A DNA stretch of 64,000 nucleotides from Pseudomonadota bacterium. Its GTDB lineage: Bacteria; Pseudomonadota; Gammaproteobacteria; Steroidobacterales; Steroidobacteraceae. The stretch spans positions 62,001-126,000 of the forward strand of contig JANYAE010000122.1 in the NCBI GenBank assembly GCA_025355105.1, read 5' to 3'. The position numbers and the translations under genes were made by a program. How positions within the stretch are numbered: position 1 is the first letter of the stretch; each line of letters starts with the position of its first letter. Shown here one piece after another: positions 1-64,000 of the stretch. Below the pieces are notes generated by a model. That model was not told the DNA's origin. It did no database searches and saw nothing but the letters and a program-made list of their open reading frames with translations.

Positions 1-2007
1 GAGCATCAGCTCGTCCACCGGCTTCCAAAGCAGCTCGACCTCGCCGCCGCGACTGACCGCTTTGCCGGGATTCGCGGTGAACTGCTCGCCGCAGCTCGGC
101 AGGTAGACGTTCTGCTGGATGTTGGACCAGTCGATATAGAAGATGCTGGCGTTGACCTGCAGGCGGTGGTTCAGGAACGAGTTCTTGCCGCCGAGCTCGT
201 AGCTCCACAGCGAGTCCGACTTGAACTGCACCGGAGGCTGCCGCAGGCCCGTGGCCGGATCGACCGGCAGGCCGAGGCTGTTCAGGTCCGGCGAGCAGAA
301 TGTCGCCACCCCGGCGTTCACTCCGCCGGGCCGGAAGCCCTTGCCGGCGCTCGCATAGACCATGTTGTCGCGGTTCGGCTCCCACGCCAGCACGGCCTTG
401 GGCGTCACCGGCTTATCGGTCGCGCTCGTCGTGCTGCCGACCGGCGTCGCCGCGCCGAGGAACGGGCCGTAGTTGTACAGGTAACCCGTGTAATCAAGCT
501 TCGACACGCGCAGGCCGACGGTCGCCTTGAGGGTATCGGTGATCTTGTAGGTCACCTCGCCGAAGGCCGCGAGCTGCTTGTCGACGACCTTGTCGAGCTG
601 GCCGTAGTAGATCTGGCCGTTCGGGCAGGCGAGCGCGAAGGTGGTCGGGTCGCAGACCCCGAATCCGCCGGCTGGCCAGATCTCAGGGTGCGCCGTTGTA
701 TACGCGAGCACCTCGGAGTCGAGCGTCGGGTCGTAGATGTTCTCGGGGATGTTCTCGCTGAGGTGCGAGAAGAACAGGCCGCCGGTCCACGTCAGGCGCG
801 CGTTCGGGTCCTTCGACGACAGCTTGAGCTCCTGGTAGAAGTTGCGCTGCGTGTCGCCGAAGGTCGCGAAGCCCTTGTCGCCCGGCTGCGGGAAAGTGTT
901 AGGCAGTTCCGCGAACAACGCCCATGTGGCGCGCAGGTACTGCGTGTAGTCCGAGGTCGAGTGCTGGTCGCGCGATAGGTACGAGGTGTTCGAGACGAGT
1001 TGTGCGAATCCGAGATCCCAGTCCAGTTTGACCGCGCCGAGCCAGAAGGGGTCCGTGCTCGGGTTGGTAAGCGCGTTGCCGTTGCGATAGACGCCGCCGC
1101 TCGGATCCGAGAGCGCCTGCCAGTACGCGGCCGTGTCGTTGAGCTGGAGGCGTTGGTAGTACAGCGAAGGCGAGACGGTCACGGAGTCCGCCGGCTTCCA
1201 CTTGAGCGCCACGCGGAAGGTCGTCGTCTGTTGCCAGTTTGCGGCCTTCTCGCTGGTGTTGGCATAGCTCGGCGTCGGCGTCGCCGCGACCGGATCGCTC
1301 AGCGTGTAGCCGACGCGGTCCACCCAGCCACCGTCGCGACGAATCGAGGCGCTGATGCGAAGGCCAAGCACGTTGTCGATCAGCGCCTGGCCCATCGCCG
1401 CGCCGAACTCGTAGCTGGGGTCGCCATGGCTGGTGGAGGAAAGTTCGGCGCGCGTGTAGCCGGTCGAGCCGACTAGGTTCGGCGCCGGCGTGATGAAGCG
1501 AATGGCGCCGCCCTCGGCGCCGGCACCGAACAGCGTGCCCTGCGGCCCGCGCAGCACCTCCACGCGGTCGAGGTCGAATAGCGCAGGGAAGATCGTCACG
1601 GCGCCGAAACCGATGTGGCGGCTCTGGACCGGCGTGTCGTCGACGTAGATGCCGGTGGTGGAAGTGCCCGCGGTGGAATCGACGCCGCGGATGTTGATGT
1701 CCGAGTTCTCGTCGTTGTAGTTCGCCGACGAGCCCATGCCGTTGCGCATGAAGGTGACGCCCGGCGACAGGCGCGACAGGTCGTCGATGTTCTTCAGGCC
1801 CTGGGAATCGAGCTTTTCCTGGCTGAAGGCGCTGACGCTGATCGGCACGTCCTGCAGGCGCTCGGCGCGGCGCGTCGCAGTCACGATGACTTCTTCGATG
1901 CCGCCAGAGTTCGCGCTCTGGTCGGCGGTCTGGGCGACGGCGGTGCCGGCGGACAGCATGCCCAACAGGGCGGCGGTCACGCTGATGCGTACGAGAATCC
2001 CGGTCAT
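1..2007 (-). CDS. TonB-dependent outer-membrane receptor (3' end outside window)
   Basis: Outer-membrane receptor that imports a ligand using TonB/ExbBD energy; the ligand cannot be told from sequence. About 669 residues are visible and the C-terminal barrel strands run off the left edge. A signal peptide ends near residue 25 (AGTAVAQ), followed by a TonB-box-like EEVIVTA (38-44) and a plug domain with DVPISVSAF, NIRGVDSTAGTS, a YVDD motif and the hallmark RVEVLRGPQGTLFGAGAEGG. The remainder shows alternating barrel-strand sequence (ANTSEKAANWQQTTTFRVAL). The start is the ATG before MTGILVRIS, the only one that gives a clean signal peptide. It diverges from the amidohydrolase/phosphoesterase unit across 309 bp, so it may import a substrate for those exported hydrolases (inference). 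Confidence 0.9.
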   Translation of the reverse strand, partial: MTGILVRISVTAALLGMLSAGTAVAQTADQSANSGGIEEVIVTATRRAERLQDVPISVSAFSQEKLDSQGLKNIDDLSRLSPGVTFMRNGMGSSANYNDENSDINIRGVDSTAGTSTTGIYVDDTPVQSRHIGFGAVTIFPALFDLDRVEVLRGPQGTLFGAGAEGGAIRFITPAPNLVGSTGYTRAELSSTSHGDPSYEFGAAMGQALIDNVLGLRISASIRRDGGWVDRVGYTLSDPVAATPTPSYANTSEKAANWQQTTTFRVALKWKPADSVTVSPSLYYQRLQLNDTAAYWQALSDPSGGVYRNGNALTNPSTDPFWLGAVKLDWDLGFAQLVSNTSYLSRDQHSTSDYTQYLRATWALFAELPNTFPQPGDKGFATFGDTQRNFYQELKLSSKDPNARLTWTGGLFFSHLSENIPENIYDPTLDSEVLAYTTAHPEIWPAGGFGVCDPTTFALACPNGQIYYGQLDKVVDKQLAAFGEVTYKITDTLKATVGLRVSKLDYTGYLYNYGPFLGAATPVGSTTSATDKPVTPKAVLAWEPNRDNMVYASAGKGFRPGGVNAGVATFCSPDLNSLGLPVDPATGLRQPPVQFKSDSLWSYELGGKNSFLNHRLQVNASIFYIDWSNIQQNVYLPSCGEQFTANPGKAVSRGGEVELLWKPVDELML

Positions 2008-2316
2008 GCTCTGATCCCCTGTGATGTCCCAAGTTGCGGCCAGCGGCGTCGCACGTGCGGCTGCCGCTTGTCGCTGCCGTCCCCTCGTTGCCGGCACGCG
2101 ACACTGGAGTGTTTGCGGTCGTTGTCTTGGCGGCAGGCCTGCGCCGCCGCCCCGGAAAGGTACCCGAGAATGGCGCGCCTGCCCAGAGGCGTGCGCGCCA
2201 CAACCAGTCACGTGCTGGCCAGCAGGGGACCCCGATGCGAAGATCCGGCTTCCCGGCGGGCCCCGATGGGCGCTGGCGACCGGTGCGCCGGGCGATTTCG
2301 AAATGAAAGGAGTGGT
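2008..2316. other. Intergenic region between divergent genes
   Basis: This 309-bp stretch separates the receptor gene from the amidohydrolase gene and should hold both promoters. I see no convincing coding potential and no clear -35/-10 pair. The only clear signal is the AAAGGAG ribosome-binding site at 2306-2312, serving the plus-strand gene. Confidence 0.6.
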
Positions 2317-4374
2317 ATGACCGGACGACAGCTCGGGACTTGGGTGCGCGGCGCGGCCATCGGCCTCGGCGCCGGATGGCTCGCGTTTGCCGGTCCGGTC
2401 GCGGCGGCGGCCGCCGCACCGGTCGCCGCCGACCTCGTCGTCACCGGCGCGCGCATCTACACCGCCGCCGGCGGGCCGCTCGCGGCGGCGCTGGCGGTCA
2501 AGGACGGCCGCCTGGTGTACGTCGGCGCCGCGGAGGGTGTCAGCCCCTTCATCGGCGCCCACACGCGGGTCGAGCGGGCCGGCGGCCGGCTGGTGATCCC
2601 GGGGCTCGCCGACACGCACATCCACCCGCTCGACATCGTCGACCTCGACGTCTGCGACCTCGACAGCAAGCCGATGTCGCTGCGCGAGCTGTCGGGATTC
2701 GTGCGCACCTGCCTGGCGCGCTACCGGACGGCCCCGGGCAAGCGGCTGATCGTGCATCAGTGGAACTACACGAGCGGCAACCAACCGGACCCGCAATACC
2801 CGACGCTGCGCGCGGCGCTCGACCAGGTCTCGACACGCCACCAGATCGAGCTGCTCGGCAACGACGCGCACCACGCTGCGTTCAACAGCCTCGCGCTCGC
2901 GAGCGCCAAGAACGCCGACGGGCTCGTGGTCGGCATCTCGAAGCAGACGCTCGGCGGCGCCTTCAGCGCGTATTCGAAACTGATCGGCGTCGACGCCGTG
3001 GGCGAGCCAAACGGCGCGGTCAACGAGGATGCGCGCTACACGATCAACCCCAACAGCATGCTCTACACCGAGCTCGAGGCGACGCTGCGGGTCGCCGAGC
3101 GCATTCCGGCGCGCCTCAACAGCGTCGGCATCACCGCGATGATGGACGCGATGGCGACCGCCGACGGCCTGCCGGTCTACGACCGCTTGCTGGCCCGTCA
3201 CCAGCTCACCGTGCGCACGAGCATCGCCCAGTTTTACGACCCGGCGCGCTTTCGCCGCGCCGACGGACAGGTGGACTGGGACGCGATGCTGAGTCAGGCG
3301 AAGGCGCTGCGCAGCCGCTACGCCGGCAACCCGCTGTTCGATGCCGGCACCGTGAAGCTGTTCGCCGACGGCGTGCTCGAGGGCAACCCGTTCGCGGTGC
3401 CGCCGACGCTGCCGAATGGCGCGGTGCTCGAGCCGCTGCTGCAGCCGATATTTGCCACCGACGCGGCCGGGCACGCGACCGTCGTCGGCTACGTCGATAC
3501 CGCCTCGGCGAGCTGCCTGGCGGTGCGCGCGGCACCGCAGCGCTACGCCGCCGACGACACGATCGCGGCCTTCACCAAGGCCAACGGCTTCCACCCCGGC
3601 CAATGCCAGATCTCGAGCGGCCAGCTGCAGCATGAGCGCGGCGTGATCCTCGAGTTCGTGCGGCGCTTCCACCTCGCCGGCTTCAACGTCCACATCCACG
3701 CGCTCGGCGACCGCGCCGTGCGCGCGGCGGTCGACGCGATCGAGGCGGCGCGCGCCGAGGACGGCGTCAGCACGACGCGCGACGGCCTCGCGCACGTGCA
3801 GCTGGCGCACCCGGACGACGTGCGCCGCATCGGCCGCGATCGCCTCTTTGTCGCATTCACCTACGGCTGGGCCAATGCCAGCCAGGACTACGACCTGACC
3901 GTGATCCCGTTCATCCAGAAGGTGAGCGGCAACAGCTACGCGGCACTGCATCCGGCCGGCAGCTACTACGAGGCGAACGCCTACCCGTTCCGCAGCGCGC
4001 TGGACGCCGGTGCCGTGCTGACCGCCGGCTCCGATGCGCCGGTCGAGACGCGCGACCCGCGGCCCTTCGCCAATATGGCGATGGCCCTTGCGCGCCGCAA
4101 CCCGGGCGAGCTGCCGCTCAACGCGGCCGAGGCGATCACGATCGAGGAGGTGCTGCAGGCCTACACGATCAACGGCGCACGCTTCCTCGGCCGCGAGCGC
4201 GACGCGGGCTCGCTGGAGGTCGGCAAGTCCGCCGACTTCGTGCTGCTCGATCGCGATCTGCTGGCGCTCGCCAAGGCCGGCCGCTACCAGGACATCGCCG
4301 CGACCCGGGTGCTCGGCACGTGGTTCGAGGGCCGGCGCGTCTACCGGGCGCCGGCAGCAAAGGGCAGGCCATGA
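2317..4374 (+). CDS. Exported amidohydrolase, YtcJ-like (Amidohydrolase_3)
   Basis: Metal-dependent hydrolase of the amidohydrolase superfamily, 685 aa, with an N-terminal signal peptide (hydrophobic run to about residue 35, then AADLVVTGARIYT, the usual entry strand of the family). Metal-binding signatures are visible: THIHP near residues 99-103, VHIHALGDRA near 456-465 and TAGSDAPVE near 570. The C-terminal NGARFLG...GSLEVGKSADFVLLDRDL returns to the small beta domain. These are the marks of YtcJ-like N-acyl/formamide hydrolases; the substrate is unknown. The start is fixed by AAAGGAG five bases upstream of the ATG. The stop overlaps the next ATG (ATGA), so it is translationally coupled to the phosphoesterase gene. 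Confidence 0.88.
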   Translation: MTGRQLGTWVRGAAIGLGAGWLAFAGPVAAAAAAPVAADLVVTGARIYTAAGGPLAAALAVKDGRLVYVGAAEGVSPFIGAHTRVERAGGRLVIPGLADTHIHPLDIVDLDVCDLDSKPMSLRELSGFVRTCLARYRTAPGKRLIVHQWNYTSGNQPDPQYPTLRAALDQVSTRHQIELLGNDAHHAAFNSLALASAKNADGLVVGISKQTLGGAFSAYSKLIGVDAVGEPNGAVNEDARYTINPNSMLYTELEATLRVAERIPARLNSVGITAMMDAMATADGLPVYDRLLARHQLTVRTSIAQFYDPARFRRADGQVDWDAMLSQAKALRSRYAGNPLFDAGTVKLFADGVLEGNPFAVPPTLPNGAVLEPLLQPIFATDAAGHATVVGYVDTASASCLAVRAAPQRYAADDTIAAFTKANGFHPGQCQISSGQLQHERGVILEFVRRFHLAGFNVHIHALGDRAVRAAVDAIEAARAEDGVSTTRDGLAHVQLAHPDDVRRIGRDRLFVAFTYGWANASQDYDLTVIPFIQKVSGNSYAALHPAGSYYEANAYPFRSALDAGAVLTAGSDAPVETRDPRPFANMAMALARRNPGELPLNAAEAITIEEVLQAYTINGARFLGRERDAGSLEVGKSADFVLLDRDLLALAKAGRYQDIAATRVLGTWFEGRRVYRAPAAKGRP

Positions 4375-5384
4375 ACAGTATTCCGAGTCGCGCGCTGCGC
4401 CGCGCCCTGGCCCTCGGCGCGACGCTGCTCGCCGCGTTGCTCACCGCAGCCTGCGCCCATCAGGCGCGGCCGCCTGAGGTCGCAGCGACCTTTCAGGTTT
4501 CGCATCCGGTGGCCGGCGAACCGCTGCGCTTCGTCATCTACGGCGACATCCGCTTCACGGCACCGAGCGAGCGCGTCGCGAGCGTGCCGAGCGTGCGGCA
4601 GGCGCTGGTCGCCCGGATCGCGGCGGAGAGCCCGGCGGCGGTGCTGCTGACGGGCGATGTCCCGTGGCACGGCGGCGTGACCGCCGACTACGACGTGTTC
4701 CGCGAGGAGACCGCCGCCTGGCGGGCGCGTGGGCTCCCGGTGTTCCCGACGCTCGGCAACCACGAGTTTGCGATGTGCATCGAGGGGGACTGCCTCGAGC
4801 ATTGGTGGAACGCATTCCCGGCGCTGCGCGGCCAGCGCTGGTACTCGGTGGCCATGGGCTCGCGTCTGGTTGCGTTCGCGCTCGACAGCGATGCGCCGTT
4901 GGTCGCCGGCTCGGCGCAGCGCGAGTGGCTCGACGCCGCGCTCGAGCGGCTGCCGCCCTCGGTCGAGTTCGTCGTCGTCTTCCTGCATCACCCGCCGGTC
5001 GCGGACCTGCAGGAGGGCGCGGCCGCCGACCACAACCCGCGGCCGAACGAGGCGGCGCTCGCGGCGGACCTCGAGCAGCTCACCGCGCGCACGCGGCTGC
5101 GTTTCGTGGTCTGCGGCGGGCACATCCACAACTACGAGCGACACCTGCAGGGCGGCATCGTCTACCTCGTGTCCGGCGGCGGCGGCGCGCGGCCGTACGA
5201 GGTCGCGCGCGACGCCGGCGATCTGTACCGGGGACCCACCTTCCCCAATTTCCACTTCCTGCGCTTCACGCTCGAGGGTGAGGTGCTGCGCGGCGAGATG
5301 CTGCGGCTCGAGGACTTCGACGCGGCCGCACCCGGCCGCTTCGAGACGCGCGACGCCTTCGAGCTGCGCGCCGCGCCGCGCTAG
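4371..5384 (+). CDS. Lipoprotein metallophosphoesterase (calcineurin-like)
   Basis: Calcineurin-type phosphoesterase of 337 aa. A lipobox (LLTAAC, Cys28) predicts a membrane-anchored lipoprotein in the envelope. The binuclear-metal signature is readable in order: YGDIRF (about 58-63), LLTGDVPWHGG, TLGNHEF (128-134), FLHHPPV and GGHIHNYERH (about 249-258). This resembles purple-acid-phosphatase-like lipoproteins; the first block has GDIR rather than the common GDxH, typical of that subgroup. It overlaps the upstream amidohydrolase by 4 bp, so the two are probably co-expressed and may act in turn on the same exported substrate (inference). The substrate is unknown. Confidence 0.85.
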   Translation: MNSIPSRALRRALALGATLLAALLTAACAHQARPPEVAATFQVSHPVAGEPLRFVIYGDIRFTAPSERVASVPSVRQALVARIAAESPAAVLLTGDVPWHGGVTADYDVFREETAAWRARGLPVFPTLGNHEFAMCIEGDCLEHWWNAFPALRGQRWYSVAMGSRLVAFALDSDAPLVAGSAQREWLDAALERLPPSVEFVVVFLHHPPVADLQEGAAADHNPRPNEAALAADLEQLTARTRLRFVVCGGHIHNYERHLQGGIVYLVSGGGGARPYEVARDAGDLYRGPTFPNFHFLRFTLEGEVLRGEMLRLEDFDAAAPGRFETRDAFELRAAPR

Positions 5385-5459
5385 CGCCGTTGCTGCGGCA
5401 AACCGCGGCCGCCCGGCGTCGCGACGGAGGCATAATTCGGGTCCTCCTGAGGGACCACG

Positions 5460-6785
5460 ATGCTTGAGACTCTGGCCGCCGGTGTCTTTCGAACGGCAGC
5501 GCGCCGCCGGATGCGGTTGGCCCCAAGCGCCGGCATCCCGGCGGCACCGCAACAGCCGGTCTTTCTGTACCTGCACGTGCCGTTCTGCGAAGTGCTCTGC
5601 CCGTACTGTTCGTTCCATCGCGTGCGCTACCAGGACGGCAAGGCGCACCGCTACTTCGCGGCGCTGCGCCAGGAGCTGCGGCACTACCACGAGCAGGGCT
5701 TTCGCTTCAGCGGCGTCTACGTCGGCGGCGGCACGCCGACGGTCTTGCCCGGCGAGCTGGTGGCGACGCTCGGCCTCGCTCGCGAGCTCAACCCCGGCCT
5801 CGGCGACATCTCCGTCGAGACCAACCCGAAGGACCTGCGCGAGGAGGTGCTAGCCGCGCTGGTCGGCGCCGGCGTCGGGCGGCTGTCGGTCGGCGTGCAG
5901 AGCTTCGACGACGGCATGCTCGCCAGGATGGGTCGACTCGAAAAGTACGGCGACCGTGCCGAGATCCTCGCGCGACTGGCGGCGGCGGCAGGGCGCTTTC
6001 GGACGCTGAACGTCGATATGATGTGGAATCTGCCGCACCAGAGCGAAGCGATGCTCGAGGCGGACCTTGAGGCCGTGCTCGGCAGCCCCGCCAACCAGGC
6101 CTCGTTCTATCCGCTGATGCAGACCCGCGCCGCGGCGCGGCAGATGGCGCGGACCATGGGCGTGCCGCCGCGCCGCCGGCTGCACGGCGACTACCAGCGG
6201 ATCCTGGCGCGGCAGCGGCCGGAGTTCACGCCCACCTCCGGCTGGTGCTTCAGCCGCGGCGCGCGCGGCATCGATGAGTACCTGGTCGACAACGGCGACT
6301 ACGTCGGCCTCGGCAGCGGCGCGTTCAGCTATGTCGGTGGCGCCGTCTATGCGACGACCTTTTCCCTCAACGGCTACGTCGAACGCGTCGAGCGCGGCGG
6401 CACTGGAGTGACGGGCCAGCGGCCGCTCGGCGTGCATGAGCGCATGCACTACGACGTGCTGGTGCGGCTCTTCGGGCTGCGGCTCGAGCGCGACTGGGTG
6501 CGGCGGCGATACGGCTGGCGCCTCGAGCGCATCCTGGCCGCGGAACTGCTGCCGTTGCGCGGGCTCGGCGCCGTCACCGCCGACGCCGCCGGCTGGTCGC
6601 TGACCGACCGCGGAATGTATCTGTGGGTGCAGATGATGTCGGCGTTTTTCGAGGCGGTGAACGCGTTCCGCGAGCAGATGCGCCACCAGATCCGCGCCGA
6701 GCTCGAGGAGCAGGGCCTCGGCGAGGCGCAGGTGCCGATCGCCGAGATCCGCCACGGACCGGCGAGTCTCAGGCGGGCGCGTTGA
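5460..6785 (+). CDS. Radical SAM protein, coproporphyrinogen III oxidase-like (HemN/HemW family)
   Basis: Radical SAM enzyme of 441 aa. The 4Fe-4S cluster motif CEVLCPYC (Cys43, 47, 50) lies in LYLHVPFC, followed by the family blocks YVGGGTPTVLP, SVETNPKDL, RLSVGVQSFDDGML, LNVDMMWNLPHQ, FYPLMQT and GLGSGAFSYVGG. This is the HemN/HemW/HutW architecture with an extended C-terminal helical part. Whether it oxidises coproporphyrinogen, handles haem (HemW) or opens haem (ChuW/HutW) cannot be decided from sequence. A GAGGGA site precedes the ATG. It sits next to a haem-rich cytochrome island, so a haem-supply role is attractive but inferred. Its 3' end overlaps the convergent NTF2-like gene by 17 bp. 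Confidence 0.82.
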   Translation: MLETLAAGVFRTAARRRMRLAPSAGIPAAPQQPVFLYLHVPFCEVLCPYCSFHRVRYQDGKAHRYFAALRQELRHYHEQGFRFSGVYVGGGTPTVLPGELVATLGLARELNPGLGDISVETNPKDLREEVLAALVGAGVGRLSVGVQSFDDGMLARMGRLEKYGDRAEILARLAAAAGRFRTLNVDMMWNLPHQSEAMLEADLEAVLGSPANQASFYPLMQTRAAARQMARTMGVPPRRRLHGDYQRILARQRPEFTPTSGWCFSRGARGIDEYLVDNGDYVGLGSGAFSYVGGAVYATTFSLNGYVERVERGGTGVTGQRPLGVHERMHYDVLVRLFGLRLERDWVRRRYGWRLERILAAELLPLRGLGAVTADAAGWSLTDRGMYLWVQMMSAFFEAVNAFREQMRHQIRAELEEQGLGEAQVPIAEIRHGPASLRRAR

Positions 6786-7161
6786 ACAGCGGCCCGTTGT
6801 CGATGAAGATCCGGTACGAGCGGATCGGACCGCCACCGAGCGTGAAGACGTTGACGAAGGGCACGGTCAGCGTCGAGCCGTCGTGGCGCGTGTAGGTGAC
6901 CTCACCCTCGCCGACGGCGCTCCCCGGTCCCGTCCAGCTCGCCAGCAGGCGGTGACGGCAGCCGCCGATCGCGGCGAAGAAGCCGCCGACGGCTGCCCGG
7001 ATCGCGGCGCGCCCGACGACCGGTGGCGCGTTGCCGAAGCGGAACTCACCGTCCTCGGCGATGAAGGCGACGAAGGCGTCAGCGTCGCGCGCGTCGATGG
7101 CGGCGAACAGGCGCGCCCAGCCGGCGGCATCCGGTGCGAAGGTGGCGGTCGCAACTGTCAT
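6769..7161 (-). CDS. NTF2-like / SnoaL-like domain protein
   Basis: Small cone-fold protein of 130 aa: GWARLFAAIDARDADAFVAFIAEDGEFRFGN is the typical opening helix pair and first strand of SnoaL/NTF2-like proteins, and the later strands (TYTRHDGSTLTVPFVNVF, IRSYRIFIDNGPLF) complete the fold. Members are isomerases, dehydratases or ligand-binding proteins; no function can be assigned. The start MTVATATF was chosen because AGAGGAG precedes it; the longer open frame has no such site. The gene points away from the cytochrome island and converges on the radical SAM gene. Confidence 0.75.
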   Translation of the reverse strand: MTVATATFAPDAAGWARLFAAIDARDADAFVAFIAEDGEFRFGNAPPVVGRAAIRAAVGGFFAAIGGCRHRLLASWTGPGSAVGEGEVTYTRHDGSTLTVPFVNVFTLGGGPIRSYRIFIDNGPLFNAPA

Positions 7162-7349
7162 GACATCTCCTCTGCCGGGCCGACACGCTAGCAGGGCCCG
7201 CGGCAACCGACAACGCGGGATATTGCGCGGTGTCGCACGGAAGTTCGCGCCACTGCTACGGAAAACCGAGTCGCGGCTGCTGATGATCACGCGCTAGGCT
7301 CGGCGGCGAATCGAACGCGTCGCAGCGCGCGATCAGCGGAGTTACTGCC

Positions 7350-9413
7350 GTGAGCATACAGTTCCCCGTGCACCGGCACGCCAGCCCGAATCTCGTCGCC
7401 CTGTTCGCGGGTGCCATGCTCGCCGCGCTGCTCGCCTTGCCCGGTGCGGCGGCGGCGGCGCCCGCGGCGGTGACCGCGGCAGCTGCTATTCCGGACGAGA
7501 AGTGCGTCTCCTGCCACGACAACCCGAAGCTCAAAGACGCCGCCGGCCATCCGATGCGGGTCGAGGCGGCAACGCTGTCGGCCTCCGCGCACCGACGGGT
7601 GGCCTGCAGCGACTGTCACGCTGACGCACTCAGGACCTCGCACCCGGGCGAGAAGCTCGGGACGGTCGACATCGCCGCCTGCACGGCCTGCCATCAGGAG
7701 GAGTTCGACAAGAACAAGAACAGCATCCACGCCGCGAAGGGCCTGACCGTTGCCACCTGCACCGGCTGCCATGGAAGCCAGCACTCGGTGCTGAAGAGCA
7801 AGGACCCGAACAACTCGATGTCGGCCGTCAACCAGGTACGGCAGTGCGGCCAATGCCACCGCACCATGATGGCCGGTTACCTGACGAGCGAGCATGCACG
7901 GGCACTGTTCGTCTCCGGCCTCGTCAGTGCGCCGGATTGCACCGGCTGCCACGGCGGCGGCCACGAAATTCTTAGGCATGACGCGCCGGACGCGGTGACC
8001 GCGGCGGCGCACAGCCCCGACACCTGCGGCAAGTGCCACGCCGGCATCCTCAAGGAGTGGTCCGAAGGCGCCCACGGCGAACTCTGGCGCGCGGGCAGCA
8101 GCAAGGGACCGGTGTGCATGACCTGCCACGAGGCGCACGCGATCAAGGTGCCGACCAGCGCCGAGATGCGCCGCCACTTCCCGAGCGACTGCGGCAATTG
8201 CCACGCGGCGCTCTACGCGTCGTTCCACGACAGCTTCCACGGCAAGGCAGGCGCGCTCGGCTACACAGCGGCCGCCATGTGTGCCGACTGCCACACGCCG
8301 CACCATAACCTGAAGGCCTCCGACCCACGCTCGAGCGTCAACCCGGCGAACCTTGGCGCGACCTGCGGCAAGTGCCACCAGAGCGAGGCGAACGCGGCGT
8401 TCCTGACCTACGATCCGCACGCCAAGCCCAGCGACCGCAGCCGCAATCCGTACCTCTACTGGGTCTGGATCGCCATGACCGGGCTACTGCTCGGGGTCTT
8501 CGGCTTCTTCGGCTTGCACGACCTGCTGTGGCTGCAACGCAGCCTGGTCGGCGCGCTTCGCGGTGAGTTCAAGGCGGCCCGCAAGACCGAGGGACCGTAC
8601 GTGCGGCGCTTCTCGAGCGCGCAGATCGCCGTGCATATCACGATCGTCGTCAGCTTTCTGGTGCTCGCCGCGACCGGCCTGCCGCTGAAGTTCGCCGCCG
8701 CGTCCTGGGCGCCGAAACTGATGGCGTTGTGGGGCGGACCACTGGTCGCCGGCGTGCTGCATCGGATCGCGGCGATCGTGACCTTTGGATATTTCGTCTA
8801 TCACCTCGCAAACGTCGCCTTCCAGATGGTCGTGCGCAAGCGCAAGGGCTTCCTGTGGGGTCCGGGCTCGATGGTGCCGCAGCCGAGCGACATCCGCGAC
8901 CTCGCGGCGATGGTCGGCTACTTCCTCTACCGGCGCCCACGGCCCGAGTTCGACCGCTGGACCTACTGGGAGAAGTTCGACTACCTGGCGGTGTTCTGGG
9001 GCGTCGGCATGATCGGCGTTACCGGCCTCGTGCTCTGGTTCCCGGGCTTCTTCACGAAGATTCTGCCGGGCTGGGCGCTGAACGCCGCCTACATCGCCCA
9101 CAGCGACGAGGCGCTGCTCGCGACCGGCTTCATCTTCCTGTTCCACTTCTTCCACACCCACCTGCGGCCGGAAAGCTTCCCGATGGATCCGGTCGTGTTC
9201 ACCGGCCGGATGCCGCTCGAGCGCTTCAAGGAAGAGCGGCCGCTCGAGTACCAGCGACTGGTAGCCGAGAACCAGCTGGACGCGCTGATCATGCCGGCAC
9301 CGTCGAGCGGCGACCTCGCTCGGGCCTACGTGTTCGGCTTCGTGGCGCTCGCGGTGGGTGTGGTGCTCGCCGTCGGAATCTTCATCGCGCTGCTCGGCGG
9401 CCTGCTGCACTGA
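7350..9413 (+). CDS. Multihaem cytochrome c / b-type cytochrome fusion (11 haem c motifs), putative quinol dehydrogenase
   Basis: Protein of 687 aa with a signal peptide (to about residue 37), then eleven CxxCH motifs between residues 50 and 345 (CVSCH, CSDCH, CTACH, CTGCH, CGQCH, CTGCH, CGKCH, CMTCH, CGNCH, CADCH, CGKCH). A membrane domain with about six helices follows (first near 369-389; later [20 protein letters not shown] and [20 protein letters not shown]), with histidines suited to b haems. The b domain resembles formate dehydrogenase gamma/cytochrome b561-type subunits. The likely role is to oxidise quinol and send electrons to periplasmic cytochromes, as CbcL does in Geobacter, though there the domains are in the opposite order. 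The start is GTG with GCGGAG upstream; an internal ATG (residue 23) is possible but would shorten the signal peptide. Confidence 0.87.
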
Positions 9414-9448
9414 TGCCGCGCATGTCCCGCAACTTCTGAGGACGGTCC

Positions 9449-10852
9449 ATGGTCAAGCCGCTGTTCGCTGCACTCACGCGCAACTTCCTGAGCCTCGCGG
9501 GGGTGCTGCTCGCCGGCTTCGCCGGCGTCCTGCTCGTGCTGATCACGCTGATCGGGACGCTTGGCGTGAAGTTGGGCTCGTTCATCAGCATCCTCGCTTA
9601 CCTACTATTGCCGGCCGTGCTGGTCATGGGACTGCTGCTGATCCCGATCGGGCTCTGGCTGCAGCGACGGCGCGAGCGCGCCGCCGTCGCCAGCGGTGGC
9701 TCCGCGCCGCCGCTACCGGTGATCGACCTGAACCGTCCGACGACGCGCGGCGTGCTCGTCGTCGCCGTACTACTCGCCCTCGCAATAGTCGTGATCCTCG
9801 CCGGCGCCGGATACAAGAGTGTCGAAATCCTCGAGTCCACTGAGTTCTGCGGCCAGGCCTGCCACACGGTGATGCAGCCCGAGGCGACCGCGCACGCGCG
9901 CTCGCCGCACGCCAACATCGCTTGCGTCCACTGCCACGTCGGCCCTGGCGCAAGCTGGTTCGTGAAGTCGAAGATCAACGGCCTGAAGCAGTTGGTAGAC
10001 GTCACATTCAACTCGTACCCGCGCCCGATGCCGACTCCGCTTCACGATCTGCGCCCGGCGCGCGAGGTCTGCGAGGAGTGCCACTGGCCAGCCAAGTTCA
10101 TCGGTGACCAGCTCGTCGTGCGGAGCCACTTTGGTGAAGACGAGCCGAACTCACGGACCAAGAGCGTCCTGATGCTCCACGTCGGCGGCCAGGTGGGCAA
10201 GGCCGCGAACGGGATCCATTGGCACGTCGGCTCGGGGACCAGCGTCCGCTACCTGTCCGACCGCAGCCGCGAGACCATCTATACGGTCGAGCTCGCCGGG
10301 TCCGACGGTACCGTCAAAACCTTCAAGACGGCCGCAACCCCGCCGGTCGACGCGCAGTGGCGCACGATGGACTGCATCGACTGCCACAACCGGCCGTCGC
10401 ACGTCTATCGTGATCCGGGGCTCGAAGTGGACGCGGCGCTTGCCGATGGCCGCATCGACACCTCGTTGCCGTACATCAAGCGCGAGGCGTTGAGGTTGCT
10501 CAAGACCGACTACGCCTCAGAGGCGCAGGCGCGCGCGACGATCCTGAAGGAGATCGACGCTTTCTACCGCGCCCAGTACCCGGCCGTGTCTAGCGAGCGT
10601 GCCTCGGCCGTCACACAGGCGGGCAAGGCACTCGGCGACATCTGGGCGTGGAACGTCTTCCCGCAAATGAAGGTGACCTGGAATACGTACCCGAACCACA
10701 TCGGCCACCAGCAGTCGCCGGGCTGCCTGCGCTGCCACGACAACAAGCACGTGACCGAGACGGGCGCCAAGATCAGCAAGAAGTGCGACGTCTGCCATAA
10801 CGTCGTGGCCGAAAACGAGGCCGCGCCGGAAGTGCTGAAGGCACTCGAGTAG
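9449..10852 (+). CDS. NapC/NirT-type membrane multihaem cytochrome c (six haem motifs)
   Basis: Inner-membrane cytochrome of 467 aa with three N-terminal hydrophobic segments (about 10-35, 43-70 and 95-117), then a periplasmic haem domain. Haem motifs: CGQACH (Cys134-His139, a CX3CH type), CVHCH, CEECH, CIDCH, CLRCH and CDVCH. The block VMQPEATAHARSPHANIACVHC and the GPGASWFVKSKINGLKQ segment are NapC/NirT hallmarks, closest in style to ImcH-type quinol-oxidising cytochromes. It starts 35 bp after the 11-haem fusion gene, on the same strand, so the two are probably co-transcribed. Role: quinol oxidation and electron entry into the periplasm (inferred from family and context). Confidence 0.88.
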   Translation: MVKPLFAALTRNFLSLAGVLLAGFAGVLLVLITLIGTLGVKLGSFISILAYLLLPAVLVMGLLLIPIGLWLQRRRERAAVASGGSAPPLPVIDLNRPTTRGVLVVAVLLALAIVVILAGAGYKSVEILESTEFCGQACHTVMQPEATAHARSPHANIACVHCHVGPGASWFVKSKINGLKQLVDVTFNSYPRPMPTPLHDLRPAREVCEECHWPAKFIGDQLVVRSHFGEDEPNSRTKSVLMLHVGGQVGKAANGIHWHVGSGTSVRYLSDRSRETIYTVELAGSDGTVKTFKTAATPPVDAQWRTMDCIDCHNRPSHVYRDPGLEVDAALADGRIDTSLPYIKREALRLLKTDYASEAQARATILKEIDAFYRAQYPAVSSERASAVTQAGKALGDIWAWNVFPQMKVTWNTYPNHIGHQQSPGCLRCHDNKHVTETGAKISKKCDVCHNVVAENEAAPEVLKALE

Positions 10853-10916
10853 GCGTCGGCCGGTGCCGCGAGCGCGGCGGCACTCGCGCCGAGGCCGCGA
10901 ACCGGCGAGTCGGGAT

Positions 10917-10949
10917 CCAAAAGAAAGCCCGCCGCCGGCAGCGGCGGGC
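10917..10949 (-). terminator. Intrinsic terminator of the c4-like cytochrome gene
   Basis: A perfect 9-bp stem (GCCCGCCGC at 10927-10935 with GCGGCGGGC at 10941-10949) with a 5-nt loop is followed, read on the minus strand, by TTTCTTTT. It lies 20 bp past the stop of the minus-strand cytochrome gene. Confidence 0.8.
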
Positions 10950-10969
10950 GTCAGCGGCGGCGAGCCGCC

Positions 10970-11575
10970 TTACTGCTGGCTGGCGTAGTACTGCGCGAGC
11001 GCCTCAAGGTCAGGCTCGGACAGCTTGGTCATCTTGTCCTTCATCTTCTTGGGCTGCTCGGCCTTGTCGGCCTTGAAGTCCGCGAGCGCGGCCTTCAGCC
11101 AGGTGGCCGGCTGGCCGCCGAGGATGCCGGCGTCATCGGCCGGGTCCTTGCCGCCGTTCGAGTGGCAACTCTTGCAGTCACGGTCGTGGAGAATCTTGCC
11201 GGCGGCCACCTTGGCCGCCTCGGTCGGCTGCTTCATCGGCGCGTACGGCAGCTTCGAGTAGTGGTCGGCGAGGGCGGTCATCTCGGCGTCCGTGAGCTTG
11301 CCGGCGACGGTGCACATGTCGCCCTGGCGCTTGGTGTCGCCGCGCTTGTAGCTGACTTTGGTGCACGGCCGAGTCTTTGCCTTGAAGGCCTTCAGCGAAT
11401 CCGAGTGCACGCTCGCTGAGATGCTGGCGATCGTCGGCACATCCTGCGACGTCGTCACGCCCTTGTCGCCGTGGCAGTCGTTGCAGGAATCGACGAGCTT
11501 GGGATCGGCCGCCGCCAGCGAGACCGCCGGCAGCAGCCAGGCGGTCGACAGCGCGACCAGAAGCATTCTTTTCAT
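10970..11575 (-). CDS. Dihaem cytochrome c, c4-like, periplasmic
   Basis: Soluble periplasmic electron carrier of 201 aa. A signal peptide (MKRMLLVALSTAWLLPAVSLAAA) precedes two cytochrome c domains with CNDCH (31-35) and CKSCH (134-138), each followed by the small class I fold; LGGQPATWLKAALADFK and EPDLEALAQYYASQ are typical of cytochrome c4. Start choice: MKRM lies nine bases after GGAG, whereas the longer frame would need an upstream TTG. It is divergent from the OmcA/MtrC-like genes and would suit as shuttle between the inner-membrane quinol dehydrogenases and the outer-membrane conduit (inference). A strong terminator follows. Confidence 0.87.
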   Translation of the reverse strand: MKRMLLVALSTAWLLPAVSLAAADPKLVDSCNDCHGDKGVTTSQDVPTIASISASVHSDSLKAFKAKTRPCTKVSYKRGDTKRQGDMCTVAGKLTDAEMTALADHYSKLPYAPMKQPTEAAKVAAGKILHDRDCKSCHSNGGKDPADDAGILGGQPATWLKAALADFKADKAEQPKKMKDKMTKLSEPDLEALAQYYASQQ

Positions 11576-11981
11576 GGGCGTCATCTCCAATTTGGCAGGG
11601 AATCAGATCCTGAACTTCACCGCCGCCGACGCCTGATGCTCGACGTCGGTGAACGGGCCGGCAACTTCTACCGCGGAGTCCCGCTGCCGACAATCTTGGT
11701 TTCGCGCAGCGCCCGCTCGCCACCGGGACGACCGCATAGCGCAGCGTTGCATCCACGACTACCGCGCGCGGCTCCGGGTGTGCCGCTGCCAGCACACGTG
11801 CAAGTCGCTGTTGCCGCTACGCGCTTGGCCTCGATGCGCGGAAAGTACTTACGCACCTTCCGATACTGCAAACACCGGTTTTGCGGTGCAAATTGCGCGA
11901 GCGCGATTGGAGTCAAAGGCGGCACGCGCCAGTTGAACGGGGCGCGACGCGTTGAAGGGACGAGAGCCGGGGAGGCACGCA
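11576..11981. promoter_or_regulatory. Divergent control region between cytochrome genes, with inverted GCAAA/TTTGC repeats
   Basis: A 406-bp stretch with no convincing gene lies between the minus-strand c4-like gene and the plus-strand decahaem genes, so both promoters should be here. Near the right end, GCAAA (11868-11872), TTTGC (11880-11884) and GCAAA (11888-11892) form two overlapping inverted repeats with 7-bp and 3-bp centres, an operator-like arrangement. I found no clear FNR, CRP or -35/-10 consensus. Confidence 0.35.
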
Positions 11982-14762
11982 ATGTCCGAGCACAGCAGGA
12001 TCTCAGGCACGGTCACCCGTCTTGGCGCGCTCGCGCTACTCGCGGCCGTTCTGGTTGCCGGTTGCACCGGTGGCAAGGACGGTACGCCGGGCGCCACGGG
12101 CCCCGCCGGTCCGCCGGGAGGTTCCGGTTCGCCCGGCACGCCGGGACCGGTGCTGGCGCTCGATATCTCGACCGCTACGGCGGTCACGGCGACGATCACC
12201 GGCGTCACCGGCGGCGGCCAGCCGACCGTCGCGTTCAATCTCGTCGATCAAAACGGCCAGCCGCTCAGCGGCCTCAAGTGCCCGCAGATCCACTTTGCCA
12301 TCGCCGCGCTCGTGCCGGGCGCGAACGGCGGCTCCAGCTACTGGCAGTCTTACATCAACTCGGTCGAGACCGCGGGCACGGGCGCCTGGAACGGCCCGCC
12401 CGTAGGCCAGACGCCCGCCACGGCGCAGACGCGCCAAGCCTCCACCGAGCCCGGCTTCTCGGGCAGCTGCCCGGGGACCTTCAAGGACAGCGGTGACGGC
12501 ACCTACAGCTACCGCTTCGCGAACGACCTCGGCAGCTACACGGCCGCCGGCCCGAACTCGACCGATCTCGCCATCAGCTACCAGGGGGCGCTGACGCATC
12601 GCATCGGCCTCGAGCTGCGCGGCACGGGTGCGAACGGCACCGACAACGGCGTCAACAACGCCGCCTACACCTACGTGCCCGCGACCGGACTGACGACCTC
12701 GCTGCCCGCAAGCCGCGAGATCGTCAGCAACACCGAATGCAACGCCTGCCACGACAAGCTCGCGATCCACGGCGGACCGCGCACCGACGTGCAGTACTGC
12801 GTGATCTGCCACAACCCAGGTACGACCGACGCCCAGTCGGGCAACACGCTCGACTTCAAGGTGCTGGTGCACAAGCTGCACAGCGGCATCAAGCTGCCGA
12901 CCGTCGTCGCGGCCGGCACGACCGACCCGGCGCCGAACGTCGGCTACACGATCTGGGGCTTCCAGAAGTCGCTCAACAACTTCAACACCGTGGTGTTCCC
13001 GCAGGACCAGCGCAACTGCACGACCTGCCACAAGACCGCGGCGGACGCCGATAACTACGAGACCGTCATCAACCGCGAGTCCTGCGGCACCTGCCACGAC
13101 AACGTCAACTTCGCGACCGGAGCGGGTCACGTGCAGTGGGCCACGAACCCGAGCGGCATCGCCGAGGCCGACGACACGAAGTGCCAGAGTTGCCACGCCA
13201 ACGGCAGCGCCACCTTCTCGCCGATCAGCGGCGGCTCGGTCGAGGTCGCCGCGGCACACCTGATCCCGGAGAAGGTGCTGGCCGCCGGCTACACTTTCCA
13301 GGTGGTCAAGGTCGAGCCGACGACCGATGCGGCCGGCGCCACCATCGACACGGCGGCCTGCCCACCGAGCGGCAGCGTTTGCCTCGTTCCGCCGGGCGAC
13401 TACGCCAAGGTCACGATCAAGGTGAGCGACGCGGCCGGCCAGCCGGTCGATCTCGCCACCGACCCGGGCTTCGCCAATAGCAGTTACGTGCCCGGCGCGA
13501 GCGCCGCTGCCAACGTCACCTCCGCGTCGATCAGCGTCGACGTGGCGTATACGACCGCGAACTACACCGGACCCTCCAACCCGCAGAACACGAGCGCGAC
13601 CCGCTCGCCGCCGCTAACGATCCGCTTTCTCGCCTTCAAGACCACCGCGACCAACGCCGTGCCGCCGACCGGCCTCGCCTACGCGGCGGCGACGGTCAGC
13701 GGTGCCGTCACCACGGCCACCGACGGCGTCCTGCCGGCGAAGAACGCCGACGGCAGCTACTCGAAGGTGACGCTGTACCCGGTCAAGACGCCGACGCCGA
13801 CCACGGCGCTGCTCGGCATCAACGGCAACGTCTCGGGCGCGGCACTGATCGAGGGCAAGGCGATCCGCAACGTCGCGCCAGCCGGCCAGCCGGTGTCCAA
13901 CGCGATCGTCGGCATCGACGCCTCGGCGCCGTTGTTCTTTCCGATCTCGCTGCCGGCGGGCGTGACCAGGGCCGCCCCGCGGCGGACGGTCGTGGACTTC
14001 GCCAACTGCGCGAAGTGCCACAACAAGGACCTCAAGATGCACGGCGAGGCGCGCAACAGCTCAGCCACGCTCTGCGTCGTCTGCCACAACCCTGAGATGA
14101 CGACCGGCACGTTTCCGCCGCCGGCGCCGCCGGCTGCGCCCGGGGCAACGCCTGCGCCTGCGGGCCCGATGGACTTCAAGTTCCTGATCCACGGGCTGCA
14201 TGCCGGGACCTACAACTACGGCAGCCACAACTTCACGAGCTCCGCTGCCTCCGCGACCCCGGTGGTCGACTTCGCGCTCGACTTCTCGTCGCTGCCGGTG
14301 AAGTTCCCGGGCGCGATCAGCGACTGTGAGGCTTGCCACGTGAAGGGCGCCGACACGTTCTATCCGGTGGACTCGAGCAAGGTGTTCGCGACCACGGTCT
14401 GGGGCAACAGCGCCACCGCACCGGCAACCGCCGTGGGTCCTGGCGATGACCTCGCGATCACGCCGAACGTCGCGGCCTGCGGCGCATGCCACGTCACGAC
14501 GCTGGCGCAGGCGCACATGAAGCAGAACGGCGGCGTGATCATCGATGCGGCGACCTACGGCGCCTACAGCTACCAGTACCCGACCGGGACCTTCACGTCG
14601 ATTCCAGACTACAAGGCGCAGCTGACCGCGATGGGCGGCTCGATCAAGAACGCGGATGGCACCACCAAAGCGGCGTTCCAGACCGAGAGCTGTGGCGTCT
14701 GCCACGGTCCTGGCGCGGTGGCCGACGTCAAGATCGTGCACAAGATCTCGGCCTTCCCGTGA
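11982..14762 (+). CDS. Decahaem OmcA/MtrC-family outer-surface lipoprotein cytochrome (copy 1)
   Basis: Outer-membrane decahaem cytochrome of 926 aa. A lipobox (LVAGC, Cys28) is followed by a short collagen-like Gly-X-Y linker, then a beta-rich domain and the first haem pentad starting at CNACH (253-257). Ten CxxCH motifs are present in two groups of five: CNACH, CVICH, CTTCH, CGTCH, CQSCH, then after a second beta-rich domain CAKCH, CVVCH, CEACH, CGACH, CGVCH. This split-pentad layout is that of MtrC/OmcA, which reduce metals or other extracellular acceptors. The start MSEHSRI is preceded by GGGGAGG; the longer frame begins at a poor TTG. The next gene is a related paralogue. Confidence 0.9.
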   Translation: MSEHSRISGTVTRLGALALLAAVLVAGCTGGKDGTPGATGPAGPPGGSGSPGTPGPVLALDISTATAVTATITGVTGGGQPTVAFNLVDQNGQPLSGLKCPQIHFAIAALVPGANGGSSYWQSYINSVETAGTGAWNGPPVGQTPATAQTRQASTEPGFSGSCPGTFKDSGDGTYSYRFANDLGSYTAAGPNSTDLAISYQGALTHRIGLELRGTGANGTDNGVNNAAYTYVPATGLTTSLPASREIVSNTECNACHDKLAIHGGPRTDVQYCVICHNPGTTDAQSGNTLDFKVLVHKLHSGIKLPTVVAAGTTDPAPNVGYTIWGFQKSLNNFNTVVFPQDQRNCTTCHKTAADADNYETVINRESCGTCHDNVNFATGAGHVQWATNPSGIAEADDTKCQSCHANGSATFSPISGGSVEVAAAHLIPEKVLAAGYTFQVVKVEPTTDAAGATIDTAACPPSGSVCLVPPGDYAKVTIKVSDAAGQPVDLATDPGFANSSYVPGASAAANVTSASISVDVAYTTANYTGPSNPQNTSATRSPPLTIRFLAFKTTATNAVPPTGLAYAAATVSGAVTTATDGVLPAKNADGSYSKVTLYPVKTPTPTTALLGINGNVSGAALIEGKAIRNVAPAGQPVSNAIVGIDASAPLFFPISLPAGVTRAAPRRTVVDFANCAKCHNKDLKMHGEARNSSATLCVVCHNPEMTTGTFPPPAPPAAPGATPAPAGPMDFKFLIHGLHAGTYNYGSHNFTSSAASATPVVDFALDFSSLPVKFPGAISDCEACHVKGADTFYPVDSSKVFATTVWGNSATAPATAVGPGDDLAITPNVAACGACHVTTLAQAHMKQNGGVIIDAATYGAYSYQYPTGTFTSIPDYKAQLTAMGGSIKNADGTTKAAFQTESCGVCHGPGAVADVKIVHKISAFP

Positions 14763-14796
14763 ACCGCCGCCCGCGCCAGGCGTTGAGGAGCGAAAC

Positions 14797-17265
14797 ATGC
14801 TCGCTGTGATCCGGATGGTTCAGGGACGGTCCCGGGCCGGGCTCGCGCTCGCGTGCCTGGCCGGTGCGCTGCTCGCCGGATGCTCCGGCGGCGGCAGCGG
14901 CCCGGCCGGCGCCAGTGGCCCTGCGGGCGGTGGCGGCAGCTCCGGGCCGCCACAGTCAGGGCTGCCGCGGCCGATCGGCACCGCGACGACGATCAGCGCG
15001 CAGATCACCGCCGTGACTGGCGGCAGCGGGCCGATCGTCACGTTCCACCTGCTCGATCAGAACGGCCAGCCGCTGACCGGGCTGCAGCCGGCGCAGGTGC
15101 GCTTTGCGGTTGCGAAGCTCGTACCCGGAACGAACGGTGGCCCGAGCGCCTGGCAGTCGTACGTCAACACCGTCGAACAGCCGGGCACGCCGGCGGCCGG
15201 CGCCGTCGCCTGGTGGGGCACGACGCCAACGCGCCAGGCAACCGCCGAGGTGGCGACCACCACGGGCGGCGTACTCACCGACAACAAGGACGGCAGCTAC
15301 ACCTACAAGTTTGCCAAGGCCCTCGACGCCTACACGCCGGCCGACGCGCAGGGAGCCGCGGTCACCTACGACGCGACGCTGACGCACCGGATCGGCCTCG
15401 AGCTGCGGGGCACCGCGACCGGCGGGACGAACAACGCGATCAACAACCCCGTCTACACCTACCTGCCGGCAACCGGCGCCACCACCGGGCTGTTCACGCG
15501 CGACGTCGTCAACGATGCCGAATGTGACGCCTGCCATGACAAGCTGCAGTTCCATGGCGGGCCGCGCACCGACGTGCAGTATTGCGTGCTCTGCCACAAC
15601 CCCGGCACCACCGACGCGCAGTCCGGCAATACGCTTGACTTCAAGGTGATGGTGCACCGGATCCACTCCGGCGTGACGCTGCCGACGGTCGTCGCCGCAG
15701 GCAGCACCTCGCCCGCGCAGGGCGTCGGCTACGTGATCTGGGGCTTCGGCAAGACGCTCTACAACTTCAGCACGGTCCGGTTCCCGCAGGACAAGCGCAA
15801 TTGCACGACCTGCCATCGCGCCAGCGATCCGTCCACGCCGGACGCGAACAACTACCAGAACGTGCCCAACGGCGCCGCCTGTGGCGCCTGCCACGACACC
15901 GTCAACTTCGCCAGCGGCCAGAACCACAGCGCCGCGAACCTGCCAGTCACCGATGGCGACTGCGTGACCTGCCACGGCCCGAACGCGGCCCAGGCGAGCG
16001 GCGGCTGGACGGTGGCGGTCGCACACGTAATCCCGGAGAAGGTCGCTGGCACGAAGTTCCAGTACAACCTGCTGTCGGTGACCGACCCCAACGGCCAGCC
16101 GCTCGCCGACGGCGGGCAGCTCATGATCAGCTTCTCGGTGACGGACCCGACCAACGGCAATGCGCCTTACAACCTGTTGACGGCGACGGCGTTCGCGGGC
16201 GTCGACGGCGGTGGTGTCGTGTGCCGCAACGGCGGCCCGGCGCGCCTCAGCATCGACGTTGCGTGGAGCACGAGCGACTACACGAACTTCGGCTCGGGCG
16301 CGGCGCCGGCCCAGCCCTGGTCGCTGAACCCGCTCGGCACGCTAGCCGGCTGCCCGGCCGATGCCGGATCGACGTTGACGGGGCCTGACGCCAACGGCGT
16401 GTTCACGCTCGTGACCAAGAAGACCGGCGGGCTGCCAGCGGGCATCGGCTCGGCGGGCATCATCTTCGAAGGTCATCCGGCCGTTGACACACAAAACGCC
16501 GCGTCCGCCGCCGGCACCAGCTGGCAACGCATCGCCGTCAAGAACGCGGTGAGCTACGCCAAGGTTCACGACTCCGCAGCGGTCGCGCGGCGCAATGTCG
16601 TCGCGATCGCGAAGTGCGACGAGTGCCACAACTCGCTCACGGTGCACGGCAACAACCGCACCGACAACCCGCAAGCTTGCGTCGCCTGCCACAACCCGGG
16701 CGCGACCGACGCCGGGCGCCGCACGGGCATCGTGGATGCCGGCGGCACGGTCACGGGCGTCGACCCGGTCGACGGGCTGTACGAGCAGCCGATCGACTTC
16801 AAATACATGATCCACGCGATCCACGCGGCCGGCTTCCGCACGACGCAAGCTGCGGCGCCGTTCCGCGTCTACGGCTTCGGCGGCTCGCTCAACGATTTCG
16901 GGGACGTCGGTTTCCCCGGCGCGATCAACAACTGCGAGGGCTGCCACATCGCCGGCGCCTACTACCCGGTGGACGACAGTCGGGTGCAGGCGACGACCTT
17001 CAGCACCGGCAGTGCGATCAACCCGAAGAACCCGGCGCCGCCGGCCGCGACCTCCGCGAACATGGCGCTCTGCTCGGCGTGCCACACGACCAGCGCCGCC
17101 ACCTCGCACATGTTGCTGAACGGCGGCTCGCAGCAGGTCGCGAAGGACGCCTTTGGCCGTACGCTGCCGGGCGCCGCGGTGGAGACCTGCTCAATTTGCC
17201 ACGGCCCGGGCCAGATCGTGGACGTGAAGGTGGTGCACAAGGTCGGTCAGTACCTGTTCAACTGA
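14797..17265 (+). CDS. Decahaem OmcA/MtrC-family outer-surface lipoprotein cytochrome (copy 2)
   Basis: Second decahaem lipoprotein, 822 aa, a clear paralogue of its upstream neighbour: both share GLELRGT near the end of the first beta domain, HGGPRTDVQYC between haems 1 and 2, and DAQSGNTLDFKV. A lipobox (LLAGC, Cys29) is followed by a Gly/Ser/Pro-rich linker. Haem motifs: CDACH, CVLCH, CTTCH, CGACH, CVTCH, CDECH, CVACH, CEGCH, CSACH, CSICH. It is about 100 residues shorter than copy 1, mainly in the beta domains, so the copies have diverged and may have different acceptors or form an MtrC/OmcA-like pair. The start ATG follows GAGGAG; the longer frame overlaps copy 1 and is rejected. Confidence 0.9.
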   Translation: MLAVIRMVQGRSRAGLALACLAGALLAGCSGGGSGPAGASGPAGGGGSSGPPQSGLPRPIGTATTISAQITAVTGGSGPIVTFHLLDQNGQPLTGLQPAQVRFAVAKLVPGTNGGPSAWQSYVNTVEQPGTPAAGAVAWWGTTPTRQATAEVATTTGGVLTDNKDGSYTYKFAKALDAYTPADAQGAAVTYDATLTHRIGLELRGTATGGTNNAINNPVYTYLPATGATTGLFTRDVVNDAECDACHDKLQFHGGPRTDVQYCVLCHNPGTTDAQSGNTLDFKVMVHRIHSGVTLPTVVAAGSTSPAQGVGYVIWGFGKTLYNFSTVRFPQDKRNCTTCHRASDPSTPDANNYQNVPNGAACGACHDTVNFASGQNHSAANLPVTDGDCVTCHGPNAAQASGGWTVAVAHVIPEKVAGTKFQYNLLSVTDPNGQPLADGGQLMISFSVTDPTNGNAPYNLLTATAFAGVDGGGVVCRNGGPARLSIDVAWSTSDYTNFGSGAAPAQPWSLNPLGTLAGCPADAGSTLTGPDANGVFTLVTKKTGGLPAGIGSAGIIFEGHPAVDTQNAASAAGTSWQRIAVKNAVSYAKVHDSAAVARRNVVAIAKCDECHNSLTVHGNNRTDNPQACVACHNPGATDAGRRTGIVDAGGTVTGVDPVDGLYEQPIDFKYMIHAIHAAGFRTTQAAAPFRVYGFGGSLNDFGDVGFPGAINNCEGCHIAGAYYPVDDSRVQATTFSTGSAINPKNPAPPAATSANMALCSACHTTSAATSHMLLNGGSQQVAKDAFGRTLPGAAVETCSICHGPGQIVDVKVVHKVGQYLFN

Positions 17266-17351
17266 CCCGGCGGGCGCCGCGGGGCACGCGCCTTGCGGCG
17301 ACGCACTCGCCGAAGCGGCAAGGATGAACTGGTTGTTACGTGAGGCTTCCG

Positions 17352-18326
17352 ATGCGCGATCAGCTACCGACCCAACGACTGCGTGCCACGGCCCTGGCCG
17401 TGCTCGGCGTCGCCTTCGCTGCGCTCGCGTCGGTGCCGGCGCACGCCGCCGATACCGGCCCAGCCGCCGCGCCTGCCAGCGCCTACAGCCGCAAGGGCGC
17501 CGACACCTGCCTCGGCTGCCACGACGACCTGGCGCTGCAGGGACTGTTCCGCACCGCCCATGGGCGTCCGACCGACGAGCGCGCGCCGTTTGGTCACGGC
17601 CAGCTGCAGTGCGAGTCCTGCCACGGTCCCGGCGATGCGCACGCCAAGGTCAAGGGTAAGGGCGAGCGCCCGCGGCTGGTCGACTTCGGTCCGAAGGCGC
17701 AATCGCCGGCCCCGGTACAGGACGAAAAGTGCATCGCCTGCCACCGCAGCTCGGCCCAGCACTGGGCCGGCAACTCGCACGCGGCCAACGACGTCTCCTG
17801 CGCCAGCTGCCATGAGAGCCACGCGCCGCGCGACGCCGTGCGCGGCGCCGCGACCCAGGAGGCGGTCTGCGCCCGCTGCCACCAGGCGCAGCACGCCGAT
17901 ACGCTCAAGCCGTCCCGCCACCCGCTGTCCGAAGGCAAGATGGCCTGCAGCAGCTGCCACGCGCCGCACGGCTCCACCGGGCCCGCGCAGCTGGTCAGGA
18001 ATTCCGTCACCGAGACCTGCACCAGCTGCCACACCGAATATCGGGGGCCGTTCCTCTGGGAGCACGCCCCGGTGACCGAGGACTGCACGATCTGCCACCA
18101 GTCGCACGGCTCGACGCAGTCGTCGCTGCTCAAGACGCGCGCGCCGTTTCTGTGCCAGGAGTGCCACCAGGCGCAGGGGCATCCGGCGGTGGCCTACACA
18201 CCGGACGGCCTGCCGGGCGGCGGCGGTCCACAGCGCGGTGCGTTCCTCGCGGCCGGTGGGTGCGTGAACTGCCACTCGCAGGTGCACGGATCGAACCACC
18301 CCTCCGGCTCCAAGCTGATGCGTTGA
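17352..18326 (+). CDS. Decahaem periplasmic cytochrome, MtrA/DmsE family
   Basis: Periplasmic decahaem cytochrome of 324 aa with a signal peptide ending near AHAAD (residue 32). Ten CxxCH motifs start at CLGCH (53-57): CLGCH, CESCH, CIACH, CASCH, CARCH, CSSCH, CTSCH, CTICH, CQECH, CVNCH. Length, evenly spaced haems and the final QVHGSNHPSGSKLMR tail are typical of MtrA/DmsE, which threads through the MtrB pore to bridge periplasm and cell surface. The start ATG lies six bases after GAGG (17342-17345); a GTG four codons upstream is less likely. The gene is followed after 10 bp by the MtrB-like barrel gene, the usual partner. Confidence 0.92.
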   Translation: MRDQLPTQRLRATALAVLGVAFAALASVPAHAADTGPAAAPASAYSRKGADTCLGCHDDLALQGLFRTAHGRPTDERAPFGHGQLQCESCHGPGDAHAKVKGKGERPRLVDFGPKAQSPAPVQDEKCIACHRSSAQHWAGNSHAANDVSCASCHESHAPRDAVRGAATQEAVCARCHQAQHADTLKPSRHPLSEGKMACSSCHAPHGSTGPAQLVRNSVTETCTSCHTEYRGPFLWEHAPVTEDCTICHQSHGSTQSSLLKTRAPFLCQECHQAQGHPAVAYTPDGLPGGGGPQRGAFLAAGGCVNCHSQVHGSNHPSGSKLMR

Positions 18327-18336
18327 GGGAATGAAC

Positions 18337-20445
18337 ATGTCATCGCCCACGACTCTCCGGATCACGATCGCCGCGCTGCTCGCGGCAGCATCCGCAACGG
18401 CGCTAGCGGAGGCGCCGACGGCACCTTCTGCACCGGACACCAGCAACTGGAAGTGCGAGTCCTGCCCCTTCCCCAAAGGCTACGAGGCCGACGCAACGCT
18501 CGGCGTGCTGGACGCGGGCCACGCCAACGCGAGCTACGGCCGCTACACCGGACTTGACCGCAGCAAGGGCTACGCCGACCTCGACGCGCACGGCGAGTGG
18601 CGCGACGACAACGGCAACTACACGCGCTACGCGCTCGATGACCTCGGTCTCGATTCGCGCAGCGGCAAGATCTCTGTCGGCCGCGACGGCCGCTACGCCG
18701 TGACGCTGAGCTACGCCGGCCAGCCACACTACCTCTACGACGCGACCGTGACGCCGTACGCGACGACCGGTTCGGCGTCGCTGCCGTCCGGCTGGGTGCC
18801 CGCCGGCTCGACCGCCGGCATGACCGACCTCGCGGCGAACCTGCACGGCGTCAAGGTCGGCACGATCAGGAAAAGCGCCGGACTCACCGCGCGTGGCATC
18901 CTCGGCTCCGGCTTCAGCGTGTTCGGTTCGGTGAACCACGAGACCAAGCGCGGCACCGATATCCTCGGCTCCGCATTCCTCGTGCAGGCGACCCAAATCG
19001 CGGCGGCGGTCGACTACCAGACCGACACCGTCGAGGCCGGCGTCGTCTGGGCCGGCCAGCGCGCGTCGCTACGCTTCGTGCTGTCGGACTCGAAGTTCAA
19101 GGACGCCTGGTCAGCCTACGGCTTTCAGAACCCGTACACGCCGCTCGTGCCGAGCGCGGCGCTGGGCATGCGGGCGCTGCCGCCCGACAACGATGCCCGC
19201 GCGGCGAGCCTGTCGGGCAGCCTCGCACTGCCCGGCAACACGAGCGCGTCGCTAGCGGCCTCCTACTCACAGCTGACGCAGGACCAGGCGCTGCTTGCCT
19301 CGAGCACGCTGCCGGGGGCGACGGCGCCGGGTGCCTTCGACGGCAAGGTGAACCTCGCGCACTACGCGGCGACCATCGGCTCGCGACCGCTTGACCGTCT
19401 GAGCCTGCACGGCCGCATCGCGCACGACCAGCGCAGCGACGACAGCACGCCGCTGACGCTGGCGCAGACCGTCACCGACGTCGCGAGCGGTGCGACCCTG
19501 GCGACGCCGCGCTACGACTACACGCGGACCCGCGCCGACGGCGGTGCGGACGTCCGCGTCGCCAAGTGGCTGACGGCCGGGATCGGCGCCGACCGGCTCG
19601 AGGTAGATCGCACCGAGCAGGTGGCGCGGCACACCGAGGACGGACGCAGCTACGGCCGCGTGCGGCTGACGCCGCTGACGAGCCTGGTCGTGACGCTGAA
19701 GGGCGGCGCTGCACACCGCGAGGCCCGCGGCATTGACCTGTCGCTGCTGCCGGCAAATGAGAATCCGCTGCTCGCGATCTTCAACCTCTCGAACCGCGAC
19801 CGAGACTTCTTCGAGCTCGCCGCCACCTGGAGCGCGTCCGCGACGCTGTCGCTTGGGCTGCAGGGGCAATGGGCCAACGACGACTACCGGCGCTCGACGC
19901 TTGGTCTCAAGTCCGGCCGCGAGCGGCGCGGCAGCGCGACGCTCGGCTGGACGCCGTCGGATTCCCTGTCGTTCTACGCCGACGGCGGCTACCAGACACG
20001 ACGCACTCGGCAGGCCGGGGAGTACAGCGCCGGCGCCGCATTCTGGGAGGCGGCGATCAAGGATCGCTACTGGAACGCCGCAGCCGGCGGCCGCTACACC
20101 CACAACCACTGGGAGCTGTCTGCGGACTACGCCCATGCGGTGTCGACAGGCGACACCGGCGTCGGCATCGTCGGTCTGCTCGCGGCGTTCCCGCAGCTGC
20201 GCACGCGATACGACAACGCCGGGCTGACGCTCGGCTACCAGCTCACGCCGGCGCTGAAGCTGCGGCTGCGCTACGTCTACCAGAACTATGCCAGCGACGA
20301 CTGGGCATACGACGGCGTCGGTCCGGCGTCGGTGCCGAACCTGCTGGCGCTCGGCGTGCCGGCATCCGCTTACAACGTCAACCTGGTCGCGCTGAGCGCT
20401 ACCTACCGCTTCGGTACGCCCGCTGCGGCGCCGAAGTCGGAGTAG
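18337..20445 (+). CDS. MtrB/PioB-family outer-membrane beta-barrel (decahaem-associated)
   Basis: Outer-membrane porin-like barrel of 702 aa that sheathes the MtrA-type cytochrome. A signal peptide (MSSPTTLRITIAALLAAASATALAEA) is followed by the CESC motif (Cys40, Cys43), an N-terminal CxxC characteristic of Shewanella-type MtrB, and then by repeated aromatic-ended barrel strands down to the C-terminal LVALSATYRFG strand. The ATG before MSSPT is taken as start because GAGG lies eight bases upstream; the ATG two codons earlier abuts that site. It completes an MtrC-like/MtrC-like/MtrA/MtrB gene series on one strand. Confidence 0.88.
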   Translation: MSSPTTLRITIAALLAAASATALAEAPTAPSAPDTSNWKCESCPFPKGYEADATLGVLDAGHANASYGRYTGLDRSKGYADLDAHGEWRDDNGNYTRYALDDLGLDSRSGKISVGRDGRYAVTLSYAGQPHYLYDATVTPYATTGSASLPSGWVPAGSTAGMTDLAANLHGVKVGTIRKSAGLTARGILGSGFSVFGSVNHETKRGTDILGSAFLVQATQIAAAVDYQTDTVEAGVVWAGQRASLRFVLSDSKFKDAWSAYGFQNPYTPLVPSAALGMRALPPDNDARAASLSGSLALPGNTSASLAASYSQLTQDQALLASSTLPGATAPGAFDGKVNLAHYAATIGSRPLDRLSLHGRIAHDQRSDDSTPLTLAQTVTDVASGATLATPRYDYTRTRADGGADVRVAKWLTAGIGADRLEVDRTEQVARHTEDGRSYGRVRLTPLTSLVVTLKGGAAHREARGIDLSLLPANENPLLAIFNLSNRDRDFFELAATWSASATLSLGLQGQWANDDYRRSTLGLKSGRERRGSATLGWTPSDSLSFYADGGYQTRRTRQAGEYSAGAAFWEAAIKDRYWNAAAGGRYTHNHWELSADYAHAVSTGDTGVGIVGLLAAFPQLRTRYDNAGLTLGYQLTPALKLRLRYVYQNYASDDWAYDGVGPASVPNLLALGVPASAYNVNLVALSATYRFGTPAAAPKSE

Positions 20446-20500
20446 CACGGCCCTCGATCAGGGGCCGCGCGGCGACGCCACTGGCAGCGCCGCGCGCCGC

Positions 20501-20815
20501 TCAGGCGGCTGCCTCGTCTGCTTCGACTTGCCCGACCTGCGTCAGCGCCGTCGGCCGTAGCCCGTAAGGCCGGCCGGCGAACCAGCGGCGGCACCGCTCG
20601 GCCGCGTCCACGTCCTCCACCAACCGAAGCCCGAGCGCACCCGCCATTGCGAGGAATGCGCCCGGCTCGAAGCGCGAACGGAACCGCTCGCCGCGCCAGG
20701 CGACAACACTTCGGCCGCCGCGAACTCGCGCCACTCGGCGGCGTCCTGCTCAATCGGGCGCACCGAGTAGTCGAGCACCAGGCGGTAGAGGAGGCGCGTG
20801 GCACGATCGGGCGCC
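20501..20815 (-). pseudogene. Remnant of a class I SAM methyltransferase (LCMT-like), frameshifted
   Basis: Two minus-strand frames together read as the end of one protein. The first gives RLLYRLVLDYSVRPIEQDA and AAEWREFAAAEV; about 20701-20705 the reading must shift to the other frame, which gives AWRGERFRSRFEPGAF, GLRLVEDVDAAERCRRWFAG and RPYGLRPT, ending at a TGA (20501-20503). The second part is like the C-terminus of leucine-carboxyl-methyltransferase-like SAM enzymes (FxPxAF...GLRxVEDL...RRxFAGRxxGLRP). No N-terminal half with a SAM-binding GxGxG motif is seen before the SLOG/SLATT gene stop. I read it as a truncated, frameshifted relic; a sequencing indel could mimic the frameshift but not the truncation. 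Confidence 0.5.
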
Positions 20816-20927
20816 CGCCGCCGCCCGCGGCGACGACCGGGCGGCCGTGCTCGTCCGGTTGGCCTGCAACGCCTCCGCCTCGGCCGCCGCCGTGGTGCGA
20901 CCGCCCGCGTCCCGTCGGCCCGTTGCC

Positions 20928-22472
20928 TCAGTGCGACTCGAGGTGGCTCATCAGCGTGTGCCACTCGAGAACTTCCTGCAGCAGTGCGCGCTCGGTGCGC
21001 CGCACCAGGTGCTCGAGGCTGTGCCAGGTGTGGGTCACGACGATCTGCTTGTGGGCCGCCTCGAGCAGATGGCACATCTCGCGGTAGCGCGCCACGCGCC
21101 GGTGCAGATCGTTGATCGCGATCAGCGCAATGAACGCGGCCGCGACCACCGGCAGCACGATCGGCAGGAAGTGGAAGGCGACCGACTCGAAGGCCGGGTG
21201 CAGCTCGCCGATGTGCAGCGTCGCGTGCAGTGCGTAGGCGGCGCTGCACAGGATCGCGACCAGCGTGCTGACGACGAAGCCGAAGCGCAGCCGGGCGAGC
21301 TGCGGCGCGGCGTGGTCGAGTCGCCGCCGGTAGTAGCGCAGCTGGTCGTTGATGCGCTCGTTGCGGTAGTTCTGCCGGAAGGTGTCGAGGTTGGCACGGC
21401 GCTCCGACGCGCCGCGGATGTGCAGCGTGTGCAGCGAGCGCACCAGCTGGCGGACTTCGGGCAGCTCCAGGTCCTCGAACAGCGCCGCCTTGCGCGGCAT
21501 GCCCCAAGTCGCGAGCGCCGCGCGGCCGATTTCGGCCGCCAGCCGGCAACGCACCCAGGTGTGCTGCGCCTGGTAGTGGTTGATCGCGAGCACGGCGCCC
21601 AGCGAGCCGAGCAGGAACGAGAGCTTGGCCCACGACACCAGCAGCGGGTGCCAGTCGAAGGCGAGACCGGCGGTCGCGACGATGGTCGCCGCGGCGTGCA
21701 GCAGCACGATCGACGCGCGCAGCGTGCGGAACTTCGGCGCGCCGCGATTGGCGGCGTGGTCCGCCTTGAGCTGGAAGCGCTCGACGCGGCTGCGTGCGTC
21801 GGTCGGCGCTGCGGCCAGCTGCGGCGGGTCCGGCAGCGCGTTGAGGAACGCGAGCTCGCGGTCCCTGGGGCGAAAGTGCTGGAAGTTTTCGCGGCGCACC
21901 GCGCCGGTGGTCGGGTCGATCACCACCAGCGGCCTGCCGAGCTCGCGTGCGTAGGTGACGACCTCGGCCGTGCCGCCCCGGCCACGGGCCGGCTCGCCGT
22001 CCCACAGCGCGATCAGCACGTCGCAGGCGTTGACGGTCTCGATGCCGCAGTCGAGATAGGCCTCTTCGCGCTGACCCTCGCCGCCGAGCACGGTGACGAT
22101 CTCGGCGCGACCGAGCAGCGCCTCGACCTCGGCCCAGGTCTTGGGGTCGAAGTCCTTGTGGAACTCCGCCGGCGGGAACGGCAGCAGCGCCTGCCAGGCG
22201 ATCTTGCGGTCGAGGACCAGGCGCGCGAACAGCACATCGCTGCCGAGCGCGACCGAGGACACGCCGATCCACTCGCCGGCCGCTTGCTGGGCGAGCGCGT
22301 CGAGCGCTTCGCCGAGGCAGGCACGGGCCTTGGCCGGCTCGGCCAGCTGGCGGTGGCCGGTAAAGCCAACCACGTGGAACTGCGGCAGGTGGCCGTCGTC
22401 CGCCGGCAGGGGATGAAGCTCCGGCACCGGCTCAGCCGTGGTCTTGCGGTGGTGCGGGGTCGAGGCCGTCAT
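20928..22472 (-). CDS. SLOG-like domain fused to SLATT-type membrane segments, possible conflict effector
   Basis: Membrane protein of 514 aa that I do not recognise as a named gene. The N-terminal half (about 33-190) looks like a SLOG/LOG Rossmann domain: VVGFTGHRQ (34-42), SSVALGSDVLFARL, PFPPAEFHKDF, EIVTVLG and DVLIALWDGEPARGRGGTAE. Four hydrophobic segments follow (253-273, 280-298, 395-418, 432-453) in two pairs, with YRNERINDQLRYYRRR before the second pair and TERALLQEVLEW near the end, as in SLATT (SMODS- and SLOG-associating 2TM) proteins. That family is predicted to sense nucleotide ligands and disturb membranes in biological conflict. No nucleotidyltransferase or other partner is adjacent, so it appears orphan. 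The fold assignment is by eye. Confidence 0.6.
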   Translation of the reverse strand: MTASTPHHRKTTAEPVPELHPLPADDGHLPQFHVVGFTGHRQLAEPAKARACLGEALDALAQQAAGEWIGVSSVALGSDVLFARLVLDRKIAWQALLPFPPAEFHKDFDPKTWAEVEALLGRAEIVTVLGGEGQREEAYLDCGIETVNACDVLIALWDGEPARGRGGTAEVVTYARELGRPLVVIDPTTGAVRRENFQHFRPRDRELAFLNALPDPPQLAAAPTDARSRVERFQLKADHAANRGAPKFRTLRASIVLLHAAATIVATAGLAFDWHPLLVSWAKLSFLLGSLGAVLAINHYQAQHTWVRCRLAAEIGRAALATWGMPRKAALFEDLELPEVRQLVRSLHTLHIRGASERRANLDTFRQNYRNERINDQLRYYRRRLDHAAPQLARLRFGFVVSTLVAILCSAAYALHATLHIGELHPAFESVAFHFLPIVLPVVAAAFIALIAINDLHRRVARYREMCHLLEAAHKQIVVTHTWHSLEHLVRRTERALLQEVLEWHTLMSHLESH

Positions 22473-22595
22473 GCAGGCGGCATTCTATGCCATGCATCGG
22501 CGCCGGCGATCCCCCGGCGCCGCGCGCCGCGTCGGCCGGCTGCCTTAGGCCGCCAATCCGGCGCCGGCGGCGCTCGGCGGGCCGAGCGCCGGCCG

Positions 22596-23882
22596 TCATT
22601 GCAGCAGCGGCCGCGAGCGGAACAGGCCCGCGAACACGATCGCCCCGACCAGGCTGACCGTCGCGGTCAGCGCGAAGGGTGCGGCATAGGAGCCGGTGAT
22701 GTCGACGAGCCAGCCGGTCACCGCCACGCCGACGATGCCCGGCAGGGTCGCGATCGTGTTGCTGAAGCCCATCAAGAGCGCGCTGTGGCGCGGTGCGAGG
22801 TCGATGAGGCCGGGGGCGTAACCGAGCCACGTCAGGCCGAGCGCGCCCGTGGCGCCGCACAGCACCAGCAGCGCGCTGGCGGGGGACTCGACGTCGCGCG
22901 CGGCAAGCAGCAGCACGGCGGACAGCGCGAGCCCCGAGCACTGCATCAGCTTGCGAACGAAGGTCACGCTGACGCCGCGCCGGACCAGCCGGTCCGAGAC
23001 CGGCGCCGCCAGCGTCGTGACCGCGAACATCGCCAGCCACGGGGCGGCCGAGTACAGGCCCGCGTTCGCGAGGCTGACGCCGTGCGCCTCGCGGAAGTAG
23101 CTCGGCAACCACGACAGCAGCACATAGAGTGTCCAGATGGACGCGAAGTGCGCGCTGACTGCCGCCCACAGCGGCGCGCGCAGCAGCAGCCGCCGCCAGG
23201 GCACCGGCCCAGCGCCGGTCGCGAGCTCACGCTGCGCGAGCAGTTCGCGTTCGGCGGCCGAGATCCCGGGATCCGTCGCCGGGTCGTCGGCGACCAGGCG
23301 GTACCAGCCGATCGCCCAGACGAGGCCGACCGCGCCGAAGACGTAGAACGGCATCTGCCAGCCGAAGCGGCTGAGCAGCGAACCGCTCGCGGCGAGCCCG
23401 ACCACTGTGCCGAGCGGAATGCCGTTCATCAACCAGCCGACGGCGCGCGTGCGCTCGCTGAGCGGCACCCAGCGACCGTACAGCTCGAGCGCGGCCGGGA
23501 ACACCGCCGCCTCGCCCAGCCCCATCGCGATCCGCACCGCGATCAGCGCGCTCAGCGACAGGTTCGCCGCCGCTGGCGTCAGCAGCGTGCACGCGGACCA
23601 CGCCAGCACCGCGGCGCCGAGCACGCGCTTGCCGCCGAAGCGCGTCGCCAGCCAGCCGCTCGCGAACATGAAGCTCAGGTAGCCGATGAAGAACGAGGAC
23701 AGGACCAAGCCCTTCTGCGTCTGCGTCCAGCCGAACTGCGGCTTCATCACCACCGCCGCGACCGCGAGGTTGACGCGGTCGGTGTAGGCGACGAACACCG
23801 CGAGCGAGCACAGTGCCACCAGCAGCGTCCGCCGCGGGACCCGGCCACGGCCGGCGGCGCTGCCGCTCACCGCGGGCAACAC
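22596..23882 (-). CDS. MFS transporter (anion:cation symporter-like)
   Basis: Inner-membrane major facilitator of 428 aa with twelve predicted helices. Signatures: YTDRVNLAVAAVVMKPQFGWTQ in helix 1, GYLSFMFASGWLATRFGGKRV in the 2-3 loop (the GxLaDRxGxkxv motif), RIAMGLGEAAVFPAAL in helix 4, and a second half beginning PLWAAVSAHFASIWTLYVLLSW. These match the ACS/SLC17-like branch, which moves organic anions such as sugar acids. The substrate is unknown. The start is GTG; no strong ribosome site is visible. It is the last gene of the minus-strand run with the APC permease 52 bp upstream. Confidence 0.85.
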   Translation of the reverse strand: MLPAVSGSAAGRGRVPRRTLLVALCSLAVFVAYTDRVNLAVAAVVMKPQFGWTQTQKGLVLSSFFIGYLSFMFASGWLATRFGGKRVLGAAVLAWSACTLLTPAAANLSLSALIAVRIAMGLGEAAVFPAALELYGRWVPLSERTRAVGWLMNGIPLGTVVGLAASGSLLSRFGWQMPFYVFGAVGLVWAIGWYRLVADDPATDPGISAAERELLAQRELATGAGPVPWRRLLLRAPLWAAVSAHFASIWTLYVLLSWLPSYFREAHGVSLANAGLYSAAPWLAMFAVTTLAAPVSDRLVRRGVSVTFVRKLMQCSGLALSAVLLLAARDVESPASALLVLCGATGALGLTWLGYAPGLIDLAPRHSALLMGFSNTIATLPGIVGVAVTGWLVDITGSYAAPFALTATVSLVGAIVFAGLFRSRPLLQ

Positions 23883-23934
23883 GCCGGCGGCTGCGCACGG
23901 AGCACCGCTCGCCGGTGCCGCGGCGCGCGCCCGC

Positions 23935-25272
23935 TCACGTGCCCGCCGACGCGCCGCTGATGCGGCGGCCCAGGCGATAGAGCGGCCAGCCGAGCAGCAA
24001 GATGACGACGCCGGCGAGTGCGAGCGCCGGCGCGGTCGCCAGCACGCTGGCCGCCACGGCGAGCAGTGCCAGCAGGTAGGCGGCAGGCAGGTACGGGTAG
24101 AGCGGCATCGCGAAGCCGCCGTCGCCGGCGTGGCGCCGGCGCAGCACGAACAGCGTCGAGGCCACGACCGCGATGCTGAGGGTGTCGGTGAAGATCACGT
24201 AATTCAGCAGCTTTTCGAAGGAGCCGAGCAGGAAGGCCGGCAGCAGCATCGTTGCGGCGAAGAACAGCAGCCCCACCTCCTGGACCTGGGTTCGCGGATT
24301 GACGCGCAGAAACGCCTTCGGCAGCACGCCGTCCTTCGCCATGGCGTGAAAGCTGCGCGGCATCTGCAGGATGGTCGCGTTGACGAAGCCGGCCGCTGAC
24401 AGGAACACGGCGAGCGACACGAGCACCTCGCCGGCCGCGCCGAAGGTGGCCCGCGACAGGGTCGCGGCGACCAGCTTCGAGGCCGCGACGCCGGCGGTGC
24501 CGAGCACCTGCTGGTAGGCGAGGTTGAGCAACAGGTAGAGCGCGACCACGGTGAGCATGCCGGCGGTGATGGCGAGCGGGAACCAGCGCCGGGCGTCCTT
24601 GAGATCGGCCCCCAGGTTCATCGTCATCTGATAGCCGCCGTAGGCATAGAAGCACGGGATCAGCGCCGCGGCGAGGCGCGCCAGCCAGTGGCCGGCCGGC
24701 GCTGCCGCCGGCGCCGCGGGGGCGGCGCGCGGCGCGAACGCGAGTGCCGCGACCGCGAGGCCGACGATCATGGCGATCTTGAGCAACGACAGCAGGTTCT
24801 GGGTGCGCGCGCCGCTGCGGATGCCGCCGTGGTTCAGCGCCAGCAGGATCAGCATCGTCGCGCAGGCGAGCACCAGCGGCGCGTGCGCGCTCTGCCACGC
24901 GGCCGGCAGCAGGATGGGCGCCAGGTACTCGGCGCCGATGAACGCGACTCCGGCGGCGCTCGCGCCCTGCATCACCGTCTGCGCCCAGTTCAGCATGAAG
25001 GCGACGGCCGGGTGGTAGCAGTCGGCCACCACGCGGTAGTAGCCGCCGGCGCGCGGGTGGCGCGAACCGATCTCGGCGAAGGTGAGCGCCCCGACCAGGC
25101 TGATGAGCCCGGCGGCCGACCAGGCGACGAAGAACAGCGTCGTCGTGCCCGCGGCGCCGGCGACGATCGCGGGCGTGCGGAAGATGCCGATACCGACCAC
25201 CAGGCTGAACACGATCATCGCCGTGTCGAACGGCGAGAGCCGTGCCTCGATCGCGCCGTGCTCAGCCGCCAC
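23935..25272 (-). CDS. APC-family amino acid permease
   Basis: Amino-acid/polyamine/organocation permease of 445 aa with about twelve helices. Helix 1 carries the family motif VVGIGIFRTPAIVA; ALTFAEIGSRHPRAGGYYRV and FYAYGGYQMTMNLGADLKD are conserved APC blocks. The open frame extends further upstream, but a GTG at 25272 (six bases after GAGG) inside the end of the aminotransferase gene gives a normal-length N-terminus (VAAEHGAIEARLSPFDTAM), so I place the start there. The 11-bp overlap suggests translational coupling: import of an amino acid feeding the PLP enzyme is a reasonable inference. Confidence 0.85.
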   Translation of the reverse strand: MAAEHGAIEARLSPFDTAMIVFSLVVGIGIFRTPAIVAGAAGTTTLFFVAWSAAGLISLVGALTFAEIGSRHPRAGGYYRVVADCYHPAVAFMLNWAQTVMQGASAAGVAFIGAEYLAPILLPAAWQSAHAPLVLACATMLILLALNHGGIRSGARTQNLLSLLKIAMIVGLAVAALAFAPRAAPAAPAAAPAGHWLARLAAALIPCFYAYGGYQMTMNLGADLKDARRWFPLAITAGMLTVVALYLLLNLAYQQVLGTAGVAASKLVAATLSRATFGAAGEVLVSLAVFLSAAGFVNATILQMPRSFHAMAKDGVLPKAFLRVNPRTQVQEVGLLFFAATMLLPAFLLGSFEKLLNYVIFTDTLSIAVVASTLFVLRRRHAGDGGFAMPLYPYLPAAYLLALLAVAASVLATAPALALAGVVILLLGWPLYRLGRRISGASAGT

Positions 25273-26422
25273 CGAGCGCCTCGGCCAGCAGCGCGGCGAG
25301 CTGGCGGAACTGGTCGATGTCGTTGTAGAGCTGCGCCGACACCCGCACCAGCGGCAGCGGCTGGCCGTACAGCCAGGTGCGAACGCCGCGCTCGCGGACC
25401 CACGCACAGAGTGCCTCGCTGTCCAGTCGCGCCGCCGGCGAGCCTGGCGCTGGTGCGGGCAAGGGCACGGAGGCCATCGAGCCGATCATCGACTCCGGCG
25501 CCGGCACGCCGACGCCGAGGCGCTCGCAGAGCAGCTGCCGTGCCGCGATGGCGAGCGCGTGATTGGTGGCCATCACCTGCGGCCAGCCGCCCGGCAGCAG
25601 CGCGCCGACGCTGGCGATCGCGTCCGGGATGCAGAGCCATGCGGTTGGGTCGGCCGTGCCGGTCCAGTCGAACTCGGCCTGCCAGCCGCCGCCGTAGCCG
25701 TGACTGATCGTCAGCGGGTGAAGTCCCGGCTGGCGGTCGCGGCGCACGTGCAGGAACGCCGCGCCCTTCGGGGCGCACAGCCACTTGTGGGCGTTGCCGG
25801 TGTAGTAGGCGGCGCCGAGCTCCTCGAGCGCCAGCGGCACCATCCCGGGCGCGTGCGCGCCGTCGACCAGTGTCTCGACGCCGCGGGCCCGCAGCTCGCG
25901 CACCAGCCGCGCTAGCGGCAGGATCAGCGCGGTCGGGCTGGTGACGTGATCGATGAGCGCCAGGCGCGTGCGCGGCGTGACCGCCGCCAGCACTGCGGCG
26001 ACCACCTCGTCCTCGCCGCCGATCGGGAACGGCAGCGGCGCCACGACCACGCGGGCGCCGCTGCGGCTCGCGACGTAGTCGAGCGTCTTGCGGCAGGCGG
26101 CGTAGGCGTGGCTCGTGGTCAGCAGCTCGTCGCCGGGCCCGAACTCGAGCGAGCGCAGCACCGCGTTGACGCCGCTGGTGGCGTTGCTGACGAAGGCGAG
26201 GTTGGCCGGGTCGGCGCCGAGGAAGGATGCCAGCGGCTCGCGGGCGGTGGCGAGGCGCCGGGCGAGGCGCACCGACAGAAATTCAACCGGCTCGCGCTCC
26301 ATCTCGAGGCGCAGCGCCGATTGCCGCCCGAGCACGGTCGCCGGGCACGCGCCGAAGGAGCCGTGATTGAGGTAGGTGACCGTCGGATCGAGGCACCAGA
26401 GCGAGGGGAAGTGTCGCGGCAC
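25262..26422 (-). CDS. Class V aminotransferase-fold PLP enzyme (isopenicillin-N-epimerase-like)
   Basis: PLP-dependent enzyme of 386 aa, fold type I, class V. YLNHGSFGACP is the usual N-terminal block of epimerase/desulfurase-like members; FVSNATSGVNAVLRS binds the cofactor phosphate, LIDHVTSPTALILP and VDGAHAPGMVPL contain the pyridine-contacting Asp, and GNAHKWLCAPKGAAFL carries the Schiff-base lysine. Possible reactions include amino-acid epimerisation, C-S lyase or desulfurase activity; the substrate is not evident. GTG start. It is flanked by an EamA exporter (30 bp upstream) and an APC permease (overlapping), so it probably acts on a transported amino acid. Confidence 0.85.
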   Translation of the reverse strand: MPRHFPSLWCLDPTVTYLNHGSFGACPATVLGRQSALRLEMEREPVEFLSVRLARRLATAREPLASFLGADPANLAFVSNATSGVNAVLRSLEFGPGDELLTTSHAYAACRKTLDYVASRSGARVVVAPLPFPIGGEDEVVAAVLAAVTPRTRLALIDHVTSPTALILPLARLVRELRARGVETLVDGAHAPGMVPLALEELGAAYYTGNAHKWLCAPKGAAFLHVRRDRQPGLHPLTISHGYGGGWQAEFDWTGTADPTAWLCIPDAIASVGALLPGGWPQVMATNHALAIAARQLLCERLGVGVPAPESMIGSMASVPLPAPAPGSPAARLDSEALCAWVRERGVRTWLYGQPLPLVRVSAQLYNDIDQFRQLAALLAEALGGG

Positions 26423-26452
26423 GGCGCAGCGATGCTAGCACGGCCTTCGCGA

Positions 26453-27316
26453 TCAGTAGCGCGCCAGCGCGAGGCAGACGATGCCGGCGACGATCGCGGC
26501 GGCGCCGAGCAGCCGCGCCGGCGTCACCGCCTCGCGCAGCAGCCGCGCGCCGAGGTAGGTGCCGACCAGCGTCGCGAGCTCGCGCGCCGGCGCGACGTGG
26601 CTGACGGGCGCGAGCCGCATCGCGAACAGCACGAGGATGTAGGCGAGCGGCGCCAGCGCGCCGATGCCGACGGCCGACCAGAAGTACTGGCGAGCTTCGG
26701 CCCGCAACCGGGCGCGGTCGCTGAGCGCCGTGGGCAGCAGTGCGGTGAAGCGCACCAGGTTGCCGAAGTAGTCGACGATCAGCGGCGAGATCGCCAGCAC
26801 CCGCACCGCCCAGCCGTCGTTCAGCGTGTAGCCGGCGATGCAGGTGCCGGTCAGCAGCCCCCAGCCGACACCGCGCAGGTCGATGCGACGGGCGCGGCCG
26901 ACGAGCCCGGAGACTAGCGTCATGCCGGCCAGCACCAGCGCGAGGCCGAGTACCGAGGCGCTGCTGAACGGATCGCCGAGCAGCAGCACCGCGCCGACGA
27001 ACGACAGCAGCGGCCCGAAGCCGCGTGCGATCGGGTAGACGATCGACAGGTCGGCGGCCCGATAGCCGGACTGCAGCGCGATCGCGTAGGCGAGGTGCAG
27101 CACGCCGGTCGCGGCCAGCGCCAGCCACTGGATCGGCTGGCGCGGCGCGCCCGCCGTGAACAGCACGTAGCCGACCAGCGGTGCCCAGATCAGCATCGAG
27201 GCCACCGAGTAGAGCCAGACGAAGTGCCGCGAGCCGACCGCGCGCTTGGCGATCACGTTCCAGACCGCGTGGATCACCGCCGCGATCAACACTGCCGCAA
27301 GCGCGAGCAGCGGCAT
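26453..27316 (-). CDS. EamA/DMT-family transporter
   Basis: Drug/metabolite transporter superfamily protein of 287 aa with two EamA halves and about ten helices. Visible blocks: VIHAVWNVIAKRAVGSRHFVWLY at the N-terminus, SIVYPIARGFGPLLSFVGAVLLLGD closing the first half, GTCIAGYTLNDGWAVR opening the second, and VAPARELATLVGTYLGARLLRE near the end. Members usually export amino acids or metabolites. It sits between the phosphatase-like gene (29 bp upstream) and the aminotransferase (30 bp downstream) on the same strand, suggesting one operon. Confidence 0.85.
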   Translation of the reverse strand: MPLLALAAVLIAAVIHAVWNVIAKRAVGSRHFVWLYSVASMLIWAPLVGYVLFTAGAPRQPIQWLALAATGVLHLAYAIALQSGYRAADLSIVYPIARGFGPLLSFVGAVLLLGDPFSSASVLGLALVLAGMTLVSGLVGRARRIDLRGVGWGLLTGTCIAGYTLNDGWAVRVLAISPLIVDYFGNLVRFTALLPTALSDRARLRAEARQYFWSAVGIGALAPLAYILVLFAMRLAPVSHVAPARELATLVGTYLGARLLREAVTPARLLGAAAIVAGIVCLALARY

Positions 27317-27345
27317 CGCTCAGCCGCGGGACCGCGTCGCCGCGC

Positions 27346-28494
27346 TCATCGGCCACCGGCCGCGTCGCGCGGCTGAGCATTCGCGCGCGCCGGTGCCGCG
27401 AGCACGGCGGTGACGGGCGCGGCGGCGGCAGGCACGGCGGCGACGAAGTCGCGACCGAGCAAGGCCGCGACGGTCGCCGCCACCTGTGACTGCCTAATCT
27501 CCGGCACGTCGCGCCGTTCGCCGAGCGGCGCGGTGTCCGGACCGATGACCGCCAGCCAGATGTCTTCGGAGCCTGGCTCGGCGACGCCGTGCTCCTGCCA
27601 TTGCACTGCTCCGCTGCCGCGGCCGTGGTCGGCGGTGATGATGAAGGTGGTCCGGTCGCGGTACTGCGGGATCGCCTGCAGCTGCTTCCAGAGCTCGCCG
27701 ACGAAGCGGTCGAAGCTGTGCGCGGTCTCGAGAACGAGGTCGTAGCGCCGCATGTGCGCCCACAAGTCCGTGTCGCCATAGCCGACGAACAGGAGCCGCG
27801 GATGGTGCTGGCGCAGATGCGCGCGCAGCGCGTGCTGCATGAAGGCGTCGAAAGGGTTGCTGCCGTAGAGGTGCGTGGTGGTCGCATAGAGCTCGGCGAA
27901 CAGCCGGCCACCGGCGCTCGGATCGGTGGCATCCGGAAGCGTCGCGCCGACCCGCACCGGCAGGCGACTGCGCGGCGCATTGAAGATGTCGGCAAGCTCG
28001 CTCCAGGTGCCGAACACATCGACGCGGCCGTGAAAGGCGCGCGTGCCGTTCAGCCACTCGAACACCGTGACGTTCGGGTTCGGCCCGAACTCGTTGCCGC
28101 CGATGCGCGGGTCGGCGCGGCCGGTCAGCATCTCGTTGTAGCCCGGATAGGAGACGCGCACGGCGTTGGTGACGCGCACGTGGCTGCCGAGGGCCTGGTT
28201 GCCGTACAGCTGGCCGCGCGTCGCCACCGTGCCCCACAGGAACGGCAACAGCTGCCGGCGCCGCTCGAGCGGGTCCGGGTGGCCGTAGGCCTGTCGCAGC
28301 GCGGCGGGGCTCGTCCAGCTGCCGCCGTGATTGGCGTCGTCGATCAGCAGCGGATCGGCGCCGGTGAAGACTTCCTGCCAGCGCAGCCCGTCGCTCACGA
28401 TCAGCACGACGTTGCGGGTGCGCGCCGGCGCCGCCGGCGCGGCCGCGGCGACGAGGCACAGCAGAAGCAACCCCAGTCGCGGCGGCCGTCTCAC
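27346..28494 (-). CDS. Exported alkaline-phosphatase-superfamily enzyme
   Basis: Metal-dependent hydrolase of the alkaline phosphatase/phosphodiesterase superfamily, about 382 aa, with a signal peptide (RLGLLLLCLVAAAAPAAPA). Metal and nucleophile regions are visible: VVLIVSDGLRWQEVFTGAD (first Asp), VSYPGYNEMLTGR (Thr/Ser nucleophile region), FVGYGDTDLWAH (Asp and His) and TFIITADHGRG (Asp-His). The start is uncertain: GTG at 28494 has GGTGAG upstream, GTG at 28503 is an alternative. Its first 72 bp lie within the 225-bp direct repeat, and the second repeat copy carries the same signal-peptide code fused to an S9 remnant. It heads the minus-strand operon running to 22596. Confidence 0.8.
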   Translation of the reverse strand: MRRPPRLGLLLLCLVAAAAPAAPARTRNVVLIVSDGLRWQEVFTGADPLLIDDANHGGSWTSPAALRQAYGHPDPLERRRQLLPFLWGTVATRGQLYGNQALGSHVRVTNAVRVSYPGYNEMLTGRADPRIGGNEFGPNPNVTVFEWLNGTRAFHGRVDVFGTWSELADIFNAPRSRLPVRVGATLPDATDPSAGGRLFAELYATTTHLYGSNPFDAFMQHALRAHLRQHHPRLLFVGYGDTDLWAHMRRYDLVLETAHSFDRFVGELWKQLQAIPQYRDRTTFIITADHGRGSGAVQWQEHGVAEPGSEDIWLAVIGPDTAPLGERRDVPEIRQSQVAATVAALLGRDFVAAVPAAAAPVTAVLAAPARANAQPRDAAGGR

Positions 28495-28647
28495 CGATCT
28501 CACCCCGTGTCGCGTTTCGCCGCAGAGCTTAACAGGACGTCGGCGGCGCCCGGCGCGACCCGGCCCGCCGTGCGGTCGCATCGCGCACCGCCGATCGGTG
28601 GGGATTCGCGCTACGAGAACGAACCTGGGGACGTTGGGATGCGGCGG
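28423..28647 (+). repeat. 225-bp direct repeat, copy 1
   Basis: Matches 31170-31394 with no gaps and 11 mismatches by hand count (about 95%). It spans the 5' end of the phosphatase gene, its upstream region, and a start-like ATGCGGCGG that corresponds to the first codons of the S9 peptidase at copy 2. Here the peptidase reading frame is lost after three codons. Confidence 0.93.
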
Positions 28648-28753
28648 GCCCGCGCAGGAGATGCGCAGAGTGGGCGCCGAGACACTCCTGCCGTGCCCTG
28701 AACTGTGTCATTCGCCGCTAGGTCTCGGCCCCGGCTGGAGACGCGTGCCGGCT

Positions 28754-29266
28754 TCAGCCCCGGCCCGGAAGGCGCAGGAACCACCAGGTGTCGCGCTCGG
28801 TCGTGAACTGACGTTTCAGGCGACGCACGAGCGCGGCCGATCGTTTCCAATACGGGCCCTGGATGCTGATTTCGCCAATGCCCGTGACGCCGGCGTCAGC
28901 CAATCGCCGCGCACGCGCGTCCACCATGGCGCTCCCGAAACCGCGACCTCGATATTGAGAATCGAACCACCAGGCGACGTCGTGAGCATACGGCGGACCG
29001 CCGTGGTAGATCGCGCCGATCGCCGTCGACTCGAGCCGTACGGCGAGCCGCATCGACTGGCACCGCGGTTGGTTCCAGACGTGCGGTGGACCCTCGTCGT
29101 TCAGGTGTTGCGGCAACGACACTCGCGCGCCAAGCTTGGCTGCCTGTTCCGACGACAGACCCAGCTTCGGGACGATCGACAGTCGAAGGAGCGGAACCGG
29201 CGGGGCACCCGTTTCGATCCAATCCACGTATGGCGGATTTTGGGATGAGGCGAAGCGTTGAAGCAC
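28754..29266 (-). CDS. GNAT-family N-acetyltransferase
   Basis: Putative acetyltransferase of about 170 aa. The acetyl-CoA-binding region reads VAWWFDSQYRGRGFGSAMVDARARRLADAG, containing the (Q/R)xxGxG/A-type motif A (QYRGRGFG) after a typical beta-4 strand; the following EISIQGPYWKRSAALVRRLKRQF fits motif B and its Tyr. The acceptor substrate is unknown. The assigned start is a GTG with no good ribosome site, so the true N-terminus may be internal. It lies within the repeat-bounded islet. Confidence 0.62.
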   Translation of the reverse strand: MLQRFASSQNPPYVDWIETGAPPVPLLRLSIVPKLGLSSEQAAKLGARVSLPQHLNDEGPPHVWNQPRCQSMRLAVRLESTAIGAIYHGGPPYAHDVAWWFDSQYRGRGFGSAMVDARARRLADAGVTGIGEISIQGPYWKRSAALVRRLKRQFTTERDTWWFLRLPGRG

Positions 29267-29911
29267 GGCGTCACCGGCCGGGCAGACTGGGACTCAGGCA
29301 ACTGACGAAAACGCCAGCCCGCACTCGCCGTCGTCGGGGGGGAAGATCGGCGAGCCGGGTGGCTAGGAAGGGACCGCCCAGATGAGGGGTTGGCGATCCC
29401 GGGGCAGCAGCCTACCCGCGCGGCATGAAGGACCGATGTCGGAACGATTGCGCATTCACGTGGCGAAGGCGTGCCGAGCATGCCGATGATGCCGCGAGCC
29501 CGGTGTCGCAGTTGCTGGCCCTCTCCGCGGCTGCGGCGGCCGGGGCCGGTCGCCGCAGCGCGCGGGGGCGGATCGCGGGCAACCCGACAGGGAGTGCTCG
29601 CAACGTACCGTGGAGGCACGTGGACTGCGCGAGGTAGCGCGTGCCGGACTCTCGCACCTGCTTGTGAACGCATGACGGCAGCTGGATGGCGGCCTGCCGA
29701 ACGGCTGATGACAGCGGGGTATTGGCCGCGACGACGCTCGGCGTGTGCCGAGCGTTGCGGGCCGGCGGCGACGCCGCTGTGAGGCGGAGCCAACCCGAGC
29801 AGTTCCCGGTCATCGCGCCGGGCCGGTCTCGTGGCAAGCAGTGCCGGAATGTCCCGGCGTCAGAGTCCCGCCGCTCCACCACCACGGCGCCATGACGGGA
29901 AGCGTGGCCTG
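29267..29911. other. Gene-poor stretch inside the islet
   Basis: About 645 bp between the GNAT and DUF1345 genes. Open frames exist on both strands, but their translations are Arg/Pro/Ala-rich low-complexity strings with no recognisable domain and no good ribosome sites. I see no RNA gene or repeat here; it is probably decayed DNA. Confidence 0.5.
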
Positions 29912-30583
29912 CTACAACAGGCTCGCGCCGATGTTGATCAGTAGCGCGAGCACCGTCGTATTGAAGAAGTAGGCGAGAATGCAATGCAGCGACCCGATGC
30001 GACGCATGGACTTTGAGACGTACGACACGTCCGCCGTCTGCCCCGAGGTGCCGACGATTGCCGCGGCGTAGAAGAAATCGCCGTAGTCCGGTTCCTCGCC
30101 GCCCGGGAACTGCAGGCCGGCGGCGCGTCCATGACAGACGGCGGCGTAGTACTGATGCGCGTAGTGGAGTGCGAACATGACCTGGACGAAGGCCCAGGAC
30201 GTCAGCACCGTCATGCCTGCCAGCGCGATGTGAGCGGTCTTTAGAAAGCCATGCGTGTCCTTGACGACCGCGAGCTCGCCGGCTATGGCCGCGAGGCTCG
30301 CGACGGACGCGACGCTTGCGAGGACGAGGATCGCGACCTGACCGTCATCCTGCAGCTGCGCCCGGCGGCGCATGTGATGGTGCGATGAGCGCAGCATCAT
30401 GATGGCCGCCAGCACGACGTACAGGTCGGCGCCGGCGTTCCACGCGATCAGTGCGCGGGTCACCAAATGACCGGCCACGCTCACCGGCAGCAGAACGCCG
30501 ACGGCCAACGCGACGACCGTCGCGATGAACAGGCGCGGCCGCGCGCGGATCTGACGAAGCAATCTGAAACGCTGCCAGCTCAT
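29912..30583 (-). CDS. DUF1345 family membrane protein
   Basis: Integral membrane protein of 223 aa matching the DUF1345 pattern: about six hydrophobic segments, a central FALHYAHQYY, then LQFPGGEEPDYGDFFYAAAIVGTSGQTADVSYVSKSMRR-type conserved block (read in pieces: FPGGEEPDYGDFFY, GQTADVSYVSKSMRRI) and a final FFNTTVLALLINIGASLL helix. The biochemical role of the family is unknown. Length is normal for the family and the gene looks intact, unlike its downstream neighbour in the islet. Confidence 0.82.
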   Translation of the reverse strand: MSWQRFRLLRQIRARPRLFIATVVALAVGVLLPVSVAGHLVTRALIAWNAGADLYVVLAAIMMLRSSHHHMRRRAQLQDDGQVAILVLASVASVASLAAIAGELAVVKDTHGFLKTAHIALAGMTVLTSWAFVQVMFALHYAHQYYAAVCHGRAAGLQFPGGEEPDYGDFFYAAAIVGTSGQTADVSYVSKSMRRIGSLHCILAYFFNTTVLALLINIGASLL

Positions 30584-30706
30584 ATTGAAGGTTCCGTCTC
30601 GTCATGGAGGGCGATTCACTGCCACGTGGTGAGCGATGCGCCGAAAGACCCGAGCGCGGCCCCGGCCGCGCGGCGCATCGCGCCGGCGAGTATCTTGGGG
30701 CGCGCG

Positions 30707-31169
30707 TTACAAATGATCTCGCAGGAACGATTCGAGCGCCTTTGGCGCCCAAACGCGCGTATCGGTACGCGATAGCCAGTAGTCTGGAGCAGGCAACGTC
30801 ATGACCGTGACGTCCTTGTGGGCGGCCCGCAGTTCACACGCCATTTGCTCGTACTGAGATTTGGGTACGACAGCTTCAGCCATTCCATAGAAGGACTAGC
30901 ACCTGCGCCTTGATCGGCTTGACCGCAATGACCTGCAAACCTAGTGCGAGCTTTCGGTCGTTGGGCGAACCCACGTGCTGGTCCCAGTACGCGAGAGCAG
31001 TCGACTCCGCGCCGGACAGAACCGGAAGCGTGTCTGGCAGCCCGGCAGGTATATCCGATATCCCTTCGAGGCACACGGCGCAGGCATAGCGATCGGCCAT
31101 GAACGCGGCCCCTGGGAGCGCCACGTAACCTGCGTGTACGACATCCGTCTCGACTTGCATGGTCGCAAA
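30707..31169 (-). pseudogene. C-terminal remnant of an S9-family peptidase, frameshifted
   Basis: Minus-strand sequence reads as the last part of a prolyl-oligopeptidase-type hydrolase. One frame gives AGYVALPGAAFMADRYACAV, GISDIPAG, LAYWDQHVGSPND and VKPIKAQVLV; near 30890 it must shift to a second frame giving FYGMAEAVVPKSQYEQMACE, KDVTVMTLPAPDYWLSRTDT and ESFLRDHL before TAA (30707-30709). This matches the family's GGYAALAGAAF...RYxCAV...YWxxHxGDP...IKAPVLLxHGxxDxVVP...DHWLS order. The nucleophile Ser of GxSYGGY is absent (DVVHAGY) and the catalytic His region reads DYWLS. At its 5' side it is joined in frame to the signal-peptide code of the phosphatase within repeat copy 2. It is not the same lineage as the intact S9 gene next door. 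Confidence 0.7.
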
Positions 31170-31394
31170 CGCCGGCGCCGCCGGTGCGGCCGCGGCGAGG
31201 AGGCACAGCAAAAGCAACCCCAGTCGCGGCAGCCGTCTCACCGATCTCACCCCGTGTCGCGTTTCGCCGCAGAGCTTAACAGGACGTCGGCGGCGCCCGG
31301 CGCGACCCGGCCCGCCGTGTGGTTGCATCACGCACCGCCGATCGGTGAGGATTCGCGCTACAAGAACGAACCTGGGGACATTGGGATGCGCCGG
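31170..31394 (+). repeat. 225-bp direct repeat, copy 2
   Basis: Second copy of the sequence at 28423-28647 (offset 2747 bp, no gaps). Its right end contains the start codon and first codons of the intact S9 peptidase gene; its left end contains a minus-strand signal-peptide code derived from the phosphatase gene, now fused to the S9 remnant. Confidence 0.93.
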
Positions 31395-33386
31395 ATCGCA
31401 CTCGCTTCGCTCACGCTCACGCTCACGCTCGCGGTCATCGGCGCGGCGCCGGCACTCGGCGATGCGCCGCCGGGCTTCGACGCCGCCGCGGCCTTTGGCT
31501 CGCGGCCGAACGTCGCGGACCTGCGCCTGTCGCCGGACGGCCAGTCGGTGGCGTACCTGTCGCCGACCAAGGGGCAGGGATCGGCGCTCTACACGCTGTC
31601 GCTTGCCAAGGGCGCGAAGCCGCAGATCGCGCTGCTGGCCGACGGCACGCCTGACCGGATCAACGACTGCAACTGGGTCTCCAACGACCGGCTGGTGTGC
31701 ATGGTCTACGCGATCATCCGCGAGCCGGCCTTGCTGACCCTGCAGTACGTCACGCGGCTGCTCGCGATCGACGTGAACGGCAAGAACGCAAAGCTGCTCG
31801 CCAAGCGCACCAACGGCTATAGCCGCGGCCTGATGTTCGGCGACGGCTCGATCATCGACTGGCTGCCTGACCAGGATGGCGCGGTGCTCATGAGCCGCGT
31901 CACGCTCGCGGACGACCATATCGGCAGCCGGCTCGGGTCGGACAACGAAGGACTTGGCGTCGACCTAATCGACACGCGCACGCTCGCGTCGAAGACTGTC
32001 GAGGAGCCGAACCGCCTGGCGGAGGGCTACATCAGCGATGGCCGCGGCACGGTGCGCATCATGGCGATGCGCACGATGGCAGGCTCCGGCTACAGCTCGG
32101 GGATCAGGAGCTTTCTTTACCGGCGCAAGGGCAGCCGGCAGTGGGCGTCGCTCAGTTCCTACGATGACGTCCATCGCGAGGGCTTCGAGCCGGTGGCCGT
32201 CGATCCGGAGCTCGACGTCGCCTTCGGTTTCAAAAAGTTGGACGGCCGGCTCGCGCTCTACTCGGTGGCGCTGGATGGCTCGCTGCGCGAGACGCTGATC
32301 TATTCCCGCGAGGACGTCGACATCGACCACCTGGTGCGGATCGGCCGGCGGCAGCGGGTCGTCGGCGCCTCGTATGCGACCGACTACCGCTCGACGTATT
32401 TCCTCGATCCGGCGATCGAGAAGCTGTCCGGCGCGATCTCGAGGGCGCTGTCGAGCCATCCGAACCTTCGCATCGCGGACTCCAGCGTCGACGAAAGCAA
32501 GCTGCTGATCTTTGCCGGCAGTGACAACGACGCCGGCGTCTACTACCTGTTCGACCGAACGGCGCGACAGCTGGATACCTTTCTGGTCGCGCGCAGCGCG
32601 CTCGAGAACGTCAAGCTCGCCAACGTCACGCCGATCAGCTACCCGGCCGCCGACGGCACGCAGGTGCCAGGCTACCTGACGCTGCCGCCCGGCGCCGCGA
32701 GCGCCAAGTCGCTGCCGGCGATCGTCATGCCGCACGGCGGTCCCGGCGCGCGCGACGTGTGGGGCTTCAACTACCTCGCGCAGTTCTTCGCCGCGCGCGG
32801 CTTCGCGGTGCTGCAGCCGAACTTCCGCGGCTCGGCAGGCTACGGCGACGGCTGGTTCCAGACCAATGGCTTTCGCTCCTGGCCGATCGCGATCGGCGAC
32901 GTGCTCGACGGCGGGCGCTGGCTAGTGTCGCAGGGTATTGCCGATCCTGCGAGGCTCGCGGCCGTCGGCTGGTCCTACGGCGGCTACGCGGCGCTGCAAG
33001 CCGCGGTCGCGGACGCCTCGGTGTTCAAGGCGGTGGTCGCCATCGCGCCGGTCACGGACCTCGTCGACCTCAAGGAGCGCTACCGGCGCTGGTCGAATTT
33101 CTACCTGGCGGCGGACTATATCGGCGAGGGGCAGCCGGCGATCGACGGCTCGCCGGCGCGCAATGCCTCGAAGATCAAGGTGCCGGTGCTGCTGTTTCAC
33201 GGTGCCGACGACATCAACGTCGACTACGCGCAGTCGCGGCTGATGGACAAGAGTCTCGCCGCCGCGGGCGCGCGGCACGAGCTCGTGACCTTCGAGCACC
33301 TGGACCACCAGCTCGAGGACTCGGCGGCCCGTACCGAACTGCTGCGTCGAAGCGACGCCTTCCTGCGACAGGCGTTCGGGCTCTAG
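31386..33386 (+). CDS. S9-family peptidase (prolyl oligopeptidase/acylaminoacyl-peptidase type), exported
   Basis: Serine peptidase of 666 aa with a signal peptide (MRRIALASLTLTLTLAVIGAAPALG), a beta-propeller-like region (about 30-410) and a C-terminal alpha/beta hydrolase domain. MPHGGPGARDVWGFNY holds the oxyanion region, GWSYGGYAAL the nucleophile (Ser530), HGADDINV the acidic residue (Asp608/609) and EHLDHQL the catalytic His (about 641). It probably trims peptides in the periplasm. The ATG follows GGGG eight bases upstream. The signal-peptide codons contain a short CTCACG tandem repeat. The upstream region and first codons belong to repeat copy 2. Confidence 0.88.
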   Translation: MRRIALASLTLTLTLAVIGAAPALGDAPPGFDAAAAFGSRPNVADLRLSPDGQSVAYLSPTKGQGSALYTLSLAKGAKPQIALLADGTPDRINDCNWVSNDRLVCMVYAIIREPALLTLQYVTRLLAIDVNGKNAKLLAKRTNGYSRGLMFGDGSIIDWLPDQDGAVLMSRVTLADDHIGSRLGSDNEGLGVDLIDTRTLASKTVEEPNRLAEGYISDGRGTVRIMAMRTMAGSGYSSGIRSFLYRRKGSRQWASLSSYDDVHREGFEPVAVDPELDVAFGFKKLDGRLALYSVALDGSLRETLIYSREDVDIDHLVRIGRRQRVVGASYATDYRSTYFLDPAIEKLSGAISRALSSHPNLRIADSSVDESKLLIFAGSDNDAGVYYLFDRTARQLDTFLVARSALENVKLANVTPISYPAADGTQVPGYLTLPPGAASAKSLPAIVMPHGGPGARDVWGFNYLAQFFAARGFAVLQPNFRGSAGYGDGWFQTNGFRSWPIAIGDVLDGGRWLVSQGIADPARLAAVGWSYGGYAALQAAVADASVFKAVVAIAPVTDLVDLKERYRRWSNFYLAADYIGEGQPAIDGSPARNASKIKVPVLLFHGADDINVDYAQSRLMDKSLAAAGARHELVTFEHLDHQLEDSAARTELLRRSDAFLRQAFGL

Positions 33387-33464
33387 GATTAGCGCCACCG
33401 GCGGCGGCCGGGTCGGCGGCGCGACAAAGGTCCGCCTCGGGACCGCTCAAGGAGCGATCTCAGA

Positions 33465-33484
33465 GCCAGGCCGGTCGGCCTGGC
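33465..33484. terminator. Hairpin between convergent genes
   Basis: Perfect 8-bp stem (GCCAGGCC with GGCCTGGC) and a GGTC loop, lying between the stop of the S9 peptidase and the stop of the convergent Hcp-like gene. No T-run on either side, so terminator function is only suggested by position. Confidence 0.35.
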
Positions 33485-33502
33485 CCCGCGCCACGTGGTC
33501 CG

Positions 33503-34039
33503 TCAGTTGAACGCGCTGCAGTCGACGATTGCAGTGAGCGCCGCGCCGCGCGAGCCGTCCGGCAACTGCGGCCAGTAGGTCACATCGACCCGGGGCGCCG
33601 TCACCGACAGAGTCTCGACGCGCGCGGATGTCGAGCTGTCGCCGCCGAACGTCACCGACGAGATCAGCGCGTTGTGAAGTGCGAACTTCAGGAACGTGAT
33701 CGGCCGGTCGCTGGAGGCGACCGCGACAAGATCGATTTCGTGGAACACCTGCCCGGTCGCGACCGCGGCGGTGATGGCCGGGCTCGAGCTGTCGAGCTGC
33801 TTGACGACCTGCAGCGCTTGGCATACGAGCCGACCAGCCGCTCGGCCCGCTCCGCCGCTGCCGGCGCGGCCGGAGGTCATGAACCCTTCCGAAAAGGACG
33901 TCACCGGGATCCAGTCGACGTAGGTCTTGTCGAGGGATTCGCCCTTGATGCCGGGGATTTGCATGTAGAAGGTCTCGGTACCCGCCTGCGCGCTCAGCGA
34001 GAGCAGCAAGGTGCCGATGAGGATTCCGATCGAGCGCAT
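33503..34039 (-). CDS. Hcp-like protein with signal peptide
   Basis: Protein of 178 aa resembling Hcp, the ring-forming tube protein of type VI secretion: FYMQIPGIKGESLDKTYVDWIPV at the N-terminus, a central VVKQLDSSSPAIT, and FLKFALHNALISSVTFGG are family patterns. Unlike canonical Hcp it starts with a cleavable signal peptide (MRSIGILIGTLLLSLSAQAG), so it should enter the periplasm through Sec. No other type VI genes are in the window. The start is the ATG preceded by GGAGG at nine bases; the longer frame is rejected because it would bury the signal peptide. Confidence 0.78.
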   Translation of the reverse strand: MRSIGILIGTLLLSLSAQAGTETFYMQIPGIKGESLDKTYVDWIPVTSFSEGFMTSGRAGSGGAGRAAGRLVCQALQVVKQLDSSSPAITAAVATGQVFHEIDLVAVASSDRPITFLKFALHNALISSVTFGGDSSTSARVETLSVTAPRVDVTYWPQLPDGSRGAALTAIVDCSAFN

Positions 34040-34273
34040 GGTTGCCAACCTCCGTTGTGGCAGGGGGGGCGTCGAGGCGCCTTCAGGGCGCATCGCTTCG
34101 ACGGCAACGTATGCGGGCGCCGGCTGGACGGCGTGTGCGCGCGTCTGGATTTGACACAATCGAGGCGCCGCGCTGGTCGGAAACGTGCGCTCGGTCACAC
34201 GGCGGGGCGTATGCGGACGGCGTTCTCGGGATCGAAGTTGTCGACGGAGCCCTGCCGAAGGCGCGACGCCGCG

Positions 34274-34299
34274 GAGGGCCGGCAGTGCTGCCGGCCCTC
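34274..34299 (-). terminator. Hairpin immediately downstream of tmRNA
   Basis: Perfect 11-bp stem (GAGGGCCGGCA with TGCCGGCCCTC) around a GTGC loop, beginning 5 nt past the CCA end of the tmRNA when read on the minus strand. No long T-run follows, but position and strength suggest a termination or processing signal for ssrA. Confidence 0.55.
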
Positions 34300-34304
34300 G
34301 GGGT

Positions 34305-34656
34305 TGGTGGAGGCGGGGGGAATTGAACCCCCGTCCGCGAGCCCTACGCTACAGGACCTACATGCTTATCCGGTCTATTGATCTCACGCCGGGCTACCCG
34401 ATCGGCAGGGAAAACCCGATGCCAGCTCCGTCCTGTTTAGCCCTGCGTTACCCGGAACACGCACGCAGAGCGATCCTGTGATTGCGACCCCATCCCGACC
34501 CGCACAGGCACGGAGAAGGGTGGAGTAGGCGGGGCTTAAGCCGCCAGAGCGTAGCTGTTGTCGTTCGCAGCTAGAATTTGCAAATGGTTTAACGAGGAAC
34601 CTGCACCTCGGCATGCACCTGGAGTTTCGTAACCCACGTCGAAACCGGTCGCCCCC
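34305..34656 (-). ncRNA. ssrA: tmRNA (transfer-messenger RNA)
   Basis: Rescues stalled ribosomes with SmpB and tags the nascent peptide for proteolysis. The 5' end GGGGGCGACCGGTTTCGACG and the 3' end with a T-arm GGTTCAATTCC and terminal CCA are read on the minus strand; the 5' GGGGGCG pairs with CGCCTCC before ACCA to form the acceptor stem. The tag frame at 34568-34536 reads ANDNSYALAA followed by TAA, with the resume codon GCG. Length is 352 nt, normal for one-piece proteobacterial tmRNA. smpB lies about 1.7 kb away. Confidence 0.96.
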
Positions 34657-34775
34657 AGAAGCGGTCACAGCATAACCGACATCCGCCCGGCCTGCCCGGA
34701 CGGCGGTCACGGGGTGGATTTGGGGTACATTTCGCCCGCCCACAAGGGCGGCCAACCTGATTCCGGAGAAATTCG

Positions 34776-35123
34776 ATGATCAAGCGTCTCGAAGTCGGCC
34801 CGCGCATGTCGCAGGCCGTGGTGCACGGCAACACCGTCTACCTGGCCGGCCAGGTGGCCGACGACACCAGCCTGGACGTCGCCGGCCAGACCCGCCAGGT
34901 GCTCGCGGCGATCGACCGGCTGCTCGCCGCCGCCGGCTCCGACCGGACCCAGATCCTCGCGGCCACCGTCTACCTAGCCGACATCGGCAGTTTCGCGGCG
35001 ATGAACTCCGCCTGGGATTCCTGGGTCGCCCCCGGCCACACGCCGGCGCGCGCGACCGTGGAGGCAGCGCTCGCGGCGCCGGCCTACAAGGTCGAGATCG
35101 TGGTCACGGCCGCGCTGCGCTGA
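34776..35123 (+). CDS. ridA: RidA family protein (reactive imine deaminase)
   Basis: Cytosolic RidA/YjgF-type protein of 115 aa that hydrolyses reactive 2-aminoacrylate-type imines released by PLP enzymes. Family features: VVHGNTVYLAGQVADD, TRQVLAAIDRLLAAAGSDRTQIL, ATVYLADIGSFAAMN and the substrate-binding Arg in TPARATVEAALA near the C-terminus. The ATG lies nine bases after GGAG (CCGGAGAAATTCG). It diverges from ssrA. The subgroup is uncertain, since several RidA-like families share this length. Confidence 0.85.
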   Translation: MIKRLEVGPRMSQAVVHGNTVYLAGQVADDTSLDVAGQTRQVLAAIDRLLAAAGSDRTQILAATVYLADIGSFAAMNSAWDSWVAPGHTPARATVEAALAAPAYKVEIVVTAALR

Positions 35124-35149
35124 GCCAGCGCATCGCTGCAGGGGGACGC

Positions 35150-36367
35150 ATGGGACTGCGAGGCGTCGCCGCGCTGGTCGCGCTCTGTGCCGCCTTCGGC
35201 GCCTGCCCGGCAGGCGCCGAGCCGCTGTGGCTCGCGAACGCGCACCTGATCGACGGCCGCAACGCCGCCGAGGTGCCGCTGGTCGACCTGCGCATCGACG
35301 GACGCCTGATCGCGGCGATCGTCCCGGCGTCCGCACGACCGGGCGCGATCGACCTGCACGGGGCCTATCTCCTACCCGGCTTCGTCGACGCGCACTCGCA
35401 CATCCAGGATCCGGCAGCGGCGCGCCGCGCGCTCGCCGCCGGCGTCACCACCACGCGCGTGCTGGGCGACGAGTACCTGAAGGCGCTCGCCACCCGCGAC
35501 CTGGTCCGCGCCGGCCACGTGCCGGGACCGCAGATGCTGGTGTCCGGCGGGCACATCCGGCCGCGCCTCGGCGAGCCGTTCATCCTCAGCTTCCCGCAGT
35601 TCGGCCAGTACCTCAATGCGCCGCTGACCGGCGTCGACAACGTCCGGGCGGTGGCCCGTGCCGTCATCGCCCGCGGCGTCGACGTGCTCAAGGTCGGTGC
35701 CAGCGAGCGCGCCGGGCTCGCCGACACCGATCCGCGGCGAGCTGAGCTCAGCTACGAGGAGATGCGTGCGGTGGTCGAGGAGGCCGGCCGCGCCGGCCTA
35801 TTCGTCGCGGCCCACGCGCACGGTCGTAGCGGCGCCAACGCCGCGGTGCGCGCCGGCGTGCGCAGCATCGAGCACGGTACCTACCTCGACGACGAGACGC
35901 TCGCGCTCATGAAGCGCCGCGGCACGTTCTTTGTGCCGACGCTCGCGATCATGAGCCCGCTCGGCGATCCGCGGGGCGACAGCGCCGACTCGGTTGCGCT
36001 GCAGCTGCGGACCCGCGCGATGATGCGGCCGCTGCGGGAGGCGGTGCGCAAGGCGCACGCGCTCGGCATCCCGATCGCGGTCGGCACCGACGGCGACTAC
36101 GGCGAGGGTGACAGCGCACGCGTCCGGCCGGCGCACGAGATCGAGGAGCTGGTGGCGCTCGGTTTCGCGCCGCTCGAGGCCATCAGCGCGGCTACCTACC
36201 AGTCGGCGCGGCTGCTCGGCATCGAGTCGCGCACCGGCAGCATCGCCGTCGGCCTCGACGCGGACCTGCTGGTGGTCGAGCGCGACCCGCGCCGCGACAC
36301 CACGACGCTGTTCGAGCCGATGCTCGTGGTCCGCGCCGGTCGCGTGGTGTTGAACCGTCTCGAGTGA
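35150..36367 (+). CDS. Exported amidohydrolase (imidazolonepropionase/prolidase-like)
   Basis: Metal-dependent hydrolase of 405 aa with a signal peptide ending near CPAGAEP. All metal-ligand blocks of the amidohydrolase fold are visible: FVDAHSHIQ (HxH), VDVLKVGAS (carboxylated Lys), AAHAHG and IEHGTYL (two His), and VGTDGDYGEG (Asp). The C-terminus, GSIAVGLDADLLVVERDP, closes the beta sandwich. Members cleave prolyl dipeptides or cyclic amides; the substrate is unknown. AGGGGG precedes the ATG. It is 26 bp downstream of ridA, so perhaps co-transcribed, and converges on smpB. Confidence 0.87.
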   Translation: MGLRGVAALVALCAAFGACPAGAEPLWLANAHLIDGRNAAEVPLVDLRIDGRLIAAIVPASARPGAIDLHGAYLLPGFVDAHSHIQDPAAARRALAAGVTTTRVLGDEYLKALATRDLVRAGHVPGPQMLVSGGHIRPRLGEPFILSFPQFGQYLNAPLTGVDNVRAVARAVIARGVDVLKVGASERAGLADTDPRRAELSYEEMRAVVEEAGRAGLFVAAHAHGRSGANAAVRAGVRSIEHGTYLDDETLALMKRRGTFFVPTLAIMSPLGDPRGDSADSVALQLRTRAMMRPLREAVRKAHALGIPIAVGTDGDYGEGDSARVRPAHEIEELVALGFAPLEAISAATYQSARLLGIESRTGSIAVGLDADLLVVERDPRRDTTTLFEPMLVVRAGRVVLNRLE

Positions 36368-36388
36368 GCGGCGCGCGCGGCGGCTCGC

Positions 36389-36871
36389 TCAGCGGTTGCG
36401 GGCTCTGAGCGTCTGCGCCTTCTCGCGCTGCCAGTCGCGGTCCTTCTCGGAGGCGCGCTTGTCGTGCTCCTTCTTGCCGCGCGCCAGCCCGATCTCGAGC
36501 TTGGCGCGGCCGTTCTTCCAGTACATCGACAGCGGCACCAGCGTGAAGCCCTTGCGCTCGACGGCGCCGACCAGGTGGTCGATCTCGCGGCGCCTCATCA
36601 GCAGCTTGCGGGTGCGGGTCGGGTCGGTCACGACGTGGGTCGAGGCCGTGTTGAGCGGCGTGATGTGGCAGCCGAACAGCCAGGCCTCGTCGCCGCGCAT
36701 CACCACGTAGCCCTCGGCGAGCTGCAGCCGCCCGGCGCGCAGCGCCTTGACCTCCCAGCCGAGCAGCGCGAGCCCCGCCTCGTAGCGCTCGTCGATGAAG
36801 AAGTCGTGCCGCGCCCGGCGGTTGAGCGCGATCGTCCCCTCGTGGGTGTCCTTGTCCTTCTTCTCGGCCAT
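36389..36871 (-). CDS. smpB: SsrA-binding protein SmpB
   Basis: tmRNA-binding OB-fold protein of 160 aa, partner of the ssrA gene in this window. Diagnostic blocks: [91 protein letters not shown] and the basic [15 protein letters not shown] tail. The ATG before MAEKKDKD gives the standard length; the longer frame is rejected. A TAGAAT -10-like box lies upstream on the minus strand (36906-36901), in the region shared with divergent ratA. Confidence 0.95.
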
Positions 36872-36913
36872 GGGCTCGTCGTTCCAGCGTCGGTGCGGGC
36901 ATTCTAGCCCGCG

Positions 36914-36942
36914 TTGTCGAGTTGCCGCGCGGACCCCACAAT
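36914..36942 (+). promoter_or_regulatory. Candidate sigma-70 promoter for ratA-rnfH
   Basis: TTGTCG (36914-36919) and CACAAT (36937-36942) are separated by exactly 17 bp, placing transcription start about 25 bp before the ratA ATG. Confidence 0.5.
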
Positions 36943-36973
36943 GGCCGGGTCGCCGCCATGCCGAAGTCCGTCG

Positions 36974-37444
36974 ATGCGCGAAGTCCGCCGCAGCGCCCTG
37001 GTGCCGTACACGCCCGTGCAGATGTACGCGCTGGTCAACGACGTCCGTCGCTACCCGGAGTTCCTGCCGTGGTGCCCGGCGACCTGCGTGCACGAGGAGA
37101 CGGCGGAGTCGATCACCGCGACGGTCGACATGCAGCGCGCCGGCGTGCGCATCGCGCTCACCACCCGCAATACGATGCGTCCCGGCGAGCACATCCAGAT
37201 GACGCTGGTCGACGGCCCGCTCGGCAGCTTCGCCGGCAGCTGGCAGTTCGTCCCGATCCACGCGCCGGGCGAGGGCGGCGCGCCCGGCGCGCTGCGCGGC
37301 TGCCGGGTCGAGCTGCTGGTCGGCTTCGAGTTCAAGAGCGCGGCGCTCGGCCTCGTGCTCGGGCCGCTGTTCGAGTCCACCTGGAATTCGCTGGTGGACG
37401 CCTTCGTGCGCCGCGCCCGCGAGGTCTACCGTGAGCCGGCCTGA
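36974..37444 (+). CDS. ratA: RatA family protein (START/polyketide-cyclase fold)
   Basis: Coenzyme-Q-binding/START-fold protein of 156 aa. [34 protein letters not shown] is the conserved opening, and [36 protein letters not shown] is the closing helix typical of RatA/COQ10-like proteins. RatA was described as a toxin that binds the 50S subunit, but the fold also fits ubiquinone handling. The start MREV was chosen to match the family; no strong ribosome site is visible. It overlaps rnfH by 14 bp, the usual ratA-rnfH pair, and is divergent from smpB. Confidence 0.88.
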
Positions 37445-37733
37445 GATCGCGGTATCGGTGGCCTACGCCGAGCGCGACCTTCAGACGGTGATTGCGCTGA
37501 CCGTGCCTGCGGGCACCACCGCGGCCGAGGCCGTCGAGCGCTCGGCGATCCGCGCCCGCCATCCGGGCATCCCGGCCGGCGTTGCGCTCGGCGTCTACGG
37601 ACGGCTGGTGGCGCCGACGACGGTACTCGAAGCCGGCGATCGGGTGGAGCTCTACCGGGCGCTGCCTGCGGATCCGAAGGAGGAGCGGCGGCGACTGGCG
37701 CGCGAGGGCCGGACGATGGGCCGGCCGCGTTAG
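37431..37733 (+). CDS. rnfH: RnfH family protein (ubiquitin-like, UPF0125)
   Basis: Small ubiquitin-like-fold protein of 100 aa: ISVAYA-type first strand ([11 protein letters not shown]), [50 protein letters not shown]. The last block is the family signature. Its function is unsettled; it is consistently found next to ratA. GTG start inside the end of ratA. Its stop overlaps the stop of convergent bamE by 4 bp. Confidence 0.88.
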
Positions 37734-38083
37734 GCGCCCGGCGAGGTCGGCAGCTTCGGGTCCTTGAACTCGCCCGGCGGCCGGTCGATCTTCGAGACCT
37801 TCTCGTCCGCGAAGTAGACCACCACCAGGCGGGTGTCGACCTTACGGCTTTTGCCGTCCTTAAAGTAATAGAGGTAATTCCACTGGTCGGGGTGGAACGG
37901 ATCCGAGATCATCGGCGTGCCGAGCACGTAGCGCACCTGGCTGCGCGTCATGCCGACCTGGACCTGGTCCAGCATCTTGGCTTCCAGGTAGTTGCCCTGG
38001 GGGATGTTGACCCGGTAGACGCAGCCACTGGCGGCGAGGCTGAGGAGCAGGGCGGCGACGGGCAGGAGGCGGACGCTACGCAT
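37730..38083 (-). CDS. bamE: Outer-membrane assembly lipoprotein BamE (SmpA)
   Basis: Lipoprotein subunit of the BAM complex that inserts beta-barrels into the outer membrane, 117 aa. Lipobox LAASGC, followed by VYRVNIPQGNYLEAKMLDQVQVGMTRSQVRYVLGTPM, ISDPFHPDQWNYLYYF and the charged C-terminus, all typical of BamE. The ATG before MRSVRLL gives a proper lipoprotein signal; the longer frame is rejected. Divergent from fur, the common gammaproteobacterial arrangement. Confidence 0.95.
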   Translation of the reverse strand: MRSVRLLPVAALLLSLAASGCVYRVNIPQGNYLEAKMLDQVQVGMTRSQVRYVLGTPMISDPFHPDQWNYLYYFKDGKSRKVDTRLVVVYFADEKVSKIDRPPGEFKDPKLPTSPGA

Positions 38084-38110
38084 GGTGCGGGACTCTGCGC
38101 CGCGGACGGG

Positions 38111-38139
38111 TTGGTCCCGCGCGGCGTGGGGTGGATAAT
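38111..38139 (+). promoter_or_regulatory. Candidate sigma-70 promoter of fur
   Basis: TTGGTC (38111-38116) and GATAAT (38134-38139) with a 17-bp spacer, about 37 bp before the fur start codon. Confidence 0.6.
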
Positions 38140-38175
38140 GGCGGCGGATCATACCGGAACCTCAAGGAAAGCTGC

Positions 38176-38610
38176 GTGGAAAGCCAGGACCTGCGCCGGG
38201 CCGGACTCAAGGTCACGATGCCACGCCTCAAGATCCTCGAGATCTTGGCCGTCGCCGCTGCCCATCACCTGAGTGCCGAGGACATCTACAAGAAGCTCCT
38301 CGACCTGAAGGAGGACATCGGGCTCGCGACCGTCTACCGCGTGCTGACGCAGTTCGAGGCGGCCGGCCTCGTCACCCGCCACCACTTCGAGGGCGGGACG
38401 GCGGTGTTCGAGCTCAACCGCGGCGACCACCACGACCACGTCGTCTGCGTGGACTGCGGCAAGGTGGAGGAGTTCAACGATCCCGAGATCGAGGCGCTGC
38501 AGGCCGCGGCCGCCGACCGGCTCGGCTTCACGGTGGCGGATCACGCGCTGATCCTTTACGGCCACTGCCGCCGCGTCGCCTGCCCCAACAAGAAGCCCCG
38601 CGACGCCTGA
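38176..38610 (+). CDS. fur: Ferric uptake regulator Fur
   Basis: Iron-responsive transcriptional repressor of 144 aa. Winged-helix half: ESQDLRRAGLKVTMPRLKILEIL, HHLSAEDIYKKLLD, IGLATVYRVLTQFEAAGLV. Metal/dimer half: GGTAVFELNRGDHHDHVVCVDCGKVEEF (His-rich site and first CxxC) and CRRVACPNKK. The start is GTG at 38176, five bases after AAGGAAA, because VESQDLRRAGLK aligns with the usual Fur N-terminus; the upstream ATG in frame lies inside the promoter. In a window with a large iron-haem cytochrome island, Fur control of that island is possible but no Fur box was identified. Confidence 0.95.
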   Translation: MESQDLRRAGLKVTMPRLKILEILAVAAAHHLSAEDIYKKLLDLKEDIGLATVYRVLTQFEAAGLVTRHHFEGGTAVFELNRGDHHDHVVCVDCGKVEEFNDPEIEALQAAAADRLGFTVADHALILYGHCRRVACPNKKPRDA

Positions 38611-38613
38611 GCC

Positions 38614-40332
38614 TTAAGGTTCGCGGCGCCGGCGACGCTCGGCGGGCACCTTGGCCTGGGCCCTGGGCTTCGCGAGCATCTGCCGCGCGTGCTCGCGCGC
38701 AGTGGCCGTGACATCCACGCCGGCGAGCATTCGCGCCAGTTCCTCCACCCGCTCATCCGGCGCGAGCTGGGTCAGCACCGTGCGGCTCGCGCGGCCGTCC
38801 GAGAGCTTGGCGACCCGCACCTGCTGGTCCGCCTGGCTCGCGACCTGAGGCAGGTGCGTGACGCACAGCACCTGGCCGCGCCGGCCGAGGGCGTGCAGCT
38901 CCCGTCCGACCATCTCGGCCACGGCTCCGCCGACGCCGGCGTCCACTTCGTCGAAGATCATGCAGGTGGGCCCGCCGACCTCATGTGCCGCCGCGACCTG
39001 CACCGCGAGGCTGATTCGCGACAGCTCGCCGCCGGAGGCGACGCGGGCGATCGGCCGCGGCGGCTGGCCGGGGTTGGCACTGACCAGGAACTCGATCCGG
39101 TCGACGCCATGCGGGTCCACCGGCAGCGGTGTTGGCGTCGTGACCTCCACCGCGAACTGCCCGCCGGGCATGCCGAGCCCGCGCATCAGCGCCGTCACCG
39201 AGCGGCTGAGCTCGGTCGCCGCCTGGCGCCGGGCAGCGCTCAGCGTCGCCGCGGCAGTCTGGTAGGCGCGCTCGAGCGCCGTGCGGCGCGCCTCGAGCTC
39301 GGTGAGCGTCAGGCCCGCGCGCTCCAGTGCCTCGAGTTCGCGGCGCAAGTTGCCGAGCTGCACCGGCAGCTCGGCGGCGGCGATCCGGTGCTTGCGCGCC
39401 AGCTGCTCGAGCGAGGCGATGCGCGTCTCGACCGCTTCCTGGCGGCGCGGGTCGACGTCGAGCGAGTCGAGATAAGCCGACAGCTCGCGGCCGGCTTCGC
39501 GCAGCGGAATCAGCGCCTCCTCGATCAACGCGCCGACCGGCTTGAGTCGCGCATCCAGTTCGAGCGCGTTCCTAAGCGCCGCGGCAGCGCGTCCGGCGCG
39601 CGCGTGCGCGTCCTGGCCCTCGCCGTCGTAGAGCAGCGTCAGCGCCGCCTGCGCCGACTCCGCGAGCCGGCCGCGGTTGGCGAGCCGCTGTGCCTCGAGC
39701 GCGAGCGCTTCGGGCTCGCCAGGCTCGAGGCCTAGGGCCTCGAGTTCCTGCACCTGGTAGCGCAGCAGCTCGAGCCGCGAGTCGCGCTCGACGGCTGCGG
39801 CCTCGAGCGCGGCGAGCTCGCTCGTGACCGCCCGGCACTCGCGTGCGAGGCGCGCGACCGGTTCGGCGAGCGCCTCGTGGCCGCCGTGCGCATCGAGCAG
39901 CGCGCGTTGCGTATCGGTGCGCGTCAGCGTCAGGAATTCCTGCTGGCCGTGGATGTCGAGCAGCAGCTCGCCGAGCGCGCGCGCCTGGCTGACCGGCTGC
40001 GCCTGGCCGTTGATCCAGCTGCGGGTGCGGCCGTCGGCGCCGACCAGACGCCGCAACATGACTTCACCGTCGTGCTCGAGCGACTGTTCCTCCAGCCAGG
40101 CGCGCGCCGGCGCATTGCCGCGGATGTCGAAGGTCGCGGTGATCTCGGCGCGCTCGGCGCCGTGACGGACGACGTCGGCGCCGGCGCGGCCGCCGATCGC
40201 GAGCAGCACCGCGTCGACCAGGATCGACTTGCCGGCGCCGGTCTCGCCGGTGAGCGCGGTGAGGCCGCGGCCGAGCTCGAGCTCGGCCGCGTCGATGATC
40301 GCGAAGTCGCGGATCAGCAGCTGCGTCAGCAT
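38614..40332 (-). CDS. recN: DNA repair protein RecN
   Basis: SMC-like ATPase for double-strand-break repair, 572 aa. MLTQLLIRDFAIIDAAELELGRGLTALTGETGAGKSILVDA holds Walker A (GETGAGKS); the middle is coiled-coil-forming with many Leu/Glu/Arg; the C-terminus has SGGELSRISLA (ABC signature) and CMIFDEVDAGVGG (Walker B), then VLCVTHLPQVAS. Length is normal. It starts 2 bp after the nadK stop on the same strand, so the pair is an operon; its stop is 3 bp from that of convergent fur. Confidence 0.95.
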   Translation of the reverse strand: MLTQLLIRDFAIIDAAELELGRGLTALTGETGAGKSILVDAVLLAIGGRAGADVVRHGAERAEITATFDIRGNAPARAWLEEQSLEHDGEVMLRRLVGADGRTRSWINGQAQPVSQARALGELLLDIHGQQEFLTLTRTDTQRALLDAHGGHEALAEPVARLARECRAVTSELAALEAAAVERDSRLELLRYQVQELEALGLEPGEPEALALEAQRLANRGRLAESAQAALTLLYDGEGQDAHARAGRAAAALRNALELDARLKPVGALIEEALIPLREAGRELSAYLDSLDVDPRRQEAVETRIASLEQLARKHRIAAAELPVQLGNLRRELEALERAGLTLTELEARRTALERAYQTAAATLSAARRQAATELSRSVTALMRGLGMPGGQFAVEVTTPTPLPVDPHGVDRIEFLVSANPGQPPRPIARVASGGELSRISLAVQVAAAHEVGGPTCMIFDEVDAGVGGAVAEMVGRELHALGRRGQVLCVTHLPQVASQADQQVRVAKLSDGRASRTVLTQLAPDERVEELARMLAGVDVTATAREHARQMLAKPRAQAKVPAERRRRREP

Positions 40333-40334
40333 GC

Positions 40335-41234
40335 TCAGGCGTCCGGCTGGCCGTGCCGCGCGCCGCGGCCCCAATGGAGCTTCGAGCGCAGGATGCGGAA
40401 ATAGTCGTAGCCCGGCGGGTGCAGCAGCGTCACTGTGCTCTCCGACGGTTCCACGATCAGCCGGCCGTCAGGCGGCAGGTCGCCGAGCACGACGCCGTCG
40501 CAGGTGACCTGCGCGCGGACCGGCGCCTGCGCGATCAGGCGGATCTCGATCACGCAACGGCGCGACACGACGATCGGCCGGTCGGACAGCGTGTGCGGCG
40601 AGACCGGTGCGAGCACCAGCGCGTCGAGGTTCGGCGTCACGATCGGCCCGCCACAGGAGAGCGCGTAGGCGGTGGAGCCGGTCGCGGTCGCGACCACGTA
40701 GCCGTCGCCTCCGTGGGCGTTGACGAAGCGGCCGTCGATCCAGGTCTCGAAATCCATCATCCGGCCGGTCTCGCGCTTCTGCAGCACGACGTCGTTGAGG
40801 GCCCGCGCGGTGCGCTCCTGCGATGCCGCCGGGTCCAGCAGCCGCGCCTTGAGGCCGTGGCGGACGTCGCGGCTGTAGCGCCCCTCGAGCACGTCGCCGA
40901 AGCGGTCGAACATCTGCGCGGCACTGATGTCCGCCAGAAAGCCGAGCCGGCCGCGGTTGATGCCGAGCAGCGGCACGTCGCTGGCCTCGGCGAGCCGGGC
41001 GGCGTGCAGCAGCGTGCCGTCGCCGCCGACCGCGACCAGCAGCTCGGCGCGCCCGGCGAGCTCCTGCTCGGGGAGCGCGCTGACGCCGGCGCCGCGCGCG
41101 ATCGCGCTCTCGGCGTCGACGACCACGTCGACGCCACGGCCGGTGGCGTGCGCGGCGAGCGCCTGCATCGCCTCCGCGACGAGCGGATCCGCGAACCGTC
41201 CGATGAGCGCGATGGTCTTGAAACGGGGCTGCAT
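40335..41234 (-). CDS. nadK: NAD kinase
   Basis: ATP-dependent NAD kinase of 299 aa, cytosolic, making NADP. Key motifs: LLVAVGGDGTLLHAARL (GGDGT), LLGINRGRLGFLADI, ARALNDVVLQKRETGRMMDFETWIDG, HGGDGYVVATATGSTAYALSCGGPIVTPNLDA and PVSPHTLSDRPIVV. First gene of the nadK-recN unit, divergent from hrcA across 208 bp. Confidence 0.96.
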   Translation of the reverse strand: MQPRFKTIALIGRFADPLVAEAMQALAAHATGRGVDVVVDAESAIARGAGVSALPEQELAGRAELLVAVGGDGTLLHAARLAEASDVPLLGINRGRLGFLADISAAQMFDRFGDVLEGRYSRDVRHGLKARLLDPAASQERTARALNDVVLQKRETGRMMDFETWIDGRFVNAHGGDGYVVATATGSTAYALSCGGPIVTPNLDALVLAPVSPHTLSDRPIVVSRRCVIEIRLIAQAPVRAQVTCDGVVLGDLPPDGRLIVEPSESTVTLLHPPGYDYFRILRSKLHWGRGARHGQPDA

Positions 41235-41365
41235 GAGGGTGCCGGCAACTTAACACGCGCGCTTCCCGCGGCGGCAGCCCGGGCGGGATATCTCAGCGAA
41301 GCGGTGCGGTTCGGAGGACACTGCACGGACGCGGCGGGAACGCCGCGAGCACCCGCAGATGCGCC

Positions 41366-41395
41366 TTGACACCTCGCGCGGCGGCTCGCTAGATT
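41366..41395 (+). promoter_or_regulatory. Candidate sigma-70 promoter of hrcA
   Basis: TTGACA (41366-41371) and TAGATT (41390-41395) with an 18-bp spacer, about 48 bp before the hrcA ATG. No CIRCE inverted repeat overlaps it. Confidence 0.55.
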
Positions 41396-41442
41396 CGGCT
41401 GCGGCGGCGTGAAAGTCCATTCTGGACAGGGGCTTATTGAAC

Positions 41443-42543
41443 ATGGCCGGCGAATCGCGCGAAGCCTCGGTCACCGACCGCGGCGGCACGACGGTGCTCT
41501 CGGAGCGGGCGCAGCGCCTGCTCACGGCGCTCGTCGAGGCCTACATCCGCGACGGCCAGCCGGTGGGCTCGCGAACGCTGACGCGCGAGTCGGGCCTGCC
41601 GGTCAGCGCCGCCACCGTCCGCAACGTGATGGCCGACCTCGAGGAATTCGGCTTCGTCGCCTCGCCGCACACTTCCGCCGGGCGCATCCCGACCGACAAG
41701 GGCTATCGCTTCTTCGTCGACGCGCTGCTCAAGCTGCGGCCGAGCGGCGACATGGACCGCGACCTGTCGATGGCGCTGCAGCAGCGCTTCGGCGAGCGCG
41801 CCGACGATCCGCGTCACCTGATCGCCTCGGCCTCGCAGCTGCTGTCGAATTTCACCCGCCTGGCCGGCGTCGTCACCGTGCCGCGCCAGGCGCATTCGGC
41901 GGTCACGCAGATCGAGTTTCTGGCGCTGTCCGAGAACCGCGTGCTCGCGATCCTGGTGGTCAACGGCCGCGAGGTGCAGAACCGCATCCTGCAGGTTGAG
42001 CGGCCGTTCAGCAGCGAGGAGTTGCGGCGCGCGGCGAACTTCCTCAACGAGCAGTTCTGCGGCCTCGAGCTCTCCGACGTCCGCGGCCTGCTGCTCGCGC
42101 AGCTGCAGGAAACCCGGGCGTCGATGAACCAGATGATGCTGGACGCGATCTCGATGGCACAGAAGATGTTCGCGCCGGGCGGCGAGGGCGAGCTGCCGAT
42201 CGACATGGTGATCGCCGGCGAGACCAACCTGATGGGCTTCGCGGAGCTGTCGAACGTCGAGCGGCTGCGGCGCCTGTTCGATGCCTTCACCGAGAAACGT
42301 GACATATTGCACCTGCTCGACCAGTGCCTGTCGGCTGACCGGGTGCAGATCTTCATCGGCCACGAATCCGGCTATCAGATCCTCGACGACTGCAGCGTGG
42401 TCACCGCCCCGTACACGGTCGGCAACGAGGTGGTCGGCGTGCTCGGCGTGATCGGGCCGACCCGCATGGCCTACGAACGGGTCATCCCGATCGTCGACCT
42501 CACTGCGCGGCTGCTCGGCTCGGCCCTCAACCAGAGCCGTTGA
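41443..42543 (+). CDS. hrcA: Heat-inducible transcription repressor HrcA
   Basis: Winged-helix repressor that normally binds CIRCE elements, 366 aa. VLSERAQRLLTALVEAYIRDGQPVGSRTLT and LPVSAATVRNVMADLEEFGFV with SPHTSAGRIPTDKGYRFFVD form the DNA-binding domain; the GAF-like second half ends QIFIGHESGYQILDDCSVVTAPYTVG and GVLGVIGPTRMAYERVIPIVD. The start is the ATG at 41443, ten bases after AGGGG; a TTG two codons upstream is less likely. It heads the hrcA-grpE-dnaK-dnaJ-dapB series. Confidence 0.94.
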   Translation: MAGESREASVTDRGGTTVLSERAQRLLTALVEAYIRDGQPVGSRTLTRESGLPVSAATVRNVMADLEEFGFVASPHTSAGRIPTDKGYRFFVDALLKLRPSGDMDRDLSMALQQRFGERADDPRHLIASASQLLSNFTRLAGVVTVPRQAHSAVTQIEFLALSENRVLAILVVNGREVQNRILQVERPFSSEELRRAANFLNEQFCGLELSDVRGLLLAQLQETRASMNQMMLDAISMAQKMFAPGGEGELPIDMVIAGETNLMGFAELSNVERLRRLFDAFTEKRDILHLLDQCLSADRVQIFIGHESGYQILDDCSVVTAPYTVGNEVVGVLGVIGPTRMAYERVIPIVDLTARLLGSALNQSR

Positions 42544-42556
42544 GAGCCGCCGGGGC

Positions 42557-42583
42557 CTTGAAGTGGGGCCACGAAGCCCCCAT
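42557..42583 (+). promoter_or_regulatory. Candidate heat-shock (sigma-32) promoter of grpE-dnaK
   Basis: CTTGAAG (42557-42563) and CCCCAT (42578-42583) with a 14-nt spacer between TTGAAG and CCCCAT closely follow the RpoH consensus. It lies just past the hrcA stop and about 50 bp before grpE. A GGGGC/GCCCC mini-hairpin overlaps the spacer and could also help end the hrcA transcript. Confidence 0.65.
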
Positions 42584-42636
42584 CCTCCGCGCCGGCGCGG
42601 CCTGAGCCGCGCTCCTGACCCTGCGGAGAGTCCTCG

Positions 42637-43206
42637 ATGACCGACCCCAAGAGCCCCCCGAGCGATGCGGCGGACGCCGCCGGCCGTGACCCGGACGCCA
42701 CCGCGGTCCTGGAGGGCGACGCCTTCCGGCCGGAGCTGACGGTGCTGCAGGCGGAGCTGGCCGCGGCGCGCCACAAGTCCGACGAGAACTTCAACCAGTA
42801 CGTGCGCGCGCTGGCCGAGTTCGAGAACTTCAGGAAGCGCAGCGCGCGCGATCTGGAGAGCGCCCGTGCGTATGCGGTCGAGCGCTTCGCCCAGGAGCTC
42901 CTGCCGGCGCTGGACGGCTTCGAACTCGCGATCGCGAACGCGGCCCACGCCGACGCCAGGAGCCTGCTGGAGGGCCAGTCGGCGACCCACCGCCTGCTGC
43001 TCAAGGCCTTCGAGAAGGCCGGCATCGCCGAGCTCAACCCGAGCGGCACGGCCTTCAACCCGGCCGAGCACGAGGCGATGCTGGCCGAGCCGACCAGCGC
43101 CCAGGCGCCGAACACCGTGCTGCGCACCATCCAGAAGGGCTACGTGCTGAACGGCCGGGTGCTGCGCCCGGCGCGGGTCATCGTCGCCCGCGCCCCGGAC
43201 GCTTGA
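42637..43206 (+). CDS. grpE: Nucleotide exchange factor GrpE
   Basis: DnaK co-chaperone of 189 aa that releases ADP. A disordered acidic N-terminus precedes a long helix (LTVLQAELAAARHKSDENFNQYVRALAEFENFRKRSARD) and the C-terminal beta domain with FEKAGIAELNPSGTAFNPAEHEAM, NTVLRTIQKGYVLNGRVLRPARVIVA. Normal length. Preceded by a sigma-32-like promoter and followed 64 bp later by dnaK. Confidence 0.95.
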   Translation: MTDPKSPPSDAADAAGRDPDATAVLEGDAFRPELTVLQAELAAARHKSDENFNQYVRALAEFENFRKRSARDLESARAYAVERFAQELLPALDGFELAIANAAHADARSLLEGQSATHRLLLKAFEKAGIAELNPSGTAFNPAEHEAMLAEPTSAQAPNTVLRTIQKGYVLNGRVLRPARVIVARAPDA

Positions 43207-43270
43207 GAAGCGCCGCGCCGGCCGCATCTAGGCGGTAACGAATTTCCGATCCCGTTTGAGGAGCGAAGAC

Positions 43271-45199
43271 ATGGGCAAAGTCATTGGCATCGACCTCGGC
43301 ACGACCAACTCGTGCGTGGCGATCATGGAGGGCGGCAAGCCCAAGGTCATCGAGAACAGCGAGGGCGACCGCACGACCCCGTCGATCGTCGCCTTCACCA
43401 AGGATGACGAGGTGCTGGTCGGGCAGTCGGCCAAGCGCCAGGCGGTCACCAATCCGCAGAATACGCTGTACGCCGTGAAGCGCCTCATCGGCCGCAAGTT
43501 CGCCGACGACGTGGTCCAGAAGGACGTCGGGCTGGTGCCCTACAAGGTCGTCAAGGCCGACAACGGCGACGCCTGGGTGGAGGCGCAGGGCAAGAAGATC
43601 GCCCCGCCGGAGGTCTCCGCGCGCGTGCTGATGAAGATGAAGAAGACCGCCGAGGACTACCTTGGCGAGCCGGTCACCGAGGCGGTGATCACGGTGCCCG
43701 CGTACTTCAACGATTCGCAGCGCCAGGCGACCAAGGATGCCGGCCGCATCGCCGGCCTCAACGTCAAGCGCATCATCAACGAGCCGACCGCGGCTGCGCT
43801 CGCCTACGGCCTCGACAAGGAGGCCGCCGGCGACCGCAAGATCGCGGTCTACGATCTGGGCGGCGGCACCTTCGACATCTCGATCATCGAGATCGCCGAG
43901 GTGGACGGCGAGCGCCAGTTCGAGGTGCTCTCGACCAACGGCGACACCTTCCTCGGTGGCGAGGACTTCGACCGCCGGATCATCGACTACATCGCCGACG
44001 AGTTCCGCAAGGAGTCCGGCGTCGACGTCCGCAAGGACCCGCTCGCGATGCAGCGACTCAAGGAAGCGGCCGAGAAGACCAAGATCGAGCTCAGCTCAAG
44101 TCAGCAGACCGACATCAATCTGCCGTACATCACCGCCGACGCGTCGGGCCCGAAGCACCTCAACGTCAAGCTGACGCGCGCCAAGCTCGAGTCGCTGGTC
44201 GAGGACCTCGTGACGCGCACGATCGGCCCGTGCCGCACGGCGGTCAAGGACGCCGGCGTCTCGCTCACCGACATCGCCGAGGTGATTCAGGTCGGCGGCC
44301 AGACGCGCATGCCGCTGGTGCAGAAGGCGGTCAAGGACTTCTTCGGCAAGGAGCCGCGCAAGGACGTCAACCCGGACGAGGCGGTGGCCGTCGGCGCCGC
44401 GATCCAGGGCGGCGTGCTGTCGGGCGAGGTCAAGGACGTGCTGCTGCTCGACGTGACGCCGCTGTCGCTCGGCATCGAGACGCTCGGCGGCGTCATGACC
44501 AAGCTGATCGAGAAGAACACCACCATTCCGACCAAGGCGACCCAGGTGTTCTCGACCGCCGACGACAGCCAGCCGGCGGTGACGATCCACGTGCTGCAGG
44601 GCGAGCGCGACCGCTCCGGCGACAACAAGTCGCTCGGTCGCTTCGACCTCTCTGACATCCCGCCGGCGCCGCGCGGCATGCCGCAGATCGAGGTCACCTT
44701 CGACATCGACGCGAACGGCATCCTGCACGTCTCGGCCAAGGACAAGGGCACCGGCAAGGAGCAGAAGATCGTCATCAAGGCCTCGTCGGGCCTGTCGGAG
44801 GACGAGATCAAGCGGATGGTCAAGGACGCCGAGGCGCACGCCGCGGAGGACAAGAAGTTCCGTGAGCTGGTCGAGACGCGCAACCGCGCGGATGCGCTCG
44901 CGCACCAGGTCGAGAAGTCGCTCAAGGACCTCGGCGACAAGGTCACGGGCGAGGATCGCGCCAAGATCGAGTCCGCGCTCGGCGACCTCAAGACCGCGAT
45001 GACGGCCGACGACAAGGAGGCGATCGACCGCAAGGCCGAGGCGCTGTCGACCGCCGCCGGCGAGGTGCTGCAGCGGGCCTCCGCAGCCGGCGCCGAGGCG
45101 GCCGCGGGCGCCGCGCCCGGCGCTGGCGCCAAGCCCGGCAACGAGGATGTCCTCGACGCCGAGTTCGAGGAAGTGAAGGGCAAGGACCGCAAGGCCTGA
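43271..45199 (+). CDS. dnaK: Chaperone protein DnaK (Hsp70)
   Basis: ATP-dependent Hsp70 chaperone of 642 aa. [22 protein letters not shown] opens the ATPase domain; [39 protein letters not shown] and [13 protein letters not shown] are further nucleotide-site blocks; the linker [21 protein letters not shown] leads to the substrate domain, and the tail ends [14 protein letters not shown]. The ATG follows GAGGAG; a longer in-frame start five codons upstream is rejected. Full length, no oddities. Confidence 0.98.
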
Positions 45200-45226
45200 C
45201 GGCCGTCGGTCCGGTATAACTGGAAA

Positions 45227-45257
45227 CGCCGCCGCGGGTCACGCACCCGCGGCGGCG
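45227..45257 (+). terminator. Strong hairpin between dnaK and dnaJ
   Basis: Perfect 13-bp stem (CGCCGCCGCGGGT with ACCCGCGGCGGCG) and a CACGC loop. There is no T-run, so it may act as a partial terminator or RNA-stability element that lowers dnaJ expression relative to dnaK. Confidence 0.5.
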
Positions 45258-45280
45258 CGGTCGTTGGGGCGTGAGGGTGC

Positions 45281-46405
45281 ATGGCGAAGCGCGACTACTA
45301 CCAGGTCCTCGAGCTCGAGTGCACGGCGACCGACGCCGACATCAAGAAGGCCTACCGCCGCCTCGCGATGAAGCACCACCCGGACCGCAACTCCGGTGAC
45401 GCCACCTCCGAGGAATCCTTCAAGGAAGCCAAGGAGGCCTACGAGGCCCTGTCCGACCCGCAGAAGCGCGCGGCCTACGACCAGTTCGGCCACGCCGGCC
45501 TCGAGCAGGGTCGCGGCCACGGCGTCGACCCCGGCGAGGTGTTCGGCGACATCTTCGGCGAGGTGTTCGGCGACATATTCGGCGGCGGTCGGCGCGGCGG
45601 CCGGCAGGTGTTCCGCGGCGCGGACCTGCGCTACGAGCTCGAGCTCGAGCTCGAGCAGGCGGTCTTCGGTCACGCCGCCGAGATCGAGCTGACCACGCTC
45701 GCCGAGTGCGAGACCTGCGCCGGCAGCGGCGCCGCCAAGGGCAGCACGCCGACCCGCTGCACGACCTGCGGCGGCGTCGGCCAGGTGCGGATGCAGCAGG
45801 GCTTCTTCGCGGTGCAGCAGACCTGTCCGCGCTGCAAGGGCCGCGGCAACATCATCGAGCAGCCCTGCGACAGCTGCTACGGCCAGGGCCGCGTGCGCCG
45901 CGCGCGCACGCTGCAGGTCAAGGTGCCGGCGGGCGTCGACAGTGGCGATCGCATCCGGCTGTCCGGCGAAGGCGAAGCGGGCCGCAACGGTGGCCCGCCG
46001 GGCGACCTGTACGTCGAAGTCGCGGTCCGCAAGCATGAGATCTTCGAGCGCGAGGGCGCCGACCTCTCCTGCGAGGTGCCGATCGCGTTCACGATCGCGG
46101 CGCTCGGCGGCGAGGTGGAGGTGCCGACGCTCGGTGGCCACGCGGCGATCAAGGTGCCGTCGGAGACGCAGTCCGGGCGGGTGTTCCGCCTCAAGGGACA
46201 GGGCGTACGGCCGGTCCGCGGCGGCCCGACCGGCGATCTCTTTTGCCGGGTGGTCGTCGAGACGCCGGTCAACCTGTCCGGCGAGCAGAAGGAGCTCTTG
46301 AAGAAGCTCGACTCCTCGCTGAAGAAGAGCCCCAAGCAGCACAATCCGCGCGAGGCCGGCTGGCTCGACGGCGTCAAGAAGTTCTTCGAGAGCATCGGCC
46401 AATGA
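45281..46405 (+). CDS. dnaJ: Chaperone protein DnaJ (Hsp40)
   Basis: Type I Hsp40 of 374 aa that stimulates DnaK. J domain: [36 protein letters not shown] with the HPD motif; a Gly/Phe-rich linker ([21 protein letters not shown]); four zinc-finger CxxCxGxG repeats ([37 protein letters not shown]); and the C-terminal substrate domains. A short GAGCTC tandem run encodes [10 protein letters not shown] before the zinc fingers. The stop overlaps the dapB start (ATGA). Confidence 0.97.
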
Positions 46406-47235
46406 GCGCCACCAGCGCCTCGCTCGCTCCGGTCCGGATCGCGCTGCTCGGCGCTACCGGCCGGATGGGCCGCAGCCTGATTCACGCGATTCACGACAGC
46501 ACCGACTTCGAGCTCGTCGGCGCGCTCGCCTCGCCCGAAAGCCCGGCGCTCGGGCGCGACGTCGGTGAGATCGCCTCGCTCGGGCGAAACTTCGGCACGC
46601 CGCTCAGCGCCGACCGGCTGGTCGCGCTCGCCAGCGCCGAGGTCGCCCTCGACTTCACCGTCGCCAGCGCGGTCGGCGCCAACATCGCCGCCTGCGCGGC
46701 GCGCGGCTGCGCGCTGCTGGTCGGCACGACCGGGCTCGACGGCGCGACGCTGGATGCGCTAGAGGCCGCGGCCGGCCGGATCGCGGTGCTCAAGGCGGCG
46801 AACACCAGCCTCGGCGTCAATCTGCTGGCGCGGCTCGTCGAGCAGGCGGCGGCGGCACTGCCGGCCGACTACGACATAGAGATCGTGGAGGCGCACCATC
46901 GCTACAAGCTCGACGCGCCGTCCGGCACGGCGCTCGCGCTCGGCGAGGCCGCGGCCTCCGGCCGCGGCTCGGAGCTGCGCGAGATCGGCGTCACCGAACG
47001 CGCCGGGCGCAACGCCGCGCGCCGCGAGGGCTCGATCGGCTTTGCGTCGCTGCGCGGCGGCGACATCGTCGGCGACCACACGGTGGTGTTCGCCGGTCCC
47101 GGCGAGCGGCTTGAGCTCACGCACCGGGCCCATGACCGCATGACCTTCGCCTACGGGGCGCTGCGCGCCGCCGAGTGGCTGCGCGGGCGCGGCCCGGGGC
47201 GCTACGCGATGGCCGACGTCCTCAACCTCGGCTGA
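46402..47235 (+). CDS. dapB: 4-hydroxy-tetrahydrodipicolinate reductase
   Basis: Lysine/diaminopimelate biosynthesis enzyme of 277 aa. [19 protein letters not shown] is the NAD(P)H-binding GxxGxMG motif; [35 protein letters not shown], and [22 protein letters not shown] (catalytic His pair and Lys) are diagnostic; [27 protein letters not shown] completes the C-terminus. It starts within the dnaJ stop (4-bp overlap), so it is translationally coupled to a heat-shock operon, a known arrangement in related bacteria. Confidence 0.95.
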
Positions 47236-47658
47236 TTCCGACCGGGCGGCTGCCCGCTGTCCGCCGGCAGCGGCCGGACCCGTTGACGGGGCCTGCCGCG
47301 CGTCGCTGCCGCCCGCTTTGTCGTCGAGCACGCCGGCGTGGCGCGTGACTCCGGGACCGAGCGCGAACTCCGGCCGCCTGGACGGCGAACAGCCGCGCCG
47401 AGAGCGCCTGCCCGGCGCTGCCCGACGGCCGTCGCGCGCGGCGCGCGGCGCGGCCTCGAAGGCGCCGCTCAGGGGGCGCTGCGGGGGTTGCGCCGCGCGG
47501 GCCGTCGACGGCTCCTAGACACGGCTGCTGGCGACCGGGAAAGTGCGCGTAAAGCTTTGCTGGATCATCAGCCTATGCCGGCTTATTGATGCGAAACATT
47601 GGCCGGGCATGGCGGCCGCGCACGGCGTCGTGACGAGCGCCGGCGAGCGCCATGCGGA
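47236..47658. other. Intergenic stretch upstream of the carA promoter
   Basis: About 420 bp after dapB with no convincing gene on either strand. The left part is Arg/Pro-coding GC-rich sequence without domain character; the right part (about 47545-47620) is more AT-rich. No tRNA or repeat seen. Confidence 0.5.
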
Positions 47659-47687
47659 TGGACGTTGCACGCGCTCTAAAGTAAAGT
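47659..47687 (+). promoter_or_regulatory. Candidate promoter of the carA leader
   Basis: TGGACG (47659-47664) and TAAAGT (47682-47687), each four of six to consensus, with a 17-bp spacer. The predicted start falls about 47694, just before the leader frame and hairpin. Confidence 0.4.
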
Positions 47688-47702
47688 CGCGTTCCGGTTC
47701 TG

Positions 47703-47870
47703 ATGACGAATTCCCATGAAGCGGGCGGAGTCCAACAGCGCGACTCCACCCGCTTTGGTTTATCTGGAGTCGGCAGACCGGGTTCCCGTCCAACGTCACC
47801 TCATCCCGAGGGCCACGGGAGGGTGCGCCGCGACGGCCGGATGCCGGTGACCCGGTGGAGATCCGCGTGA
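47703..47870 (+). CDS. Possible 55-codon leader peptide of carA
   Basis: An open frame beginning [18 protein letters not shown] runs through the carA leader hairpin and ends in a TGA (47868-47870) that overlaps the carA GTG start. The overlap suggests coupling, and several Arg codons lie near the hairpin, but no ribosome-binding site is evident and Arg is common in random frames of GC-rich DNA. Treat as a candidate only. Confidence 0.3.
47719..47772 (+). promoter_or_regulatory. Terminator/antiterminator-like leader structure of carA
   Basis: A 14-bp stem with one mismatch (AAGCGGGCGGAGTC at 47719-47732, GACTCCACCCGCTT at 47742-47755) is followed by a weak TTTGGTTTAT tract, like an intrinsic terminator. 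A second GGAGTCG (47766-47772) can pair with CGACTCC (47741-47747) instead, breaking the first stem. Such mutually exclusive pairings are the layout of an attenuator. carAB supplies both arginine and pyrimidine synthesis, so feedback by either is plausible; the ligand or mechanism is not shown. Confidence 0.45.
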
Positions 47871-49063
47871 CGACACCCGCAGTACTCGCCCTGGAAGACG
47901 GAACGGTCTTCCGGGGTATTTCCATCGGTGCCAAGGGCAATACCACCGGCGAAGTCGTCTTCAATACCGCGATGACCGGCTACCAGGAAATCCTGACCGA
48001 CCCGTCCTACGCCCGCCAGATCGTCACGCTGACCTATCCGCACATCGGCAACACCGGCGCGACGCCTGAGGACCTCGAGTCCGGCGCGATCTACTGCGCC
48101 GGTCTCGTGATCCGCGACCTGCCGCTGCTGCACTCCAGCTGGCGCGCTGCCGAGTCGCTGCAGAGTTTCCTCAAGCGCGGCAAGCTGGTCGCGATCGCCG
48201 ACATCGACACCCGCCAGCTGACGCGGATCCTGCGCGAGAAGGGCGCGCTCGCCGGTTGCATCATGACCGGCGACACGGTCGATGCGGCGGCGGCGGTCCG
48301 CGCGGCGAAGAAGTTTCCGGGCCTGAAGGGCATGGACCTCGCCAAGGTGGTCTCGGCGAAGCGCTCGTACCAGTGGAACGACGGCACGCACTTCGACGGT
48401 GCCGCCGAGCGGCCGGTGCGCGCTGCGCAGCGCCTTCACGTCGTCGCCCACGACTTCGGCATCAAGCGCAACATCCTGCGACTGCTCGCCGATCACGGTT
48501 GCCGCGTGACCGTGGTGCCGGCGCAGACCCCGGCGGCGACTGTGCTCGAGCTGCACCCGGACGGAATCTTCCTCTCGAACGGCCCGGGCGACCCGGAGCC
48601 GTGCGACTACGCGATCAGCGCGATCCGCGAGTACCTCGAAACCGACGTGCCGGTGTTCGGCATCTGCCTCGGTCACCAGCTGCTCGGTCTCGCCGCCGGT
48701 GGGCGCACCCTGAAGATGAAGTTCGGCCACCACGGTGCGAACCATCCGGTGCAGGAGCTCGACACCGGCCGGGTGCTGATCACCAGCCAGAACCATGGCT
48801 TCGCGGTCGACGAGTCGTCGCTGCCGCCGAACGTGCGCGCCACACACCGTTCGCTGTTCGACGGCTCGCTGCAGGGCCTCGAGCTCACCGATCGCGCCGC
48901 CTTCAGCTTCCAGGGCCACCCGGAGGCGAGCCCGGGGCCGCACGACATGGCGGGGCTGTTCGAGCACTTCGTGCACCTGATGCTGCGCCGGCTGCAGTCG
49001 CAGCTGCGCACTCGCGAGGTCAGCAAGGCGGCCCCCCAACAGACTGGCGTCACCGAAGGCTGA
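47867..49063 (+). CDS. carA: Carbamoyl-phosphate synthase small subunit
   Basis: Glutamine amidotransferase subunit, 398 aa, supplying ammonia to CarB for carbamoyl phosphate. N-terminal CarA domain: [42 protein letters not shown]. Class I glutaminase domain: [26 protein letters not shown] (catalytic Cys), and [13 protein letters not shown] (His-Glu). The start is GTG at 47867, six bases after GGAG; a GTG four codons upstream is within that ribosome site. Followed 18 bp later by carB. Confidence 0.95.
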
Positions 49064-49081
49064 GGCACCACAGACCCCACC

Positions 49082-52302
<3,221 letters not shown>

Positions 52303-52306
<4 letters not shown>

Positions 52307-52779
52307 AGCGCAGTCCCATCACCGTGCGTGGCGCCGAGCGCCTGCGCGCGGAGCTCAAGCGGCTGAAGTCCGTAGAACGTCCGGCCGTCATCAAGGCGAT
52401 CGCCGAGGCGCGCGGCCATGGCGATCTGTCGGAGAACGCCGAGTACCACGCGGCCCGCGATCAGCAGGGCTTCATCGAGGGCCGGATCAACGAGATCGAG
52501 AGCCGGCTGTCGCACACCGAGATCATCGATGTCTCGAAGCTACCGCAGACCGGCAAGGTCGTGTTCGGCACGACCGTCGAGCTCGAGGGCACCGAGGACG
52601 GCATCCGGGTCACCTACCAGGTAGTCGGCGAGGATGAGGCGGACATCCGCCAGGGGCTGATCGCGATCACCTCGCCCATCGCGCGCGCGCTGGTCGGCAA
52701 GGAGCAGGGCGACACGGTCGACGTGCAGGCGCCGGGCGGCGTGCGCTCCTACGAGATCGTCAAGGTCAAGTACGAGTGA
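52303..52779 (+). CDS. greA: Transcription elongation factor GreA
   Basis: RNA-polymerase cleavage factor of 158 aa that rescues backtracked complexes. The N-terminal coiled coil ([49 protein letters not shown]) contains the acidic tip ([10 protein letters not shown]); the C-terminal FKBP-like domain includes [41 protein letters not shown] start overlapping the carB stop; the end overlaps the next gene's GTG, giving tight coupling. Confidence 0.96.
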
Positions 52780-53189
52780 GACTGGCGAGGCGGCTGCTGC
52801 TCGCGTTCTGGGCCGGGCTGCTGCTGACGCTGGGCGCGGTGGTCGCGCCGACGCTGTTCGCGGTGCTCGCCGACCGCCCGCTTGCCGGCTTCATCGCCGG
52901 CAACCTGTTCCGCTCCGCCACCGTGATCTCGGCCGCGATCGCGGCACTGCTGGCCGGGCTCGCAGCGCGGGCCGGCGGCGAGCAGGTGCGGTCGCGGCAG
53001 GCCGAGGCCGCGGTGCCGGCGGTGCTGCTGTCGATCAGCGAGTGGCTCGTCCGGCCGCTGCTCGAGGCGGCGCGCGCCGGCGGCACCGGCGGCGGCGCCT
53101 TCGCGGCCTGGCACGCGGTCTCGAGCGGACTCTACTGGCTGGCGACCGTGGTGGTGGTGGTCGCGGTGGTGCGCGAGCTGCGCAGCTAG
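52776..53189 (+). CDS. DUF4149 family membrane protein
   Basis: Small inner-membrane protein of 137 aa with about three or four hydrophobic segments: [47 protein letters not shown], and [17 protein letters not shown]. The opening FWAG...VAPTLFA pattern and position after greA or yhbY match DUF4149 (TMEM205-like) proteins of unknown function. GTG start overlapping the greA stop by 4 bp. Its stop overlaps that of convergent yhbY. Confidence 0.72.
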
Positions 53190-53482
53190 TCCGGCAGCAC
53201 GATCCGCGACAGCTTCGGGTTCGGCCTGAAGAACAGCCCCACGTTGCCGATGCGCTGCACGAGCGCGCTCGACGTGCGCGTGGCGAGCGTCGCGAAGGCG
53301 GTGTCGCGCGCGGCGCGATCGCCGAGGCGCGCCTTGGCCTTCACCAGCTCGTGGTCGCTGAGTGCGCGTTCCATCTCGGCGGCCACGGCGTCGGTGAGCC
53401 CGGCGTTGCCGAGCGTGACCAAGGGATGCAGCGGATGGCCGAGCCGGCGCAGGTGTTTCTTCTGGCGTTCGTTCAGGTTCAT
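53186..53482 (-). CDS. yhbY: RNA-binding protein YhbY (CRM domain)
   Basis: CRM-domain ribosome-assembly factor of 98 aa that associates with 50S precursors. MNLNERQKKHLRRLGHPLHPLVTLGNAGLTDAVAAEMERALSDHELVKAK matches the family from residue 1, including the GxxGLT loop. The chosen ATG lies only six bases downstream of a TATAAT box on the minus strand, so the transcript may begin at the start codon itself. Divergent from rlmE across 46 bp. Confidence 0.9.
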   Translation of the reverse strand: MNLNERQKKHLRRLGHPLHPLVTLGNAGLTDAVAAEMERALSDHELVKAKARLGDRAARDTAFATLATRTSSALVQRIGNVGLFFRPNPKLSRIVLPD

Positions 53483-53488
53483 GCACAC

Positions 53489-53494
53489 ATTATA
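53489..53494 (-). promoter_or_regulatory. -10 box of yhbY, placing transcription start at the ATG
   Basis: TATAAT on the minus strand, followed by GTGTGC and then the yhbY ATG. With standard spacing the first transcribed base is the A of the start codon; no ribosome-binding site precedes it. The -35 region is weak. Confidence 0.5.
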
Positions 53495-53528
53495 GGGATG
53501 GCCAGGGCGGCCACGGTGCGAGGCTTCG

Positions 53529-54155
53529 ATGGCAAAGCGCAGCAAGTCGAGTGAGCAGTGGCTGAAGGAGCACCGCGCCGACGCCTACGTCAAACGGGCC
53601 AAGAAGGAGGGCTTTCGCTCGCGCGCGGCGTTCAAGCTTGAGGAACTTGATGCCGCCGAGCGGCTTCTAAAGCCCGGCATGGTCATCGTCGACCTCGGCG
53701 CCGCGCCCGGCGGCTGGAGTCAGTATGCGGCCAAGACATTGAATGGTAAGGGTTATGTGCTCGCCCTGGACATCCTGCCGATGGACGCGGTCAGCGGAGT
53801 GACCTTCATCGAGGGCGATTTTCGCGAGCCCGGCCCGCTGCAGGCGCTGAAGGAGGCGCTGGCCGGACGTCCGGTCGATCTTGTGATGTCCGACATGGCC
53901 CCCAATATGTCCGGCATCGATGCTGTGGACCAGCCGCGCCAGCTGTACCTCGCCGAACTCGCCCTCGAGTTCAGTCGCGAAGTGCTCCGGCCGGGCGGCG
54001 TGTTCCTCGCCAAGGTGTTTCAGGGAGCGGGCTTCGACGGGTTGCTGCGCGCGGTGCGCGTGGAATTCGAGAAAGTCCGCATGAAGAAGCCACCGGCGTC
54101 GCGCGCGCGCAGTGCCGAGATGTACCTGCTGGCGACCGGCAGGCGTATCCTGTAG
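53529..54155 (+). CDS. rlmE: 23S rRNA (uridine-2'-O-)-methyltransferase RlmE (FtsJ/RrmJ)
   Basis: Heat-shock rRNA methyltransferase of 208 aa that modifies U2552. [34 protein letters not shown] with the catalytic Lys of the K-D-K-E set, [17 protein letters not shown] (SAM binding), [21 protein letters not shown] (Asp), [12 protein letters not shown] (Lys) and [12 protein letters not shown] (Glu). Normal length. Followed by ftsH after 44 bp, the usual pair. Confidence 0.96.
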
Positions 54156-54199
54156 CGTCGGTTGCGAATGCCGGCCTCGAGCCCCGCACGGAGCCTCTT

Positions 54200-56125
<1,926 letters not shown>

Positions 56126-56142
56126 TCCACCAGGCGGCGGGC

Positions 56143-56979
56143 GTGCACCTGCGCTGCCGCGCCCGGCAACTTCCGCTCGGGGATCCCGCGGTCATGGGGG
56201 TCCTGAACGTCACCCCGGACTCATTCTCCGACGGCGGTCGCTTCGGCGACCCCGCGGCGGCGTTCGACGCCGCACGCCGCATGGTCGCGGACGGCGCCCG
56301 GATCATCGACGTCGGCGGTGAGTCGACGCGCCCGGGAGCGCTGCCGCCGACGACCGAGGAGGAGCTGCGGCGCGTCGTGCCGGTGGTGCGCGCGATCGCC
56401 GCCGAGCTCGACGTCGTGATCTCGGTCGATACCAGCCGCGCGGCCGTCATCGAAGCGGCACTCGCCGCCGGCGCGCACCTGATCAACGACGTCCGCGGGC
56501 TGCGTGACAGCGCGGCGCTCGAGGTCGCGGCACGCCTCGGTGCCGGAGTGTGCGTGATGCACATGCAGGGCGAGCCCGGAACGATGCAGAATGCGCCCCG
56601 CTACACGGACGTGGTCGCCGAGGTGCGCGAGTTCCTGCTCGAGCGCGTGGCTGCCTGCCGCGCGGCGGGCGTCGCGGCGGATGCGATCGCGGTGGATCCG
56701 GGCTTCGGCTTTGGCAAGAACGCCGAGCACAACCTGGCGCTGTTTCGGTCGCTCGAGAGCTTCACGACGCTCGGCGTGCCGCTGCTCGTCGGGCTGTCGC
56801 GCAAGTCGCTGGTCGGCCAGCTGACCGGCCGCCCGGTCGGCAGCCGCCTCGCCGGCAGCGTCGCGCTCGCCGCGCTCGCCGCGGAGCGCGGCGCGGCGAT
56901 CATCCGGGCGCACGACGTCGCCGAGACGGTCGACGCGGTTCGAGTCGGCGCGGCGCTCGGCCGCGGCAGAGGAGAGTAG
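56143..56979 (+). CDS. folP: Dihydropteroate synthase
   Basis: Folate-pathway TIM-barrel enzyme of 278 aa that joins pterin and p-aminobenzoate. Signature blocks: VMGVLNVTPDSFSDGGRFGDP, IIDVGGESTRPGA, HLINDVRGL, VDPGFGFGKNAEHNLALF, LVGLSRKSLVGQLTGRPV and IIRAHDVAETVDA. GTG start, with AGGCGG upstream. It lies between ftsH and glmM, the conserved order, and its stop is 2 bp before the glmM ATG. Confidence 0.95.
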   Translation: MHLRCRARQLPLGDPAVMGVLNVTPDSFSDGGRFGDPAAAFDAARRMVADGARIIDVGGESTRPGALPPTTEEELRRVVPVVRAIAAELDVVISVDTSRAAVIEAALAAGAHLINDVRGLRDSAALEVAARLGAGVCVMHMQGEPGTMQNAPRYTDVVAEVREFLLERVAACRAAGVAADAIAVDPGFGFGKNAEHNLALFRSLESFTTLGVPLLVGLSRKSLVGQLTGRPVGSRLAGSVALAALAAERGAAIIRAHDVAETVDAVRVGAALGRGRGE

Positions 56980-56981
56980 CG

Positions 56982-58319
56982 ATGAGCAGGAAGTACTTCG
57001 GCACCGACGGCGTCCGCGGCCACGTCGGCAGGCACCCGATGACGGTCGAGTTCGCGCTGCGGCTCGCGAGCGCCGCCGCGCGCGTGCTCGCACCGGACGG
57101 CGGCTCGGTGCTGATCGGCAAGGACACGCGGCTGTCCGGCTACATGTTCGAGTCGGCGCTCGAAGCCGGCTTCGTCGCCTCAGGCGTCAGCGTCAAGCTG
57201 ATGGGGCCGCTGCCGACTCCGGGTGTCGCCTACCTGACGCAAAAGTTCGGCTGCGACTTCGGCGTCGTCATCAGCGCCTCGCACAACCTGTACGAGGACA
57301 ACGGCATCAAGTTCTTCGACCGCACCGGCGGCAAGCTCTCCGATGCGCTCGAGCACGCCATCGAGGCGCGCATCGACGAGCCGCCGACCACGGTCGAATC
57401 GCAGCGCCTCGGTCGCGCGGTCCGCACCGATCGCGAGCGCACGATCTACCAGGACTTCTGCCGCTCGACGATGCCGGACGGCGTGACGCTGGAAGGCCTG
57501 AAGCTGGTCGTCGACTGCGCCAACGGCGCGGCCTACAAGGTCGCGCCGCGGGTCGTCGCCGACCTCGGCGCCGAGATCGTGCCGATCGGCTGTTCGCCGA
57601 ACGGCCGCAACATCAACGACGGCTGCGGCTCGACGCAGCCCTCGCTGCTGCAACTCACGGTGCCGGGCGTGCGCGCCGACGCCGGCATGGCGCTCGACGG
57701 CGACGGCGACCGGGTGGTGATGGTCGATCACCTCGGCCGCACCGTCGACGGTGACCAGCTGCTCTACGTGATCGCGCGCCACCGCCACGTGACCGGAACC
57801 CTGAAGGGCCCGGTGGTCGGCACGGTGATGAGCAATCTCGGCCTCGAGCACGCGCTGGCGGCGCTCGGCGTGCCGTTCCGCCGCGCCGCGGTGGGCGATC
57901 GCTACGTGCTCGAGTTGCTGCGCGAGACCGGCGGCGAACTTGGCGGCGAGAGTTCGGGGCACCTGCTGTGCCTGGACAAGACCACCACCGGGGACGGCCT
58001 GGTGAGCGCCCTGCAGGTGCTCGCGATCATGAAGCAGACCGGCGCCAAGCTGGCCGAGATGGTCGCCGAGATGCCGAAGTACCCGCAGATCCTGCTCAAC
58101 GTCCGCACTCCGAAGCGCATTGACCTCAGCACCCGCCCCGAGATCGCCGCCGCGGTCAGCGCCGCCGAGGCCCGTTTTGCCGGCCAGGGGCGCATCGTGC
58201 TGCGGCCGTCCGGCACCGAGCCCGTGATCCGCGTGATGGCCGAGGGCCAGGATGAGGCGCTGGTCCGGGAGGTGGTCGAGACGCTCGCCGCGGTGGTCCG
58301 CCAGGCGGCCGCCGACTGA
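56982..58319 (+). CDS. glmM: Phosphoglucosamine mutase
   Basis: Cell-wall precursor enzyme of 445 aa that converts glucosamine-6-P to glucosamine-1-P. SRKYFGTDGVRGHVGRHPMT at the N-terminus, the active-site Ser loop VISASHNLYEDNGIKFF, metal loop ALDGDGDRVVMVD, sugar loop GGELGGESSGHLL and phosphate loop IVLRPSGTEPVIRVMAEG. Start ATG after GGAGAG; the longer frame within folP is rejected. Full length. Confidence 0.97.
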   Translation: MSRKYFGTDGVRGHVGRHPMTVEFALRLASAAARVLAPDGGSVLIGKDTRLSGYMFESALEAGFVASGVSVKLMGPLPTPGVAYLTQKFGCDFGVVISASHNLYEDNGIKFFDRTGGKLSDALEHAIEARIDEPPTTVESQRLGRAVRTDRERTIYQDFCRSTMPDGVTLEGLKLVVDCANGAAYKVAPRVVADLGAEIVPIGCSPNGRNINDGCGSTQPSLLQLTVPGVRADAGMALDGDGDRVVMVDHLGRTVDGDQLLYVIARHRHVTGTLKGPVVGTVMSNLGLEHALAALGVPFRRAAVGDRYVLELLRETGGELGGESSGHLLCLDKTTTGDGLVSALQVLAIMKQTGAKLAEMVAEMPKYPQILLNVRTPKRIDLSTRPEIAAAVSAAEARFAGQGRIVLRPSGTEPVIRVMAEGQDEALVREVVETLAAVVRQAAAD

Positions 58320-58330
58320 GGCGCAAATCA

Positions 58331-58359
58331 TTGATTTTGGCGGGGCCGGCGGGTATCCT
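58331..58359 (+). promoter_or_regulatory. Candidate sigma-70 promoter of tpiA
   Basis: TTGATT (58331-58336) and TATCCT (58354-58359) with a 17-bp spacer, ending 25 bp before the tpiA ATG. Confidence 0.6.
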
Positions 58360-58384
58360 GCCGCGCCTTTCGAGGACACCCCCC

Positions 58385-59134
58385 ATGCGACGACCGGTGC
58401 TTGCCGGCAACTGGAAGATGCACGGCACGCGGGCGGAAAACGCCCGGCTCGTCGACGCGCTGATCGAGGCGAGCGACGAGGCCCGCTGCGACGTGGTGAT
58501 CTGCCCGCCGCTCGTCTACCTGTGGGAGATCGGTCGACAGCTCAAGGACAGCCCGATCGGGCTCGGCGCGCAAGACGTCTGCGCCGAGGCCCAGGGCGCG
58601 TTCACCGGCGAGGTGTCCGCCGCGATGCTCAAGGACGTCGGCTGCGGCTACGCGATCGTCGGCCACTCCGAGCGGCGCCAGCTGTATCGCGAGGACGACG
58701 CGCTGGTCGCGCGCAAGTTCGTCGCGGTGCAGGGCGTGGCCCTGGTGCCGATCCTGTGCGTGGGCGAGACGCTCGACGAGCGCGAGCGGGGCGTGACCGA
58801 GGAGATCGTCGCCCGGCAGCTCGACGCCGTGCTGGCGGTGGCTGGGATCGCCGCCTTCGCCCGGGCGGTCGTGGCGTATGAGCCGGTCTGGGCGATCGGC
58901 ACCGGCAAGAACGCCACGCCGGAGCAGGCGCAGGCGGTCCACGCCTTCATCCGCGCACGAATCAGCGCCCGGGATGCTATGATTGGGGATGGCCTGCGGC
59001 TGTTGTACGGCGGCAGCGTCAAGGCGGCGAACGCCGCCGAACTCTTTGACCAGCCTGACGTTGACGGTGGGCTCGTCGGCGGCGCCTCGCTCAAGGCGGA
59101 TGAATTCGTGAGGATCTGCGCTGCGGCTGCCTGA
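58385..59134 (+). CDS. tpiA: Triosephosphate isomerase
   Basis: Glycolytic enzyme of 249 aa. RPVLAGNWKMHGTRAEN holds the substrate Lys; CGYAIVGHSERRQLY the catalytic His; VVAYEPVWAIGTGKNATPEQAQ the catalytic Glu and flexible loop 6; LLYGGSVKAANAAELF the phosphate-binding loop. GAGGA precedes the ATG; the longer frame overlaps the promoter and is rejected. Confidence 0.97.
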   Translation: MRRPVLAGNWKMHGTRAENARLVDALIEASDEARCDVVICPPLVYLWEIGRQLKDSPIGLGAQDVCAEAQGAFTGEVSAAMLKDVGCGYAIVGHSERRQLYREDDALVARKFVAVQGVALVPILCVGETLDERERGVTEEIVARQLDAVLAVAGIAAFARAVVAYEPVWAIGTGKNATPEQAQAVHAFIRARISARDAMIGDGLRLLYGGSVKAANAAELFDQPDVDGGLVGGASLKADEFVRICAAAA

Positions 59135-59157
59135 GCGGCCGCTCGGATACGTTGTCC

Positions 59158-59514
59158 ATGCTCCAACAGATACTGCTCGGTCTACACGTGCTGCTGTCCG
59201 CCTCGATCATCGGCCTCGTGCTGCTGCAGCGGGGCAAGGGCGCGGATGCCGGCGCCGGCTTCGGCTCCGGGGCGTCCGGCACCGTGTTCGGCGCACGCGG
59301 CTCGTCGACGTTCTTCTCGAAGATGACCGCGATCCTCGCGACGTGCTTCTTCATGACGAGTCTGTCGCTGGCCTATATGGCGAGCCACCGCACGAACACG
59401 GGCCCCAAGAGCCTCATCGAACAGGTTCCGGTCACGACGCCGGCCCAGGTGCCGGCGCCGGTCAGCGAGCTGCCGGCCGTACCGGCATCGGCGCCCGAGA
59501 CGCCGAGTAAGTAA
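59158..59514 (+). CDS. secG: Preprotein translocase subunit SecG
   Basis: Sec translocon subunit of 118 aa with two membrane helices (LLGLHVLLSASIIGLVLLQ and MTAILATCFFMTSLSLAYMA) separated by the conserved LLQRGKGADAGAGFGSGASGTVFGARGSSTFF loop. A Pro/Ala-rich tail ends the protein. Start ATG at 59158; a TTG two codons upstream is possible, and no clear ribosome site is seen. Lies between tpiA and a tRNA-Leu, as in many gammaproteobacteria. Confidence 0.93.
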   Translation: MLQQILLGLHVLLSASIIGLVLLQRGKGADAGAGFGSGASGTVFGARGSSTFFSKMTAILATCFFMTSLSLAYMASHRTNTGPKSLIEQVPVTTPAQVPAPVSELPAVPASAPETPSK

Positions 59515-59552
59515 TTACCGACGTTGAGTTCAGCGGACGATTCGATTTGATT

Positions 59553-59637
59553 GCCGACGTGGCGGAATTGGTAGACGCACTAGCTTGAGGTGCTAGCACC
59601 GTAAGGTGTGCCGGTTCGAGTCCGGCCGTCGGCACCA
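59553..59637 (+). tRNA. tRNA-Leu (anticodon GAG)
   Basis: 85-nt type II tRNA with encoded CCA. Acceptor stem GCCGACG/CGTCGGC, D-loop region with GGTAGACGC, anticodon stem CTAGC/GCTAG around TTGAGGT (anticodon GAG at 59587-59589), a long variable arm and T-loop GGTTCGAGTCC. Located in the secG-nuoA interval. Confidence 0.97.
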
Positions 59638-59672
59638 CCCTCAAGACGGACAACAAGATCACTCGTTAGAGG

Positions 59673-59702
59673 GTGACGGGGCCGCGCTCAGCCGTCTAGA
59701 AT
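59673..59702 (+). promoter_or_regulatory. Candidate promoter of the nuo operon
   Basis: GTGACG (59673-59678) and TAGAAT (59697-59702) with an 18-bp spacer, about 48 bp before nuoA and 36 bp after the tRNA. Read-through from the tRNA is also possible. Confidence 0.45.
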
Positions 59703-59750
59703 ACGGCGGATGACACGGGCCTCGATGCACGCGGTTCGGGAACGCCGGTG

Positions 59751-60107
59751 ATGCTCGCCAATTACCTGCCGATTCTGATTTTCCTCTGCGTCGCTGCCGG
59801 CATCGGCGGCGTGCTCATCGTCCTCGGATTCCTGCTCGGCCCGCGCCGGCCGGATGCCGACAAGCTCGCGCCGTTCGAGTGCGGCTTCGAGGCATTCGAG
59901 GACTCGCGCATGAAGTTCGACGTGCGCTACTACCTGGTCGCGATCCTCTTCATCCTGTTCGATCTCGAGATCGCATTCCTGTTCCCGTGGGCCGTGTCGC
60001 TCAAGTCGATCGGTCACTTCGGCATCCTGTCGATGGCCGTGTTCCTCGCGATCCTCATCGTCGGGTTCGTCTACGAGTGGAAGAAGGGAGCGCTGGAATG
60101 GGACTAG
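59751..60107 (+). CDS. nuoA: NADH-quinone oxidoreductase subunit A
   Basis: Membrane subunit of complex I, 118 aa, with three helices. [42 protein letters not shown] is the diagnostic block, including the mobile Cys loop. The ATG at 59751 lies eight bases after GGGAA; a GTG one codon upstream is equally in frame. Overlaps nuoB by 10 bp. Confidence 0.95.
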
Positions 60108-60589
60108 TCGCCGAGGTCGACGCGGCGCTGCAGGACAAGGGCTTCGTGACCGCGCGTCTCGACGATCTGATGAACTGGGCGCGGACCGGCTCGTTGTGGC
60201 CGATGACCTTCGGGCTCGCCTGCTGTGCCGTCGAGATGATGCAGGCCGGCGCGGCCCGCTACGACCTCGACCGCTTCGGCGTCGTGTTCCGCGCCAGCCC
60301 GCAGCAGTCCGACGTCATGATCGTCGCCGGCACGCTGACCAACAAGATGGCGCCCGCGCTGCGACGCGTCTACGACCAGATGAGCGAGCCGCGCTGGGTC
60401 ATCTCGATGGGCTCGTGCGCCAACGGCGGCGGCTACTATCACTACTCCTACGCGGTGGTGCGCGGCTGTGACCGTATCGTGCCGGTCGACGTCTACGTGC
60501 CGGGCTGCCCGCCGTCGGCGGAAGCGCTGATGTACGGCATCTTCCAGCTGATGAACAAGATTCGCCGCACCAGCACGATCGCGCGATGA
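60098..60589 (+). CDS. nuoB: NADH-quinone oxidoreductase subunit B
   Basis: Peripheral complex I subunit of 163 aa carrying the terminal 4Fe-4S cluster N2. Ligand Cys residues are visible in [65 protein letters not shown]. Normal short form. The longer frame within nuoA is rejected; the ATG overlaps the nuoA end. Its stop overlaps the nuoC start. Confidence 0.97.
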
Positions 60590-61380
60590 GCGAGCCGATG
60601 AGCGATCCCACACCCGCCGCCGCCGCTCCTGCGCCTGACCGCTTCGCGCAGTTCGCCGCCGCGATCGTCGATGCGGCCAATGGCCGCGTGACGCCGGTCG
60701 GCGCGCTGCCGGGCGAGCTCGCCTTCGACGTCGAGGCGGACGTGATCGTCGAGGTGTGCGCGGCGCTGCGCGACGATCCGCGGCTGCGCTTCGAGGTGCT
60801 GACCGACCTCTCGGGGATCGACTACCTCACCTATGGCCGCGACGAGTGGAACACGCACGACGCGACCGGCACCGGCTTCAGCCGCGGCGTCGCCGGGCGC
60901 TACCGCGCCGAGGCGCCGCCCGCGGACGCGCCGGCCGCCACCACGCCGGAGCGGCGCTTCGCGGTCGTCTATCACCTGCTGTCGATCGAGGCGAACCGCC
61001 GTGTGCGGCTGCGCGCCTACTGCGCGCCCGGCGAGCCGCCGATGATCGACTCGGTCGTCGACGTCTGGTCCGGCGCGAACTGGTTCGAGCGCGAGGTGTT
61101 CGATCTGTTCGGCGTGCTGTTTCGCGGCCATCCCGACCTGCGGCGCATCCTCACCGACTACGGCTTCATCGGCCACCCGTTCCGCAAGGACTTCCCGCTG
61201 ATCGGCCACGTCGAGGTGCGCTACGACCCGGAGAAGCGCCGTGTGGTCTACGAGCCGGTGAGCATCGAGGCGCGCGTGCTGGTGCCGCGCGTGATCCGCG
61301 ACGACCACCGCTACGAGGCCGCGCTCTCCGCCCGCAGCGCGCCGGCAGCGCCGCCGGCGCCGGGGAAGCCGAATGGCTGA
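60586..61380 (+). CDS. nuoC: NADH-quinone oxidoreductase subunit C
   Basis: Complex I 30-kDa subunit of 264 aa. [85 protein letters not shown] are diagnostic. It is a separate subunit, not fused to NuoD as in enteric bacteria. An Ala/Pro-rich tail follows the conserved core. Overlaps nuoD by 8 bp. Confidence 0.96.
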
Positions 61381-62626
61381 GATCCGCAACTTCACGCTCA
61401 ATTTCGGCCCGCAGCACCCGGCGGCGCACGGCGTGCTGCGCCTCGTCCTCGAGATGGACGGCGAGGTCGTGCAGAAGGCTGACCCGCACGTCGGTCTCCT
61501 GCACCGCGGCACCGAGAAGCTCGCCGAGTCCAAGCCGTTCAACCAGAGCATCGGCTACATGGACCGGCTCGACTATGTGTCGATGATGTGCAACGAGCAC
61601 GCCTACGTCATGGCGATCGAGAAGCTGCTCGGTGTCGAGGCGCCGCTGCGGGCCCAGTACATCCGCGTCATGTTCGACGAGATCACGCGCATCCTGAACC
61701 ACCTGATGTGGCTCGGCGCGCACGGCCTCGACATTGGCGCGATGACCGTGTTCCTGTACGCCTTCCGCGAGCGCGAGGACCTGATGGACTGCTACGAGGC
61801 GGTCTCGGGCACGCGCATGCACGCGACCTACTACCGGCCGGGCGGCGTCTACCGGGACCTGCCGGAGACGATGCCGAAGTATGCGCCGTCGAAATTCCGC
61901 TCCAAGCGCGAGATCGACCGCCTCAACGAGGCGCGCGCCGGCAGCTTGCTGGACTTCATCCAGGATTTCACCGATCGCTTCCCGAAGTGCGTCGACGAGT
62001 ACGAGACGCTGCTGACCGACAACCGCATCTGGAAGCAGCGCACCGTCAACATCGGGGTGCTGTCGCCGGAGCGCGCCAAGGCGCTGTCGTGCTCGGGTCC
62101 GGTGCTGCGCGGTTCGGGCGTGGTCTGGGACCTGCGCAAGCACCAGCCGTACGAGGTCTACGACCAGGTCGACTTCGACATCCCGGTCGGCGTCAACGGC
62201 GACTGCTACGACCGCTACCTGGTGCGCGTCGAGGAACTGCGGCAGTCGAATCGCATCATCCGCCAGTGCGTGGACTGGCTGCGCCGCAACCCGGGCCCGG
62301 TGATGCTCGACGACCGCAAGATCGCCCCGCCGCGGCGCGTCGAGATGAAGGGCGACATGGAATCGCTGATCCACCACTTCAAGCTGTTCACCGAGGGCTA
62401 CTCCGTGCCGGCCGGCGAGACCTATGCCGCGGTCGAGGCGCCGAAGGGCGAGTTCGGCATCTGGCTGGTGTCGGACGGCGCCAATAAGCCGTACCGCCTT
62501 AAGGCGCGCGCGCCGGGCTTCCCGCACCTCGCGGCCATGGACGAGATGGTCCGCGGCCACATGCTGGCGGACGTCGTCGCCGTGATCGGCACGATCGACA
62601 TCGTGTTCGGAGAGATCGACCGATGA
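61373..62626 (+). CDS. nuoD: NADH-quinone oxidoreductase subunit D
   Basis: Complex I 49-kDa subunit of 417 aa forming the quinone site. [24 protein letters not shown] with the quinone-pocket His, [74 protein letters not shown] and the C-terminal DIVFGEIDR. Full length. Overlaps nuoE by 4 bp. Confidence 0.97.
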
Positions 62627-63126
62627 CTGACGCACAGGGCCCGGCCGCGCTGCTCAACGAGCACAGCCGCCACGAAATCGACCACTGGCGTGCCAAGTTC
62701 CCCGAGGGACGCCAGCGCTCGGCGGTGATCGCGGCGCTGCGGGTCGCGCAGCACCAGAACAACGGCTTCCTGACCGCGGAGCTGATGGACGCGGTCGCCG
62801 CCTACCTCGCCATGCCGCCGATCCAGGTGTACGAGGTGGCGAGCTTCTATTCGATGTTCGAGACCAAGCCGGTCGGCCGGCTGCACGTGTCGGTGTGCAC
62901 CAACATCGCCTGCATGCTGTGCGGCGCGGAAGAGATCGTCGCCCACGTCGAGCGCCGGCTCGGCATCAAGACCGGCGAGAGCACCGCCGACGGCAAGTTC
63001 TTCCTGAAGCGCGAGGAAGAGTGCCTCGCCGCGTGCAACAACGCGCCGATGATGATGATCGACCACGTCTACTACGAGAACCTGACGCCCGAAAAGGTCG
63101 ATCAGGTGCTCGACCGCCTGAAGTGA
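62623..63126 (+). CDS. nuoE: NADH-quinone oxidoreductase subunit E
   Basis: Complex I 24-kDa subunit of 167 aa with a 2Fe-2S cluster (N1a). [36 protein letters not shown] gives the first two Cys ligands and [18 protein letters not shown] the second two. An N-terminal helical part ([29 protein letters not shown]) is typical. Followed by nuoF after 7 bp. Confidence 0.96.
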
Positions 63127-63133
63127 GCCGCGC

Positions 63134-64000
63134 ATGTCCCGCGAAATGAATCAGGTCGTGTTCGAGCCGCTCAAGCTGCCCGACAGCTGGACGCTCGCCA
63201 CCTACCGCGGCATCGGCGGCTACGAGGCGTGGCAACGGATCCTGCGCGAGAAGATCGCGCCGGAGAAGATCATCGAGGACCTGAAGGCCTCCGGTCTGCG
63301 CGGCCGCGGCGGCGCCGGCTTCCCGACCGGCATGAAGTGGAGCTTCATCCCGCGCGGCGCGCCGGGCCAGAAGTACGTGGTCTGCAACTCGGACGAGTCG
63401 GAGCCCGGCACCTGCCACGACCGCGACATCCTGCGCTTTAACCCGCACTCGGTCGTCGAGGGCATGGCGATCGGCGGCTACGTGATGGGCGCGACGGTCG
63501 GCTACAACTACATCCGCGGCGAGTTCCTCGCCGAGCCCTTCCCGCGCTTCGAGGCGGCGGTGCGCGAGGCCTACGCGGCCGGGCTGCTCGGCAAGAACGT
63601 GCTCGGCTCGGGCGTCGACTTCGACCTGCACGCGGTCGCGGGCGCCGGCGCCTACATCTGCGGCGAGGAAACCGCGCTGCTCGAGTCGCTCGAGGGCAAG
63701 CCTGGCAAGCCGCGCTTCAAGCCGCCGTTCCCGGCCAACTTCGGCCTCTACGGCCGGCCGACCACGGTCAACAACACGCAGAGCTACGCCTCGGTGCCGA
63801 CGATCCTGCGCAAGGGTCCGAAGTGGTTCGCAGACCTTGGCGTGCCGAACTCCGGCGGCACGGTCATCTTCTCGGTCTCAGGTCACGTCAACCGGCCCGG
63901 CAACTACGAGCTGCCGCTCGGCATTCCCTTCAAGGAACTGCTCGAGGACGTCTGCGGCGGCATGCGCGGTGGCCGGCAGCTGAAGGCGGTGATTCCCGGC
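63134..64000 (+). CDS. nuoF: NADH-quinone oxidoreductase subunit F (3' end outside window)
   Basis: Complex I 51-kDa subunit that binds NADH and FMN; 289 residues are visible. [20 protein letters not shown] (nucleotide loop), [23 protein letters not shown] (FMN site), [33 protein letters not shown] and [16 protein letters not shown]. The C-terminal 4Fe-4S region (N3) lies beyond the right edge. ATG chosen because the sequence before it is the nuoE stop plus 7 bp. Confidence 0.96.

Follow-up and report, generated by a model that had tools for sequence, protein, structure and literature searches.

Insertions flanked by copies of their target

In the accessible portions of the literature on this class, the term 'insertion with long target duplication' is credited to Nobusato et al. 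2000 for Helicobacter pylori, and such insertions are described as often carrying restriction-modification genes, although these are not required (PMC1643837, PMC3154945, PMC3031569, PMC4978471, PMC3874152). In Arabidopsis, the available part of one study reports transposed non-transposon genes that are flanked by direct repeats homologous to the orthologous empty site (PMC2869330).

The locus described here lies in a window of 64,000 nucleotides (G000:C116:62001-126000) from a genome of 4.33 Mb that is assembled in 142 contigs and is 91% complete. The host lineage is probably Steroidobacteraceae, and the best contig matches of the S9 peptidase discussed below include, among the matches listed, Steroidobacteraceae and other gammaproteobacterial metagenome assemblies. 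The pattern in the window fits an insertion with long target duplication that lacks restriction-modification genes: the insert is absent from G010, a genome of the same genus, the flanking repeats are of the order of 100 bp (225 bp), and the corresponding site in G010 has no direct repeat of 30 bp or more. As with the H. pylori insertions in the accessible text of two of these reports (PMC1643837, PMC3031569), the segment is an insert relative to a related genome and has long direct copies of the target on either side. The locus differs from the H. pylori class in that it is found in another bacterium, has a repeat of 225 bp and encodes no restriction-modification gene among the scanned ORFs; moreover, its copies are already 5% apart, and the comparison made here is between distant species and not between strains. 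Flanking direct repeats homologous to the sequence of an empty site are also shared with the transposed genes of Arabidopsis, a eukaryote; in the available part of that study parent sites are identified for some genes, whereas no donor site was found here (PMC2869330). Composite transposons and integrase-driven genomic islands likewise have direct repeats around a gene-bearing segment but, unlike these, the insert has no transposase or integrase among its scanned ORFs and no terminal inverted repeats.

Structure of the duplicated locus

The features of the locus are as follows.

27346..28503, minus strand: sulfatase/phosphodiesterase/metalloenzyme superfamily protein (hereafter phosphatase), complete, on the left of the divergent pair; assigned from three Pfam matches that are weak and close to the cut-offs, with a counterpart in G010
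28423..28647, no strand: left repeat copy, with codons 1 to 27 of the phosphatase (28423-28503, minus strand), 135 bp of intergenic sequence and the ATG and two further codons of the peptidase (28639-28647)
28648..31169, no strand: insert between the copies, 2,522 bp, without a counterpart between the pair in G010
28754..29266, minus strand: open frame with a GNAT acetyltransferase domain, left out by the codon-usage gene caller
29267..29911, no strand: gene-free stretch of 645 bp, with no called genes and no family matches for the scanned ORFs
29912..30583, minus strand: intact DUF1345 gene, the sole copy found in this genome
30710..31136, minus strand: C-terminal remnant of an S9-like peptidase, frame broken near 30880
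31170..31394, no strand: right repeat copy, with the S9 peptidase ATG at 31386
31386..33386, plus strand: complete S9 peptidase of 666 aa with a counterpart in G010, right member of the pair

A repeat search of the window returned exactly these two copies (225 nt, 95%, start-to-start distance 2747), and direct comparison of the two agrees with the near-identical direct repeats described in the initial annotation, with 214 of 225 positions matching, 11 mismatches and no gaps. The copies have diverged by 4.9%, both ends of the identity are abrupt, and the copies agree over at most 88 consecutive bp (left copy, 28485-28572). From base composition alone, about 10^-89.5 pairs of this kind would be expected in 64 kb. 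In a genome sample of 366 kb (approximately 8%), no other pair reaches both 80 bp and 90% identity once a 501-bp overlap between two of the sampled stretches is set aside, and four other repeat pairs were seen at 82-84%. A whole-genome search with 28300-31500 returned no third full copy; besides the self-match there were three short partial matches, one of which (38 bp, 87%) touches the repeat, so that the genome holds two full copies.

By manual reading of the start codons, each copy is inferred to consist of 81 coding bp of the phosphatase, 135 intergenic bp and 9 coding bp of the peptidase. This reading takes a GTG at 28503 as the inferred phosphatase start in the left copy and ATG codons at 28639 and 31386 as the peptidase starts; an upstream in-frame ATG as the alternative phosphatase start would reduce the intergenic gap to 57 bp. 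Each copy therefore carries the 5' region common to the pair, as had been claimed, with the left copy heading the complete phosphatase and the right copy heading the complete peptidase, which carries the serine motif GWSYGGY. Since the starts of both genes are present in each copy, the gene pair must predate the duplication. As far as can be read from the DNA, an upstream region that was once common to both genes now appears as one copy per gene, and both the phosphatase and the peptidase are open and complete. Directly downstream of the peptidase and on the opposite strand lies a gene for an Hcp-like protein (33503-34198; Pfam T6SS_HCP, 6.7e-23).

The differences between the copies are polarized. 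All nine GC-changing differences have G or C in the left copy and A or T in the right copy (sign test approximately 0.004, calculated by hand and post hoc). Such polarity would not be expected if both copies had started out equal and diverged in parallel, and it is predicted by none of the origins considered below, whether one event, a circle crossover, or duplication and decay.

The empty site in a related genome

The initial annotation pointed to relatives as the place to look for an unduplicated junction, and one is present in G010, the only examined relative that has the pair. In this genome (locus L035), an amino-acid permease, an aminotransferase, EamA, the phosphatase and the divergent S9 peptidase follow in identical order, and the called starts of the pair are approximately 136 bp apart without an insert. 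The structure in the window and the absence of the insert from this one relative are direct observations. At the G010 junction there are no direct repeats of at least 30 bp, and the intergenic core is too diverged for a good alignment. G010 is a distant relative, with an S9 peptidase identity of 61%, and an attempt to polarize the 11 copy differences against it failed because of the poor intergenic alignment. Since the two copies are only 4.9% apart while the intergenic regions of the two genomes align poorly, the duplication seems to postdate the separation of these genomes.

The inference of an empty site is drawn from G010 as the one relative available. In a survey of the family that took in no more than 1.5 kb either side of the peptidase, 27 of 217 genomes had strong S9 matches (29 in total), and a neighbouring phosphatase was seen only in G010. 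When the best 80 S9 loci listed were inspected with up to 7 kb per side, a phosphatase neighbour was again found only at L144, on a contig as long as that of G010, leaving G010 as the only relative found with the pair, and three of these loci had any match other than S9. A relative with both repeat copies and ancestral genes throughout, the configuration that would contradict an insertion, was not found, one relative with the pair having been compared. G012 has the phosphatase, EamA, the aminotransferase and the permease in the same order as the window and was considered as a second empty site; it was rejected because a different S9 peptidase tail lies upstream of the phosphatase on the same strand. 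This tail, located just upstream of the phosphatase at a contig end (G012:C230, L040 1-1723), takes the place that the divergent S9 peptidase has in the window and in G010. It is weakly related to the S9 peptidase of the window and not clearly related to the peptidase remnant of the insert. In G005, the 2.6 kb upstream of the S9 peptidase are without a gene according to a simple gene caller (G005:C173, L038 1-2594).

Content of the insert

The initial annotation described the content between the repeats as foreign-looking. This description holds for the GNAT frame and the broken peptidase tail, both of which do look out of place; it does not hold for the DUF1345 gene, which is of the genus's own family and shows typical divergence. 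The insert is a chimeric patchwork rather than simply foreign. Its GC content of 66.2% is below that of the adjoining 10-kb stretches (72.1% and 70.7%) without being an outlier: in the 366-kb sample, 6.9% of the 260 windows of the insert's size are equally low.

The GNAT frame has a GC3 of 0.741, which is lower than that of all 271 called genes in the 366-kb sample; this comparison is indicative only, as the caller favours high GC3. At 1e-5 the frame matched nothing outside its own genome in two samples, one of the order (396 genomes) and one of the phylum (398 genomes), both of which include that genome; among 40 relatives there was one other match, at the level of the domain (3e-4). The frame is either a very divergent acquisition or a non-working gene. 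The remnant on the other side of the DUF1345 gene is labelled S9-like from its matches to long S9-like frames; it has no Pfam matches of its own, its best match (50%) is in G004, and by eye the serine motif GWSYGGY of the intact peptidase is missing. Its frame runs across the joint at 31169/31170, in frame from the duplicated phosphatase signal peptide.

For DUF1345, matches at 1e-25 are present in 55 of 217 genomes of the family and in 8 of 15 of the genus, the own genome being counted. The identity of the protein to those of G004, G005 and G008 is 73.5-77.1%, compared with 61.7-82.7% for four other genes. DUF1345 is thus a member of the genus's own family that has diverged about as much as other genes. 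Its GC3 of 0.852 is below that of 97% of the sampled genes and counts against a purely native reading; that of the G004 orthologue is lower still (0.834). No second copy of either the GNAT frame or DUF1345 was found in the genome at the thresholds used. The DUF1345 tree leaves 14 of its 27 inner branches open and requires three changes among the rows of the genus.

In six of the eight genus genomes that have DUF1345, the gene lies beside a fatty-acid hydroxylase gene, the exceptions being the genome studied here and G011. The hydroxylase gene of the present genome is on contig C58, without DUF1345, and adjoins an Xre/RES toxin-antitoxin pair (L109 6473-8515). A recent jump of DUF1345 from the hydroxylase neighbourhood was considered and is weakened by G010, in which the hydroxylase gene is present and no DUF1345 is found at 1e-25. 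As a small neighbour gene of the hydroxylase in G010 is also the same as in the present genome, the separation of DUF1345 from the hydroxylase gene looks older than the insertion. The DUF1345 gene in the insert is then either a relocated resident or a gene that possibly returned by transfer within the genus.

Search for features of mobile elements

That no recombinase is visible in this segment had been noted before, and the family searches concur: neither a recombinase or transposase nor restriction-modification genes were found among the selected insert ORFs scanned with Pfam, PADLOC, PHROGs and NCBIfam. The family matches of these ORFs are to GNAT and DUF1345 only; the single PHROGs match, a weak one, links the GNAT frame with a family of acetyltransferases. 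A terminal inverted repeat was not detected in 100 bp per end (score 12, compared with a shuffle mean of 15.2), and a search of 27300-33500 against Rfam at E 0.1, which covers tRNAs, gave no match. No promoter was predicted, and the single terminator-like site predicted is fewer than in shuffles.

Among phage DNA records there were no matches to the insert, and plasmid DNA records gave one, to the DUF1345 gene of Ideonella at 67.5%. At the protein level, DUF1345 matched 101 plasmid records, all below 60% identity. No plasmid or phage record holding the insert was found, the acetyltransferase also having been searched in the plasmid and viral sets. A mobile element was therefore rejected as an explanation, the family, Rfam, plasmid, phage and inverted-repeat searches having returned only the weak PHROGs acetyltransferase match and DUF1345 on plasmids.

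Possible origins of the insert and the duplication

By whatever route it arose, the locus is very probably an insertion with target duplication. The explanation that we consider best overall, and reasonably likely, is that a chimeric fragment became joined into the 5' region of the pair, with duplication of 225 bp. The pair with its common 5' region would have existed first in the lineage of this genome. A fragment of 2,522 bp, bearing the acetyltransferase frame, DUF1345 and the S9-like tail, would then have been joined into that 5' region, leaving 225 bp of the target on both sides. This could have come about if replication switched to another template and returned 225 bp upstream, or if the fragment was captured while a break whose ends were staggered by 225 bases was being repaired. 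As a result, each gene would have a private upstream copy, and the spare leftward signal peptide would lead into the broken peptidase tail. Whether one illegitimate event made both insert and duplication is close to an even call, leaning slightly towards such an event; it is the simplest account, as a single event explains both joints together with the duplication. No Ku gene was found in the 91%-complete genome, which makes classical end joining less likely.

The initial annotation read the locus as the footprint of either the integration of a circle or duplication and decay. The duplicated flanks around an insert are borne out, and a circle is one of several routes to them. In a Campbell-type single crossover, a circle carrying the 225-bp segment and the 2,522-bp insert would have recombined with the chromosomal copy of the segment. 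The geometry fits, with direct repeats at both ends and complete genes outside, a donor diverged by 5% would account for the differences between the copies, and a circle model has been suggested, in the available part of the Arabidopsis study, for transposed genes with flanking repeats (PMC2869330). The circle would, however, need a 225-bp segment already placed between two unrelated joints, and, had the donor differed in GC and the crossover fallen within the core of 88 identical bp, the polarity would switch between the halves of the copies, which is not observed. Moreover, no plasmid or phage record was found with the insert or with the segment joined to it, and we regard this origin as unlikely.

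A longer tandem duplication, whose inner copies of the phosphatase and the peptidase were then lost, is more doubtful still and would be rather improbable. The junction in G010, although that of a distant relative, leans against it. The families concerned are rich in paralogues, another phosphatase being encoded on G000:C88, and a decayed S9-like tail does adjoin the right copy. This tail is, however, only distantly related, its closest match being the one in G004, and it lies on the strand opposite to that expected for the peptidase; the identity of the copies ends abruptly, no inner phosphatase or peptidase remnant extends beyond the repeats, and the GNAT frame and DUF1345 lack second copies at the thresholds used. 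An assembly artefact, in which strains or two loci were misjoined through the common repeat, might be suspected in an assembly of this many contigs and is very improbable, because the longest exact stretch common to the copies is shorter than the usual read of 150 bases (a general figure that may not apply to the reads of this assembly), and because a misjoin through the repeat would still require two real copies of the segment. The insertion could also be older and have been lost again from G010 when its repeats recombined; the only points against this history are parsimony and the fact that the copies are still 95% identical.

If the joining of a chimeric fragment into the 5' region of the pair is right, the locus would be an example, from a bacterium other than Helicobacter, of an insertion with long target duplication that carries no restriction-modification genes. 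It would show a gene of the genus's own family reaching a new locus without a transposase and a common divergent promoter split into two private ones, which would not in itself decide the mechanism. There is a slight chance that the islet may still excise, recombination between the 225-bp copies restoring a single divergent promoter. Excision would then switch the pair between coupled and uncoupled states without a dedicated recombinase, and the excised circle would remove the only DUF1345 gene found in the genome.
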